Assembly: GCA_013306675.1 (NCBI GenBank)
Contig: JABLUY010000026.1
Span: forward strand, 1-64,000
Reading direction: 5' to 3'
Length of the DNA stretch: 64,000 nt
DNA from: Thraustochytrium sp. TN22
Taxonomy: Eukaryota; Sar; Bigyra; Thraustochytrida; Thraustochytriidae
A program made the position numbers and the translations under genes. Under the pieces are notes generated by a model, which saw nothing but the letters and a program-made list of their open reading frames with translations, had not been told where the DNA came from and did not search any database. Below, piece by piece: positions 1-64,000 of the stretch (within the stretch, counting starts at the first letter, position 1; the number at the start of each line of letters is the position of its first letter).

Positions 1-54
<54 letters not shown>
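1..54 (+). repeat. (CAG)18 microsatellite
   Basis: Eighteen perfect CAG units start at the window edge and are in frame with the downstream gene as polyglutamine. The full length is unknown because the tract is cut by the edge. Confidence 0.97.
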
Positions 55-55
<1 letters not shown>

Positions 56-1890
56 TGCTTCACATGCCCGAGCTGGAGCAGCCCGGGACGCCGGCGCGCC
101 CGCGCGTGGCCTTCGCGGAGGAGGGCGCCAAGATGGTGGCGCGCTTGGCGCGGCCTCGGCCCAAGACGGCCTCGCACGTGGACGGCGTGGCGGAGGTCTG
201 CCGCCAGCGCCGCGGCTCGATGCTTGCAGCCAAGTTCGTCCTCGGCGACGAGGTCGTGCTTCTGCAGGAGCGGACGCTCCCTGACGGCAGCCGCGCTTGG
301 GACGTGACGGAGGGCATGGTCGTGCAGGTGCACGTGGAGGCGCTCGGAACGCGCGGCCGCTTCTACACGGTCAAGATGAGGGCGCCCGCCGGCGCACAGC
401 GGCGCGCCGAGGAGTCTTACCTCGTGCCCGCCGACAGCGAGTCCGCCGAGGCGCTCTTCCGCGCGCAGACATTTCAGCACGACGTGCGCCGCGCCGTGGA
501 CGGCGCCAAGAAGACCAAGGCGCTCGTGGAGTCGGTGGCCCGCGTCGCCGACGCCGATGCGGTCGTGCCGCGCGAGGCGGCCGCGCTCGAGCGCCGCCTC
601 GGCCAGGCGCTCGAGACCCTGCGCCACTGGTCCTCGTACGTGCCGCCAGTCAGCGACTGGGACAAGCTCACCATCAGAGCCGTCGACGTGCGCGCCAACC
701 TGGTGAGCGCTGCGCAGACCTCCATTCATCGCGCCGAGGCGGATCTGCTCGTGGCTCGCGCGCGCCTGCGTATCGACCAGGATCGCAGCGAGGAGGCCTT
801 CGCCGACGCCCAAGCCGCACTCGAGCGCGTGCCGGCCTGCCAGGAGGCAGCGCTCCTGCGCTCCACGGCGTTGCTCGGCATGAGCGACAGCCCGATGCCG
901 CTCCAGAGCCTCGACGCCACGGAGTCGACGCGCGTCGCAGATGTGGGCGCCGCCGGCCCGCCGCAGGCAGACCCGCCCGCCGCGCTTGACACGACACTGG
1001 CGAGCGCCTCATCGTCGTTCTCGAGCCAGACGGTCGCGACCCCGCCGGCCTCAACGCCCTCGACCGCGCACAAGCGCCGTGGCCGGCGCTTCAGCACGCG
1101 CGCACTTGCTGCGCACTTTAGCAGCAGCGGCAGCACATCCGCAGAGCCCAGCGACGGCGATCTTCTGCGGTCGAATGCCAGCCTCACCACGAGCGGCAGC
1201 TCTCTCACGGAAGGCGACGACAGCGCCGCGAGTGTGGACGAGGCCGAGCACCAGCTCCATCGCCAGCGGCCGAGCCTCGTCACGCGCGAGGTGCGGGCGC
1301 AGAGCGAGCCGGAAATGCTCGAGGACCCGCGCCTGGAGCCGCACCGCGACGCGCGGCCGGACCCGACGGTCTTTGCTTCGCCCACGCTCGCGCGCAAGTC
1401 CCTGAATCGCCTGGACACGACACAGAACCTGCTCCTGGCTGGCTCGGGCGAGGAGGCCGAGGTGGATGGCGGGGACCTAGACGAGGCTTTTTTGGGCGCC
1501 AGCGCCACGAGCTCCTCCTCGTCGCTGTCCGGGTCGCCCACCTCGGAGGCCTCTCTGGAGCACAACAAGACCAGGGCGAAGAGGGCAGGGAAGCACGTCG
1601 CAGGTGTCGCGGCGGCTTCGGCGGCGGCGGCTGAGACCGTGCTGCGGACTAAGGAGGTCTGCTCGCCTCCCGCGCGCGCGAGGCGACCCTCACTCATGCC
1701 GCGTTACGCCAAGCCGTCCTCAATCCTGCTCGGCACGAGTATCGTGGACGAAATTGACCAATACCTGTGCGACGAGAGCGCCAGGACCATGTTGGAGCGC
1801 TGCGAGGAAGAGGGCGCTGAGGACATGGACGGCGAAGATGCTATCGGCGGCCCCAGCCTAGAGATCATCGCCGCCGCAGACATCCTGTAA
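1..1890 (+). CDS. 5'-truncated polyQ protein with a TPR-like segment
   Basis: The frame is open from the first base of the window, so the true start lies to the left. It begins with 18 Gln codons and continues for about 611 residues to a TAA at 1888-1890. A helical, TPR-like segment lies near 770-870 (key residues RSEEAFADAQAALERVP). Before it is a region with many charged residues; after it is a long Ser/Thr/Ala-rich, probably disordered tract. The last ~60 residues (from MPRYAKPSSILLG) look more ordered. There is no catalytic motif and I do not recognise the family. The gene is convergent with NCBP1. The frame is secure because it stays open over 1.9 kb with consistent composition; function is unknown. 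Confidence 0.6.
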
Positions 1891-1896
1891 GTAGGC

Positions 1897-1902
1897 TTTA
1901 TT
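1897..1902 (-). terminator. Possible poly(A) signal AATAAA for NCBP1
   Basis: AATAAA read on the minus strand lies about 211 nt past the NCBP1 stop and just beyond the stop of the convergent gene, so the two 3' ends would nearly meet or overlap. This is motif-only evidence. Confidence 0.35.
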
Positions 1903-2112
1903 CACAGCCAACCCCCCCCTCGAGCAGAGAGCCCAGGCGGGGCTCCGGCGCAGCGCAGTGGCCATGTACGTAAAATCCCGGAAAAAGCATCCAAGTTCAG
2001 TTTACCTTCGTTTTGTTGTTGTTGTGAGGAAGAGCTCTTGATCTCCCATGTTCTCTCGCTTGACTTCGTAGCCAATGGAAATCCATGGAAGCGTGGAAGT
2101 ATGGAAGGCGGG

Positions 2113-4497
2113 TCAGGTCTCGCGCGTAATTCTGTCGAGACGGCCCTGGTCCGCCGGGTCCAAGTCGTTGCGGCGCGCGCGCAAGAGGTCTTGCGCTGGT
2201 CGCGTGTCCGCGAGGGTGTCGAGCAAGCCGCGGAGCAGGTCGAAGACCCAGGCAGTCTCCGGGTTGGCCGGGTCCTGGACGAGAACGTCGCAGAGGTAGG
2301 TGCAGGCGTGGGTGGCGGTCAGGAGGTCCATGCGCACGAGCGTGTAGAGCACGAAGGCGGACCACTGCGTGGAGGAACGCCAAAAGTGGTGCGCGCAGCG
2401 CGCCAACGCCGCGCCAGTGATACCACTGGCTGCAAAGACCTCCTTGAGCACAGGAAGCAGGCGTTCGAGCGCGCGCGTGGTGTGTGTAAAGGTGGGCTGG
2501 CCCGCCAGCAATACGCCGTGAAGGAGGCACTCAGCGCGGTCCTCGACCGAGAGGCGCTCCGCCTTTGTGGCAAACCACTGGCGGAACTCGTCCTCTTCAG
2601 GCTTTTGGCGCACGAAGTCTGCCACCTCGGCTGCGCCCAGGCCCTCGATGGGAGGCGCGCCCGACTCGGGCAGGAACCGGCTCGACGGCCGGCGCTCCGG
2701 TACCAAGAGGTGCTCGCGCAGCGGCGGGGTGAGCGCGTCGATGAGATTCTCGCGCAGGCTGAGGCTTGCGTGCATCTCGAGCACGCGCCGCAAAAAGCGG
2801 CAGCGCGGGTCCGCGGCGCGGTCCGGGCGCTCTGCAAGCTGGTCCCACTTTCCAAAAGGCCAGACCGGCTGCACGAGGCTGAGATGGAGCGCGAACCACG
2901 AGGCGAGCGCGTCGAGGACGGCGGGCTCGAGCGATGGCTCGAGCACCATGATGGCATCCACAGCGTCTTCGGCGACGAGGAGGAAGCGCTTGGCGGCGGC
3001 GCGCGCCCCGGCGGCCTGTGGCGCGCCGCCCGCAGCCGGCGGCCGCGTCAGATCCACCAGCACACGCTGAATGAAGACCGCCTGGCCCGTGCCCTGGGCC
3101 AGAACGTCCAGCGCGGCCTCGAATACATAGTGATCATAGGTGTTGCCCTCGCAAAAGTCAAGCAGGTCGCGGCACGCCGGGTCCACGTGCGGGTAGTACG
3201 CATGAAGGAGCTCCTCGACATACTGGCGCAGGACCCAGCGCACGGGCGCCGGGAGGCCCTCGACGGCCGCCTCGCGCGCCGTCTGCAGGCCGCTCTTGCG
3301 CGAAATCTGCTCCATGTCCAGCAGCTTGCGGTCCTCGGACAGCAGGCGCTCCTGCTGTGCCTGGACCTTGGCGCCCGCCAGGTCGAAAAGCCGCAGCGCG
3401 GTCTGCGCCGGCACGACGGCCGGCGCGGCTTCCAAAGCCTGGTTCAGCCGCGCCGAGAGCGTCTCCAGCCCGCACGAGGCATCCTCGGCCCGGGCGTGCG
3501 TCAGCGCGGCGCGCACCGACTCGCCAGCGTACGGGCACAGCAGCAGGCCGTCGTCCTTGCGGTCTTCGCGCAACAGCTCGCGCGCCTCGGCCCAACCCGG
3601 CGCCTGTTCGGCTGCCTGCGCATCCAGTGCCGCCACCAGCGCCGCCAGCGCCTCGCCGCGCTCCGCCTCGGGCACGCGTGCGGCGCTCAGCCACGGCAGC
3701 GCGCGCGCCACCACCCAGGCGCGGCCCGCTTGCACAAGCGTCTGCATGGCGGCCAGCAGCGGGTCCAGCGCCACTACGTGAGCGTTGGCCATCTCGCACA
3801 GAAAGCGCAGCGCCACGGCGGCTTGCGCCGGGAACTGCGCCTCGCCGCCCAAACACCGCAGCAGCCGCTTCTCCGTGCAGCGCGCCACACCCTCCTGCAC
3901 GGAGCTCGCCAGCAGCCCTGCCAGCGTCCCGTACACGGGCGCCTTCCACCCGAAGCTGCAGCCGCACTCCACCAGCGCCGCCACCAGGACGTCGCCGTGC
4001 TGGGCCACGTCCTTCTCCAGCACCTGCGCCAGCTTGCACAGCTGGTCCTTTAGCTTGTCGGCGGCCTTGACTGCTAGTGCGCCCTGGCCCACGGCCACCA
4101 TCAGCAGCTTGATGCGCTTCGACACCACGTCATTGCGCTTGAACGCGCGCCGCACGAGCGCCTCGTCCTCGTCCTCGCCCTGCTCCGCAGCAAGGTTGTC
4201 CCCGCTCTTGGCGGCGCTCTCGGCGGCCGACCCGTTCGACTGCGCCGGTTGCTCCGCCGCCCTGGCCTGCTCGCCGTTCGCGTGCGTGCGCTGCCGCTTC
4301 GCGTCCTGCTCTCCCTCCTGCTCCTGCTGCTGCTGCTCCTGCTCCTGCTGCTGCTGCTGCTCCGGTTGGTCGCCATTCCCATCCTTCGCCGGCGGCGCGC
4401 GGGCCTCGGCCTCGGCGGCGCCGTCGCCCGCGCCGCCCGCCGCTGCCGCCGCCGCCGCCGCCGCCGCCTCCTCCTCGCGCGGCCGCTTGCCCGCCAT
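2113..4497 (-). CDS. NCBP1: Nuclear cap-binding protein subunit 1 (CBP80)
   Basis: The large subunit of the nuclear cap-binding complex. With CBP20 it binds the m7G cap of RNA polymerase II transcripts in the nucleus and couples capping to splicing, export and decay. I chose the ATG at 4495-4497 (MAGKRPREEE), giving 794 residues, close to the ~790 of animal CBP80; the frame is open upstream but low in complexity. The N-terminus is a basic KRPREEE stretch followed by polyAla and Gln/Glu tracts. The rest is alpha-helical and MIF4G-like. The segment near residues 670-735 (FTHTTRALERLLPVLKEVF and FVLYTLVRMDLL) matches the conserved third MIF4G-type region of CBP80. Single exon. Divergent from the YOS1 gene. 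Confidence 0.85.
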   Translation of the reverse strand: MAGKRPREEEAAAAAAAAAAGGAGDGAAEAEARAPPAKDGNGDQPEQQQQQEQEQQQQEQEGEQDAKRQRTHANGEQARAAEQPAQSNGSAAESAAKSGDNLAAEQGEDEDEALVRRAFKRNDVVSKRIKLLMVAVGQGALAVKAADKLKDQLCKLAQVLEKDVAQHGDVLVAALVECGCSFGWKAPVYGTLAGLLASSVQEGVARCTEKRLLRCLGGEAQFPAQAAVALRFLCEMANAHVVALDPLLAAMQTLVQAGRAWVVARALPWLSAARVPEAERGEALAALVAALDAQAAEQAPGWAEARELLREDRKDDGLLLCPYAGESVRAALTHARAEDASCGLETLSARLNQALEAAPAVVPAQTALRLFDLAGAKVQAQQERLLSEDRKLLDMEQISRKSGLQTAREAAVEGLPAPVRWVLRQYVEELLHAYYPHVDPACRDLLDFCEGNTYDHYVFEAALDVLAQGTGQAVFIQRVLVDLTRPPAAGGAPQAAGARAAAKRFLLVAEDAVDAIMVLEPSLEPAVLDALASWFALHLSLVQPVWPFGKWDQLAERPDRAADPRCRFLRRVLEMHASLSLRENLIDALTPPLREHLLVPERRPSSRFLPESGAPPIEGLGAAEVADFVRQKPEEDEFRQWFATKAERLSVEDRAECLLHGVLLAGQPTFTHTTRALERLLPVLKEVFAASGITGAALARCAHHFWRSSTQWSAFVLYTLVRMDLLTATHACTYLCDVLVQDPANPETAWVFDLLRGLLDTLADTRPAQDLLRARRNDLDPADQGRLDRITRET

Positions 4498-5402
4498 CCT
4501 GCGCTCGCCGTTGGCGCTCTGGCCGCCGCTGCCGCGAGGGTCCACGGCGGCCACCGCCGTCGCCACCGCTTCGCACCGGGTCGCCGACTCGGAGGGCGTG
4601 GATAAGATACCAGATACATACATTGCAAGCGACGTCGACGTAGCACTGCAGCTGGGAGCGGGAGCTGGCCTGGCCACCACGCAGAGCTTGGGCTGGCCAG
4701 GGCGTGCGGAGAAGGCTAGCTAGCTAGCTCTAGCGCCTGCTCCGCGTCAAGACGAGCGCGCCTAACGACTGCCTGTCCTTCTGAAGCATCAGCGAGCAGT
4801 GCGTGTGGAGATGGTGCTTGTTGGAGAATCCCCTTTACGCCAGCCCAGCAAAGGCAGTCTGCTTGGTGACGGCGAAGGCTGGCAGGCAGCAGGCAGGCAC
4901 GTTGAATGCGCGAGGAGATGATTGCGGCTGGTGGCATGGCATGCTCTCCAACTTCGAACCGGTCGCCTTGGCTCTCTAGACTCCTCACGAATGCACTTGC
5001 TGATGGCGACGAGTGCAAGATGACCCGCGCCGAGCCAGGCACCACGATGCGGGTCTTGACGATGTAGCCCCTTGGCTTAGGCTAATGCCACGTGTTGGCG
5101 TGCTTGGTGACCCACTCACTGATGGGAAAGAACAAGGTGGCGCGCCTTCATGACACGCAGACCAGGTCGGCGGTCGCATCAAGGCAGAGACCGTTTGCGC
5201 GGCAGTGGCGTGGGGGGCGGCACGGCGCGCGGGCGAGGCGGTCGCCAGGCCGGACGGCCGAGGCGCTCGCGGAGCGCGGGCTGCACAGCCGTCGCAGAGC
5301 GCGGCGCGGCCGAGCGCTCAGCAACGGGCGCAAGGCGAGCCTGCCTGCCTCATCGGCGGTCGCCGACGCGCAGCAGGGCAAGCCGAGCGTATCCCTTCAA
5401 GG
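4498..5402. other. Intergenic region between divergent NCBP1 and YOS1
   Basis: About 0.9 kb with no convincing gene. It should hold both promoters. A short CTAG-rich run (GCTAGCTAGCTC) lies near 4719-4731. The frame open upstream of the YOS1 ATG is Arg/Ala-rich and low in complexity, so I treat it as leader. Confidence 0.5.
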
Positions 5403-5805
5403 ATGGGCCTCTCCATCTGGAGCATCTTTGTGGCCGGTCTTCTCTGCGTGAACGCGCTGGCCGTGCTCCACGAGGACCGCTTCCTGGCCAAGTGTAGGTG
5501 ACAGGCGGGAGGGGAAAGGCGGGCGCCGCCCGGGACGTGGAACTGACTGCATCGAGCTCGAACGCAGACGGCCTCAACGTGGTGGACCACCAGGCCAGTG
5601 AGCAGGGCAACCTAAAAGCGCAGATCGCCGGCCTCTTGCACGCAGTGCGCTATTTGCGGAGTACGTTGCTGAAATCACGCACGAGCCCAACGTACATGCG
5701 AGCCCCGTAACAAATGCGCAGGTCCCACTAACGCGATCGCCATCTGCAGTGCCTCTCATCGCCTTGAACGGCCTCGTCATCGTCGTCACGCTACTCTTCG
5801 GCTAA
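5403..5805 (+). CDS. YOS1: Yos1 / IER3IP1-like ER-Golgi transport protein (3 exons)
   Basis: Exons 5403-5493, 5568-5660 and 5750-5805 encode 79 residues; the family is about 80 residues. Exon 1 starts MGLSIWSIFVAGLLCVNALA, the N-terminal membrane segment, followed by VLHEDRFLAKY, which matches the family's AVLHEERFL. Exon 3 ends MPLIALNGLVIVVTLLFG, the C-terminal membrane segment. Introns are 74 and 89 nt, with donors GTAGGT and GTACGT and branch motifs ACTGAC and ACTAAC 21 and 18 nt before the AG. Both are phase 1, and the joins create TAC and ATG codons. In yeast, Yos1 works with Yip1 and Yif1 in COPII vesicle traffic. No single reading frame shows this gene; it appears only after splicing. 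Confidence 0.9.
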
Positions 5806-6915
5806 GGAACGAGCTCACGGCGCGTCGCGCGACCCGACCAAAGAGTCGCGCAGCGCAAGCAAGCATCGCAAAGCCGCCCATCCTGACTGAATGACCCAGG
5901 CCCGCTTGCGTCCCGCCAGCACCCGGCGACCCAGGCCAAGCTGACGCAAAATCTGTGTACCCCTCCGAGTCTCTACTCTCTCCCCCCCCCCTCCTCTCTC
6001 GCGTCCGAGGCCGCTGTGCTCTAGAGGCTCTCCGGCGCGAGCGAGCCCCCGTCGAGCCCGTCCGCACCTCAGCCCGCCCGCCCGCCCGTCCGCTAGCTAG
6101 ACTAGCCTAGCTCGTAGCCAGCAAGCAAGCAAACTAACACCCAAATCCATGCGAACCTGTCCCGCGTCGCACGCTCGCGCACGCTCTGCATGCTCCGAGT
6201 CCTCGCGCTGCTTGTCTCCCTCTCCCCCTGCCATGCGCATTCCATCCACGCCAACCCGGCAGGCGGCCGAGACGCGCAGGCTACTCCCCGCGGGCTCCCC
6301 GCGCTCCCCGGTCAGGGTCCGGCAGGGCGCGCCTAGGGTCGTGCCCTAACCCTACAGCTGCGGGGGAACGCGGGGCGCCGCGCCGGGCGGCATAAGTCGC
6401 GCAAAGCGGCGCCGCTGCCGAGGTGCAGCGCGCGCGTCCCTGCGCGGCCGCCGCCGCCGCGCTCGCGCTCGCCGCCGCCGCGCAGACGACGATCGAGGCC
6501 CCTGGACGCGTGCGTAGGTTGGCGGCGGCGCGGCGCGGGCGGCGCGGGCGGCGGAGAGAGCGGGAGAAGCAGGGATGGAGAGAGGATGATGAAGGGCGCT
6601 GCGGACGCGGACGCTTGGCCGCGGCCGAGCGTCCGCGCGCGCGAGAGAGAGAGGCGCGGGGCGCGGGGCGCGGGGCGAGGCCCGCGCGCGGAGGCGGAGG
6701 AGGGAGCGCGAGGCGCACGCGCGCCGCAGGAGCGCGGCGAGGTGACGGGGAGGAGAGACGCGGGGAGCGCGGGGGAAACCGCCGCGGACGCTTGGCGAAG
6801 CTGGACGGTCTACACGCGGCGCGGGCCGGCGCGGGGAAGTATGACCCAGGGAGACGGAGACTGACGGACACGTACGGAGCAGACTCTTCTTCGACACACA
6901 AACCAACCTACAATC
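5806..6915. other. Intergenic region, GC-rich, no gene seen
   Basis: About 1.1 kb between YOS1 and the COX7A-like gene. It contains pyrimidine-rich tracts (near 5980-6000), CTAG-rich runs near 6090-6115 and a very GC-rich GCG/CGC segment (6380-6780). Frames open here have Arg/Ala-biased composition on both strands and no recognisable motif. The right end should hold the COX7A promoter and leader. Confidence 0.5.
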
Positions 6916-7368
6916 ATGATCGGCCAGGTTGTCCGCCGCGCTGCCCAGCAGCCCGCCGTCCGCCGGTACGTCACTCCCAAGCTAGCGACTTCGCTCATGC
7001 GCGCTTGTTTCGCACGCACGCAGACCTCATTCTGACTTCTCTCATGTCGCAAACCAACCACAGCGTCGGCCAGGTCCGCATGCTCTCTGCCGAGGCCAAC
7101 CCGTACGTTTCCCATCCGAGGAATTACCAAAACGCAACGAACGTGTGAAGACTGACGTGCCAGCTCTCGCGATTTGATTGCGCTCAACAGGGTCAAGGAG
7201 CAGCAGAAGTTCTTTCAGAAGGGCGCCACCCCGTACCTTCGCGGCGAGGCCGACCCGACCTACCTTCGCAAGTCGGGCGACAACATCGTCGCTGGCGTCG
7301 GCCTCGGCCTTGCCGGCCTCGGCACGGTGATGGTCTTTGCCAACTTCGCCCGCATGATCTTCGGCTAA
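6916..7368 (+). CDS. COX7A: Cytochrome c oxidase subunit 7A-like, mitochondrial (3 exons)
   Basis: Exons 6916-6965, 7064-7102 and 7191-7368 encode 88 residues. The N-terminus (MIGQVVRRAAQQPAVRR, then VRMLSAEA) is Arg-rich without acidic residues before the cleavage-like region, fitting a mitochondrial presequence. The mature part has KEQQKFFQKGATPYLRGEAD, matching the COX7A pattern of a K.K.FQ motif followed by a Y/HLKGG segment, then one Gly-rich membrane helix ending FARMIFG. Introns are 98 and 88 nt, both phase 2, both with GTACGT donors and CTGAC branch motifs. It would be a small inner-membrane subunit of respiratory complex IV. Family assignment rests on a short motif and the single membrane helix. 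Confidence 0.7.
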
Positions 7369-7879
7369 GTGTCATGTCTGCAGTCGTCAACTTCAACTTC
7401 AATCCACAGCTTCCTGATCTGTAGACCGGCGTGTTTTTTGCTGTTGCCTTGCAACTTGTGTCATGTCGTGGGTGCCGTGCGTGCCGTGCGTGCGACTGGT
7501 GCGCCGATGTATCCTCCTGCGCGCATGTGCCTGTGTCATTGCTTGCTTGTGCTGGTCGTAACCTGTGTGGATTGAACCAGCTGGTTGCATTTGCCTGCAT
7601 GGAATGACATGGCTGCTCATTTTGAGGCAGTCCGTGGTTCGGTAGTGCATGCATCCTACGAGCAACACTGAGTAGCTGGCTATCTATCTACTAGCTAGCT
7701 AGCTAGAGTAGCCAACACTGCTTTGGCACGACTCTGCACAAGGTCACGTGCGACCACGAACGGTCTCAACGGACACAAGCATTTTTTCGTCGAATCGACT
7801 CGGACTCGACAAAGAGACAGCCAGCATCAATGCCTATATTCACTCACCCGTGTCGCTCCGCCACGGCGGCGCGAAGAGC
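7369..7879. other. Spacer between COX7A-like and LRRC46-like genes
   Basis: Probable COX7A 3' UTR followed by the LRRC46 leader. A CTAG-rich run (ACTAGCTAGCTAGCTAGAG) lies near 7690-7708. The frame of the downstream gene is open back to 7748, so a longer N-terminus is possible. Confidence 0.5.
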
Positions 7880-8836
7880 ATGGGCGCGGGCCCGGAGACG
7901 TCGTCGTCAGGGGACGAGGGCGCGGGCGACGCGGGCGGCATGGAGGTGGACCGTGCGCTGCTGCCCAAGGCGGCCATGAGCTTCCGGCGCATCACGGAGC
8001 TCTGCCTGAGCGATACGGAGCGCGGGCTGGACCCGGACGCCATCGCGGACCGACTTTTGCAGCTCAAGGTGGCGCGCCTCGACTGGCAAGGCTTCACCGG
8101 GATCGAGTCGCTGGAGGCGCTCACCAACATCCAAGACCTCTACCTTCAGTTCAACCGCATTCGTCGCATTGAGAACTTGGACTTCCACCTGCGACTGCGC
8201 TTCCTCTCTCTCGGCCACAACGAGATTGAGCGTGTGGAGAACCTCAAGCATCTGCCCCGCCTTGAGCTCCTCGACCTGCAGCACAACTGCATCGAGGCGC
8301 TCGATCTGCATGAACTCCCGGAGTCGCTGCGCAACCTCGACTTGCGTGGCAATCCGTGCACGCTGGCGCCGGGGTACCGCGACAGGGTGCGCAAGCGCTT
8401 GCCAGGGCTCGTGGTTCTGGACGGCGAGCGTCTCGCGTTGACGCGGCGCCAGCACAAGTTGGGAGCGCAAGAGGAGGAAGAGGCGGAGGAGGCCAAGCAA
8501 GACATGGGTGAGCGTATCGAGCTCAAGCCGCTGCGCTCGGCGCGCTCTGGGCCCATTTCCGGCGTCAGCCGATCTGACGCGCTCATGGAGGCTGCCCTGG
8601 CCAAGATTGACGAGCTCTCGCAGTCCACGGCGTCGCGTCTCCGCGTCTCCCTCGACGCGCAGCGCAGGACCTTCGCGGAGCGCTCCAAGGAGCGCATGCG
8701 GCTCTCTGAGGAGGCCTTTGCGAGCCGGGAGCCCCGCACCGTGGAGAACACGCGGCCTGCTGCGGCCCTGGCCCAAAGCGCCGAGGCTCCCGTCACTGGC
8801 GAGCTGCTGAGCGCCCCCACTCACGATGAAGCATAA
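7880..8836 (+). CDS. LRRC46: LRRC46-like leucine-rich repeat protein
   Basis: A 318-residue protein from the ATG at 7880 (MGAGPETSSSGDEG); an in-frame ATG at 7748 would add 44 residues. After an acidic N-terminus it has SDS22-type LRRs at about residues 65-175: VARLDWQGFTGIESLEALTN, IQDLYLQFNRIRRIENL, LRFLSLGHNEIERVENL, LELLDLQHNCIEAL and LRNLDLRGNPCT, then an LRR cap with GYRDRVRKRLPGLVVLDG. The order and spacing match animal LRRC46, including the ITEL lead-in and the final L.LDG. The remainder is Glu/Lys-rich with probable coiled coil. LRRC46 is a flagellar/ciliary protein, which fits BBS2 elsewhere in the window. Confidence 0.75.
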   Translation: MGAGPETSSSGDEGAGDAGGMEVDRALLPKAAMSFRRITELCLSDTERGLDPDAIADRLLQLKVARLDWQGFTGIESLEALTNIQDLYLQFNRIRRIENLDFHLRLRFLSLGHNEIERVENLKHLPRLELLDLQHNCIEALDLHELPESLRNLDLRGNPCTLAPGYRDRVRKRLPGLVVLDGERLALTRRQHKLGAQEEEEAEEAKQDMGERIELKPLRSARSGPISGVSRSDALMEAALAKIDELSQSTASRLRVSLDAQRRTFAERSKERMRLSEEAFASREPRTVENTRPAAALAQSAEAPVTGELLSAPTHDEA

Positions 8837-9511
8837 GCAAAAGTTAGAGACCTCCCTAGCAGGCCACACCCGCCATCATCATGTCTCACATGCGCACCTG
8901 GCCGGTGCCCTGCAGCGCGCCGCTGAGCGCGACGTCGCACGGAGTCTGTCTGACCACCCCTTGGCGAGCGGAGGGACGAGCCGGGCCACTCCCGCTCGCA
9001 CGCAGTCCGAGGCCGGGGCGAGGTGGCGACCTCCCTGCCTGCCCTGCCCTGCCGGCTCGCCTGCTTGCCTGAAACGCACCGAGCCGCAGAAGCGCGCGGG
9101 CAGTCTGCGCGAGCCTCGAAAAACGCGGCCAGGCTCCCGTCCCGCTCCTCGTCCTCCTCGTCCTCCTCCTCTGCCTCTGCCTAGCCGTAGAGTGGCTAGG
9201 CGTCGTCCTCTTCAGCCCGGGCTTCGAGTTGGCTCGTAGAAATGTCGGCGCGGCAGACTCGCTAGCCCGGCGGCCCGCGCGGCGGCGGCGGCGGGCGGCG
9301 CGGCGGCGGCGGCGGAGGCGGCGGCGTGGCGCGGCGCGGCGCTCGGTCGGTCGGTCGGTCGGCCGGCCGGCCGGCGGCGCGGCGCGGCGCGGCGCGGCGG
9401 CGGGGGCGGGCGAGGGGCTGGGGAGCGCCCAGCCTCGCCTCGCGCGGCGGTGCGCGTTTGCTGCGCGCGTCCGCACCCGGGACGCGCGCAGCGGCGAGGG
9501 CGTCGGGACAC
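8837..9511. other. Intergenic / leader region, low complexity
   Basis: About 0.67 kb with CTCGTCCTC-type and GCG-rich stretches and a GGTC/GGCC tetranucleotide run (about 9346-9374). No coding signal beyond a frame open upstream of the next ATG, which is Arg/Ala-rich and unlikely to be translated. Confidence 0.5.
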
Positions 9512-10129
9512 ATGGGCACGTCGCTGGGCAAGTGCGTGTGCTGCAGCAAGTGCCTGGAGGCGACCTGCGGCAGCCTCGACGCGGACGAGGATGCAGAGGG
9601 GGAGCTGGAACGGGAGCTGGACGGCGGCGGCGTGTACGCGCCTCTGCACGGCGCCGCGGCCCACGGCGAGGCGCAGGGCGCGGCGCGGATGAGCTCCGCG
9701 TCCGTGCCAATGCCGCGTCCGGCGCCCGCGCCCACTGCAGACCGCGCGGCCGCCATGCTGCAAAAGTTCAAATCGTCCAGCTTCTCGCTGCCGCCCTCAG
9801 TAGAAGACGAGCGCAACTACATGCGTGCCTCGTGGGACAAGATCTTCGCGGCGCAGAACACCGCGCCCGATGAGTGTCTGCTCTGCTTCGAGGAGTTCAC
9901 CGCGCAAAACCCCATCGTACGCACACTGTGTAGGTGCGGCGTCAACCGCCACCGCTACCACTTGAACTGCCTGCTGGCCTGGCGCCAGCGGAGCGGCAAG
10001 ACGGCCTGCCCCATGTGCGAGGAGGAGCTTTACTTCGAGGAGGACCAGGCCGCCGTGGGCTCCCTGCCTGTCGACCCCACGCCGCAGCCCTCCTCGTCGG
10101 CGGCCACCCTGACTCGCTCCTCCGTGTGA
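9512..10129 (+). CDS. RING-CH type zinc finger protein with predicted N-terminal lipidation
   Basis: A 205-residue protein starting MGTSLGKCVCCSKC at 9512. Gly2 with a cluster of Cys at 8, 10 and 11 suggests N-myristoylation and palmitoylation, hence membrane anchoring; that is inference. The C-terminal half has ECLLC, then CRCGVNRHRYHLNC, then CPMC. The pattern CxxC...CxC-x7-H-x2-C...CxxC is the C4HC3 RING-CH (RINGv) spacing used by MARCH-type E3 ubiquitin ligases. Unlike MARCH proteins it has no transmembrane segment. A likely role is ubiquitin transfer at a membrane; substrate unknown. I chose the 9512 ATG because the upstream extension is low complexity and the MG start makes biological sense. 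Confidence 0.7.
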   Translation: MGTSLGKCVCCSKCLEATCGSLDADEDAEGELERELDGGGVYAPLHGAAAHGEAQGAARMSSASVPMPRPAPAPTADRAAAMLQKFKSSSFSLPPSVEDERNYMRASWDKIFAAQNTAPDECLLCFEEFTAQNPIVRTLCRCGVNRHRYHLNCLLAWRQRSGKTACPMCEEELYFEEDQAAVGSLPVDPTPQPSSSAATLTRSSV

Positions 10130-10392
10130 CATACTAAGCTACGTGTACACAACACACATTGCCAAGAGAATGAAGAGAAAAAGAGAAGGAAATTTTTGAG
10201 ACCTTCCTTGACCGACCTTTGTCTGGCCGACACAGAGAGAGAGGCCCGTGCCGCATTCCGCCCCACGCGGAGCGAGCAGGTCCCTCCTTTACATCGAGTC
10301 TGAAAAGCCTGAGGACGAAGGGAAAGAAAAGAGAAGGCCTCAGAAAACCACGCGCATGCCTGGATCCTTGCAGGCTTGGCGCCACAGCCAGG

Positions 10393-11127
10393 TCAGATCT
10401 CCTCGGCGTTGGCGTTCTGCTTGACGGCGCTGGCCGTCTCGCGGATGCGCGCTTCGCCCTCTTCCACCAAGCGCCGGAGATTGGCCGTGGTCTCGCGTCG
10501 TCGCTCCAGCTGCCGCCGGAGCATGTTGATGAGCAGCTGCCGGCCCTGCGCGGGCCGCAGCTGGTTCACCAGGTAGAGCATGTTCACGTACACGGTCTCG
10601 AAGTCGTCCGCCTTCTTGCGCGTGTCCGTCATGCTCAAATTCATGTCGCACAGCGCGTCCAAGAGCTCGCAATACCTGTCCAGCGCCAGCGTGCTCACCT
10701 TGCGCAGCTCCCCGGCATAGTCCGGAGCCTCGCCCTCCGCCGGATCCGCAAACAGCTGATCACGGCCCTCGTCCTTGAGCGTGCGCGGTCTGGCGTGCGC
10801 AGCCTCGTCAGCCTCCCCCGCCGCGACAACCCATTTCACAATGCAAGAGGCAACTCACTTCTCCTCAGGGTCCCAGAACTCCCCGAATGTCGTGTACACG
10901 CCCTTGGGGATCTTGGGCGGCTCCAGCGAGACCGCCAGCGGGTGCCTGGGCTCCGCGTTCGGCCCGTACGACCGAAAGAAGACCGGCGGCTCCGGGAACA
11001 CGTTCGACGCCGTCGGCTGCCGCTGCTGCTGTGCCTTGCCCTGGTCCGCCGCCTGCTCCTGGGCCTTGGCGTCCCCCTTGGCAAGCAAGGTCGCCTCGCT
11101 GCCGGCCGCCGACGCGACCTCGCTCAT
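10393..11127 (-). CDS. MED7: Mediator complex subunit 7 (2 exons)
   Basis: Exon 1 is 11127-10859 and exon 2 is 10789-10393; spliced length 221 residues, like other MED7 proteins. Exon 1 has the diagnostic FPEPPVFFRSYG motif and PPKIPKGVYTTFGEFWDPEEK. Exon 2 has the helical part: YCELLDALCDMNLSMTDTRK, then VYVNMLYLVNQLRPAQGRQ and LLINMLRRQLERRRE, matching the MED7 region that pairs with MED21. The 69-nt intron (10858-10790) has donor GTGAGT, branch GCTGAC and acceptor CCAG, phase 2, and joins as AA|A (Lys). MED7 belongs to the middle module of Mediator, which links activators to RNA polymerase II. Convergent with the RING-CH gene, divergent from the coiled-coil gene. Confidence 0.88.
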
Positions 11128-11683
11128 GGCGCCAAGTATGGCTCACACGCCGCCTGTTCGTCGCCCGCGGCGGACCGTGCTCTGCCTGCCGCCCGGCGCG
11201 CCGCGCGCCGCCGCCGCCCGGCCTGCGCGCGGGCCCTGGGCGCGCGCGCGGTGGTTGATGGTCTGGCCGCGAGGCCTGCCTCCGAGTCGCGAGGGGAGGC
11301 GACCGCGCAGGGCCCGCTCGCGCGCGAGCGAGCGCTGCCCACCGGATTAGTCAGGTTGGTACTTGGTACTGAGTTTTCCAAGTTCTGTGACGAGACGAGA
11401 CGAGAGCATGCGTGCGTGCCACGCTACGCAGGGTGCGCGGCCCTGCCCTGCCATGCCATGCCATGCCATGCGTTGCGTTGCGATGCGACTGCTGCATCAT
11501 GGCGGCCAGCAGCCCGCGACGGGATGCACGTAGGCGTTCGGCTCCGGTCTCGTCTCGTCTCGTCGAGCCGAGGCGGGCGCGGCGTCGAGCTCAAGCGCAC
11601 AAGGTGGATTGGAGATTGCTGCGAGGAACCGGGGCAGGGCAAGGCGGCTGCGTGTGAGGTGCCACGCGTGCAGCTAAGCGAGC
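11128..11683. other. Divergent promoter region MED7 / coiled-coil gene
   Basis: About 0.55 kb. It holds short tandem runs such as GACGA (about 11390-11405), CCATG (about 11450-11470) and CTCGT. No gene seen. Confidence 0.5.
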
Positions 11684-14600
11684 ATGCATGGCGCGGAAGA
11701 CCGGGACCTGATGCAGGACTTGCCGCCAAGGACGACGACCGTGGCGTCCAGAGCGACGGCGCGCACGAAGAGCTTCAGCAACAATCATCATTCGTTGAGC
11801 GGGAGGCCGAGCCATGCGACGCTCGCCGCCGCCAGGTCGCGGTCAGGCTCCGTGCATAGCGTGCGCAGCACCATGCGGCGGCAGTGTCCGAGCGCCAGCG
11901 GAGGCAACGTCAGCAACCAATACGACGAGGGCGGCTCGGGCGGCTCGGGCGGCTCGGGCGGCTCGGGCGGCTCGGGCGGCTCGGGCGGCTCGGGCGGCTC
12001 GGGCTACTGCACCGAGCAAGCCAGCACACCTGTCGGAGTCCCAGCCGGGGCAGGACCAGCGCTAAGTTTGGGGCAGGAGCGCGCCGGCACCCGTGTCCTC
12101 GAGACGCGGCGTGTGCTCTTTGAGATCGACAAGCGCGTGCAGGACGCCCTTGGCCGCTATGAGCACGCTTCGCAGGACGTACTGCTCAACCTGGTCGACA
12201 TGGACCCGCGGCACACGGCGCCTGTAGTGTACAAGAATCAGCGCGAGATGATCACAGCCAACAAGGTGCGCATTGATTCGTACCTGCAGCGCCAAGACCA
12301 CAACCACCGCCAGCAGCAGCGCGAGCTCGAGGAGGCCACGCGCACGCTGAGCAAGATCCAGCATGTTTTGGACCAGGACCTCGTGCCCAGGCAAGCCAAA
12401 CGCAGCGATCAGCTGCGGACGCAGCGCGACGCCATGGATGCCGAAGAGGAGCGCCTCGTCGAGGAGGCGTTGCTGCACGCAGAGCACGTAGTCTCGCACA
12501 ACTTCGACAGGGAGCAGGCCCGCCAAGACGAGACCTGTGGTCGACTGCACGTGACGGCCGAGCGCATGGCCAGGCATGCGCGCATGCTGTTGGAACTCAA
12601 GGCTAAGATGAGCCGGGGCGCAGCCGGGGACCTCGAGAAGGACCTCGAGATGCTCGAACAGAAGACACGCGCCCAGCACGCCGAGATCGTGCGCTTGCGT
12701 CAGATGCACGAGGCCTCCAACATCCAGGTCGCCCTCAAGGAGAAGGAGCTGGCCGCCGAGTCGGAAGCGCGCAGGGCGCTCGAGGCCAAAGCAAAAACCG
12801 CCGCGGTGCAGGCCGCGGAACGCGACGCGACGCTGCAGGAGCGTGCAGACCGCACCGCCCGCCTGCAAAAGCAACTCGACGCGCAGAAGCTGCTCGTGCG
12901 CTCCCTCTATCAGCGGCTCGGCCAGACGCCGCCGCAGGACGACGCGGCGTCCGCGGCGGCCGGTAGCCGTATTCCGGAGGCCTCGCCAGACCGCGGGGCG
13001 CGTGCGCAAAGCGAAGAGAACCCACACGCTTCTTTGGCGGAAGAGGCCGAAGAAGACGACGAGCCTGAGCCCTCACATGTCACGGTTCCGACGGACATGC
13101 CACCTGCTGAGCTGCGCCGGGAGCTCTTGGCGGCCAAGCAGCTCTCCAGCAGCCTGAACGCCGGGCTCATGCGTAAGCACGCCGAGTGCGATACACTCAA
13201 GAAGCGCGTCAACGAGCTCATGGCCGAAGTGGCGCGCCAGCACAAGCCGCAGCAGGCTCGGAACGCTGCCAATAGTGGGCCAGAGTCGGCTCGCCAGGCC
13301 CAAGAGGCGCAGGAGATCTCGCAGCGCTGCACTCAGGCGGAGAACGCCGCGGCCAATGCGGCGCGCGAGGTGCTTGGCCTCAAGGCGGAGCTAGAGGCAG
13401 CCCGCGAGACCATGGAGACGCTACGAATCAAACATCTGGAGATGGTGGAGGTTTCCTCTGCACTCGTGGAGGCGGAGACGCGTCTTGAGGACCAGGTACG
13501 CGGTCTGCAATTTGAGCTCAAGCGCAAGGGCGATCAGCTGCGGGATGCGCGGCAGCCCCCGTCCGCGAGCTCGACCCGAGCGCACACGCCGCTCCATCAA
13601 GATGAGAGCGCGTCACACAAGCTCGCCAAGGTGCGCATCGCCCAGCTTGAGTGCGAGTTGCAGCAAGAGAAACGCACGCACGAGGCCAAACTACACGCTG
13701 CGCTCGATCGCCAGGTACGCCAACACGAGGCCGCTGTACAGCGTATCCAGATGGCGCACGACAGCGCGCTCGCTGCCCACGGCGATGTTCGCCGCCAGGC
13801 CGCCGAGGCGCAAACACAGCTCGCAGCGGCCGCCCGCGAGCTCGACGAGGCGCAGGCGCAGCATGCCCGGGAGGTTGCGGAACTGCGCGAGCGCTTCGCC
13901 CTTGCTCTGCAAGAGGCGCACGAGGACTCGCACGAGGCGCTGGAGCAGCAGGAGGCGCGCTTCACGGCCAAATTCTCCGAGCTCCAGGTCGCCCTGGACC
14001 AGGAGCAGGAGCGCCTCGCCCGCAACGAAAAGCTCCGCAGCGAGCTCACCTTCGCCAGCACGCTTCAGGCGGAGCGCGCAGCTGCTACGGTCGCCGCGGA
14101 GGCGCGCATCTCCTCGCCTAAACGCTCCCCCACCGCGCGGTCCTCACGGAAGCGGGCTGCGTCCGAGAAGAAGCAGCTCGGTCAAGACACCACCTCCTTG
14201 GCCCGCTCCCCGTCCTCCCGGACCAACGCGACGGCGGCGGCAGCGACAACGGCGATGGCGCCGGCTGCGTCCAGGCAGAACCTGGAGACGGAGACCAAGG
14301 TGCTTCGCTTCAAGGTCAAGGCGCTTGGCGAGGAGGTGTCTCGCCTGAAACAGGCCAAGGCCGAGGCCGATGCGACCTCGGCTCGACTTCGCGAAGACTT
14401 AGCCAGAGCCGCCGCCGTGCCGGCCGCTGCTACCGCGGCGCCGTCCTCGGACGAGGAGTCAAGGCCCAGCTCGCGGCTGCCGCCCTCGACGGACAAATTT
14501 TTCGTCGCGCCGCAGGGAGACGAGGCCTTCCCACCGCAGCCCACTTCTCCGGACGCCACCATGCCGGACTTTGGCTTTGTGGCGCCCCCAGACGACCTCG

Positions 14601-15712
14601 CGACCCTGGACGAAGATCTCGCGCTGGACGAGGACAACCTAGGCGACTCGGAACCGGTCACGCACACGCCCGCGATGCCTCGCGACGAGCGACCTCCGTC
14701 TGCCACAGAGGCGCAGCACGAGCTGCGTGAGCGCGTGCGGGACCTCGAGGACGCCCTCCTCGCGCAGATGCACCCGAATCAGGCGCAGACCTCGTCCGGA
14801 GGGCGACCATACTGGCAGACCTGGAATCGCCTGAACCAAGACGGCGCGCCGCTTGAGGTGCGGCAGTTCGTGCCGCCCAGTCAGGACGGCCACTTCGCCT
14901 CCCAGCGTGCTCGAACGTACGCAGTCTATTGCCGCCTCCTGCGCGAGGCCAGAGCACACCGCGCTTGTCTCGCATGGGAAGCAATCTTCGAGCGTCTTCG
15001 CGTGCAAGCCCGGATGGACCGCATTGATGGGACGCGGTCTCACGACGACGTCCTCCTGCAGCTCTGGGGCGCGCGCCTGGCCCGCGCCGAGCGTATCTGG
15101 GCGACTCGCCGAGACTTTTGCCTGGAGAAAGAGCGCAAAATCGACTCGGCGCTTTACATGAGCCTGCGCGCTCTTCTGCGCGAGGAGCAGCACACCTGCG
15201 CAACACAAGACCCGCCCAGGGCTCGCCTCGACCCACGCGCCCTTATGCTACACGAAGTGCTCGGCAACAACAACGCGCACGTGTTGCCTGTCTCGCACGC
15301 GCTGAACTCCGTGCAGGGCAAACCACCTGCGGCCGTACGACACCTCACGGCGCAGCATCTGGAGCGCATTCGCGTCATCGAGCCATTTTGGCCGCAAAAG
15401 GCCGTCTCTGCCAATGCCCGCCGCGCCATGCTCGCTGACGTGGTCCAGTACGTCCTCTTCGGCAGGACAAAGGCGGTGCCCAAGTCCGCTGCGGCCAGGG
15501 CCCATACCACACCGCCCAAGAGCGGCCCCATGGTACCCTGCGGTGTCTCGCTTAGCCCGCGGCGGCCGAGCACCACGCCGGACGCCCAAGGTCGTGCCGC
15601 TCGGCGCGCTCTTCGTCCGCAGTCCTCACATCCCGCGCGCAGACGCTATCAGGGCTTCGATGTCGTGCCTTCGCCACATAGCGACAACCGTGACTTCTAT
15701 CCTTCCTATTAA
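11684..15712 (+). CDS. Large coiled-coil protein, 1342 residues
   Basis: A single uninterrupted frame starting MHGAEDRDLMQDL. The first ~110 residues are Ser/Thr/Asn-rich and include a GSG repeat (residues ~84-107). Residues ~130-930 are Glu/Gln/Lys/Arg/Ala-rich with heptad periodicity, consistent with long coiled coils in several blocks separated by Ser/Pro-rich linkers. Residues ~1035-1240 are more ordered, Trp-rich and helical (YWQTWNRLNQDGAPLEV, then YAVYCRLLREARAHRACLAW). The tail is basic and Pro/Ser-rich. There is no enzymatic motif, and coiled-coil similarity alone does not identify a family. A cytoskeletal or centrosomal/basal-body scaffold is a guess. Confidence 0.75.
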   Translation: MHGAEDRDLMQDLPPRTTTVASRATARTKSFSNNHHSLSGRPSHATLAAARSRSGSVHSVRSTMRRQCPSASGGNVSNQYDEGGSGGSGGSGGSGGSGGSGGSGGSGYCTEQASTPVGVPAGAGPALSLGQERAGTRVLETRRVLFEIDKRVQDALGRYEHASQDVLLNLVDMDPRHTAPVVYKNQREMITANKVRIDSYLQRQDHNHRQQQRELEEATRTLSKIQHVLDQDLVPRQAKRSDQLRTQRDAMDAEEERLVEEALLHAEHVVSHNFDREQARQDETCGRLHVTAERMARHARMLLELKAKMSRGAAGDLEKDLEMLEQKTRAQHAEIVRLRQMHEASNIQVALKEKELAAESEARRALEAKAKTAAVQAAERDATLQERADRTARLQKQLDAQKLLVRSLYQRLGQTPPQDDAASAAAGSRIPEASPDRGARAQSEENPHASLAEEAEEDDEPEPSHVTVPTDMPPAELRRELLAAKQLSSSLNAGLMRKHAECDTLKKRVNELMAEVARQHKPQQARNAANSGPESARQAQEAQEISQRCTQAENAAANAAREVLGLKAELEAARETMETLRIKHLEMVEVSSALVEAETRLEDQVRGLQFELKRKGDQLRDARQPPSASSTRAHTPLHQDESASHKLAKVRIAQLECELQQEKRTHEAKLHAALDRQVRQHEAAVQRIQMAHDSALAAHGDVRRQAAEAQTQLAAAARELDEAQAQHAREVAELRERFALALQEAHEDSHEALEQQEARFTAKFSELQVALDQEQERLARNEKLRSELTFASTLQAERAAATVAAEARISSPKRSPTARSSRKRAASEKKQLGQDTTSLARSPSSRTNATAAAATTAMAPAASRQNLETETKVLRFKVKALGEEVSRLKQAKAEADATSARLREDLARAAAVPAAATAAPSSDEESRPSSRLPPSTDKFFVAPQGDEAFPPQPTSPDATMPDFGFVAPPDDLATLDEDLALDEDNLGDSEPVTHTPAMPRDERPPSATEAQHELRERVRDLEDALLAQMHPNQAQTSSGGRPYWQTWNRLNQDGAPLEVRQFVPPSQDGHFASQRARTYAVYCRLLREARAHRACLAWEAIFERLRVQARMDRIDGTRSHDDVLLQLWGARLARAERIWATRRDFCLEKERKIDSALYMSLRALLREEQHTCATQDPPRARLDPRALMLHEVLGNNNAHVLPVSHALNSVQGKPPAAVRHLTAQHLERIRVIEPFWPQKAVSANARRAMLADVVQYVLFGRTKAVPKSAAARAHTTPPKSGPMVPCGVSLSPRRPSTTPDAQGRAARRALRPQSSHPARRRYQGFDVVPSPHSDNRDFYPSY
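11933..12004 (+). repeat. 9-bp minisatellite GGCTCGGGC x8
   Basis: Eight perfect copies inside the coiled-coil gene, encoding eight Gly-Ser-Gly units. Perfect identity between copies suggests recent expansion. Confidence 0.97.
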
Positions 15713-16730
15713 AAAAGAACCTTTGCTCCGACCACGTATAGGCTTGGTCCTTTGCTCCGACCAGGATCTCACAATCGTCGTCGTCGTCGCTGTCGTCGCC
15801 GGAGTGGTTCCCATCGTCATAGGTAAAACCGTCGTCCAGGCGATGTGACACGACCAACTTTAGGAGCGTCCTCCGGCGGTCCGTCCCGACGGTCTGGCTG
15901 CTTCTCGGAGTCCATCATGCCGCTGCGAAGGCAGCGCAAGTTGAGACTAGTCACCTCGAAGCACACCCCCGGCTCCAGCCTTTGCTGCAGAGCTTACCGC
16001 TCCTCAGCCTGCATGACACGCGGGTCGAACGAGCATGGCCTCCGGCCTTGGCTCCTCCTCTTTTTCGTCGTTGTCGACGCTTTCAAGACAAGCGACGGAC
16101 CGCATCCAAGACCGAGCCATCCCTTTGACGACCTCGTCGTGCAAGTCGAAGAGGAGCAGGAGCACATGCATCAAATTGGCTCACTGATGCATTTCGGAAC
16201 AAGGATTTGCCTCTCTTTCTCTCTCTGTGTGTCTCTGTGCGTGTGCGACTTGGATGGCACCTGACGCGCTTGAAGTCGTCGGACGAATCGGTCAAGGTCT
16301 CTGATTTGTGCCGGTGTCACCAATCTCATGACGCGCAGCGATGGATCAACTCAAACAACAGCTCATCAAGTGACTATTTGCATCCAGCATTGGCCAAGGC
16401 CGAACCCTTTCCTTTGACAAAGGAAAATCCTCAGGTACGTGTGCGACACGGCGCTCTGCTTGTCCTCTCTGTCTCTTGCTCCTGAGCGTCAAGACCCAGC
16501 TACTACGTGAGCTTCGACATGCTGCCAGAAACCCGTCGACGTCGTAGTGAGAGGCGAGTCGCGCTCTTGTTCGTTGGAGACCCAAAAGAGACCTCTCGAC
16601 ATCGTTGCTCAAGAATCTTCGTTGGAAAGCCAAGACTAAGGTCATTCGTCCTTGATGCTGGACAGAGCCATGGCCAGGCAGGTGCTTCGTCCTTGAACCT
16701 GGACAGGCTCACATCTGTGTACATTCATCG
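15713..16730. other. Region between convergent genes with a short direct repeat
   Basis: About 1 kb after the coiled-coil stop and before the BECN1 3' end. The segment CTTTGCTCCGACCA occurs twice about 30 nt apart near 15720-15765. A pyrimidine-rich tract lies at 16205-16240. Parts of the plus strand look like short exons (see the entry at 16339-16547). Otherwise no gene is recognised. Confidence 0.4.
16339..16547 (+). other. Possible last two exons of an unrecognised small gene
   Basis: Exon-like block 16339-16434 follows a GCGCAG acceptor and ends at CAG|GTACGT, the donor used by four proven introns here. It reads RWINSNNSSSSDYLHPALAK, then AEPFPLTKENPQ. A CCCAG acceptor at 16499 then opens LLRELRHAARNPSTS and a TAG at 16545-16547, in the same phase. 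The 65-nt intron lacks a clear CTRAC motif. Upstream exons are uncertain; the frame around 16100-16200 (DDLVVQVEEEQEHMHQIG) is a candidate. No family is recognised, and a non-coding explanation is possible. Confidence 0.25.
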
Positions 16731-18797
<2,067 letters not shown>

Positions 18798-20573
18798 CGC
18801 GCGCACGGAGTTGGCGCGGGCACGCGGCCTGCCGTCGACCTCGACGACCTCGACGACCTCGACGACCTCGACCTCGACGGCCTCGACCTCAACGCTCGAC
18901 TCTCGAGGCCCGGGCCGGGCGCCCGCGCGCGCGGCTTCGCCACCGCGCCGCGCTGCGCCGCGCTGCGCCGCGCCCGCGCCGCGCCGCGCCGCGCCGCGCC
19001 ACGCCGCACGCCTGCGCGTGGCAGCTGGGGTTCTGCAGAGAGCGGCGACCTTTCGCGCGCTGCGAGTGACGCCCTTGCAGGGGCGTGGCCGACGAGGCGC
19101 AGTACCAGCACCCGTACCTGCACAATTTCAGGACGAGGGAAGGAAGGCGTGTCGAAGAGGACTCGGAGGGGAGCTTGGAGAGGAGTGGCGCAAGACGAGC
19201 CGGGTCGGGGCAGCCAGCCACAGCGGGAATGCAGGCACCCAAGTCCTCGCTGGCTGCTTGCTGACTACGTGGAACTGGTCTGCAATCTGAACGAGAGCGA
19301 CTGCTCGCTGTGCAACGAAGAGAACCTATGCTGAGCTGACATTCTGAAGTTTGATCGAACTCGGACAGTCCAGGCCTGTCATGTGGTTGACCGCCACAGG
19401 GACTCCGAGTCGGCGTACTTCGAGGTGGGTTCTCGGCATTGGGTGAAGGAGTGAGCAAGAGCGGATGTAGCATTGGCGAGGCGCAGGGTGCATGGGAGCG
19501 CAAAAAAGAGGTCAAAGGGTATGTGCAGGATGCATGGGAGCGCATGAAAAGGTCAAAGGGTAAGTGCAGGTTGTAGAGCGATCTTTCTCAACAAGGTGCA
19601 GACCGACCACTTTGCGCTTCGCGTCCCTCTGTCCGGCTGATCGTGATGTTGAGCCGAGTCGCCAAAGTGGACGTCGAGGGTCAGTCTAGCCTAGCTAGGT
19701 GGCCGCCGTGATCGCGAGTGTTTGACGTGACCTGGTCCGAGCCCGATTCGGACCGTGACTGCGGCCGCAGGATTGCCGTCGGGGTCGTTCGCGACCGGCC
19801 ACCATGTCCGTCACTGTGACATCCAGGTGGTTCGCATGCTCCGCAAGCGTTCTCCCTCGCCGCCGGCCGTCCCTCGCGCGCCGGTCGTGCCTCGGCTCGT
19901 CCGGCTGCCCGGGCCGTTCGCGCCAACCTCTCAAGGCGCGACTCACAGTCACTGAGTCACTGTCAACAAGTTGTTTTGCGGCGGCGCCGCACCTCATCAG
20001 AGGGCGAGCTGCCGCGAACGAGCACAGCACGCCCACCGAGGCCGTCGTCTTGCCGTCTTGCCGACTACTAGCGACTAGGACTTGACCTTCTTCCGCAGCT
20101 CCGCGGTCCTCGGCGGCGCCGGGCGCGCGGCGCAGCGGCGCAGCGGCGCAGCGGCGCAGCCTCCCTCCCTTGAATCCCTTCTCCAAGTTCTCCCTCCCTC
20201 CCTCCGAGTCCCTCCCTCCCTCCCTCCCCCCTCGGAGTCGGAGTCCCTCCTCCCTCCGCCCGTCACGCCGGCCGCGCCGACCACGCCGCCGCGGCGCTGC
20301 ACGTGCCGGGCTGAAAACGAGGCCAGGGCGGCCGCCAGGCCGCGCCAGGCCTGCGCTGCGGCGGCGCGCGGGCGCGCAGACGCGCTTCGGGCGGCGGCGC
20401 GGCGCTGGCGGCGCGGCGCTGGCGGCGCGGCGCGGCGCGGCGCGGGCGGCGGCGCGGGCGGCCGCGGCGGCGCGGCGGCCAAGGGCGGCGCGGCGGCCGA
20501 GGGCGGCGCGGCGAAGCCCACGGCCACGGCCACGCGGTCCGGCGCGCAAGGCGGGAGCGCGTACGAGGGGAGG
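18798..20573. other. Divergent promoter region BECN1 / dysferlin-domain gene
   Basis: About 1.8 kb with no gene I can support. It contains a CTCGACGAC-type repeat (about 18838-18900), a 41-bp duplication at 19488-19569, CTCC-rich pyrimidine tracts (about 20160-20260) and a GCG-rich stretch (about 20380-20520) that probably forms the leader of the plus-strand gene. Confidence 0.5.
19488..19569. repeat. 41-bp direct tandem repeat x2
   Basis: Two adjacent copies share TGCATGGGAGCGCA, then an A-rich stretch, GGTCAAAGGGTA and TGTGCAG/AGTGCAG, with a few differences. Intergenic. Confidence 0.8.
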
Positions 20574-23553
20574 ATGAGCGTCGCGCAGGCGGTCGCCGGC
20601 AGCGGCCGCCTGGTGCAGGAGGTCTGGGAGTACCAGGCGGCGGTGGTGAGTTGAGCTGAGGCGCGGAGCAAGAGCGAGGCTGGCGGGCGACGCACTGACG
20701 CTGGCGAGGCGGGAGGCGCAGCGCAAGCAGGACGGGCCGACGGCCGGGAGGACGACGAGCCCGAGCGTGGACGTGGCCGGGCCGACCGAGGACCTGGTGC
20801 AGGCCGGCACGACGCCCGGGGCCAAGTCGTGGGTGCCCACCGCCGCGAGACCGTACACGGACAGGGCCGCGGAGAGGGCCATCAAGCACCCGGAGTTCGT
20901 GGAGGCGCCACGAGGCTGGTGCGCGACCGGGCCCTTTGCTGTGGACCGGAACGCCGCGCTCGGCGACCGTGACGGCTGGGCCTACGGCTCTAGCCTCGCC
21001 GGGCTGGAGGCCGACCACGCGCGAGGGGTGTGCAAGACGACGGATGATCGCCAGCGCGCTGCCTTTCGCCGCCGGCGCTGGGTCCGCGAGCTCGAGGTTG
21101 ACCAGGATGCTGGCGCCGCGACCGCGGCCGTCGAGGCGGCCTTTGTGCCCCTCTGCGAGGGCTGGCTCGGCATCAAGGCGCAGTCCAAGAGCCGCGTTGG
21201 CCGCAGCGATTGGAGGTCGCGGTTCTGCAGGCTGTACGCCGCCGACGCAGCCGAGGTCGCGCCAGCATTGCTGGACCCTGATAACACAGAGGCCTCCGCG
21301 TCAGAGGACGCGCCGCTGGAGGAAGCCACGCTGGAGCTGGAGTCCCCAGGCAGGCTCACGCGCGCCGAGTCGGCGCCCGAGGGCGGCGCCGAAGGCGGCA
21401 TCGGCGGCAGCAGCAGCAATGTCGCGAAGCGCCTCCGACCGCTTTTCAAGGATCCGTACCGCCGCCGCCGGCTGGAGAAGGCCGCTCCGAGTGCCGTCGC
21501 CCGCCCGGATAGGGTCAGCGTCGAGTCGCCGGCCGCGGTTCGCGGCCTCCGCGAGCCCGTATGGATGTTTGTGGAAAACCGGCGCGGCGACGCGGTCGCG
21601 CACGAGGACTTGGTCAAGGCGGTGTCGCGCCACGAAGAGACGCTTGTCGGGGAGGGCCGCACGGGCGAGCTTCGAAGCGTGCGCTGGTTCGCGCTTGGGC
21701 CGCACTGCATCGTGGACGACACCATCGCATCCGCGGAGAACCCTGGCTATTTCGCCATCCACTTCTCGCGCAAGATCGTGCAGGTGCTCAACGCGGGAAC
21801 AAACGCGCAGCGCCTGGTCTGGGTGGACGCGCTGCAGCGCGTGCTGGCGGCGGCGCACCCGCACCTGAGCGCCACAGCGGTGGTCCGTCGGCCATTGCCG
21901 AAGCACGCGCTCTCGTTCAGGTCCAAGTCCGCGGCGCCCGGCAAGCCTGGCCTGCGCTCGCCGCTCATCTTTGGCGTAGATCACTTGGGCGAGAGCGCGC
22001 AGCTTCGCCAGACGCAGGCGCTCCGCGCGTCACCCAAGCAAGACAGTTCGGGCGACCTACTTGATCCCTTGCCGCATCAGCAAGGACAAGAATGTGTGCA
22101 AGCGTCCCCACGGAGCTGGACCCCCACTTTGACCGCGCGGCGTTCCATGGGCAGCCCGCCGCTGGAAGGGTCGCCGTACCCGCCGTTGGCGTCCATGCTG
22201 CCGCCACTCTCGCTCAATAGCCTCGGCTCGCCCACCTCGGCGTGGCTCAGCAGCGCCGGCGGGTTTGCGTCTTCGCCGCCGGCGTCCTCGCCGCCCCCAC
22301 CAAAGGCGACGCGGTCCAAGTCTGTGTCGAGTGCGCTCACCTCGTCACAGCTGCAGAGCCTGGGATTCCGTCGCGGCTCTTCTGCGGCCAGGCATTCGGG
22401 CGAGGCCGACCCGGATCCGAGCGCCCACGGTAAGTCGCGCGCGCTTAGCACGGGCACCTCGGGCAGCGTCGCGAGCGGCGGCGGTGGCGGCGGCGGCGGC
22501 GGTGAGACCAAGGCCGACTCAGCGAGCCAGGACCCCGTAGCGCTCTTCGGGCCACCGCTCGAGGAACCCAAGGGTCGCATGCGTTCGCTGAGCCGCAAAT
22601 TCAAGACCTCGCTGCATCTCCCGCAGCCCTCGCTGCTACCGCGGCTGGCGCACGTTGAGTCCAAGGAGGCTGGCGTGCCGGACGCCCTCGCTGTGATGTC
22701 ACCCAAGCCGTTGCGGCGGTCCAGCTCGCTGGCGGACATGGGCGCGACGCTGCGCAAGAAGTTCCAGTCGGGCGGCGCCGGCGCCAAGGAGCCCTGGCTC
22801 TCAATGCTCGAGGTGGACCTGGACGCCGGGCTCGCGCGGTCAGTCGGCCTGCCCACCCCGCTGGACCTTTCCAGCTTCGGTCCTCCGGCCGGCTCAGACG
22901 GCTGCACACGCGAGGTCGTGGGCAGCGCCAGCAGCGCAGCCTCGGACCTTGCGGCTGTGCTCGGCGAGGCCTGCGATGGGCTCGGCTTCGATAGCTCGCT
23001 CGCGGTACGCGAGGTGAGCTTGCTCCGCCTGGGAGCCGGCGTCGGGCTCTCCATCCGCCGCCACGCTCAAAGCGGGCACGCCGTCCTTGCCAAGCTCGAT
23101 GCAGACGCCAGGCTTCGCGACGGCGACCTGACGCCCTGCATCGGGGATCGCATCGTGCGTGTCAACGACTCGCCGGTGCATTCGCCCGAGGACTTTTACG
23201 CGGCCCTCCAGCGCGTGCGTGTGGGCACCTGGGTCCGCGTCCGTCTGCAGCGGCCCTTCGCCGCGGCGCCCATGACGGAGAATGCCAAGCTCGAGGAGAT
23301 CTTTGACGTCTTCGCCGAGCAGATCCATGAGCTCTTCCTGCGCAAGCAGGCCGGCGGTACGCTGAGCTACGCGGACATTCAACGGCACTTGTGCGAAGTG
23401 CTTTGCATCTCTGACACACTTGCGCAGACTCGCGTGTGGCGCCGCTGGTTTCGCGACAAGCTCGACCTCTTCTTTGCCCAGGCGCCTGGGGTCTACGAGA
23501 TTGTGGGCGTTGATCCGGTCGACCTCTCTGCCGCAGTCGCCTTGCGCGCGTAA
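20574..23553 (+). CDS. Dysferlin-domain, PH and PDZ-like protein (2 exons)
   Basis: Exons 20574-20645 and about 20722-23553; ~967 residues. The long frame has no ATG near its 5' end, while the upstream exon starts MSVAQAVAGSGRLVQEVWEY and ends at GTG|GTGAGT. The ACTGAC branch motif and the first downstream CAG give a phase-0 join; in-frame alternatives at 20716 and 20731 exist. Residues ~50-140 form a dysferlin-type domain ending DGWAYGSSL and FRRRRWVREL. Next is a PH-like fold split by an insert (EGWLGIKAQS, SDWRSRFCRLY, then FAIHFSRKIVQVL and LVWVDALQRVLAA). After a Ser/Pro linker comes a PDZ-like segment (GVGLSIRRHAQSGHAVLAKL, then GDRIVRVNDSPVHSPEDFY). TECPR1 and Pex30-type proteins carry dysferlin domains; this exact combination is unfamiliar to me. 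Confidence 0.75.
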
Positions 23554-23991
23554 GGTGGCAGGCAAGGCACACGCGCCTGGTGCGAAATTGGGTTTTCGCC
23601 TCTGGCACTGCAGGCCTTCTGTTTATTTCTGAACAATACCATACCACCCACGAAAACTCGTTGCTATCTTTCCCTGCTCATTTCAAGTTGGGCGCGAGCA
23701 GTATCCAAGTCGCGCCCGGACATGCATGCAGGCAGCTGATTGGAGCAGCTCTTCGCAGCTTTCGGCGCGGGAACTGCGAAGCAGACACAGGAGAGAATTT
23801 GTAGTGGGTGGATCCAGGAACTCTCGCAGCCAAGGAGACAAACTGTGATTCCAACGCGCGTGCCTTTCGTCGATGCCTCATGTTGAAGTCTTCGTGCCAA
23901 AACTTCCTGCGCCTCAAGTGCAATTTATTCATAACAGCAGAAAGGGGCTTGTCCTTCCTCGGGACCCCCGCCTCCTCCGCTTCAAATACAG
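23554..23991. other. 3' UTRs of convergent genes
   Basis: About 0.44 kb of lower GC content than the flanking genes. No gene seen. Confidence 0.5.
23924..23929 (-). terminator. Possible poly(A) signal AATAAA of the methyltransferase gene
   Basis: AATAAA on the minus strand lies 63 nt past the stop codon, a typical distance. Motif-only evidence. Confidence 0.5.
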
Positions 23992-24648
23992 TTACTCCTG
24001 GCGGTCCAAGATGAAGAAGTTGATGGGAAAGGTCTCGTCGATGCTCTCAATCAGCATCTCGCCTGGCTTAGATGCAACAATGTGACATCCAAAGGGCTCC
24101 GCCCAGGTCTCCAGCTTTGCCGCCGGGACGTCGCTCTCATACTCGGCAACGAAGAGATGCCCACCCGGTCGGAGAGAACTGCAAAGACGGCCAAACACTG
24201 AGCCCGGGTCCTTCAAAAAGTAGGCGACGAAGCAAATCAGGGCGAGGTCGATTTTGCCTTCGAAGGCGTCCAGCTCTGCGCCTTGTGTTTGGGGGTCCAG
24301 CTCGAGAAAGGTCACCTTATCTTGGATGTCCTCAGCAAGCGCGCGCTGGCGGGCCAGCTCCAGCATACTCTTAGATGGGTCTAGTCCGCAGCTCCCCGGG
24401 GCGAGCGCGGCCCCGAGGCTGCAGAGCAGACGGCCCGGCCCGCAGCCAAAGTCCAGCGCCACGAGGCCGTCGTCGTGCTGCGCCGGCCACCAAGCCTGCG
24501 ACTTGAGCAGGTCCAGCACCTCCGCGTTGATCCGGATGCCTTCGGCGTCCTGGTCATACTCTTCCGCCCTGCCATCGGCGTAGACATCCTCTGAGCTCTT
24601 CACGTCGGCCATGGCCGGCACCTCGTGATCTGACTTTGACGAAGCCAT
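23992..24648 (-). CDS. Class I SAM-dependent methyltransferase
   Basis: A 218-residue protein from the ATG at 24646-24648. It has a Rossmann-type methyltransferase core: motif I ALDFGCGPGRLLCSLG (residues ~63-78), the acidic ribose-binding position in GLDPSKSMLELARQ, a motif IV-like region DLALICFVAYFLKD, and RPGGHLFVAEYES before the last strands. Its size fits a single-domain small-molecule methyltransferase. A next in-frame Met (MADVKSSEDVY) could be the real start. Substrate cannot be inferred. It lies downstream of eIF3b on the same strand. Confidence 0.75.
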   Translation of the reverse strand: MASSKSDHEVPAMADVKSSEDVYADGRAEEYDQDAEGIRINAEVLDLLKSQAWWPAQHDDGLVALDFGCGPGRLLCSLGAALAPGSCGLDPSKSMLELARQRALAEDIQDKVTFLELDPQTQGAELDAFEGKIDLALICFVAYFLKDPGSVFGRLCSSLRPGGHLFVAEYESDVPAAKLETWAEPFGCHIVASKPGEMLIESIDETFPINFFILDRQE

Positions 24649-25093
24649 CCTCCAAGCCGCACTGACGACGAGTCCGCGAGCAAGTCCACGCGCACCCTCG
24701 CTGCGCTAGTGCCCGAGCCTGCCAGCGTCGTCTGTGCGACGTTCGCGTCGTCGGCGTCCTCCACTGCACCGTGACTGCTCGTGCCGTGTTGCGCGCTTTG
24801 GATCCTGTTGAGCGCGACCTTCGGACCTTGATGACGGTAACGTAAGTTACCAGACGTGTGAGCCTGTATTATACAAGTCACGGTCTGGACTGTCTTGGGT
24901 GAGCTTGACGAAGACACGGGTCTACGACTCGCCCTCGCGCTGGTGGGTGAAGCCACCTTTGTAGAACGTCGTCGTCGCGTAGTAGGACATCGTGCGTGCT
25001 GCAGCACTGTCTACTTGGCCAAACGAAGCCTCTCGTTCCCTCCGCATGACTCGGAATGAACCTACATAGAATTGAAGGTAAAGCATGAATCGG
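24649..25093. other. Spacer upstream of the methyltransferase gene
   Basis: About 0.44 kb of moderate GC content. It should contain the methyltransferase promoter. No gene seen. Confidence 0.45.
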
Positions 25094-25345
25094 AAGGAGA
25101 AAAGCAAAGCACAAGCATCACGATGGATGAGGCACAGGCTAAGAGAGAGGACACACGGCTCAACCTTCTCGCCGATGGAAAACCTCCTCGGTGGTGTCAG
25201 GACAAGATTCGAGGGGACTCGAAAGGAGAAAAGAAAAAGCACGAGCATCTCGATGGACAAGGCACAAGCTGAAAGAGAGGTCACGCTTAGTTAGAGCGGC
25301 TCAACCTTCTCGCTGATGAAGACCTCCTCGGTGGTGTCAATGACG
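25094..25345. repeat. ~130-bp imperfect tandem duplication of the eIF3b 3' end
   Basis: A ~130-bp segment occurs twice in direct orientation (about 25094-25223 and 25224-25345). Shared blocks include GGAGAAAAG, AGCAT.(A/T)CGATGGA, AGAGAGAGG, CGGCTCAACCTTCTCGC and CCTCCTCGGTGGTGTCA. In the right-hand copy the last two blocks are the final codons of eIF3b (TTEEVF..EKVEPL, stop at 25291). The left copy is a decayed version outside the gene. An 11-nt indel near the stop changes the spacing from 130 to 141. Confidence 0.85.
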
Positions 25346-27396
25346 TCATAGCCCTCGTCGGACTCGGGCGGCACGAGGCCGAGGCGCTGGCGCTCCTGCT
25401 CGAGCTCGAGGTACTCCTGGTGGCGAGCCTCGCAGAGGTCGCGGAACTCCTGGAGCGCAGCGATCTTCTCCTTGTTGGCGGCGGCCTCGAGGCGCTTGCG
25501 GCGGACCTCGTCATCCTTGCTGAAGCGAGCCATGTAGCCCTTGAGGCCGCGCTCGACCTTGGCGATCTCGTCGGCGTCGAGGGTGGTCTTGGGGCGCGGG
25601 CGCCAGAGGAACTGATAGAAGAGCTCCATCTTCTCCTTGCGGAGGGAATCACCCTGGAAGCTCCAGAGGTTGTAGCCATTCTCGAGCTGGTACTTCATGG
25701 CGACGGAGCCGAACATGGGCTGCGTAACAATGGTAGCGACGATGCGGCCGGAGGGATCCCAGGAGATCTCGTTGCACATAAAGTGCTCCTCGGCGGCGGT
25801 CATGACCTCCTCGTCAACGTCCCAGAACTCGATCTCGCCGGAAATGGCGTTGCCGGCGAAGACGACGTTGTTGCCCGCCGGCGACCAGTGCAGGACGTTG
25901 AAGGGCTTATTCGCCAAGTTGTACAGGAGCTCGAGCTTGTTGCCGCCCTGAACGGCGCCAGCAGTAAAGAAGGAGATGCCGAGACGGTGCTGGTTCTCGC
26001 CGTGCACGACGCCGAAGCGCTCCCGGTTGGGCTCCCAGGAGAAGTGCTCGACCATGTCGGTCATGTGCAGCATCTCGTTGGGAATGTTGGCGTCGCGCAT
26101 GCGGAAGATCTCAAAGTTGGTGAAGGTGGTCTTGCCGCTCTTGGTGTGGCGCAGCACCTGCGCGCAGAGGAAGTCGCCGGCGTTCTGCCAGTGCAGCTTG
26201 ACCTCGCGAACGTTGAAGAGGTTCTTGGATCTCCTCTCCTCGCGCGTCTCAGGGTCGAGCAGAACGACACGCGCCGGGAAGTTCCCGTCCTCGGGCGCCC
26301 AGTAGGCAATAATGTTGTCGCTGGGCGACCAATGGAACTCGCGAATGGACTTGGCCTTGATGGGCTTCTTCTCCAGCAGGCGGCCGGAGGAAGACTCGAA
26401 GACACTGATGCCGTCGCGGATCTGGCGGGCGAAGTAGTTACCGTCGGAGCTCCACTTCATCACCGGCCAGACGGCCGGCTCGCCGTCAGGCTGCTTGTCC
26501 ACCTTGAAGCACTTGATCTCCTTGCCGGTGCGAACGTTCCAGAGAATGAGCGCGCGCGCGTTGCGGTTGTCGTCCACACCGTTCCACGTGAGCAGGTAGC
26601 GCTCGTCCGGAGAGAAGAGCAGGTGCTGCACGCCCGGGTGCGCAAAGCGGCGCACGCGCTCGAACTCGTCGCCGCCCCAGAGCACAATGCCCTGCCGGTG
26701 GAAGGTCGCCAGGTACGAGCCCAGCGGCGACCACGCCGTGTACATCTCGCACCAGATCTTGCCATTCTGGCGCTCGCGCTCGCCGTCGTACGCGAGCGTC
26801 GCCTGCGCCTTCATGATGGCGTTCTCGCACCAGTAGATCTCCGTGTTGTTGCCGTGGCGCAGCAGGTACTGATCACGCAGCGCCGGGTGCTGCATCCACG
26901 CCTTGAGGTCCGGCGTTGCCTTGTACTCGGGCAGCTCCGGCTCCTGGTAATCCTCCGGCCACGTCGCGTACTTCTCCAGGTCCGTGTAGGGAAACAGCTT
27001 GAGCGTGTGCTTGGCGTCAAGCTTGAGGTTATCCAGCATCTTGAGCGCCTGCAGCGCCGCGTCCACGGACTCGTACGCCAGAAACGCAAAACCCAGCGTC
27101 TTGTTGTCCTTGTCCGTCGGCATGTACAGGCCGTCCTCCTGCAGCTCGCCCACCTTGCCGGTCAGCAGCTTGCGGATCACCGCCTCCAGCTTGTCGTGCT
27201 TCTCCTGGGGCACGCCCTTGGGGAGGTTCTCCACCACCACGACCTTCTCGAAGTTCTTCTTCAGGTCCGCGCCCTCGCCCTCCTCCTCCTCGAACACGCG
27301 GTCCGTGTCCACATCGCCCTCGCTGATGTAGTCCTCCAGCAGGTCCAGCTCGTCGAGCTCCACGTCCAGGTTCGAGTAGTCGAAGTCGAGCGGCAT
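25291..27396 (-). CDS. EIF3B: Eukaryotic translation initiation factor 3 subunit B (PRT1)
   Basis: A 701-residue protein from the ATG at 27394-27396 (MPLDFDYSNLDVELDELDLL); the frame is open upstream through polyAla but the acidic MPLDFDYSN start is typical. Residues ~50-140 are the RRM (KVVVVENLPKGVPQEKHDKL, then GFAFLAYESVDAALQAL). From ~160 onward is the WD40-type propeller, e.g. WCEMYTAWSPLGSYLATFHR and LWSFQGDSLRKE near the end. The C-terminal helical part ends TTEEVFISEKVEPL. eIF3b is a scaffold of the eIF3 complex on the 40S subunit. Single exon, usual length for the family. Confidence 0.95.
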   Translation of the reverse strand: MPLDFDYSNLDVELDELDLLEDYISEGDVDTDRVFEEEEGEGADLKKNFEKVVVVENLPKGVPQEKHDKLEAVIRKLLTGKVGELQEDGLYMPTDKDNKTLGFAFLAYESVDAALQALKMLDNLKLDAKHTLKLFPYTDLEKYATWPEDYQEPELPEYKATPDLKAWMQHPALRDQYLLRHGNNTEIYWCENAIMKAQATLAYDGERERQNGKIWCEMYTAWSPLGSYLATFHRQGIVLWGGDEFERVRRFAHPGVQHLLFSPDERYLLTWNGVDDNRNARALILWNVRTGKEIKCFKVDKQPDGEPAVWPVMKWSSDGNYFARQIRDGISVFESSSGRLLEKKPIKAKSIREFHWSPSDNIIAYWAPEDGNFPARVVLLDPETREERRSKNLFNVREVKLHWQNAGDFLCAQVLRHTKSGKTTFTNFEIFRMRDANIPNEMLHMTDMVEHFSWEPNRERFGVVHGENQHRLGISFFTAGAVQGGNKLELLYNLANKPFNVLHWSPAGNNVVFAGNAISGEIEFWDVDEEVMTAAEEHFMCNEISWDPSGRIVATIVTQPMFGSVAMKYQLENGYNLWSFQGDSLRKEKMELFYQFLWRPRPKTTLDADEIAKVERGLKGYMARFSKDDEVRRKRLEAAANKEKIAALQEFRDLCEARHQEYLELEQERQRLGLVPPESDEGYDVIDTTEEVFISEKVEPL

Positions 27397-27437
27397 CCTG
27401 CCGACGACCGAGCGCGCCTCCGCGCGCCGCTCCTCCT

Positions 27438-27468
<31 letters not shown>

Positions 27469-27815
27469 TGCCGCCGCCGCCCGCGCGCCAGCCAAGCCCT
27501 GCCCGCGCCGCCGATTTGAACGCGACTCGCCGATTCTAGCGAGCTTCGTGGCCGCCCATCCACTGGTCGCCTCGCCACCGAAGTTACGGGTTTCGCGCAA
27601 ACCAGTCAATTCAGGAGAGTAGGTTTGGTCGCAAGCTTACGGGCCAGGGTCCGGCGCTCGGCCGCGCCGGAGTCTGCAATCGTTAGGAGGGACTCGGAGG
27701 AAGGATCGGATGATCTGACGACAGGAGAAGTGGCGAGAAGACCTTGTACGTGAACCAAATCAGCATCCGGAGGCTCGGGTGAGTATGGTGCTACTCCCGA
27801 GGTGGCCTCTTTACG
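27397..27815. other. Promoter region of eIF3b
   Basis: About 0.42 kb. Its right part is the 3' flank of the next minus-strand gene, so promoter and terminator functions share this space. A CTAGCTAG run lies near 27818. Confidence 0.45.
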
Positions 27816-28105
27816 CTAGCTAGGCCTTAGAGGGCTCTCTTCTTCGTGGCAGGGCTGGCATGTATAGTTCTCCGACACGATGACCTTTTCAATCGCGATC
27901 GTCTCCGTGCCGGCGATCGGCACATCGGGGTAAAGCTGACGTTTGCGGCGCTCCCCCTTCTTTGCCTTTGGCCTGCTGTTGAGACGGCTCACCACTTTGC
28001 GCACCTCACTCACTGTCAATGTCGGCCAGTCGACTCGGGCTTGCAGTGCGCTGCAGTACAGCTCGTAGTGGAGGCGAGAAGCAACGAGGGGTGCTGCTTG
28101 CCCTT
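27816..28105 (-). other. Coding-like continuation in another frame of the next gene
   Basis: On the minus strand a frame shifted relative to the 28016-29209 ORF reads LVASRLHYELYCSALQARVD, then WPTLTVSEVRKVVSRLNSRP, and ends at a TAG at 27816-27818. It contains a CQPC motif. It overlaps the last ~85 nt of the ORF, where the ORF itself reads poorly. The simplest reading is that the gene's last exon is in this frame, entered by a small intron or a sequence error near 28100. Candidate 26-30-nt introns (GTGTGA or GTGAGC to GCAAG or CAG) exist but are much shorter than the proven introns here. Confidence 0.35.
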
Positions 28106-29209
28106 GTCCTCCCGCTCACACACTTCGACGATAAGTTTATCGTGGCCCGCACGGCGGGCGAATCTGATCCTGAAGTGCGACGGATCGAACCTGAATTCCT
28201 TCGCCAAGTTGTACTCTTTGTGCGTCGCCTTGCCGTTGCGCTCGGTGATGTACTCGCTCGACGCGATGAAATTGCGAGCCGTGCGAGCCGCAAAGGTGAG
28301 CAGGTCCGCCCGCGGCGGCGTTGGGACCGGCCATTCCCGCCCCTTGGGCTTCCTGGGCTTCTCAGCCGCAGCAGCGAGCGCCTTCCTTCCGTCGACATGC
28401 TCGCCCGCTGTCGTGAGTACAGCCGTGCTCGTCGCATCGCTCGGTGCACGACGACCACCAGCCGTAGACACCCCGTCCGTCCTCCCTTGGCCTGGGTTGG
28501 CCATGGCGCTCGTCGAGTCTGAGCTCGTCGCTTCGTGCGCCACTCTAGTACTTGGAACCTCCGTCCACGTCCACTTGGAACCTCCGTCCACGTCCACGTC
28601 CATGCCCTCGATGTCATCGGCACCGCTGCGCGAGGCTCGATCGGTTGCTTCGGGGTCCTCCATGTCCTCTGTGTGAGCGACGGTGTTCTTTCCGCAAACG
28701 CGGTCCACGAGAACCACTTCGTCATTGGCCTGCGGGGCGTCGACGTCGCGGAAGGTGCCGAGCGGCGCCTGGACTGCGCCACCAGCACCCGACGGTGTTT
28801 GGCCAGCAGATGGTAGCGATGCCTTCCGCATCTGAGACAAGATCTGCGCCCTCTTGGTGCGGAACGTGTAGCGCAGCTGACCAAAGGAGGAGGAATTGTT
28901 GAAAATCCCGCACAGCCCGAGGCGCGCCTGCATTGCGTCAGGAATCTCTGTTCCTCCGCGAAAGCTCTCGCCGTCCATTTCGTCCGGCTTGCTGTCCTCC
29001 TCCTTCCCTTCATCATCAGCTCCATCATCACGGTCTTTCTTCTCCGCGAGCTCCTTTGAGTCATCCGACTTGTGCTGCTGCGGGTTCATGCAAGTCAGCG
29101 CCCTTCCTTGCACGTCCAGCTCATATGTCACAGCCAGGCTCACGAGAGAGTACTTGTACGCGGTAAGGCGCCAGAACCCATCCCACGAGAGTGGGTCGGT
29201 CTTGTCCAT
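28016..29209 (-). CDS. Unrecognised protein with conserved-looking ends
   Basis: A 397-residue ORF from the ATG at 29207-29209 (MDKTDPLSWDGFWRLTAYKY). The N-terminus looks globular and aromatic. Residues ~50-85 are acidic and charged, the middle is low complexity, and the C-terminal third (about NFIASSEYITERNGKATHKE, then FRFDPSHFRIRFARRAGHD) looks globular. Two oddities: the same frame is open upstream past a single TGA (see 29255-29446), and the C-terminus seems to continue in another frame (27816-28105). A 24-bp direct repeat (TTGGAACCTCCGTCCACGTC, ~28552-28600) lies inside it. Function unknown; exon boundaries uncertain. Confidence 0.5.
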   Translation of the reverse strand: MDKTDPLSWDGFWRLTAYKYSLVSLAVTYELDVQGRALTCMNPQQHKSDDSKELAEKKDRDDGADDEGKEEDSKPDEMDGESFRGGTEIPDAMQARLGLCGIFNNSSSFGQLRYTFRTKRAQILSQMRKASLPSAGQTPSGAGGAVQAPLGTFRDVDAPQANDEVVLVDRVCGKNTVAHTEDMEDPEATDRASRSGADDIEGMDVDVDGGSKWTWTEVPSTRVAHEATSSDSTSAMANPGQGRTDGVSTAGGRRAPSDATSTAVLTTAGEHVDGRKALAAAAEKPRKPKGREWPVPTPPRADLLTFAARTARNFIASSEYITERNGKATHKEYNLAKEFRFDPSHFRIRFARRAGHDKLIVEVCEREDKGKQHPSLLLASTTSCTAAHCKPESTGRH

Positions 29210-29254
29210 GGCTGCGTCAGACCGTGGACAGGCCTCGAAGCAAAGCTCGTTCTG

Positions 29255-29446
29255 TCACGGAATCTCCTTCTCCATCACCTTCTCGAGCGGACCGAGCGAC
29301 TCCTGCATGGCTGCCATCTTGACCTTGTCCACGTCAACGAGCTGGACGCAGCTGTTGAGGACGCCGCCGTCGTGGCAGAGGGCGAGGAAGAGCTCGCGAG
29401 CGCACTGTCGTTCGTACAGTGATTCTTGTACGCACGGCACGGGCGC
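29255..29446 (-). other. Coding-like block upstream of the unknown gene, ends in TGA
   Basis: A minus-strand block reads CARELFLALCHDGGVLNSC, then VQLVDVDKVKMAAMQESLGP and LEKVMEKEIP, followed by TGA at 29257-29255. After the TGA the same frame continues QNELCFEACPRSDAA straight into the ATG of the 28016-29209 ORF. It may be the last exon of a separate small gene, an exon of the downstream gene, or part of it with the TGA bypassed. No ATG precedes it in frame; a possible acceptor (ACGACAG) lies just before CARELF. Confidence 0.3.
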
Positions 29447-29457
29447 AAGACATTTCG

Positions 29458-29463
29458 TTTATT
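29458..29463 (-). terminator. Possible poly(A) signal AATAAA of BBS2
   Basis: AATAAA on the minus strand lies about 204 nt past the BBS2 stop. Motif-only evidence. Confidence 0.45.
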
Positions 29464-29666
29464 TTATGTTGCGTGCTCTCATACGACAGTGAGACTCCAA
29501 GTCTCGTTCGTGCGCTCACGTTCCATTTTCCACTCAAGCCAGCGCCATGCAAGATCGTGGCTTCCCACCCACTGCAGGTGCCAGACAGTGCCAGACCGGC
29601 GCCAGACCGGTGCCAGCAACAAGCACCCCTTGTTCTCGGTAGGACGATGCCAGCGGTGAGCGTCAG

Positions 29667-32042
29667 TCAGGAAGACATGGAGGTGATGGCGTGGAAGAGC
29701 GCCGGGATGCTGTTTGCCTTGATGGCCTTGCGGCAGGCGGCCACAACGGCAGCCTGTGCGGAGCCAACTCGGACGCCGGCGGCGTGCTGAATGATGCTGT
29801 TGACCTCGCGAAGCGCGGCGAGGAGCTCGGTCTGGTTGTTCGCGCGCTTCGTGTATTCGCCGACGAGTTGCAGGTTGACGGTGGTGAGGTCCTGGTAAGT
29901 GGAAGAGAGGTTTGTGACGTCCTGCAGGACGCGCGCGTCCTCAGCGCGCACGATGAGGCTTTTGATATAGGTGGACTCATCCGCCATCTCCGCGTGAAGA
30001 CGCTGCCGCAGGCCGCGCAGTTCCTCGACGCGACCCATGAGGTTCTCCAGGCGGCGCAGGACCTCGGGGTAGTCGAGGCACGCCTCGAGGCGAGTCACCT
30101 CAAGACGGCGTGCGAGTGCTTGCGCCACGTCTGCGGCGAGCTCGAGGCTGTCGCAAGTCAGCTCCACGCGCACGCCGTCGCTGGCGTCCTCCGAGGCGCG
30201 CAGGCGCAGCGTCGAGTCATTGCGAAGGCTGATGAGCCGCAGGTCAAGGTCCACGCCGCCTTGGAGCTGGCCGTCGATGCCCGGGACACCCTCGCACAGT
30301 AGACCACGCAGTGCGTCTTGGAATGCCGTCAGGGAAAGCTGCCGTAGCAAGAAGACGGCCGTGCCAGCGTTGCTTTTGGGCCCAGACGCCGCCGGTGATG
30401 GCGCGAACATAGCGAACTTGCGGAGCGGCTGCTCGAGCTCGAAGACGTGCAGGTACTCGGCAGCGCCGCGGGCGGACACCATGGCCTGCACACGGAGAGT
30501 GGTGCCCAAGTTCTTGGCGGGGCGCAGCGGCACGACGAGGGTGTTCGAAGGGACGCCCGAGGAGACCTCGCTGAGCACACACTCGCCTGTCTCGAAGACG
30601 CCGGCGTCGAGCGCGAAAACAACGACTTCTTGTACGACGCAGCCCTCAGTTGGCGTCTCCACGACCAGGTCGAGACAGCGTTTCGCGGCGTTCTGCCGGA
30701 GTGAGACCTCGACGCGGGTGTCGGTGGGAATGGCACCGGCCGCCTCGTGCGAGTCGCCAGCCTGCGCATGGCGCAGGTTTTTCTCTAGGGAGCGCAGCTC
30801 CATGTTCTTGAAGGTGAGCGCCTCCTGCAGCGAGGCGAGCTCCTTGGAGCGCGGCGCCGCGGCGCTGCCGAGTCGCCTGGCCCCGCGCGCGGCGCGGCCC
30901 TCCTGGTCCTCGTCATCGTCCTTGAGGCCGGCGCCGTCCACTTCGGGGCCTTCGCCGCGCAGCGCGCGCAGGACCTGGTCGCCCGAGAAGCGCGCGCCAG
31001 CGAGTGCATCCATCGGGTCTGTGCTGGACGCGTCCACGTCGCCGTAAGCGCTGCTCCGCGCGGCCGCGGCGGCCGCCGCGGTGCTGGCGGAGTCGTAGCC
31101 GCGCACCTCGCCGTTCAGGGTGCAGCAGATCAGCTCGTCGGCGCCCGTGCCGCGAAAGTCGCCCTTGAAGAGCGCGGTGATGGGCGACGACAGCGTCTCG
31201 CGCCACACAACCTCGCCATCCTCGTGGCGGCGCGCTTCAAGCTTGCCATTGGACCAGCCAGAGATCACCTCATCAATGCCGTCGCCGTCAATGTCAAAGG
31301 ACACGAGCGCCTGCACGGCGTCCTTGGCCTTGACGCGCCACACGCGGACGTTGCCGTCGTAGACGCCGATGGTACCGTTGGCGAGACCGTAGGCGAAGCG
31401 CGAGCCGCTGCTGTGCGCCTGCGACATCCCCACGGCGCACAGGTGCGTGACGGCCTCGGTCTCGGTGACCTCAAAGAGACTCTGCTCGCTCTGGAATGCA
31501 CGGATCTCGAAGTCATCGCTGCCCACCACGAGCTCGTCTAGGCCGTCACGATCCACGTCTGCGAGGACCATGGACGAGACACGACCGCCCACGACGGTCC
31601 AGAACTGTTCCGTGCCGGTCTCGTCAAAGCCCTGGAGCGAGCAGTCGCCGCCTACGAAGACCATGCTGCGCCGCTGCTTGTGCAATCGGCCAAAGCCGAG
31701 CGAGCGGACACCCTCTGGAATCTCCGCGTAGAAGCGGTCCGCATTCTCATGTACATCGTACGCGAGCAAGCTGCTGGAGGAGCCCACGAGCAGCACGTCT
31801 CGCGGCTCGCCCTCAAAGCGCCCGCACGCCAGCGCGCTCACCTCCCGTCCCAAGTTCAGGTACCTCGGCTGGTCCGTCGCGGTCAGCAGCAGCACACGGT
31901 TGCCGCTCGTCGCGACGGCCAGCGCCAGCGCCGCGCCCTTGCCCTCTGCTTTGTCTTGGCCCTCGCCATTGAAGCGTCCCAGGCACACCAGCCCGGGCTT
32001 GATGCTCGTGTCGAGCGCGGTCTTGAAGCTCGGCGCCAGCAT
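29667..32042 (-). CDS. BBS2: BBSome subunit BBS2
   Basis: A 791-residue protein from the ATG at 32040-32042 ([20 protein letters not shown]); the upstream open frame is low complexity. It matches BBS2 throughout: [20 protein letters not shown], then [70 protein letters not shown] and [16 protein letters not shown]. These form the N-terminal beta-propeller. A GAE-like and helical C-terminal part follows. Human BBS2 is 721 residues; the extra ~70 lie mainly in a charged insert near residues 330-420. The BBSome sorts membrane proteins in cilia and flagella. Divergent from the amine oxidase gene. Confidence 0.93.
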
Positions 32043-32475
32043 CGCCTTGCACGCGTGCGAGCGTGCGGGCGCGTGGGCAGGAGGGCAGCCGCAGCTGCGC
32101 CCTGACTGAGTGCCTGCCTGCCTGCCTCTCCGTCGCTGGCCGCCCGCGGTTTTGGCGGAGTCCGACTCGGCGGGCTCCGAGTCCGAGTCCGAGTTCGAGT
32201 CCGAGTCCTCCCGGCGTGCCGTTGGGCCCCGCGGAGGGGCACGCTGGGCCGCGCCCCTGCGGCGCCTCCCCGCGCGCAGCAGGGCCCCGGGCGCCGCCGC
32301 TCGAGCAGACACCCACCCTGCCCCCGCGCGCGGGAGTGGCGGCGCCACACGTGCAGAGCAAGATCAAGTCCGCGACGGCGAGGGCTCGCGGCGGAGCCCG
32401 TCGCAGGGGGCGGCCGTGTCGGCAGCGACGCACGACTGCCCTGCCGCCTCGAGCTGAAAACAGCTCAGCAGCAGC

Positions 32476-32526
<51 letters not shown>

Positions 32527-32613
32527 GCGGGCCGCGAGCGACCCGGAGGTGGTCGCCGGGTACGAGGCGCCGGGCGCACAGAAAAGCGAGGCTTGGCGTG
32601 CGCAGTTGACAAG
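32043..32613. other. Divergent promoter region BBS2 / amine oxidase
   Basis: About 0.57 kb. It holds a GAGTCC-type run (about 32172-32212) and the CAG tract at 32478-32525 in the leader of the oxidase gene. No separate gene. Confidence 0.55.
32478..32525 (+). repeat. (CAG)16 microsatellite in the 5' leader
   Basis: Sixteen perfect CAG units about 90 nt upstream of the ATG of the amine oxidase gene. The frame through it is open but has no ATG before 32614, so it is probably untranslated. Confidence 0.95.
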
Positions 32614-34119
32614 ATGGAGGACGTCGACGTGGTGGTCGTGGGCGGCGGGCTGGCCGGACTGGCGTGCGCTGACGGCGCGGGCGCGGCGGTCGGCGAAGGT
32701 GGCCGCGTGGTGGTGCTGGAGGCGCGCGAGAGCGTGGGCGGGCGCGTGCGGCCCGCGCGAGGCGTGGAAGGCTTCCCGGCGGAGCTTGAGTTTGACCTGG
32801 GCGCGGAGTTTGTGCACGGAGACGGCACAGCGCTGCAGGAGATGGCGCGGCAGGAAGACTGGACGATGAAGCAGATCTTCATCTGGGCGCACGGCGACGG
32901 CGGGCCGGCTGAGGAGGAAGCCCCGGACGGCGGCGCGGGCTACTATTACGACGGGCTGGAGCGCAAGCTGATGCGGTTTGACGCGCTGGACGAGGACTAC
33001 GAGAAGCTGTCGGACGTGCTGGACGCGCTGGGCGACGCAGGCGAGGAGGCGCTCAAGCGCGGTGGCGCGCTGAGCGAAAAAGAGCTGCGCACCACCGTCA
33101 AGCAGCACCTGTACCGCGCGGGCGTGTCGCGGCGCGGGCTGGCCATGGCCGAGGCCGGTTACGCCAACACGCTGGGTGCCTCGCTGGAGCACCTGTCGCT
33201 TGGCCTGACGCAGCGGATCGAGCATCTATGGGACAACGATGGTGGCGACGTGGACTACCGCATCGTGCCGTCGACACGGCGGCTGCTTGAGTGCCTGGCT
33301 GACCGCCTGACGGCGCGCGGCAACGTCGAGACGCGCACTCGCTGTGCCGTGAAGAGCATTCGGCGAGCTGCTGACGGCGAGTCGGTGCAAGTGGAGGTGG
33401 CGGATGCAGAGGGCACGGCGCGGACGCTTCGTGCAAAACATGTGGTTGTGACAGTTCCGGTTCCTATTCTACAGGGGCGGATCCCAGACGAGGCGCTGGC
33501 CTTTGAGCCGGCGCTCCCGGCCGACAAGTGCGAGGCCATCGACGCGCTATGCGTGCGCGGTGCGATGAAGATCGTGGCGCGCTTCACCACGCCTTTTTGG
33601 CCGGCGGACATGCACGGTGTGGTTTGCGCGGACTCTCACGTGCCGGAGTTCTGGGTGCACGGCGCCGGAGCGCTCGTGGATGCGGACGGCAAGCCCCGCG
33701 CGGACGTGGACGCGGGCGTGGCGGGCGCAGAGCCGTGCCACATCCTGGTGGGCTTTGCCATGGCGGGTGCCGCGGCGAATCTGGCGGCCATGTCGCACGA
33801 CCAGATTCTGAAGCTCTTTGTGCGGCAGCTGGACACAATTTTCGGCGGCGGCTGCGCGACGGAGGGCTTCCAGCACGGCTTTGTGCTGGATTGGGCACAG
33901 GAGCCCTACATTCGTGGCGGTTACTCGTTTCCGACGGTGCACGAGACCTCCGAGACGCGCAGCGTGCTTGCGCGTGCCGAGTGGGCCGGCCGTTTGCACT
34001 TTGCGGGCGAGGCGACGGACGCTGACGAGGCGTACATGACAATGCATGCGGCCATGCGCACGGGCCAGCGCGCCGCTGGCGAGATCGCGGCCGCGCTGGC
34101 GGCTCAGGGTAGTGACTGA
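32614..34119 (+). CDS. FAD-dependent amine oxidase (polyamine oxidase-like)
   Basis: A 501-residue flavoenzyme from the ATG at 32614 (MEDVDVVVVGGGLAGL). The dinucleotide-binding motif GGGLAGLACADG is at residues ~9-20, followed by VVVLEARESVGGRV, the family's ExxxRxGGR motif, and DLGAEFVHGDG. Near the middle is HVVVTVPVPILQGRI. The C-terminus has GGYSFPT and LHFAGEATDADEAYMTMHAA, the FAD-contacting end of the monoamine/polyamine oxidase family (PF01593). No signal peptide or SWIRM domain. It would oxidise an amine such as spermine or spermidine; substrate is unproven. Convergent with the RNF168-like gene. Confidence 0.82.
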   Translation: MEDVDVVVVGGGLAGLACADGAGAAVGEGGRVVVLEARESVGGRVRPARGVEGFPAELEFDLGAEFVHGDGTALQEMARQEDWTMKQIFIWAHGDGGPAEEEAPDGGAGYYYDGLERKLMRFDALDEDYEKLSDVLDALGDAGEEALKRGGALSEKELRTTVKQHLYRAGVSRRGLAMAEAGYANTLGASLEHLSLGLTQRIEHLWDNDGGDVDYRIVPSTRRLLECLADRLTARGNVETRTRCAVKSIRRAADGESVQVEVADAEGTARTLRAKHVVVTVPVPILQGRIPDEALAFEPALPADKCEAIDALCVRGAMKIVARFTTPFWPADMHGVVCADSHVPEFWVHGAGALVDADGKPRADVDAGVAGAEPCHILVGFAMAGAAANLAAMSHDQILKLFVRQLDTIFGGGCATEGFQHGFVLDWAQEPYIRGGYSFPTVHETSETRSVLARAEWAGRLHFAGEATDADEAYMTMHAAMRTGQRAAGEIAAALAAQGSD

Positions 34120-34248
34120 AGTCAGTCAAGTAGTCGGTCAGTCGGTCTTTGCGTGGGTGATGGTGACGGTGTCTTGTTTGCCTCTCACCAGGAGAAAGCA
34201 AGGCGTGCGCGGTGCCTCTTGTATGTGCATGGGTTTCGTGCAGCAGCT
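34120..34248. other. Short spacer between convergent genes
   Basis: Only 129 nt separate the two stop codons, so 3' UTRs must be short or overlap. Nothing else seen. Confidence 0.6.
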
Positions 34249-35523
34249 CTAATCGAGCTCGATGACCTCGGGCCGTTCTGAACTTGTTCGAAGAAGACGA
34301 GGAGCGTGAGCGTGAGAAGAGGATAAGGGCACGACGTCGTCATTGGGCTCGAACTCCAACTCCGAGTCCGAATCATCAAGGACTTCTTCCACCTCATCGT
34401 CGCCGTCAGCATCACCATTCTCGTCGTCGCCGTCGTTACGGCGGTCCAATGGGCGACGTGGCGCGCGCCTAGCCGTCTCGAGCCTTGCGGCGTGCCGGCC
34501 AAGAGCATCGCCGTCATCAGCCTCATCATCTGAGACCAGCACGACCGGCTCTTGGCTCTGCAAGGACGGCGGACCCTGCTGCGAGCTTGAGCTACTCGAG
34601 CTGGCTTGCAGGCCGGCGTGGCGCTGACGAAACGGGCCACTTCCGCGGCGAATGCGATCCTGTACCCGGCGGGCCAGGTCCTCATCTCGCGTGAGCTGCA
34701 TCATGGCAGTTGAGGAGGAGGAGAAGGAGGAGGAGGGAGTTGAGGAGGAAGAGGAGGAAGAGGAGGAGGAGGAGGAGGAAGAAGAAGAGGATGGAGCGGG
34801 CTTGTCGGGTTCCTCGGCTGCAAACTTGGAGTGCAAGCGCCGCGCGAGCTCCTCGTCCTTTTGACGCTGGAGCAGACACTCCAGCTCCTGGTCCGCGCCA
34901 GTCGCGCGCAGAAAAGCCTCTAGTTTTCGCTCGTTCTCGGCCGCCTCGGCAAGCAGCGTCTCTTGATGCGAGGCTTCGAGCTTGGCGAGCTCCTCCTGCA
35001 GCTCACCTCGGCGCGGCGCGATGATCTTGGCCCTCACTGCGGTCGTCTCAGTCGCAGCGCCTGAGCTCTGTAGCTCGAGCTCCTTGGCAAACTTGTCCTG
35101 GATAAAAGCCCAAAGATCCTCGTGCACGAAGGCGTCCATGCCGCCAGCGCGACGAATGAGCGCGCGAGAGATGCCGGTGGAGCAAATTGGACAGCGGCTT
35201 CCGTACTTGTTGTAGTAGTCCTCCCACTCGGCAAAGCACATTGGGGACTGGCGCTGGCAGCGGCACGGAAGTACGACGGGCCGCACGGGTATCTCCTGGC
35301 AGATGACGCAGTGTGGCTTTTCGCTCGTGTCGATGGCATCGAAGCGCAGTAGGTCCTTGCCGGACGGCGCCTCGCGACTGGCCCTCTCGTTCTTTGGCGA
35401 CTCGGAGTCGGAATCCTCGCGCAGCTGCCAGCGACGTTTCGGCTGCTTGCCCGCGTGCTCGCCTTCGCCGCCCGCCTTGCGCGAGGTGCGCTTGGCGCCG
35501 CGTTTGGCGCCCGCTTTCGCCAT
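34249..35523 (-). CDS. RNF168-like RING protein
   Basis: A 424-residue protein from the ATG at 35521-35523 (MAKAGAKRGAKRTSRKAGG), basic at its N-terminus. RING-like region at ~residues 70-115: CVICQEIPVRPVVLPCRC, then PMCFAEWEDYYNKYG and CPICSTGISRA. After it, FVHEDLWAFIQDKFAKELEL and RRGELQEELAKLE match the segment following the RING of RNF168, and DEELARRLHSKFA resembles its ubiquitin-binding helix. A second LTRDEDLARRVQDRI copy lies near residue 300. RNF168 ubiquitylates histone H2A at DNA breaks. One zinc ligand of the canonical RING appears absent (PCRCQRQSPMC), so ligase activity is not assured. The C-terminal half is a Ser tract and an acidic tail. Confidence 0.6.
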   Translation of the reverse strand: MAKAGAKRGAKRTSRKAGGEGEHAGKQPKRRWQLREDSDSESPKNERASREAPSGKDLLRFDAIDTSEKPHCVICQEIPVRPVVLPCRCQRQSPMCFAEWEDYYNKYGSRCPICSTGISRALIRRAGGMDAFVHEDLWAFIQDKFAKELELQSSGAATETTAVRAKIIAPRRGELQEELAKLEASHQETLLAEAAENERKLEAFLRATGADQELECLLQRQKDEELARRLHSKFAAEEPDKPAPSSSSSSSSSSSSSSSSSTPSSSFSSSSTAMMQLTRDEDLARRVQDRIRRGSGPFRQRHAGLQASSSSSSSQQGPPSLQSQEPVVLVSDDEADDGDALGRHAARLETARRAPRRPLDRRNDGDDENGDADGDDEVEEVLDDSDSELEFEPNDDVVPLSSSHAHAPRLLRTSSERPEVIELD

Positions 35524-36144
35524 GGTTAGCGGCGCGGCGCGGCCCGCCGCCTTTCCCGCCGCCAAGTGCCGCCAAGAGCCGCGCCGCGGAGGCTGACTTC
35601 GTGTCGCCGCGCGGGGCGGTGGGTTTGGGGCGGGGGGCGCTGCCGCGGCCGCCCGTGCAGCAGCCGCCACTGCCGCCGCTCGCCGCCGCGGCCGTCGCTG
35701 TCACTGCCGCCGCCGCCGCCGCCGCCTCGGGTGTCTGCTTGACCCTCTCATCTCACAGCCAGCTCGTCTCAACAGGTTGCGCGCTCAACGACGGGCTCTC
35801 ACGTCAGCGTCGGGGAGGGGGTGGGGCGGGGCTCGCCTTCTTGCGCAGCCTGAGGCTTGCAGACTCGTCAGCATTGCATTATTGCCATGCGCAAGGCTGG
35901 GCAGGCATTGTGCGCGTGTTCGTAGAAAAGGACGTCGTGTGGTTCATTTTGGTTGGTTTCGCGGAGAATCGGAGGGGCTCATGATGAACTTGGAGGACAC
36001 GAGGGTGGGTGACAGGCTCGCTTGCAGCGCGGGCCGGCGAAAGGCCGGGTGTGAGTTCCTTTTAGTTCATGGCGAGGCTCTATCAAAGCTAGTAAGTTAG
36101 CACCAGCGCTGGCGTCTTGCACGAAGGCAGCGTTGGGGTGTCCT
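35524..36144. other. Spacer: promoter of the RNF168-like gene and 3' flank of TM9SF
   Basis: About 0.6 kb. Left part is GC-rich (CCG runs near 35600-35740), right part is of lower GC. No gene seen. Confidence 0.5.
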
Positions 36145-38133
36145 TTAATCGAGCTTGACCATGTCGTAGATCTTGTAGATGAAGGTGCGCGAGGCAAAGT
36201 AGCCGACGACACCGGTGGCGAGGAAGAAGAGGAGGGAGATGATGGACATGTAGCCAAAGTAGAGGATGGCGGAGACGAGGAGGTCCATCTTGAGGCGGCC
36301 GGAGAAGTAGAAGATGGAGTAGAGGAAGAGGTAGAGCGCGGAGGAGCCCGAGGTGAAGAAGGCACGCCAGCGCCAGCGGTAGTCCTCGCCGCAGAGCACA
36401 AAGTAGGTGAATACGACGGTGATCTCTGCGCAGGTGACAATGAGGATGGCGAAGACGATGAAGAGGAAGCCGAAGAGGGAGAAAAACTGGTCGAGCCAGA
36501 GGGAGGAAAGAACGAAGAAGAGCTCAACGAAGATGGCGCCAAAGGGAAGAATGCCGCCGATGAGCACGGTGAGCACGGAGTTCATGAACCACGGCTGCTC
36601 CGGGATGGCGCGCGGGATGTCCTGCGTCTCGACGGGCGGCTTCTCGAGGTCCTTCTTGTAGCCGAGGTAGGCGCCGAAGAAGGTGAGAGGGACGCTGATG
36701 CAAAAGTAGAGCAGAAGGACAGCGACGATGGAGCCAAAGGGGATGGCCGTGGTGGAGCCCTCGGCCCAGACCACCAGGTTGAGCAGAAAGAGAATGGCAC
36801 TGATGATGCCCGGGTACAGGGTGGCGGTGAGCAGCGTGCAGCGCTGCCACTCCAGGCCGGCAAACTCCTTGTAGGTGCGCGCGGAGAAGTAGCCGGCGCC
36901 GATGCCCATAAAGATGAAGAGAAGGAGGAAGCCAGTCATGAGCGAGCCGCGGTAAGCCGGGCTGAGGAAGCCGACGGCGGCGAAGACGATGGTAGCGATG
37001 GCCATGCCGAGGACCTGCACGCCGGTACCGACCGTAACGGAGAAGAGCATGGGCATCGTGGGCGGGCGGAGGACGTCGCCGTGCACGAGCTTCCAGCCGC
37101 TCTCGTCGCGCTCCTCGAGGCGCTCCTCCTCCGTAGGCACGCGGTTGTAGCGGTTCAGGTCGCGGTAGACGGTGCGCATGAGGATCATGGCGACCATGCC
37201 GGTCAGGAAGACGTCGATGAGCAGGCTGTTGATGATGGAGAACCAGTGCACGTCGTCCGCGTGCTTGTTCTTGGAGCCCAGGTAGACGTCCCAGCGCGAC
37301 GCCCACTTGACGCTGGAGCTCTCCCAGGAAACGCTGTACGTCCAAGTGACGCTCATGGTCTTCTGGCTCGGGTCCAGGATGAGGCCATACTTGGTCTCGC
37401 TACGCGGCGCGTCGGCGAAGTTGAAGTCGCCCGTGGACAGCGGCTTGAGCTCGCCCGAGCCCTTGAGCTGGTGCTTCACCGAGTAGGGCTCGGCAAAGGC
37501 GCCCACGATGCGGCCGGGGAGCTCCTGGCCGCCCCATTGCAGCTCGCCCTGCTTCTCCGCCTCCCGCAGCTCAAAGTCCGGCACGTGAAACTGCACAACG
37601 ATGTTGACGTGGTTGTTGAGAAAGTACTTCTCCGCCTGGTTCTCGGCCTTGGCCACGCCGCCCAGCGGGAAGCCGTGCGAGTAGTACCGGAGCTCCTTGG
37701 TGTGGTCCTCCGTGAGCGTGCGGTACGCCACCGGCAGGTTGTCCACGATCCAGTTCACCAGATACTGCTCCTCGATCTTCTCGATGAAGTGCTCCATGTC
37801 GGCCTTTGTGATCTCGTGCGTGCAAAGCACCTTGCAGGGCGTTGACTCGTACATGTTAATCTCGTACGGCGAGTTCTGCACCAGGTTGCCCGTCAGGTGC
37901 TCGCCCAGGTTCTCGGGCGCGTCCCTCACGCCTTCCTCCGGCTCGCAGTGCGGCAGCGAGTAGAAGCTGTAGTCCAGGTGCGTGCGCATGCTCGTCATCG
38001 CGTTCACCTTGAGCGCCACCTTCTCCCCCGCCTTGTACTCGTGCGGGGCCACGCCCGGCAGGTAGAACGCATCGCCGCTCGTCGCCGCAACGGCCGCCAC
38101 GGCCGCCGCCAGTAGCGCCTTGGCGCCCGCCAT
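36145..38133 (-). CDS. TM9SF: Transmembrane 9 superfamily protein (nonaspanin)
   Basis: A 662-residue protein from the ATG at 38131-38133. MAGAKALLAAAVAAVAATSG is a signal peptide leading into FYLPGVAPHEYKAGEKVALK, the TM9SF N-terminal signature. The lumenal domain runs to ~residue 280, followed by nine hydrophobic helices. Family motifs include FGAYLGYKKDLEKPPVET and GGILPFGAIFVELFFVLSS. The protein ends TFIYKIYDMVKLD; a C-terminal KxD is the known COPI-binding Golgi-retention signal of plant TM9 proteins. Length is typical of the family. Such proteins act in Golgi/endosome traffic and surface delivery of membrane proteins. The frame extends upstream as low-complexity Arg/Ala sequence, which I exclude. 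Confidence 0.93.
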   Translation of the reverse strand: MAGAKALLAAAVAAVAATSGDAFYLPGVAPHEYKAGEKVALKVNAMTSMRTHLDYSFYSLPHCEPEEGVRDAPENLGEHLTGNLVQNSPYEINMYESTPCKVLCTHEITKADMEHFIEKIEEQYLVNWIVDNLPVAYRTLTEDHTKELRYYSHGFPLGGVAKAENQAEKYFLNNHVNIVVQFHVPDFELREAEKQGELQWGGQELPGRIVGAFAEPYSVKHQLKGSGELKPLSTGDFNFADAPRSETKYGLILDPSQKTMSVTWTYSVSWESSSVKWASRWDVYLGSKNKHADDVHWFSIINSLLIDVFLTGMVAMILMRTVYRDLNRYNRVPTEEERLEERDESGWKLVHGDVLRPPTMPMLFSVTVGTGVQVLGMAIATIVFAAVGFLSPAYRGSLMTGFLLLFIFMGIGAGYFSARTYKEFAGLEWQRCTLLTATLYPGIISAILFLLNLVVWAEGSTTAIPFGSIVAVLLLYFCISVPLTFFGAYLGYKKDLEKPPVETQDIPRAIPEQPWFMNSVLTVLIGGILPFGAIFVELFFVLSSLWLDQFFSLFGFLFIVFAILIVTCAEITVVFTYFVLCGEDYRWRWRAFFTSGSSALYLFLYSIFYFSGRLKMDLLVSAILYFGYMSIISLLFFLATGVVGYFASRTFIYKIYDMVKLD

Positions 38134-39613
38134 CCTCGCCTCTCGCCGCGCCTCGCCTCGCCGCGCCGCGCCGCGCCTCTTGCCGCGCGCCGTGCCGCGC
38201 GCCCGCACCCCCGCGCGCGCCGCCCCTCGCGCGCCGCCGCCGCTCGCCGCGCCGCGCCGCGCCGCGCTCCGCCGCTCGCTCGCTCCGGGTCTGCCGCCCA
38301 GCAAGCCGGCAGCGCCCAGGCCTGCTAACGTGCCTTCGCCCACTGCGCCTTGCTGTTAGCGCCTCAGCGCCTGTAGCCGACGCGCCGGAGCGCCCGCCGC
38401 CCGCCGCCGCCGCCGCGCGGGCGCGGGGCGCCGCCCGCCGCGCGGGGGGGGGGGGGCGCGCCCGCCGCGCCGCCGCGCGCGCCGCGCCGCGCCGCGCCGC
38501 GCGGGCTGCCCGCGCCGCCGCGCCAGCCGCGCGCCGCCGGCGGCTCCGACCAGCGCCAGCCTGGCCCTGATCATGAATCACGATGCGATGCAAGAGGAGG
38601 GCGCGGACGCCCTCGAGCGGGTCCCACTGTGTGTGGTAGGAGGCACGGTCACTCGACTTGGACTCGGAGTCGCACGGACTGTAAGGGTGGGCCGACTTGA
38701 CGCTGAGGACCGGGGCGGGCGACTGCCACTGGCAGTGCGAGGCAGCGAGGACGAGGACGAGGACGGGAGTCACGGACGAGACGAGCCTGCACGGGCAGGA
38801 CTGGGAGGACGCGCAGGAGCAGGATGCGCAGGCAGCCACGGGGGCGAGCGGGGCGAGCGTGGACTCGCAGGCAGAGAGAGGCCCGCGCGCTCTGCCGCGA
38901 CGCTGGAAGCGATGGGCGCCGTGCCGAAGGAGTTCGAGTCGGTGGGGCTCAGGGCAGCGAACTCACTGTCAGCTGCGAAGCTGCTCGGAAGCAAAGCGCT
39001 TGCAGTGCCGGCGCAACCGCTGTAGCAACAGGTGGGCTGGCGCTTGTCATCATGGTGACGGTGGAGATTGCCGCAAAGGACCTCAATCACATGCAAGGCT
39101 TTACGTTTCGTTGGCCCAGCCGCAGTAGGCCTAGACGCAGACTCCGAGGGTGTGTTCCACCCACCGAGCACTGCCTGCTACTGCCTTGCAGGGCCCTCAC
39201 AGTCAGTGCTCGCCAGGGCCAGAGCGGGCCAGAGCGCCTAGCGAATGACGTCGCCGCGCATTCATTCACGTTCGCCTTGCAGTGCAGAGAACCTCACCTC
39301 CGCGCGCCACGGCCTCGGGCTTCTTTCTCTTCCGCTCCGGCGAGACCGCCGGCCAGTGCCTGCCACTGCAGTGCAGTGCCTGCCAATGCCAGGCAGGGAG
39401 TCCAGGAACTGCAGTCCCTCTCCACGCCCTCGTTGCCCGCGACGAAGCGAAGGCGGCGCGCGTCCGAGTCGGGTCCCGGGAAGCGGTACCGCAGGGCACG
39501 GGTGGCTGGCTAGGCCTGGCCTGGCAGGGCCAAGCACGGCTGGCTGGGAGCGGCAGACGGGGTTGGCGGTCTGACGCACGCGCGCGGCGCGGCGGCGGGC
39601 GGCGGCGGGCGCG
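38134..39613. other. Divergent promoter region TM9SF / NOP14
   Basis: About 1.5 kb. It holds CGCCGC-rich runs, an 11-G run near 38443-38453, and several short inverted CTGCCAGTGGCAG-like motifs (e.g. near 38725 and 39355-39400). Open frames here lack recognisable motifs. No gene supported. Confidence 0.5.
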
Positions 39614-39723
39614 ATGGCGCGGGGCGCGAAGGCGCGCAGGGACCTGAGCGGGTCGTTCAACGCCAAGGCGAGCGCCAAGGCCGCGGCCAAGGGCCTGCGG
39701 TCGGCAGGGCGCGCGGCGCTCAA

Positions 39724-39754
<31 letters not shown>

Positions 39755-42700
39755 CGCGCGACGGGTGGCGGCGCGGCGGGCGCGGCCGCGGCCAAGAGCA
39801 ACCCGTTCGCGGAGAAGGACAACAAGAGGCAGAAGCGCGCGGTGCTCAACAGGAACCTCAAGGGCGCCAAGCGCAATGTGGCGGTGGCCAGGGGCCTGGC
39901 GCACGAGAAGCGCAAGCGCACGCTGCTGGGCGAGTTCAAGGACATGCAAAAGGCGAACTCGTTCCAGGACCGCCGCTTCGGCGAGCAGAACACGGCGCTG
40001 ACCGAGGAGGAGAAGGTCCTGGAGCGCTTCAAGCGCCTGCGCTCCAAGCGCCAGCTCTATGACCTGAGCGACACCGATGGCGGCGCCGGCGCCGCCGGCC
40101 CGGCCGACGCCAAGCGGCGCAAGGTGCAGCTCACCCATCTTGGCCAGTCGCTGGCCGAGGGCGGCGGCGCCGACATGGACATGGAGGACGAGTTCCGCCG
40201 CCTACTGCAGCAGGAGGGCCTGGAGGACGGCGACGGCGACGACCCGGGCGAGAAGATCGACGCTCACGCGCTCATGGAGCAGCTGCAGGCAGCGACCGCC
40301 AACGGCGGCGGCGATGACCGCGCCAACAAGTCGCGCAAGGAGATCATGCAGGAGGTCATTGCCAAGGCCAAGCTCTTCAAGATGTCTCGCCAGCGCGAGC
40401 AGGAGCAGGACAATGACGAGCGTGAGCGCCTCGACGACGTCTTCAAGGACCTCATGAAGGACGGTCTGCTGCACATGCGGCTGTCCAAGAAGCAGCGCCA
40501 GGCCAAGGAGATGGAGGACATGGTGGCTCGCCTCGAGCAATCGAAAAAGGCCAAGCAGGCCGCCGCGGAGGACCCCGACGCTGCTGCTGACGCCGCCGTC
40601 ACCGCCGCTCCCTCCAAGGACGAGGGCGAAGGCGAAGGCGACGGCGTGGACGACGACTTCGACCGGACAGTGCGGGAGCTGGTCTTTGAAGCGCGCGCCG
40701 CCGCCTCGGACCGCACCATGACCCCGGAGGAGCGCGCCAAGCGCGAGCTGGAGAAGCTCAAGGAGCAGCAGGAAGCCCTAGAGCGCCGCATGAAGGGCCA
40801 CCTGAGCGACGAGGAGGACTCTGTGGACGGCTCCGGCCGCGGCAAGCGCGGTAAGAAGGCTGACTACTTTTTCAACACCGGCGAGGAGGATGCCGCCGAC
40901 GAAAAGGAGGATGAAGACGAGCCTGAGGATGAGGACGACGAAGATGAGGACGACGACGATGAGGAGGAGGATGATGACGACGACGACGACGAGGATGACG
41001 ACGACGACGACGACGACGACGACGAGGATGCGGACGAGGCGCTTGAGCGGCACCTTCTTGCGGAGATCGCGGCGCGTAAGAAGGCGGACGCTCTCAAGAA
41101 GCAGACCAAGGGTGGCGAGGGAAGCAAGCGCGGGCGGGCTGTGATGAGCATTGACAAACGGGCCGACATCATCGCGCAGGCCAAGGAGGAGCTGCCGTTT
41201 GTGATCAAAGCGCCAGAGTCTCACGCCGACTTCCTGACCTTCTTGCAGCAGTACCAGTGCGAGGCTCAGATGGAGGAGGTGGTCGCTCGCATCCGAAAGT
41301 CGAACTCGATCCACCTGCTTGCCGAGAACCGCGCCAAGATGAACCAGTTCCTGGAGATTCTGGTCGACCACTACGTGTGGCTAGTGGAGCGGCACGCGGC
41401 CGAGGCGAACGACTACGACGAGGACACCTCGCCCGAAGGCAAGCAGGTCTACGCAGAGACGCTGAGCGCCTGTCTGCGCGGTATCTACGATATCTGTCAC
41501 GAGATCCCTGACTCGGCCGGCTCAGTCTTTTGCAAGCGTCTCGGTAGGATGCAGCTCACGCTTGGCAAGCAGCTCGGTGTGGCGGCATCTTTTGGCGCCG
41601 AGGCCGGCGGCGACTACGGCTGCATGTCGACCTTCCTCAGTAAGGGCGGCTCGCTATACTATCGCAAGAAGGGCGGCCACAAGGTACGTATACACCGAAG
41701 AGGAGAGTTGTGCGAAAAGGGAAAAAGAGAGGGAGTGAAAGCGAGCGAGAGAGTGATAAGATGTAGTGCACGTGGACGGACTCTTGGTCAGATCCGCTCC
41801 AGTTCATGTCAAATTCCCGCGCAGCGTAATCCTCTGCTGCACGGGGCCAACGAACTGGGAAATAGACCCGCATTTGTGGGAGGCCGCTAACCAGGTCGCT
41901 GCTGCGGCGGGGCTAGCCGCTTGCGGACTAGCGTCGCCCGATTGGCATGCGTACCCAAATCGTTGGTCGTCAAATCACGCTTGCCCAACCAGAATCTCGC
42001 GCGAAGCTCTCTTGGAACGCGAAAACTGACGGATGCGCGCTACTTGGCGTTGTTCACAGGGTGCCAAGGGCCGCGCAGCGATGGAGCGCGAGAAGCAGGA
42101 CCTGGCCGAGGAGCTGGAGATCTTTGGCGGCGGAGTTCTGGCGAGCGACTGCCGGTGCTGGCCGTCCGCGGGTGACCTGGCGTTCTTCCGTGTCGTGGAG
42201 GCCGTGTTCCCGGTGACGGACTTCCAGCACGCCGTGGTGTCGCCCGCGCAGCTCCTGCTGGGCCAGTACCTGGCTCAGTGTCCGATCCGCGGGCCACGCG
42301 ATGCACTGGCATGCATTTGCACGGCGCAGATTCTGGTGGACTTTTGCCGCGGCGCAGGCCGACTGCCTGCCGAAGCCTTTCTGGCTGTGGATGCGCTCCT
42401 GAACCAGGCCTTCCCGGCCGCGTCTGGTGGCCCTAGCAGCAGCAAGACCAAGTCGAAGAAGAGCGAAAGGAAGGTCGCCAGGGAGGAGGCGCCGGAGGAC
42501 GACGTCCTGGCTGCGAAGGAGCGCGAGGACCTGGCGGGCAAGAAGGTGTGCCCGCAGATGGTCAAGGCCGCACGACACGGCGTCCGGTGTACGCACGCAG
42601 CGTGGCTGCGCAAGGTGGGCGTCAAAGCAAATAGCGCCGAGAAGGAGGCGATGGGCGCTCCACTGAGCGTGCAGGGCCTTCGGTACGCCGAGGAGGATCC

Positions 42701-43286
42701 AGAGGACACGACGCACGTCAAGAGCGCGCAGATTGTGGGCGCGCTGCTGGCGCTGGCGCAGCAGCTGGGTGCGGCGGCCGAGGCGTCCCCGTGCGGCGAC
42801 GTGCTTCTCGCAGGCGTGCAGGCGGCCCTAGAGCGCGGCGGTGCAGGTGCGCAGAGCGCGCTGGAGGCCGTGCAGCGCAGCATCAAGCATGTGCAAATGA
42901 CGCGCAAGCCGATGCGGCTGCTGGACGTCAAGGCGCGCGCCGTCTCCTCGATCCGGCCACTCTTCCACGAGAACTACCGTTGGACCAAGGACGGCCACGA
43001 CCCTGACCGCGCCCGCGCGGAGCTCAAGAAGCTCAAGCGGCAGGCGCACCGTGAGCGCAAGGGCGTGGCTCGCGAGCTGCGCAAGGACGCGCAGTTCCTC
43101 GCGCAGCAGCGCGACACGGAGAAGCAAGCGCGTGTATCGGCGCTTCGCGCGCAGCGCATCCGCAACTTCGAGGCGCTCAACTCGCAGGCCGGCGAGATGG
43201 ACAAGGCCGTGCGCACCTATGGCGCCACGGGCGGCGGCTCCCGGAACGTCGACATGCGTGGCCGTCGCCGGCAGTCGCGCACGTAG
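39614..43286 (+). CDS. NOP14: Nucleolar protein 14 (SSU processome), 2 exons
   Basis: Exons 39614-41683 and 42060-43286; 1098 residues, phase-0 join. NOP14 is a component of the small-subunit processome for 18S rRNA maturation. The N-terminus has NPFAEKDNKRQKRAVLNRNL, then RKRTLLGEFKDMQKANSFQD and RRFGEQNTALTEEEK, as in other NOP14. Also present are QLTHLGQSLAE, RKEIMQEVIAKAKLFK and VRELVFEARAAASDRTMTPE. A long Asp/Glu tract spans ~40910-41040. The second exon carries FFRVVEAVFPVTDFQHAVVS and QYLAQCPI, and the basic tail LRKDAQFLAQQRDTEKQARV. Neither exon alone makes a complete NOP14. Confidence 0.92.
41684..42059 (+). other. NOP14 intron, 376 nt
   Basis: Donor AAG|GTACGT, branch motif ACTGAC with its A 30 nt before the TTCACAG acceptor. 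The exon-1 frame runs about 200 nt into the intron by chance before a stop. The longest intron proven in this window. Confidence 0.9.
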
Positions 43287-43745
43287 ACGACGAGATTATC
43301 ATCATGTTTTACTTGGTACCCTACCTTACTTTAGAATAGGAAAAGGACGGAAGATCGAGGCTCAAGGGTCCCGACCCTGGGCCAAGGGAACTGACATAGA
43401 ATGTGAATCAAGGACTTCACTTGCAAAGAGAGTGAGAGACGAGACTTGACTCGCGCCGCTCAGGGTCAGGCACGCGACATTGTCAGGGGCTTGTCGTGCA
43501 GCTCAGGTAAACCCGCTCTTGACGCGCAAAGCTTCCTTGAAGAGGAGGGGCCCGGAAAGCAAGACGCGCGTGGATTTGGGGTCGTCGCTAACATAAAGTA
43601 TGAGGGATGCCAAAAACGTGACAGTGAGTACATTCTGCTCTGTGAAGGACTTGCAACTCGCGGCGGCGACGTCCAGGCCGGAGTCGTTCATTGCGATCGC
43701 GACCATGCACCATGCACTACAGATCGAGCTCGTTACATGGCACAC

Positions 43746-43772
43746 AAGAAGAAGAAGAAGAAGAAGAAGAAG

Positions 43773-43802
<30 letters not shown>
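43746..43802 (+). repeat. (AAG)19 microsatellite
   Basis: Nineteen perfect AAG units in intergenic sequence. Confidence 0.97.
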
Positions 43803-43803
<1 letters not shown>

Positions 43804-44020
43804 TGCGGCGGACACGGTAACGACGCTGTCGCGATGCTTTGAGCGCGCAAAGAGGATCGCATTGTCACTGAGGCCGAGAAAGACGTACGCAACGCTTTCG
43901 AGACTGGCGCCAACGGCCCAGCAGAGATAATCGCAGCGCTGCCAACCCCTCAAGGGCCTGGTGGGGTTTCCGTGGCACGCAGGAAGCTAGCGTGAGGGCA
44001 GTTCAGCCGTTTACCGCCCT

Positions 44021-44101
44021 GAGTTTGACGCTGGAGCCATGTTGAATGAGTTTGACACTGGAGCCAGATTGCATGAGTTTGACGCTGGAGCCAGGTTGAA
44101 T
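44021..44101. repeat. 27-bp tandem repeat x3
   Basis: Three copies of GAGTTTGAC(G/A)CTGGAGCCA followed by a variable GTTGAAT-like end, in exact 27-bp register with a few substitutions. Confidence 0.92.
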
Positions 44102-44499
44102 CAGAAGTTCTCTGGCTGAGCATTGCGGTACCACCGTATGCAGACCATAGCGCATGTCCAATTCTTGCTGTCTTGGCGGTTCGCCTTGTGTTCAGCAACT
44201 CCGGCCAGCTCGGCGCCGCGTGCTCTGTGCCGCTTACATCCTCGCACCGAATGAGCTGTTTCACCCAAGCTAGCCGAGGCCGGGAGGAGGAGGTGAGGCC
44301 GGGAGGAGGACGTGCGGTTGCCACGGGGAATTCAAAAAAAACCAAAAAACAAGAGGACGCCAAGGGAGGATGACTTTGAGCTTTCGGGAGGCAGGCGGAA
44401 CTTGGGCATCGGCATGTCAAAGAAGCGTAGCCGACCGGCCGTCCGGCCCTTGGCCACCACGACAGGGCCATCATCGTGAAAATCGAGGTCAAAAAAGTA

Positions 44500-46752
44500 T
44501 CAGAATTTGTTCCAGTCGTGGGCGGGGTCGCCGTCCATGCGCCGACGCTTGGTGCGCGTGGCGGTGCCGGTCGCTGAGGTGTCGAGGGCGTCTGCATAGG
44601 CGTTGGCCTTGGCGACCCGGCCGGCGCCGCGACGGTGCGTCTGGCGCGAGGCGGCGCCCTTGGCGGCGGCCTTGGGCCCCCAATTGGGCTTGGGGTTGCC
44701 CTTGTAGCGGTTAAAAGCCTGGTCCTTGGCCTTTTTGATGCGCACCTCACGGTTCATGGTGAGGCTGACCTTGTGGGTGCACTCCTTGCCGAGGATCTTG
44801 GAGGTGGTGGAATCGGGGTCGTCCATGTGCTTGGGGTCAATAGGCTTGCGCTCCTTGACCCAGGTGCGCAGAACGTCCCAGAGAAATTCAGGCGGGGCGT
44901 TGGTCTTGACGTGGAGCGGGTCGGAGTGCGTCCTGGAGACGCGGTAGCCGGCGTTGACGATGGCAGAATGGAAGACGTCCATGTTGGGCACCTGGCAGTG
45001 GATGCGCTTGCACATGGAGGGAAGCGAATAGTGAAGCGGGGCGTCGATGACCTCGTCGGCGCAGTTGGCGACGATAGCGCGCACGTCGGCGGCGGCGTCG
45101 AGTTGAGTGGCGTCGAAGGCGGCCGGGTCCTCAGGCGGTCCATCGAAGCGGGCCTGCAGCGCCTGGAGGAACTCGGCGTTGTGCATGGGGTCAATCCAGA
45201 TGGGCCCGCCCATGGTGAAGCCGGCGCCGGTCTCTGGGCAGGCACCCGGGACGGACACGAAGGCCGGGCGCACGGCGGTAGGCGCGGCGGCGCGCTTGGC
45301 AGCAGCCGTGGCAGGGTCGTCCTCCTCGGAGGGCGGCTCGTCAGGCTTGGCGCGCGACGAGGACACTTCAGCGAGGGGCTGAATGTAGAAGGAGTCGCAG
45401 CCGCGCGACTGCATCACCATGCCGAGCTTCGTGGGCGCCATTTGCACGGCGTTCTTGCCGGAGTACACGCGCACGAAGACGCGGATGTAAAAGTCGATGT
45501 GCACGGAGAGCAGCGGCACGATGTGGCGGCCGTAAGTGTTGGCGGTGGTTTCAATGTAGCCAAGCAGAATGCGTACGGCCATCTCGTGCACGTAGCGGGT
45601 GCTGCGCAGCGGCTGCGCGCGGTAGCGACCGAAGCACATATCGGTGGTCTTGCCGCAGAGCGTGGACAGGTCGGTGGCCGTGACGCAGAGGAGGCCGCCG
45701 TCGCGCACGCTCTGCACAGCAGAGTCGATAAAGACCGAGGGCGAGCCATACGGGTCAAGATCGACCACGTCAAAGGGCGAGCGCTCCTCGTCAAAGGGGA
45801 CATCCTCCTTGCGGATAAACTTCTTGATGCGCGTGTGGTCGGCCTTGCTGCTGGGTTCGATGCGGTGCTTGTACATGAGCAACGTGGCGTCACTTTCGGT
45901 CGGGAGGACCTTGCCGCCTTCCGCGAGGTCGTTGAAGTTGACGTTGGCGCGAATGATGTCGACGGCGTGCGACTCGAGGTCGTTGGTGATGATCTTCTCC
46001 ACGCCGACGCCGTCCACGATCTCCTTGGCGTACCGCATGCTGCGCAGGCCCGAGGCGCTCAGGCCCTCCAGGATGCGCAGGCCAATGAGTGGGCCGCGGT
46101 CCTCGCCGGTGCGGTCCTTTTCCGTGGCCCGCGATGACGCCTCCTTGTGGCGCTCGTTGTCCACGGCCGGCGCGAAGCGTGCAAAGTCGGCCCCCCAGGT
46201 CTGCGCGGTGGACGGCACGTGGCGCCAGGCCTGGCTCTTGGAGCGCCGCGAGAACTGCTCGTTCGCCTCGTGCTCCAGCTGCTTGGCGTACTCGTTCAGG
46301 ACCAGCACCGAGAGGTCGCGGTTGCGCACCTGCACCTCATTGTAGAAGACCTCGCCCTTCTTGAAGAGGATGCTGGCCTTGCCCTCGCGCACCGTCGCGA
46401 AGCCCTCCGGCACGACGCCCGGCTTGACGCCGCGCAGCACCTTGCGCGCCGCCTCCTGGTCCTCCTTGAACTGCTGCTTGATCGCCTGCCGCTCCTGGTG
46501 CAGCTTCTGCTGCGGCGTGAGCTTCTCCTTGCGCGGGCTTCCCGCGGTCTTGCCGTCGCGCGCGGCCTTGGCCTCGCCGTCGGCCGCCGCTGCCTCGGCC
46601 TTGGCGCCCTGCGCCGCGGCCTTTTCTGTCTCGCTCATGCCGCGCCGCCGCGTCGCTAGCCCTCGCGTTTGCAGCGTTTGCAGCGCTCCGCGCTCCGCGA
46701 GCGAGCTTCGCACAGCGAGCGAGCTTCGCACTGCAATGACACAGCTGCGCAT
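44500..46752 (-). CDS. TRMT1: tRNA (guanine26-N2)-dimethyltransferase Trm1
   Basis: Makes N2,N2-dimethylguanosine at position 26 of tRNAs. Motifs: LIGLRILEGLSASGLRSMRY (SAM-binding motif I region), IITNDLESHAVDIIRANVNF, then FDVVDLDPYGSPSVFIDSAV with the catalytic-type DPYG, TDLSTLCG, and AGYRVSRTHSDPLHVKTNAP near the C-terminus. Two plausible starts: 46752 (MRSCVIAVRSSLAVRSSLAE, Arg/Ser-rich and without acidic residues until the Glu at its end, a mitochondrial-type leader; 750 residues) and 46638 (MSETEKAAAQGAKAE; 712 residues). In yeast, Trm1 serves nucleus and mitochondria through alternative starts, so both may be used. The C-terminus is Lys/Arg-rich (RTKRRRMDGD), fitting nuclear import. 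Confidence 0.93.
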   Translation of the reverse strand: MRSCVIAVRSSLAVRSSLAERGALQTLQTRGLATRRRGMSETEKAAAQGAKAEAAAADGEAKAARDGKTAGSPRKEKLTPQQKLHQERQAIKQQFKEDQEAARKVLRGVKPGVVPEGFATVREGKASILFKKGEVFYNEVQVRNRDLSVLVLNEYAKQLEHEANEQFSRRSKSQAWRHVPSTAQTWGADFARFAPAVDNERHKEASSRATEKDRTGEDRGPLIGLRILEGLSASGLRSMRYAKEIVDGVGVEKIITNDLESHAVDIIRANVNFNDLAEGGKVLPTESDATLLMYKHRIEPSSKADHTRIKKFIRKEDVPFDEERSPFDVVDLDPYGSPSVFIDSAVQSVRDGGLLCVTATDLSTLCGKTTDMCFGRYRAQPLRSTRYVHEMAVRILLGYIETTANTYGRHIVPLLSVHIDFYIRVFVRVYSGKNAVQMAPTKLGMVMQSRGCDSFYIQPLAEVSSSRAKPDEPPSEEDDPATAAAKRAAAPTAVRPAFVSVPGACPETGAGFTMGGPIWIDPMHNAEFLQALQARFDGPPEDPAAFDATQLDAAADVRAIVANCADEVIDAPLHYSLPSMCKRIHCQVPNMDVFHSAIVNAGYRVSRTHSDPLHVKTNAPPEFLWDVLRTWVKERKPIDPKHMDDPDSTTSKILGKECTHKVSLTMNREVRIKKAKDQAFNRYKGNPKPNWGPKAAAKGAASRQTHRRGAGRVAKANAYADALDTSATGTATRTKRRRMDGDPAHDWNKF

Positions 46753-47420
46753 GCGTAGCCGCTGCGCAGCCCAAGCGCTTTGCTCCCGCGCGCCTCGCGC
46801 GCCTGGACGAGGCCCGCCCAAGGGACCAGGACGGCACCGCCGCCACCCGCGACCATGAGAACACGAGAATGCGAGTGCACACATGATCCTGCGCGCGCGT
46901 ACTACTAGGCTATGGACTGGGATCACGCCGAGCGATAGCAAACAAAAGCAAACAAAAGCACCGCCCGCCACTGGCGGCTGGCCGATGACAAGCCAGAACA
47001 GCGCATTCCGAGCTGGCTGGCGCTGGCTGAGCACAAGACATGATGGGAAGAACATCGAAGAAAGACGAATCCTTTAGTTCGTGATGTACGGTGTATAACT
47101 TGTTCCAAAATTCGGGGGCTCCGCGCATACGCTTGATGCGTGGCCGGCAGGCGGTGCAATGGCTTGAGCTTGAAGCGGAGCGCCGGATGCGAAATTGTAC
47201 AAAAACGCCCTTGAGCTGGCAGGTGGTTTCGATGACCGGGGGCGCCGATGAAGAGAAGAGGAGTGGAGAGGAAAGGGAGGGTGCAGCAGGAAATGTGCAA
47301 AAAAAGATAGGGTCCCAGCAGCTCGAAGACTTCGAAGCCACGTTGTGAGAAACACGATGGGACGCAAAAAAGAGGTCCAGGCCGTGCAAGAGAAGAGGGG
47401 GAGGAGGAGGATGCGGGCGC
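46753..47420. other. Spacer: TRMT1 promoter and MYB 3' flank
   Basis: About 0.67 kb. Hydrophobic frames read through it upstream of TRMT1 but show no motif. No gene seen. Confidence 0.5.
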
Positions 47421-48980
47421 CTAGTTGGAGGCGTCGGCGTCGGCGTTGGCGGAAGGCTGCTGCCTGGCAAAGCTCTCAATCTTCCACTTGATGGTGTACC
47501 AGGAGCGATGGGGCAGGAGCTTCTGGATGGCGGCCCAACGGTTGCCGAGACGCTTGTGGGCCTCGAGAGCGATCTGCTCCTCCTCCTCAGACCACTTGCC
47601 CGTGCGGAGGTTGGGGTTGAGGCGCGCCGTGTAGCGGTCGCGGCACTGCTTGCCGGTGCGGCCCGGGATGGAGCGGGAGATCTCCTTCCACTTCTTGCCC
47701 TTCTCGTTGACGAGGCGGACGAGGAGGTCATCCTCGGCGTCGGACCACTTGCCCTTGACGATGGTCGGGTCGAGAGCCTTGTGCCAGCGCTGCGAGCACT
47801 GGTTGCCGGTCTTGCCAGGCATGTGCTGGGCGATGCGCGACCAGCGCGTGGCACCGAACTCCTTGACGAGCTGCAGCAGGCGCTCATCCTCCTGGGGTGT
47901 CCAGCTGCGGCGGTAGTAGATCTTCTTGTTGAGCTCGCCGCTGCCGCCCGAGTGGTCCGAGCTGTTGGAGCTGCCCGAGTCGACCGAAGCATCGCGCGAC
48001 ATGTTGGAGAGGCGGCCCATGGAGGGCGAGGGGAAGGCACCGGCGCCGGCGTCGGGCGTGGGGCTGTGCTGAGGGTGGAGGTTGTCGGTGGTGCGCAGGC
48101 GCTTGGCGGCCGGGCCGGTGGCGAAGGAGCGCCAGTTGCCGGCGGTCTTGCGCGAGGCGGTGTCGACAAAACCGTGGGCCGACATGGCGTCGGGATGGGC
48201 GTTGGTGCCGTGGAAGGCGGCATCCAGGAGCGAGTCGCTCATCCAGGGCTGGCCCTGGCTAGGGCCGGCAAAGGAGGAAGCGTTCGAGGCGCCGGAGAAG
48301 GACCCGTGCGGGTTGGAGAAGCTGAGCTCACGCCCGGCGGTCCAGGCGTCGTTTTCGGCGTTGCGTGCGAGGCCGGACCAGATGTCAACGAAGTCGTCGT
48401 CGATCGTCTCCATGCCATGCGCACCGGCGGGGCCGAGCGCTGCGTGGCTGCGCAGCACAGGCTCGGCCTCGTGCTGGTTGGGGATGTCCTGGTCCTCGTT
48501 GGCGGCGACGGCGAATTCGGCGGCGGGCGGCGCCACCGTGCCGGGCGCGAACGAGACGGACTGCAAAAAGGGCTGGGGCTGGTTGCCGACGAAAAACTCA
48601 TGCGGGTGCTGGTGCTGGTGCTGGTTGAAGGCCGGTGGGTTGAAGGCCGGTGGCTGCGGCTGGTGCTGATGGAGCTGAGCTGGACGGTACGGAAGCGGCG
48701 CCATGAAGGAGGCGGACTGCTGCTGCGCGTACTGCTGGTGGTCGAGCGGGAGGATCTGGCTGTCCTGCTGATGCTCGAAGGCGGCGTTGGCGTAGAAATC
48801 CACGGCGTCAGCCGTATGCTGGTGGTCCGCAGCCGGGGTGGCATCCAGACCACGGCCCGTCACATGGCTGCAGGGCTGCTGACCAGGGCCCATGAGCAGC
48901 CCCGCGCGCGCCGCGTAGGGAGGAATGGTCGCGACCGGGTGAAGTCCAAAAATGCTGCCGTCTGACGGCGCTGCAGGCAT
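47421..48980 (-). CDS. Three-repeat MYB (R1R2R3) transcription factor
   Basis: A 519-residue protein from the ATG at 48978-48980. Residues 1-350 are Gln/Pro/Ser/Ala-rich and disordered, like an activation region. The three MYB repeats are at the C-terminus: R1 ~357-406 (SWTPQEDERLLQLVKEFGA, then W..IAQHMPGKTGNQCSQRW), R2 ~407-457 (KWSDAEDDLLVRLVNEKGKK, then GRTGKQCRDRY) and R3 ~458-507 (KWSEEEEQIALEAHKRLGNR). R1 and R2 have the regular Trp spacing and NQC/KQC recognition helices. R3's recognition helix reads HRSWYTIKWKIESF instead of the usual RTDNxxKNxW. c-Myb/MYB3R proteins bind AACNG sites and often control cell-cycle genes; the target here is unknown. Confidence 0.88.
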   Translation of the reverse strand: MPAAPSDGSIFGLHPVATIPPYAARAGLLMGPGQQPCSHVTGRGLDATPAADHQHTADAVDFYANAAFEHQQDSQILPLDHQQYAQQQSASFMAPLPYRPAQLHQHQPQPPAFNPPAFNQHQHQHPHEFFVGNQPQPFLQSVSFAPGTVAPPAAEFAVAANEDQDIPNQHEAEPVLRSHAALGPAGAHGMETIDDDFVDIWSGLARNAENDAWTAGRELSFSNPHGSFSGASNASSFAGPSQGQPWMSDSLLDAAFHGTNAHPDAMSAHGFVDTASRKTAGNWRSFATGPAAKRLRTTDNLHPQHSPTPDAGAGAFPSPSMGRLSNMSRDASVDSGSSNSSDHSGGSGELNKKIYYRRSWTPQEDERLLQLVKEFGATRWSRIAQHMPGKTGNQCSQRWHKALDPTIVKGKWSDAEDDLLVRLVNEKGKKWKEISRSIPGRTGKQCRDRYTARLNPNLRTGKWSEEEEQIALEAHKRLGNRWAAIQKLLPHRSWYTIKWKIESFARQQPSANADADASN

Positions 48981-49257
48981 GCGCGGGCTGCGCGGTGCCG
49001 TGCAGAGAGGAGAGGGAGAGGGAGAACGAGAGAGAGAGAGGTAAGTAAAATTGGTCGAGGCACGCCCTGCGAAGGGGTCGCGTCCTGCTGGATGTAGCGA
49101 ACTTAGTGAAGTGCGCTTGCGCTGTTCCGCGCGAAGCTAGTGTACCGGTGGCTGCGCTTTAGCGCTCCACCTTGCTGGCCTCCTTGCCGCTCGTACGCGC
49201 GTACGAGCAGCGGCTGCTGCTGCTGCTACGAGTTGCTCGTTGCTGCTAGTTGCTCTT

Positions 49258-49258
<1 letters not shown>

Positions 49259-49285
<27 letters not shown>
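49259..49285 (+). repeat. (CTG)9 microsatellite
   Basis: Nine perfect CTG units in intergenic sequence, within a longer CTG/TTG-rich stretch. Confidence 0.95.
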
Positions 49286-49288
<3 letters not shown>

Positions 49289-50945
49289 GGCGGTGAAGCG
49301 CGTCTGCCGCCGCCGCGCCGCCGCCGGCGTCGCGGCCGCGCCCGCACGAGTTGGAGTTGCTTTGACTAGTATGTATGCGAGCCGAGCCGAGCCGAGCCAA
49401 GCCGACTGGCCGCGCGCGCGGTGCACGCCCGCCCGCGGCGCGCGGTTCCTGCTCGGCCAGAGCCGGCGAGCCAGCCGCGCGCGCGCCTGTCGAGCCGCGC
49501 CGACCGCACCGGTCGCCCGCCGCGCGCGCCTCGCCCGCTCGCTCGCTCACTGGCTGGCCTGCCGGGTTGGCGGACTGCGCGGCAGCGCCTCGCGCCTCGC
49601 CGCCGCCGCCCGCCGGCCGCGCGCCGACCGCTGCGCGCGCGACGCTGGCTCCGCGCGCACGGGACGCGCGCCGCGCAAGCTGCAGCTCCGCCGCGCAGAC
49701 CTGGCCGCCCCCGCGGCGCGAGCGCGCAGCTCGCCGCCCGGAGCTGCGCGCGAGCTGCCGGCTCGCCTCGCGAGCCCTCTGCGGGGCGCTGCGGGCGCTG
49801 CGGCCGCTGCGGGCGCGCGTGCGGGCGCGCATGCGGGGCACCCTGGGTCGGGCTCGCTAACCCGGCGCCTATTCTCCGCCGCCAAGGCCCGAGCCCGCGA
49901 GCCGCGGCCTGCTGCCTGCCTGCCTGCCACCGGCGGACGCGAACTTGCGGCCTACTGCGCTGGGACGAGTTTCCCGCGCCGCGCCCGGCGCTTCCACGCC
50001 GGCCGCCGGCCTGCCGGGGCGCCTCTACCTAGCCCGCGGGCGGCCAGTTCGTGGCCTGCTCAGGCTGCCCGCCTGCTGCCTGCCTGCCGGCGCTGCCAGG
50101 CGAGCCTCCGGAGCGCCTACCTCAGGCTGGTGAGCTGAGCTGAGCCTGACCGTGACGGGCTGGCGTTGTGAGACAATGTGAGTAGAGTGGGCGGGCGGGT
50201 GGGAGGTTGGTGCGGCCGCCCTTCCTGCCAGCTCCTGCCAGTGCCAGGGGGCCTGCCAGGGCCAGTGCCGGCGGCGTGACTGTGTGCGGCTGCGACGGGC
50301 TGCTGCGACACGACAGCCCATGAGAACGCCGTGAGGCGCTGCCCGCAGAGCGGCCGCTGGGGGGCGGCTGCGGGGCCGTTGACGTGACCCGCTTGGTGTA
50401 CAGGGGCTGAAAAGAGGTAGTTGAGATGGTTCGTTCGCTCGAGGGAAAGACAGGTGAGGAGTGGCGGCTTGGACTTACTTCACGGGAGGCAAAAGTCCAT
50501 GTCACGAACGAACCTGTGTGCAATGCACAAGCACAAGTTGCGTTGCGCGCATGCGGCTCAATGAAGCGCAACGCAGCGCAACGGAGCGCAAAGGAGCGCG
50601 GCGCACAGCAGCGCAACGCAACGCACAACGTAATGCAACGAACGCAACGCGCTGCAGCGCATTGCAACGCCACCCACCGCCGGGCACACCAGTGTCATCC
50701 CCGATGAATCAAGGAACCTCAGGCTGGCGCCGCGCGGGTCCGAATCGCCGCGCGCCGCCGCGCTGCTCGCAGCCGCTCCCGGACTCGCAGCATCGCCAAG
50801 ACCTGAAAGAAAGAGACGCGCCGACTCCGAGCGCTCGGCAGTGTAAGTTTCCAGCCTAAACGAAGAAAGAGAAGACGCCGCGCCGCGGCCTCGACTCTCT
50901 GTCAGACTGTGCTGTGAAGACAACTAGCCTACAACTTGAACATGA

Positions 50946-50967
50946 AGAGAGAGAGAGAGAGAGAGAG
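50946..50967 (+). repeat. (AG)11 dinucleotide repeat
   Basis: Eleven perfect AG units, intergenic. Confidence 0.95.
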
Positions 50968-52290
50968 TGGGCCTGTTCGCGCTTCCAGCTCGCCTGCCCG
51001 CCCCGCGACCACGGGCAGGCTAACAGCCGCCGCCGGGGCGCCCCGCGCGGCCAACCAACCCAGCCAACTTCGAGTTGAAGGGCGCCTCCGGGCTGGGCGG
51101 GGCGCCCCGGGCGGGGCGGGGCGCCCCGGGCGGGGCTCCGCCGCGCTTTTTGGCCTGTTCGAGTGCCAGCCAGCCCGCTCCGACAGTCCGAGCCGGGCCC
51201 GGCCAGGGCTCGAGGCGAGGTCAAGGCCAGCCTGTACTATCTATAGTAGCGTAACGCAACGATACTTTCCTCCTGCCACTGGCAGTGCCCCTTGATCAAC
51301 TCCGCGTCAGTAACGTTAGGTTTGTCCCGAGCTAGCTAGCGAGCTAGAGCTGCGCGGTCCATCACGGCGAGCCAGGTCGAGCCTGGCTGACTCGTCACTG
51401 TCAGCCTGACCCTGTCGGGTCAGTGAAAGGAGCCCAGCGCTCGCCTGACAGTGAGCGCGAGCGAGGAGCGGATGAGACGAGCCGCGCGCGGCCGGGCGGC
51501 GACGGCGTACCCGGCGCCGGCAGCCGCGGCCCGGGGGCCGGGCGGGCGCTTGCAGGCGTTGCGGGTGGGCCCACGGCACAGCAAGCTAGCGGTCGGCCGC
51601 GAGAGCTGCCAGCTCCGGTCTGCTTCGCCAGCGGCTTCCCCGGGCCCGCGCGGCCGCCCGCTGTAGTCCCGCAGCGCGCGCGTGCGGGGCGCTGCGGGGG
51701 CTTGCGGGGCGCTGCAGGGGCACCCGCGCGCGGCCGGCTCGCGATCCGGCGTGATCGCAGCGACCTCCCTCCTGCCAGTGGCAGGCAGCGCGGGCGGCGC
51801 CGAACGCGGGGAGCCGCGCGCCGGCCGCGCTGACCCGCTGCGAGCCAGGCGGCGCGCGCGGCGCGCGGCCAGCGGCGGCGCGCGCGGCGCTTCCTGCGCG
51901 GGCGCCGCGCGCTTCCGGGCGCGGCCGCGCCCGCGCCGCGCGAGATCAGATCGCCCCGGCTCGGCGAGTCGGCGGGCATCCGCTCGCCTTGGAACGAACC
52001 TGGCGCGGCGAACCTCTGGTTCCTGCGCTCGCGGCCCGCGAACTTGAACGCGACGGCGGGCGAGCTCCGGCCGGAGTGGCGACAGGAGCAGCCAGGCACT
52101 GGCCGCGGCAGGCCCAGACTGCGCCGGCCGCGCGGCGCCGCGGCGCCGCGCGGGCGCGCGCGGCGCCGTGACATGGGTTTCCCTTCCCGCGGCGCGGGCG
52201 GAGAATTAGGCCCAGTGCGCGCGAGCCACCCATGACCGCCACCACCGTGAGCCGCCGCGGCCACGTGCGCCTCGCGACAGACAGACAGGC

Positions 52291-52335
52291 GAGGCGAGGC
52301 GAGGCGAGGCGAGGCGAGGCGAGGCGAGGCGAGGC
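52291..52335 (+). repeat. (GAGGC)9 pentanucleotide repeat
   Basis: Nine perfect GAGGC units, intergenic. Confidence 0.96.
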
Positions 52336-54159
52336 GCTCAGCCATGGCAGGTCGGGCTGGGTGGTCTTCGGGTTCGCGCTCGAGTTGGTTGGCGGACAAC
52401 TCGAAGCTTGTGATCTTTGGTCATGACTCATGGGTGGGGAGGACACAGGCAAGGCGTCGGCGAACCGCTGGTGCGCTGAAGCGCTTGGAGCCGGGCGCGC
52501 GTGTGGGAAGTTGGGCCACTGGTGACTGGTGGCAGATCGAACAATCTAGCTAGGCAGTCTGGACCGGCCACGGCCGCCACTGACACTGGCAGGCAGCATG
52601 AGCTGGCAGCTAGTAGGAGTGGTCAGCTGGCTCAGCGCGGCGCGAGGCTCGTCTGCATTCGGTGGTTGCATCACGGGGGGTGGCCATCGGAACTTGGAAA
52701 GGAGCTTGCTTGAGGCCGTACGCGTGAAAGCTAGCTAGCTAGCCACCCACCACTGCCTGGCTGCCAGCACGGCTGAGCCGGCCGAGGAGGGCAGGCGAGG
52801 CGAGGCGGCCGACAGGCACTCCTAGCTCGCTAGCTTGACGTTAACGTTAGTGCGAGGGGGCTGGTTGCTTGCTCGCTTTCACTGTCACATCAGTGCGAGC
52901 TCTCAAGGAGAGAGCCTCTTCTGATGCACTTGGTAGTCTCTGGCTCTCGCGCGAGGCTCGAGCCTCGCGGTCCGCCGCCGCCATAGCGCGCCGCACGCTG
53001 TAGCGAAGAACTTGAACGAAGCACGCGCGAGCCGCGAGCGGCCGGCCGTCACGGTGTCCGGGCCTGTCCGACTTGTCGTGCTTGCCTTGCTTGCTTTCTT
53101 TTCACATGCGCCAGCTGCGCCGAACCCGATCATGGACGCAGCTCCGGCCCGGTGCGGGCGGTTGTTAGCTAAAGCTACTACTAGCTAGCTAAAGCGGGCG
53201 AGCGAGCTGGGGCCTTGGCTTGGCTCGAGCAGCCTGTCGAAAGCGTCTCGCGCGACCCGGCCCGCACGCTGCGCGCGGCGCGCGGCGCGCGCGACGCGAC
53301 TTGCTCCCGGCGCTTGAGGCGTGAGCCTCGCGGCCATGGCAGATGGCCGATGAGCATCTTGATTCAGGGGGGTTCGAACTTCGACGCAGCGACGGCGACT
53401 CCCACCGGAGTGTTCAATGGGTGGTCGCGCACGCGGCTTCACACCGTGGGACATGCGCGGCCAGTGAACCGTGGGCGCCGCCGCGAGCCGCGCGCCGCCG
53501 CGAGCCGCGCGCCGCCGCGAGCCGCGCGGCCCGGCCTCGGGCCGGCGGACGGCTCATCCTGAAGTCACGGCAGCCCGCGCGCGCTGCCTAGCTAGCCGCT
53601 AGCCTGAGTTGAGCTAACCTGAGCCAGGAGCCTGAGGCGCTCGACTTCAGTAAAAGGGTGACGAGGAGCGCAAGCGGTCCAAGTACCAGGTCTCGAGCGT
53701 CTCTCGAGCTGCGAGCTGGGCGAGGCATTATAGCCATGGCGAGGGACGAACCGACCTCGAGGAGCCAGAAGTGTCACGCGGACGCAGCCTGCCAGCCGCC
53801 ACCCCGCTTTTGCGCCACCACGAAGCTCCAACCCCGCGCCGCGGCTGCGAGGCGAAGATCGCCCGGCCTCGATCATCTTTTTCACACTTGTTGCTTTGCT
53901 TTGTCTCGGCCGGCCCGTGCACTAACTGCAAGCGCAAGAACGCAGCCGGGCTGGCCAGGCTGCTTCAAGCTTGAGACGAGCAGCCGGGACGGCTCGCGAC
54001 GGCTCCAGGAGCCCAAGGTTCTGTTAGACGCTGCTTAGACGCGCGCGACGCGAAGCCAGCCTTCAAGGTTCACCATGTCCTGGTTCTACACCGAGCTTCT
54101 TGCGTTCTTCTTGAGCTTCCCGCGCTGCACCAGCTCTCTTTTCGCGAGCCCTTGGTGCC

Positions 54160-54210
54160 ATGGCCGACTCGGACTCTCCAGCTTATCATCGAGGACGACG
54201 TCACGCTTGG
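54160..54210 (+). other. Candidate first coding exon
   Basis: An ATG in good context (GCCATGG) opens 17 codons reading MADSDSPAYHRGRRHAW and runs straight into GTGAGT, a donor used by two proven introns here. No continuation is certain; the block at 55158-55215 fits in phase. Confidence 0.25.
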
Positions 54211-54939
54211 GTGAGTTCCATCCTTCCTGGCTGGCTCGCTAGCTAGCTAGCTAGTAGCTACTAGTAGCTAGCTGGCTAGCTAGCTAGAGCAGGCATGCCA
54301 AGAGCGGTGATCATGACGTGCGTCGCGCAGGCAAGCGTGCATGCTCCGGCAAGGTCACCTCTTCGAGCAAACATGTTGTCGCAAGCTCGAGCAAATTTGT
54401 TTTTCTGTCTCAATACATGCTTACCTTCAGACTCGTATGTCTCTGGGGTCTTCTGTCCCTTTGATTGCCAGTCTTGATTCTCCCCGATGATTGCTTGTCT
54501 CGATGCTTGCCTGACTTTTTCAAGAGTAATGCGTGAGAGAGTTATTTGGATGACCTCAAGAAAGCCCCGTCCCTCGTCCGCCGAGGCAGAACGAGAGGAC
54601 CGGGCGAGAAAAGCGTAGTGTGAGGGAACGCTGCTGCTCGTCGCTCCTCGTCTTCTCCCTTGCCGGCTCCTCGCTCTCTGGTGATTTAGATCTGCTTGCT
54701 GTCCGGCAATGATCGCTCGGCGAGCTAGAGAAAATCACATCAGGCTGCGGCGTCTGGGACTCCGTGTGCCTCGCGACCAGATTACGGTGTCTTGGACTCC
54801 GTGTCTTGCGTTGACCTGGACTCCATCCTAGGTCTCCGTGCTGTCATCGATGGACTTGATCGTTGACGACCATCGTTGACTACGCACTGCAGCCGTCATT
54901 CTCGCTCCGCCCGCGCTGGTCGTGTCATCAAGGAAATTT

Positions 54940-55115
54940 CCTGACTCGATGCTTTTCGTTACGATGCCAGTCGTCTTGACTCGATGCTGGTCTGTCTTGA
55001 TGTTGGTCAGACTCAATGCTTGCCTGTCTTGATGCTTGCCTGTCGTGGCGCTCGCCTGTCGTGATGCTTGCCTCTCTTGACGTTTATCGGTCCCGTTGCT
55101 CGCCAGTCTCCAAGC
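54940..55115. repeat. Degenerate 16-18-bp minisatellite
   Basis: Repeated units of the form GTCTTGATGCTTGCCT, with variants such as GACTCGATGCTGGTCT and GTCGTGATGCTTGCCT. Related single units occur earlier near 54485-54520. Confidence 0.75.
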
Positions 55116-55157
55116 TCCCTGTTACCAAGCTCACTCCTGTCTCTGCGCACGTTGCAG

Positions 55158-55215
55158 CACGTCGCCGGCATGCTCGACAACGCCAAGGCGGAGAGACTGA
55201 ATCCAAGGCCGTCGC
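55158..55215 (+). other. Candidate internal exon
   Basis: A 58-nt block bounded by a pyrimidine-rich CGTTGCAG acceptor and a GTAAGC donor. Entered in phase 0 it reads HVAGMLDNAKAERLNPRPS. The upstream motif is CTCAC rather than CTRAC. It could belong to a spliced gene or a non-coding transcript starting near 54160. Confidence 0.25.
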
Positions 55216-56434
55216 GTAAGCTCATCGACCCTTTCTGCCAGTGTTGAGTGTACGATTTTTTTCGTTGTGGACTGCTTCGCGCGCCTTGAAGAAACCCAAA
55301 AGCCGCAAGTTGGCGAGCCAGTCTTGGCCGTCGTGTGCCAACTGGCTACCCTCTCGTGAACTTTGGAGAGAAGCGAGAGTGTGTGTGTGAGAGAAGGCTC
55401 CAAACTCCGCCGGACACGAAAAGTGCGCTCGAAGCTTCGCGAGATTTTGCATCCATGCGGCCACGTGCTGCCGACGCAAGTCTCATTTAGTACGTTTCGT
55501 CATTGTAGCGTTGCGCAGGCGCTGCGCTGATAGTGTCTGTAGCAACCGCGCCGGGCCTTCACGCATGCTCAAGGACGAACGATAGTCTCGCAGCGCAACT
55601 GCCGCTGCCACGTGCGGCCAGCTCGTCATGACGCGCGTGTGCACTGCGCTCTTCCAGCCGACCACCGAATGAAGGGCACTGCAGTCTCCCTCCATCCCAA
55701 GATTCTCAAGAACAGCGCAGCGCGCAGCGCACGGCCGCCGCGGCCGTACCTCACCGCGCCTGGCCGACGGGTCCCGAGTCGGCGCTGCTCTCGATCCTGC
55801 ACCCTGATCAAGGACTCTGCGTGTCGCCGGCTGCGTGGCGCTCTTCGCAAGTCGATCTGTGCCTGTTTCAGGACAGCGAGCACGCGCCGTACCTGCGTCG
55901 CCCCTGACACTGCACAGTCGGCAAAGGCCAACAGCCAACAGAAGTAAGTTAACTTATGAGAAGAGTGACATTGCCGCTGTCACTGATGTGGGCGACGCGC
56001 GTGTGCACGCGCCGTACGGCGCTCCGAGCGCAGCTGCTGAGCGCTGCTGAGCTGAGCTCGCGCAGCCGCGGCCAGGCAACCCGCGCAGCGCGCGCGCGCA
56101 GCAGGTGAACGCGGCAGCGGCAACGCCAAGCCAAGCCAAGCCACGCAAGAGGCGCGGCGAGGCAGGGCAAGGCAAGGCAAAGCAAGGCCGGGAGCGAGGC
56201 TCGGTGGCTCGAGTCGACCGCGTGCCGAGGGCGGCGACGCGTGCCAGTGCCCTCGGGCCGACTCGGAGTAGAGCGGCCTTGAGCGGCCGAGGTACTCGTG
56301 GCTGCACGCAGCGCGGCGGGCGCGGCAGTCGCGGTCGCTCTCGGGTCGGTCGGCGACGCGCGGGGCGGCGGCGGGGCGGCGCGGCAGGGCAAGGCGGCAG
56401 AGCGGCAGCGCGGAGGGGGCGGCAGGACGGCGAG

Positions 56435-57427
56435 ATGGGGTGCGTGGTGAGCGCCGACAAGGGCGCGCTGACGAGCCGCGCGGCGGCGCAGGCGGTGGAG
56501 GAGGAGGCCGCGGAGGGCGGCGAAGCGTACAACGAGGCGCTGGTGTTCATCAAGCCGCACGCGGCGACGAGCGAGGCCAAGGCGTTCGTGGAGAAGTTCC
56601 TGCGCGAGCACGGCGTGGAGGTGCTCTCGGAGGGCGTGTGGACCGGGCCGGAGATCGACCAGCGCGGCATCATTGACGACCACTACGCGCACATCGCCAA
56701 GATCGCGATGCGCAAGCAGCCTGCCGAGCTCAAGGTGGCCGAGGACAAGAAGAACGCCTTCTCGTCCACCTTTGGCGAGACCTGGGAGCAGGCGCTGGAC
56801 GAGGGCCGTCTCGTCAACCTCAAGGCCTTCGAGGAGGAGTTCCCGGACCTGACCACGGCCGAAATTAACTCCAAGTGGATCGCTGACGTGGAGAAGGTCA
56901 AGCTCGCGCCCGGAACCTACGTCGGCTACTTCAAGGACCAGGACCGCTTCGTGATGAACCCGTTCTACGCCAACATGCGGGCCGTCTACACGGCCCCCAA
57001 GGCGCAGGTGACCTACTTCACCGTGCGCTTTCCGGAGGCCACCGTGCCTTGGGACGACTTCCGCAGCAAGGTCATCGGCGCCACGGACCCGGCCCAAGCC
57101 CACGACGGCTCGCTGCGTGCAAGCATGCTGGCCAACTACAAAAGCCTTGGCCTGCCCACGCCGCCCAACGTCGGCGAGAACGGCGTCCACGCCAGCGCCG
57201 GTCCGCTCGAGGGCCTCAAGGAGCGCATGGTCTGGACCGGCGCCACCCTTGAGTCTGACGCCTTTGGCGCCGAGCTCCTCGCGGCCAATGTCGACCGCGA
57301 CATGCTTGACACCTGGCTCGACAACCAGGTTGTCACCATCAACGGCAAGACGGACCATGCCTTTGATCTGCTCGAGGACATGAACGCCAGCGAGGCGCTT
57401 GCGCTGGCTGTCCAGGCCTCCTCGTAG
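56435..57427 (+). CDS. Nucleoside-diphosphate-kinase-like protein with N-myristoylation signature
   Basis: A 330-residue protein starting MGCVVSADKG at 56435. Gly2 with Ser6 fits the N-myristoylation consensus and Cys3 a palmitoylation site, so membrane attachment is likely (inference). EALVFIKPHAATSEAKAFVE matches the first strand and helix of NDP kinases (IKP). After a ~130-residue insertion, VTYFTVRFPEATVPWDDFRS, then VIGATDPAQAHDGSLRASM and ENGVHASAGPLEGLKERM match the end of the fold, with His in the position of the catalytic His (N.IHGSDS in true NDPKs). The protein is twice the size of an ordinary NDPK. Whether it is an active kinase is unknown. I chose this ATG because the upstream open frame is low complexity and the MGC start is distinctive. 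Confidence 0.65.
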   Translation: MGCVVSADKGALTSRAAAQAVEEEAAEGGEAYNEALVFIKPHAATSEAKAFVEKFLREHGVEVLSEGVWTGPEIDQRGIIDDHYAHIAKIAMRKQPAELKVAEDKKNAFSSTFGETWEQALDEGRLVNLKAFEEEFPDLTTAEINSKWIADVEKVKLAPGTYVGYFKDQDRFVMNPFYANMRAVYTAPKAQVTYFTVRFPEATVPWDDFRSKVIGATDPAQAHDGSLRASMLANYKSLGLPTPPNVGENGVHASAGPLEGLKERMVWTGATLESDAFGAELLAANVDRDMLDTWLDNQVVTINGKTDHAFDLLEDMNASEALALAVQASS

Positions 57428-57865
57428 TTGCACGATGCAGCAGATCATGATGTCTCTTTGTTTTTTGTTTTGTTTCGTGGGCGCGCGAGACGCGTCGAGT
57501 CTCTCTCCCCTCTGGAGGAACCTGCGCGAAGGCTTGTGGGAGCTCTTCGTCGCTTGGCGGCGGTCCCTTCACCACGTGACCGGGGCCCGGTTCATTTTCA
57601 CGGTGCGCCTTTCTAAACTTCGCTAGTAGAGCGCTACAGGGCCTCTCTTCTTCACACTTGCCCGAAGCCCCTTTTCCAAACCTCGCGAGAGCGCTTCTTC
57701 TCCACTTGGCGAGGCTCGCGCTTAGCGAGAGTCTCCTCACTCGACAGGGTCACTCTTTCGTTCGACCGGTGCCTCTGGAGAGAAACGCCTCTGACTGGCT
57801 TGGCTTCTTCCGGAGCCTCGCCCCTTCGTCGCGGTGACTGCCATCATCACGGCAGCAACAGATCT
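57428..57865. other. 3' flanks of convergent NDPK-like and LRR-NEL genes
   Basis: About 0.44 kb, pyrimidine-rich on the plus strand. No gene seen. On the minus strand AATAAA overlaps the TAA stop of the LRR gene (57866-57871). Confidence 0.5.
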
Positions 57866-60800
57866 TTATTTGTCAATGTTGTCGTCATCGTCGACGTATA
57901 CAATGTCGCATCGGGAGAGGCCATCCTGCATGTCTGCGACAGAGCGCTTGACGTTGGAAAAGTCGAGGCCGGTGCGTACCCAGTGGGTGAGAAGCTCCTC
58001 GAGCGAGTAGGTGGCACCACCCAATTTGACCGGGTCGGCAATATCGTCGCCCAAAAGGGTGGAGCGGCCCAGGCTGACGCGCTTGCCGTTGCGGGGCAAG
58101 TTTTCCCAGGACATCTTCTGAGCGGCCTCGTGGCGGTCCTGACGAATCCACTCGGGCCAGTCGTGGAGCCAAGCCTCGAACTCCTCATCCGTGACGCTCG
58201 TGGCGCGGCGCGTGACGCGAATGACCTCCTCGCCCGGAATAGTGCTGCCGTAGACCATAAAGTGCGAGGACACGGGCAAATTGAGCGGAAGGCGAAACTG
58301 GATCTCATACTGCAGGTAGACGCAGACGTCGTCGACCTCAGAGAAGCCGCCGCGCTGCTGGATGCGCATGCGCGCGGCCTCGTGCACAATGTCCAAGTTG
58401 AGGAGGCGACGTCCGAGCGCGCGAAGCTTCTCACGATCACCGCGCGCGTGCGCCACGGTGGAAACCACCTCCATCTGGTTAAGCGCCCAGATAGGTTTGT
58501 CCTCGCAGGCGTCGATGGCGTCGGCCATGCGCGCCGACAGCTCGTCGCGCGCCTCGTCGTCCGTAGCGACCGTGTGCAGGACCTCGACGATGCGCTCCGC
58601 GAGTCCACGCCGTGTGGACGGGTTGCGGTACTCCCGCGCGTTGCGCAGCATCTCCAAAAAGGTGAGCACGCTGCGCCGGTACGCCGGGTCCACGACCTTG
58701 TCCAGCTTCATGAGCACCTCATAGTCGTCTTCCACCTCGAAGAGCATGCGCATGAGGCGTGGCGGCCGGCCCAGGGCGGCCGCCTTCCAGAAGAGCACGG
58801 CGCTGCGGAAGCTCTCAAAGTCGCCCTCCATGTCCTCGTCGTCCGCGCCAGTGTCCTCCACGTCCTCGCTCGACCAATCCGCCTCAAAGGCCATCTCCTC
58901 CTCTTCCTCTTCGCGGTCAAAGATGGAGTCCGTCACGCCCAGATCGCCCGCATGGAAGCCGTCCGGCATCCACGTCGTGAACTCCAGCTGGCCCTGCAGC
59001 ACGTACTCCTCGCGGACGCCAGCCAGCACTTCTGAGCTAATGCCCGTGCCATGCAGCATCACGCACCGCCGCACGACTGCGGGCCGCTCCGGTGGCGCAC
59101 TACGCCCGCGCACGCGCGCCAGCCAGTGCGACGGTCGCCGCGACCGCAGGCTCCCGTTCTGCCCTCCGCCCGCCTGGTACTCCTCCCACTTGGACTTGGC
59201 GCCCTGCGCCTCGACGCCCAGCGCGCGCATGCGCTCCACGATGACTCGAGGTACCTCCGTGATGAGCGGCGCAGCATTCACGAAAAAGTTCACCTCCACC
59301 TGGATATCCGGACTGATCTCGCACAGAGCCGGCAGGTTCGTCAACACCAGCGAGGTGGCGCGCAAGCCCGGCGGGATGCGCACCATCTTCGGACAGACCG
59401 ACACGATCAGCCGGTGCACGTTCTCCGCGAAGTTGCGCCGCCGATGCACCTCCTCGGCATCCGGGGCGTCCTCCTCCTCCTCTTCCCCCCCGGCCGCGTC
59501 GCTCGATGCGGGCGGAACCAGGTCCTCGGACCCGTCCTCAGTGTAATCCTCGTCGCCCAGATCTTCCTGCGCGAGCTGCGCGTACGTCGCCTCCTCATCC
59601 GCGTGCAGGTCTACGCCCCACGAGGAAGGCGCCTCCCAGAGCGCGGCGGCCTCGTCCACGTCGTCGTCCTCCTGCTCACCCGAGTCGCGGTACTGCTCCT
59701 CCTCCTCCTCCGCCGCCTCCTGATACTCCCGCGGAGTCTCGGGCACCGACTCCAGCAGCGCGCCCGCGCTCGAGCGCCGTGACGAGGAGGCGCGCCGCTG
59801 CGACTGGATTCGCGAGAGCGACTCCCGGGCCTTGCCCAGCAGCGTATTGCGCCGCAGCCAGGTGTAGTCCACGGGCGGCGACTTGGACGTCCAGGCGCGC
59901 TGCCGCTGCCGCAGGAGCTCCGCCGTGTGCGCCGCAAGCAGCCTCTCGAGCTCGGGCGAGTTGCCACGCCACCTGGCCGGCACGGACCTGTCCAGCCGGC
60001 GCTCCGCCTGCTGCACGCTCTTGCGCCGCAGCCGCAGCCGCCGTACCACGGGCTTGCTCAGAATCTCCGGTGGCCGCTCCAGGCGCAGCCCGGTTGGCAG
60101 CTCCTCTAAGCTCTCCAGCGTGTGCAGCGCCGCCGTATCGCGCACCAGCAGCCGCGACGGCACGGCGTCCAGCAGCCGACACGAGGCCACGATCAAGTTG
60201 CCGTAGTACAGCGCATTCGCCGGAAGCGCCAACAGGTTGTCCAGGAATGCAAAGACCGCCTCGCCATAGACCGTGAGATCGCTCGGCAGCGTCTTGAGCA
60301 TCGGGCACCCAATGATGAGCGCCATGCCCGGATGCTCGTCGCGCGCAAAGCCGTCGCGCCGCTGGTGCGGCAGCGCGGCCAGCGCCGGCCAGCCCGTCTC
60401 GAGTCTCATATAGCTCATGTCCTCGAGGCCCATGCAGTAGCGAATGTCGACGCCGCCGCGACACACGAGCTGCTGCGGCAGCCGCCGCAGCGACGGACAG
60501 TTGCGCAGGCGCAGCACGCCCGGCACGTCGTCCTCCGCCCCGCCGCTCAGCGCCGCGTCGTTCCAGCTCTGCAAGAGCGGAAGGTCCTCGCCCACCTCCA
60601 GGCGGTCGCCCGTGAGCTCCTCGAGGCTCGTGCAGTGCGAGAGATCCAGCGACCCGAAGACGCGCTGCATGCTGAAGCTGCGCAGCCGCGGGCAGAAGCG
60701 GAACTTGACCGTGCCCTGCTTCGCGATCCGCGTGATGCCCGGCAGTCGCTGGCCGGCCAGCGTGCCAGGGTGCACCACCTCGAGCGCCGCCATGCGCGAG

Positions 60801-63800
60801 CACGTCAGGTCGCCCAACACGCGGATCGGCTGCAGCTCGCGCAACGCCGTCCCGGACAGGTTCAGGTTGCCCAGCACGAGCTCCATAGGGAACTCCTCGA
60901 GCGCCACGCACCCCTGCAGGTCCACGTTGCCCACGGCGGACCGCAGGCGGACCACATAGCCGTCTTCGCGCACGCGCGCCACCAGACCAGCGCGGAAGCC
61001 CGGCTGCACTTGCCGCAGACGCGGACAGTTGCACGCGCTCAGCGACGCCACGTGAATGGCCGGGATGGCCTCCAGGGACGCGCACCGGTCCACGCACAGC
61101 CGCACACGACCGGGCGCCGCATTGAAGACATCGTCCGGGATGTGCGTGAGCCGCGGGCAGTTGTTCAGGTCCAGCGACCGCAGCGTGCGCGGCAGCGGGC
61201 CCGGCACCGTACGCAGCCCACGGCTGCCGGCCAGCGAGAGCGAGGTCAGCCCGGTCAGCATGCCAATGTCCAGGGGTCGCGACGGACGCGACACAGGGTC
61301 TGGCACCGCCACGCCCTCCTCGCCGGCCTGGCTCGCGGCGCCCGCCGCCTCCACGGCCTCCACCACTTCGCCCACGAACCGCGGGCACTCAAAGAGGTGG
61401 AGCCGCTTGCAGCCCGTGCGCAGCTTGAGCGACTCAAGCTGCGGCAGGCGCGACAGCTTGAGCTCGCCGCGCGAGGAGTCTCGCGTGGAGAGACCCAGGT
61501 CCACGTGCGTCACCTTGGCACACTCCGTCACGCCAACCGACTGCCAGACGCCACGCAGCTCCACGGCCTCGAGCTCGTTGCACGACTGCACGTCCAGCCA
61601 CGCCTGCCCATTGCCCTCCAGGTCATGCAGAGAAAGCACCCCTACATCATTGAGCACCACGCGCGTGGGCTCCTGGCCACCCAGGACCACCGCCTCGTCC
61701 GAGAGCTGCTTGAGCGCCGGCACGCGCACCACCTTGAACTCTCCGTTCGCTGCCTCAATGCGCACGGACCGCGCCAGGCGCTCTAGCGTCGGGACGTCCT
61801 CCAGGTTCAGGTTGCGCAGTGTCAGCCGGCCGCCGGCCAGACGCTCCAGGCTTGGGCACTGCATCACCTTGAGCTCCACGGGGAAGGCCGGCGCGTTGCG
61901 CTCCCAGACCACCTCCATGTCCGGGCACCACTCGAGCGTCAAGGACCCAAAGTCCTCGTCGCACCGCCATTCCGGCAGCGCGCTCAGCGGCAGCTCCTGC
62001 AGCTGCAGCGTAGGCGCCGAAATGGTGCCGCGGATGCGCCGCACCGGCAGGTTCGATACCCTGACGAATCGCTTCGCCTGCACATCGTCGTGCCAGTCGC
62101 GCACCGCGTCCTGTGCCGGTGCGACCGCCGCGCCCGGCTCGCGGTCCACCTCCTCGTCCGCGAGCGGCGCGGGAACGCTCCTGCGGATGAACTCACTCGT
62201 TCGGCGGAAGAGCCCCAGAGTAGCCCCGAGTTCTGAAGCTTGGGCGGAAGCCGCGTCGGCCTCGGCCCCGGCCTCGAGCGAGGCCGCGATCGCGGCCTCA
62301 ATCTCGGATTCCGCCTCCGGACTACGCCGTCTCGCGCCAGAGCCGTTCAAAATGCTGTCGCGGTAGTACGAGTTGCCGCGGAGCGTGAGCGAGTACACCT
62401 CGATGGAACCCTCGCACAGCTTGGACGGCAGGCGCGGACCAGCGACGGAGACGGCCCCTAGAGGCGCCTGAATACGGCCCGCCAGCGGCTTATCCGTGTT
62501 GACGCTATCGATCGAGATGGGTACAATGTTCGGCGACCCGTCAGCGCGCGTGAGCGCCGCCTCGCACCTCAACGAGCCCTCGCACAGGCGCTCAATGCGG
62601 CCCTCCATCACCTCGAGTGCGCCCTTGACCACCAGGTCACCCTGGCTCAGCGTGCGCAGCTCCGGACATCGGTTGATGCGAGTCTTGGTGCCCAGCTCCA
62701 GGTGCTCCGACCCAAGGTCCGTCAGTTGCGGCAGGTTGTGCAGGTCGAGCGACCCGAGAATCTCCAGAGCCGGCGGCAGCGCTACGATCGAGTTGCAGTT
62801 GCTCACGCGCAGCTTCTTGAAGACCAGCGTCTCGCCCTCACCAGCGACCGACGGGATGAGCGCCTCCAAGCCCGTACAGGCCTCGATCTCCAGCACGGCC
62901 GGCGAGTCCCTGGATGTCAGCAGGTCCGCCGAAAGCGTCTGCAGGCCGGTCGTGCTCCTCAGGATCCTTTGGTTCGCCTGCACGCTCTCCAGAAAAGATT
63001 GCGGCTGGCCGCGGCACGTCTCCAGCAGCAGGCGGTCACACGTCCAGCCCACGACGCCAAAGAGCACCAGCTCGCAGTTGCGGAAACTAAGCTCCCCGCT
63101 CACATGGACGTTGTCTGGAAGCGAAGACATGTTCTCCAGGTTTTCCAGCGCGAGGTTGCCCTCGATGGCGATGCTCGCCGGCGCCCCGTTCTCGCCCGGC
63201 ACCAGGCGGGCGTGCTGTTCGCCCAGGGTCTGGAAGAGCCGCATCGCTGCGTACTGATTGTCAACGGTCGAAGACCACTGCCGCAGGTGATCTGACAGAT
63301 CATCTGCCAGCACGAAGCCGACTCTCTGCTCCGTGAGCTCCAGGTTCTCATGCGAAAGCGCCGCGAGGTTCTCCTCATCAAAACTCAGGCTCAGCGCGAG
63401 GAGCGCGTCCCAGTCCTCGCCAGCGGCGTCGCCGTCGCCCATGGCCTCCGCCAGAAAGTCCTCCAGGCTCATGGGCGTACTCTCTTCGGCCTCGCCCGCG
63501 ACCTCGTCCGTTGCCGCGTCCCCGACCACATCCGCCAGCAGGTCCTCCTCCTCGTCCGCCGCACGCGAGCTGCACCGACGCTGCGCGGCTTCTTCGACCG
63601 CGCGCGAGCTGCGCCGACGCTGCGCGGCCGCATCGACCGCGCGTGAGCTGCGACGGCGGTGCACGGCCTCTTCGACCTCCATCTGGGCTCTCGCCAGCGC
63701 CTCCGAGGCGCGCAGCGCCGCCAGCAGGTCTGCGTCGACGTCATCCTCCAGCTCCTCGTCATCGTCTGCGACGTCGTCCTCCAGCTCCTCGTCACCCTGG

Positions 63801-64000
63801 CCCAGCTGCTGCGACAATCGATGCCGCAGCGACGAGAGCCGCGAGCGCGCCTGCGACAAGGACCGCCGATCGCCCGATCGCCGCTGCTCCGCGGCCGCCT
63901 CCGAGTCGGCGCCGGCCGGCCGCGCAGGCGCCGCGCTCGCGCGCGCCTCGTGCGTCGACTCGCGCGCGTGCAGTCGCCCCGGCGCGCACACGAGCTTGCG
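57866..64000 (-). CDS. Giant LRR protein with C-terminal NEL-type (IpaH-like) E3 ubiquitin ligase domain, 5' end cut
   Basis: The frame is open to the right edge; 2041 residues are visible and the true ATG is probably outside. Residue numbers count from 63991. Residues 1-200 are charged, with a 12-residue AAQRRRSSRAVE-type repeat x3. Residues ~275-1310 are leucine-rich repeats with NCPxLxxL and LPxTLxxLxL units (e.g. LPRTLRSLDLNNCPRLTHIP). An acidic linker follows (~1330-1530) and a short last LRR block (IPPGLRATSLVLTNLPALCE). Residues ~1727-2041 align with the NEL domain of Shigella IpaH and Salmonella SspH/SlrP: FLEMLRNAREYRNPSTRRGL, then ADAIDACEDKPIWALNQME with Cys1829-Glu-Asp as the CxD active site, EAARMRIQQR, VCVYLQYEIQFRLPL, MVYGSTIPG and EEFEAWLHDWPEW. 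NEL ligases pass ubiquitin through this Cys. Composition matches neighbouring genes. Confidence 0.85.
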   Translation of the reverse strand, partial: RKLVCAPGRLHARESTHEARASAAPARPAGADSEAAAEQRRSGDRRSLSQARSRLSSLRHRLSQQLGQGDEELEDDVADDDEELEDDVDADLLAALRASEALARAQMEVEEAVHRRRSSRAVDAAAQRRRSSRAVEEAAQRRCSSRAADEEEDLLADVVGDAATDEVAGEAEESTPMSLEDFLAEAMGDGDAAGEDWDALLALSLSFDEENLAALSHENLELTEQRVGFVLADDLSDHLRQWSSTVDNQYAAMRLFQTLGEQHARLVPGENGAPASIAIEGNLALENLENMSSLPDNVHVSGELSFRNCELVLFGVVGWTCDRLLLETCRGQPQSFLESVQANQRILRSTTGLQTLSADLLTSRDSPAVLEIEACTGLEALIPSVAGEGETLVFKKLRVSNCNSIVALPPALEILGSLDLHNLPQLTDLGSEHLELGTKTRINRCPELRTLSQGDLVVKGALEVMEGRIERLCEGSLRCEAALTRADGSPNIVPISIDSVNTDKPLAGRIQAPLGAVSVAGPRLPSKLCEGSIEVYSLTLRGNSYYRDSILNGSGARRRSPEAESEIEAAIAASLEAGAEADAASAQASELGATLGLFRRTSEFIRRSVPAPLADEEVDREPGAAVAPAQDAVRDWHDDVQAKRFVRVSNLPVRRIRGTISAPTLQLQELPLSALPEWRCDEDFGSLTLEWCPDMEVVWERNAPAFPVELKVMQCPSLERLAGGRLTLRNLNLEDVPTLERLARSVRIEAANGEFKVVRVPALKQLSDEAVVLGGQEPTRVVLNDVGVLSLHDLEGNGQAWLDVQSCNELEAVELRGVWQSVGVTECAKVTHVDLGLSTRDSSRGELKLSRLPQLESLKLRTGCKRLHLFECPRFVGEVVEAVEAAGAASQAGEEGVAVPDPVSRPSRPLDIGMLTGLTSLSLAGSRGLRTVPGPLPRTLRSLDLNNCPRLTHIPDDVFNAAPGRVRLCVDRCASLEAIPAIHVASLSACNCPRLRQVQPGFRAGLVARVREDGYVVRLRSAVGNVDLQGCVALEEFPMELVLGNLNLSGTALRELQPIRVLGDLTCSRMAALEVVHPGTLAGQRLPGITRIAKQGTVKFRFCPRLRSFSMQRVFGSLDLSHCTSLEELTGDRLEVGEDLPLLQSWNDAALSGGAEDDVPGVLRLRNCPSLRRLPQQLVCRGGVDIRYCMGLEDMSYMRLETGWPALAALPHQRRDGFARDEHPGMALIIGCPMLKTLPSDLTVYGEAVFAFLDNLLALPANALYYGNLIVASCRLLDAVPSRLLVRDTAALHTLESLEELPTGLRLERPPEILSKPVVRRLRLRRKSVQQAERRLDRSVPARWRGNSPELERLLAAHTAELLRQRQRAWTSKSPPVDYTWLRRNTLLGKARESLSRIQSQRRASSSRRSSAGALLESVPETPREYQEAAEEEEEQYRDSGEQEDDDVDEAAALWEAPSSWGVDLHADEEATYAQLAQEDLGDEDYTEDGSEDLVPPASSDAAGGEEEEEDAPDAEEVHRRRNFAENVHRLIVSVCPKMVRIPPGLRATSLVLTNLPALCEISPDIQVEVNFFVNAAPLITEVPRVIVERMRALGVEAQGAKSKWEEYQAGGGQNGSLRSRRPSHWLARVRGRSAPPERPAVVRRCVMLHGTGISSEVLAGVREEYVLQGQLEFTTWMPDGFHAGDLGVTDSIFDREEEEEEMAFEADWSSEDVEDTGADDEDMEGDFESFRSAVLFWKAAALGRPPRLMRMLFEVEDDYEVLMKLDKVVDPAYRRSVLTFLEMLRNAREYRNPSTRRGLAERIVEVLHTVATDDEARDELSARMADAIDACEDKPIWALNQMEVVSTVAHARGDREKLRALGRRLLNLDIVHEAARMRIQQRGGFSEVDDVCVYLQYEIQFRLPLNLPVSSHFMVYGSTIPGEEVIRVTRRATSVTDEEFEAWLHDWPEWIRQDRHEAAQKMSWENLPRNGKRVSLGRSTLLGDDIADPVKLGGATYSLEELLTHWVRTGLDFSNVKRSVADMQDGLSRCDIVYVDDDDNIDK

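Follow-up and report, generated by a model that had tools for sequence, protein, structure and literature searches.

The NEL ubiquitin ligases are presented, in the available excerpts of two accounts (PMC12506513, PMC9320238), as a Gram-negative bacterial family without structural homology to eukaryotic E3 enzymes. According to the excerpted text of PMC12506513, bacterial NELs bind ubiquitin-loaded E2 (E2~Ub) through a helical thumb that lies C-terminal to the catalytic core. The Pfam profile of the domain, PF14496, is given merely as an entry of a search table in PMC7029713, and in the accessible portion of PMC6557245 it stands in the context of bacterial effectors. Among the titles and abstract openings listed from the open-licence literature, eukaryotic NEL ligases are mentioned in PMC7145615 alone, the available part of which claims a NEL-like domain in green-algal NLR genes. 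In that literature, no paper was found that mentions a NEL domain together with thraustochytrids.

A eukaryotic NEL family would supply the missing comparison for the origin of the NEL fold. It would also bear on how such an enzyme is controlled in a cell that must live with it, and on the exchange of E2 docking modules on a single catalytic core. It would constitute a candidate ligase class next to HECT and RBR, and would open a direct test of where a major effector family came from. In this study, we describe a NEL gene of Thraustochytrium sp. TN22, located in a window of 64,000 nucleotides (the whole stretch of DNA that was analysed), together with its relatives in the same genome and elsewhere.

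Results

The NEL gene and its catalytic core

The gene is an intact eukaryotic open frame on the minus strand, as originally predicted, and its neighbours in the window include the expected eukaryotic genes, here EMP70, Nop14 and TRM. The G+C content of the gene falls within the range of the window. The features assigned are as follows.

57866 to 64000 in the window (57866-64018 in contig C188), minus strand: NEL gene, a single open frame, from frame analysis
63371 to 63418, minus strand: weak UIM-like motif, residues 198-213, from a pattern scan without Pfam support
59975 to 63172, minus strand: irregular LRRs over about residues 280-1345, of which about 560-660 form a charged insert, from motif counts against shuffles
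62273 to 62305, minus strand: second weak UIM-like motif, residues 569-579, from a pattern scan without Pfam UIM support
59195 to 59422, minus strand: short LRR-like patch preceding the NEL, about residues 1530-1605, from motif positions 1534 and 1569
58118 to 58813, minus strand: NEL catalytic core, about residues 1733-1964
58499 to 58507, minus strand: Cys1835-Glu-Asp1837, predicted catalytic Cys and Asp, from alignment with the CED of IpaH9.8
57869 to 58075, minus strand: predicted U-box-like domain (residues 1979-2047, approximately) where bacterial NELs have the helical E2-Ub thumb, from structure comparison and profile

In contig C188 the frame opens at 64018, and an in-frame ATG at 64007-64009, just past the window edge, is the likely start codon; the GTG at 63991 that had been put forward as the start is unlikely. 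Read from the ATG, the protein has 2047 residues. The codon of the catalytic cysteine was correctly located at 58505-58507, and only its number changes, from Cys1829 to Cys1835.

A Pfam profile search of the protein returned a PF14496 match of 85.1 bits (E 5.9e-24), compared to a cut-off of 24. Solved IpaH/SspH chains were matched by phmmer (IpaH9.8 3l3p, E 1.4e-7), with the CED of the protein aligned to the Cys-Glu-Asp of the effector, and the predicted structure has the helical NEL core fold. Profile, chain matches and predicted fold all agree, and the protein carries a NEL ubiquitin-ligase domain with a Cys-x-Asp site. As judged by sequence alignment, the Cys/Asp pair would be placed as in IpaH, a placement on which the original prediction depended; its profile and fold checks likewise left the NEL assignment standing. 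The last ~310 residues had been assigned to NEL as a whole. That assignment holds for a core of ~230 residues and fails for the last ~70, which are predicted to form a U-box-like domain.

A predicted U-box-like domain after the core

Structure comparison predicts a U-box-like domain after the NEL core in the 48 eukaryotic members examined, and a U-box-like profile was detected in all 48 rows. The predicted structure of the C-terminal domain shows a U-box/RING fold; it contains strands and is not a helical thumb of the bacterial type. With gappy columns removed, the U-box profile scored 31.9, as compared to at most 14.13 in 200 shuffles. When gappy columns were kept, at least one of 200 shuffles reached a score of 126.65 (probability 99.6), with a 95th percentile of 0.45. 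A Pfam search of five C-terminal extensions at E up to 10 yielded no families, and hence no match to the U-box model (PF04564).

The hydrophobic E2-contact column of loop 1 is kept in 47/48 rows; the predicted contact residue of this protein is Leu1985. By alignment, the loop-2 proline column is a gap in 47 rows, three of which have Pro one column further. At the column of the linchpin arginine, Asn occurs in 42 rows and Arg in one; the five reference U-boxes have Arg (three), Gln (one) and Asn (one) there. The C-terminal domain is unlike the tails of the 20 bacterial NEL loci examined. What is new here is the predicted occupation of the bacterial thumb slot by a U-box-like domain in eukaryotic NELs. 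A U-box in bacterial NELs was considered and rejected; the lone match of the extension profile (E 0.0066) runs antisense to the NEL of locus L145.

The N-terminal region

The ~1000 residues of LRRs predicted ahead of the NEL are real, though irregular. Residues 1-1690 contain 19 copies of an LRR-type motif, compared to a mean of 1.5 and a maximum of 5 in 500 shuffles, and Pfam LRR models remained below their cut-offs on this protein. A profile built from the relatives (A3) aligned in one continuous stretch to SspH1 44-452 and SlrP 59-543, and its LRR portion also matched plant NLR chains. The LRR region is probably the target-recognition part of the protein.

Two further ideas about this region were dropped. 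The UIM-like motifs gave 11 pattern matches, some overlapping, where shuffles averaged 2.9 and never exceeded 9, and a sub-threshold Pfam UIM occurred in P0002 only; they are not claimed. Positive selection on the LRRs was rejected, dN/dS being <1 in 8/8 pairs of stop-to-stop frames, whose N-terminus may include untranslated codons.

A eukaryotic NEL family

The Thraustochytrium sp. TN22 genome (37.9 Mb) contains 25 NEL matches, every one above the PF14496 cut-off. Cys-x-Asp is present in all 25 frames; it is invariant across 27 aligned rows and occurs in N02 and N11 as well. In N02, a divergent sibling, the DKPIWAL stretch that follows the Cys is missing. The N-terminal parts of the siblings vary, and include SPRY plus LRR, SAM, Armadillo and others. 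The catalytic part of recent copies has dN/dS <1, and the family is at least partly transcribed.

Two of three homology searches returned 23 further proteins in total. Orthologues occur in Hondaea, where the NEL relatives sit on contigs of 175-939 kb, and in other records, with several orthologous subfamilies common to different sources. Where the source of a eukaryotic member is named, it is almost always a thraustochytrid, the searches reaching close relatives only. One record, P0013, comes from Durusdinium. When the alignment of eukaryotic NELs (A1) served as the query of a homology search, none of 8000 scored candidates was retained, and relatives sought in viral contigs, in plasmids (tblastn) and, with A1, in genome contigs gave no yield.

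For comparison, of 398 genomes drawn from the phylum of a Magnetococcales genome, presumably Pseudomonadota, 8 had NEL. The bacterial loci sampled were restricted to the Cohaesibacter order (four loci) and the Pseudomonas linyingensis family (16, out of 60 matches listed). Locus L134, with a stop within its match, entered neither the tree nor the tail counts, and the near-duplicates N15, N21, N23, N24 and N25 were left out of the tree. A single branch splits the sampled eukaryotic NELs from the 20 bacterial ones with 100/100 support, in a tree whose root is not placed. The bacterial NELs are diverse among themselves, and one of them, L149, has no C-x-D inside its NEL match. Of the two origins first suggested, an ancient transfer since converted to a self-regulated or immune-type ligase, or a eukaryotic branch of the NEL family, the second is supported by the 25 genome matches, the 23 further proteins, the shared orthologous subfamilies and the 100/100 split.

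Discussion

We favor, at a probability of about 0.68, an endogenous family of Cys-type E3s with three divided tasks: E2~Ub docking by the U-box-like module, acceptance of ubiquitin by the NEL cysteine and choice of targets by the variable repeats. The protein would belong to an endogenous set of NEL-type E3 ligases that numbers at least 25 in the thraustochytrid. Its N-terminal part (LRRs here; SPRY plus LRR, SAM, Armadillo or other parts in siblings) would bind targets and probably restrain the enzyme by autoinhibition. A ubiquitin-loaded E2 would be docked by the C-terminal U-box-like domain, where bacterial NELs have the helical thumb. Cys1835, aided by Asp1837, would then receive ubiquitin by transthiolation and transfer it to the target. 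The linchpin arginine, which drives E2~Ub to direct lysine transfer, is missing from the U-box-like domain; for that reason we propose a role closer to that of RING1 in RBR ligases, with ubiquitin relayed to the cysteine.

The same loss of canonical U-box residues could be read otherwise: the ligase may be active with its core binding E2~Ub, and the U-box-like domain may instead cap the structure, bind ubiquitin or hold the enzyme inactive. The gap at the loop-2 proline column, the Asn at the linchpin column and the lack of a Pfam U-box match fit such a role. The domain nevertheless occupies the slot of the bacterial E2-Ub-binding thumb, is detected in every row examined and, in all but one, retains the hydrophobic residue for E2 contact, and we consider this alternative unlikely, if a serious one. 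That these are catalytically dead relatives serving as scaffolds or receptors is improbable; divergent siblings such as N02 point that way, whereas the site is retained in 25/25 frames, in contrast to bacterial L149, and the catalytic part shows dN/dS <1. Use of the proteins by the protist as secreted effectors on other cells would parallel the injected bacterial relatives (described in the excerpts of PMC9320238) and the parasites that exist among thraustochytrids (in the available part of PMC11642839). For long multi-domain proteins, some with SAM, SPRY and Armadillo domains of intracellular type, such a use is highly improbable. Bacterial contamination or an assembly artefact is very unlikely as the source of the gene, to the point of being negligible. 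Bacteria are the best-known source of the domain, but the gene shares its contig with EMP70, Nop14 and TRM and the G+C range of the window, its Hondaea relatives lie on long contigs, PfaD-type PUFA-synthase genes are present in the genome and the C-terminal domain differs from the bacterial tails.

Ubiquitin is itself eukaryotic, which favors a NEL core that was born or long resident in eukaryotes, bacteria having acquired it from protist hosts and added the helical thumb. The 25 diverse matches here, against 8/398 genomes in the phylum draw, agree with this, as does a split that leaves the root unplaced. Bacterial NELs are, however, diverse in the tree, the family is described as bacterial in the excerpts of PMC9320238, and almost every eukaryotic member of named source comes from a thraustochytrid, albeit in searches that extend to close relatives only; we regard such an origin as distinctly unlikely. 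Somewhat better placed, though still tentative and short of an even chance, is the wider proposal that NEL-U-box proteins form a distinct thraustochytrid class of Cys-type ligase, in which the U-box-like domain took the place and the job of the thumb as an RBR-like relay and the recognition part diversifies around a fixed catalytic part. As the core is common to host-type and effector-type enzymes, bacterial NEL effectors could possibly have been taken from protists.

Comparison with known systems

Compared to the IpaH/SspH/SlrP/NopM effectors, the thraustochytrid NELs share the catalytic core, as seen in profile match and predicted fold, the Cys-x-Asp and, in the protein described here, LRRs before the core, and the profile of the relatives aligns with SspH1 and SlrP in one LRR-NEL stretch. 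They differ in forming a eukaryotic multigene family with often longer and varied N-terminal parts, and in the predicted U-box-like domain that replaces the helical E2-Ub thumb. With the U-boxes of Ufd2, E4B, CHIP, Prp19 and AvrPtoB, the NEL tail has in common the predicted fold, the register of 'DPV' hairpin and helix, and the hydrophobic E2-contact column. In contrast to these, its loop-2 Pro column is mostly a gap, Asn stands for the linchpin Arg, Pfam finds no match and the domain is fused to a Cys-type catalytic core. The proposed logic resembles that of RBR ligases, in which a RING-like fold without linchpin is combined with a catalytic cysteine (available text of PMC5462532), but here the catalytic domain is NEL and the cysteine domain precedes the RING-like fold; no RBR homology is claimed. 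The green-algal NLRs of PMC7145615 are alike in that NEL is claimed in a eukaryote; that claim, in the accessible part of the paper, rests on an LRR-type superfamily region called NEL-homologous, in which no catalytic Cys domain is seen, unlike the Cys-x-Asp core described here.

Results

The window gene and its surroundings

The long intact frame of the original prediction was recovered: within the window, minus-strand 57866-64000 runs for 2044 codons without a stop. With adjoining contig sequence added, the frame opens at C188:64018, and an ATG at C188:64007-64009 yields a protein of 2047 residues. In Pfam this protein matches PF14496 at 85.1 bits against a cut-off of 24, as expected of the claimed NEL domain, and in phmmer ten IpaH/SspH chains make up its solved-structure matches with E <0.001 (lowest E 1.4e-7), the predicted Cys-Glu-Asp motif aligning with that of IpaH9.8. 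The eukaryotic neighbours also claimed are present: EMP70, Nop14 and TRM genes lie on the same window. The G+C of the gene (0.67-0.70) falls inside the window range of 0.58-0.74. An AGCTCC-type hexamer repeat run (~7027-7100 of L049, a cut-out locus) immediately precedes the likely start codon. A neighbouring plus-strand frame, window 56105-57427, has no match beyond a weak one to nucleoside diphosphate kinase (E 0.0091, below the Pfam cut-off).

A NEL family in the genome

The genome (37.9 Mb, 453 contigs) holds 25 NEL matches, each of which exceeds the cut-off and is free of internal stops, compared with none in 14 control genomes. Cys-x-Asp is kept in all 25, and in 23 it takes the form C-x-D-K-P-x-W/F-A-L; the site reads CGDRVTW in N02 and CGDKPIQ in N11. 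Frames run from 471 codons, where a contig end cuts the frame, to 3511, and some copies are clustered on three contigs, C453 (four), C158 (three) and C335 (four). The same genome has two strong PfaD-type PUFA-synthase matches (G000:C124:42424-43761 and C415:117114-118451), a family also matched in 3 of 14 control genomes, once above its cut-off. These two matches, like the relatives described below, are consistent with a thraustochytrid.

Domain architectures by Pfam in the window gene (N09) and 22 further frames (all but N21 and N24; N08 over 2417 of 3511 residues)
N01, N06: SPRY, LRR and NEL
N05: Armadillo and NEL
N08: SAM and NEL, with LRR-like stretches below the cut-off
All other scanned frames: NEL, nothing else above the cut-off

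By eye, the region before the LRRs in N16 (L039) and in the related protein P0020 is Cys-rich and apparently membrane-spanning.

Relatives and the bacterial sample

Protein homology searches, whose reach is confined to relatives sharing exact words with the query, gave 23 distinct relatives, all with PF14496; a protein search with the eukaryotic NEL alignment as query returned none. Four are from Hondaea fermentalgiana (P0004, P0006, P0010, P0020), publicly annotated as importin alpha, disease-resistance protein TAO1 (twice) and tubulin. In P0020, which may represent two merged genes, NEL is coupled to a tubulin-like part. P0019 comes, by taxon id, from Thraustochytrium LLF1b, and P0017 is an MMETSP transcript. 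The Armadillo-NEL protein P0013 is assigned by its record to the dinoflagellate Durusdinium trenchii; its contig, 11 kb long, is possibly a thraustochytrid contaminant. P0011, in a record named after SspH1, belongs with the eukaryotic group by sequence, tree and C-terminus.

The window gene has its likely orthologue in P0001 (identity of 73% across 283 columns, support 100/99), and further likely pairs are P0004-N05, P0002-N08, P0012-N11, P0005/P0006-N03, P0020-N04 and P0023-N10. By these pairs, several NEL subfamilies are older than the split of these sources.

In an IQ-TREE analysis of 63 rows (43 eukaryotic, 20 bacterial) over 288 columns, one branch divides eukaryotic from bacterial NELs (100/100, present in all 200 bootstrap trees). 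Relative to this bacterial sample, which comprises 4 loci from the Cohaesibacter order and 16 loci from the family of Pseudomonas linyingensis, the eukaryotic rows form a single group; the split gives no transfer direction. NEL matches occurred in 3 of 397 genomes of that order, in 16 of 198 of that family, and in 8 of 398 drawn from the phylum (presumably Pseudomonadota) to which a Magnetococcales genome belongs. A single genome of the Pseudomonas linyingensis family can hold as many as seven NEL matches, and one sampled copy (L149) lacks C-x-D in its match. The bacterial symbiont Candidatus Symbiopectobacterium (G008, genome of L087) has a 162-bit match in a 421-codon frame.

Divergence of copies

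Across eight copy pairs (N22/N23 over 66 codons only), the NEL and U-box part is 64-97% identical with dN/dS of 0.16-0.45, and the rest of the frame 34-92% identical with dN/dS of 0.43-0.86; these ratios do not indicate positive selection. In N18/N21 the catalytic part has identity 0.95 and dS 0.07 versus 0.59 and 0.76 in the rest. This pattern suggests that the catalytic part was converted or that repeat parts were exchanged; N24/N25 lack the contrast (identity 0.92 in both). Adjoining copies on C453, C158 and C335 (L029, L034, L041, L042, L044, L045, L047, L048) have nearly identical catalytic ends and diverged repeats, some pairs with much higher dS in the repeat part, a pattern that again suggests gene conversion or exchange. 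The presumed recognition part varies while the catalytic part is mostly kept, as would be expected of ligases with changing targets.

Discussion

The eukaryotic family of putative NEL ligases is real; an earlier description was not found in the open-licence papers searched. It differs from the bacterial NELs in the segment after the core. In bacterial NELs, according to PMC12506513, the core (405-622 in SspH1) is followed by an E2-Ub-binding thumb (623-697) of two long antiparallel helices. In the 20 bacterial loci studied, the tails are 52-79 residues long and have a helix-former fraction of 0.60, compared with 0.37 for the eukaryotic extension; neither the U-box profile (probability 0.15) nor that extension (0.09) matches them. 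The extension fills the thumb slot in all 25 frames of the genome (by a profile trained on 19 of them) and in 23 of 23 relatives. This extension is predicted to be a U-box-like domain that replaces the bacterial thumb in the eukaryotic members examined.

The E2-contact and linchpin columns are assigned from what is known of U-boxes. On that assignment, the hydrophobic E2-contact column is L, F, M, V or I in 47 of 48 rows (25 own frames, 23 relatives); at the linchpin, 42 rows have Asn and one has Arg. All 48 rows retain Pro in the 'DPV' hairpin. The loop-2 column, which holds Pro in all five U-boxes, is empty in 47 rows, and among these 47, N08, P0009 and P0019 carry a Pro one column on. RING1 of RBR ligases, according to PMC5462532, is likewise without the linchpin and directs transfer preferentially to a cysteine. 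With the linchpin missing in both, the NEL-U-box may, by analogy, work in an RBR-like manner.
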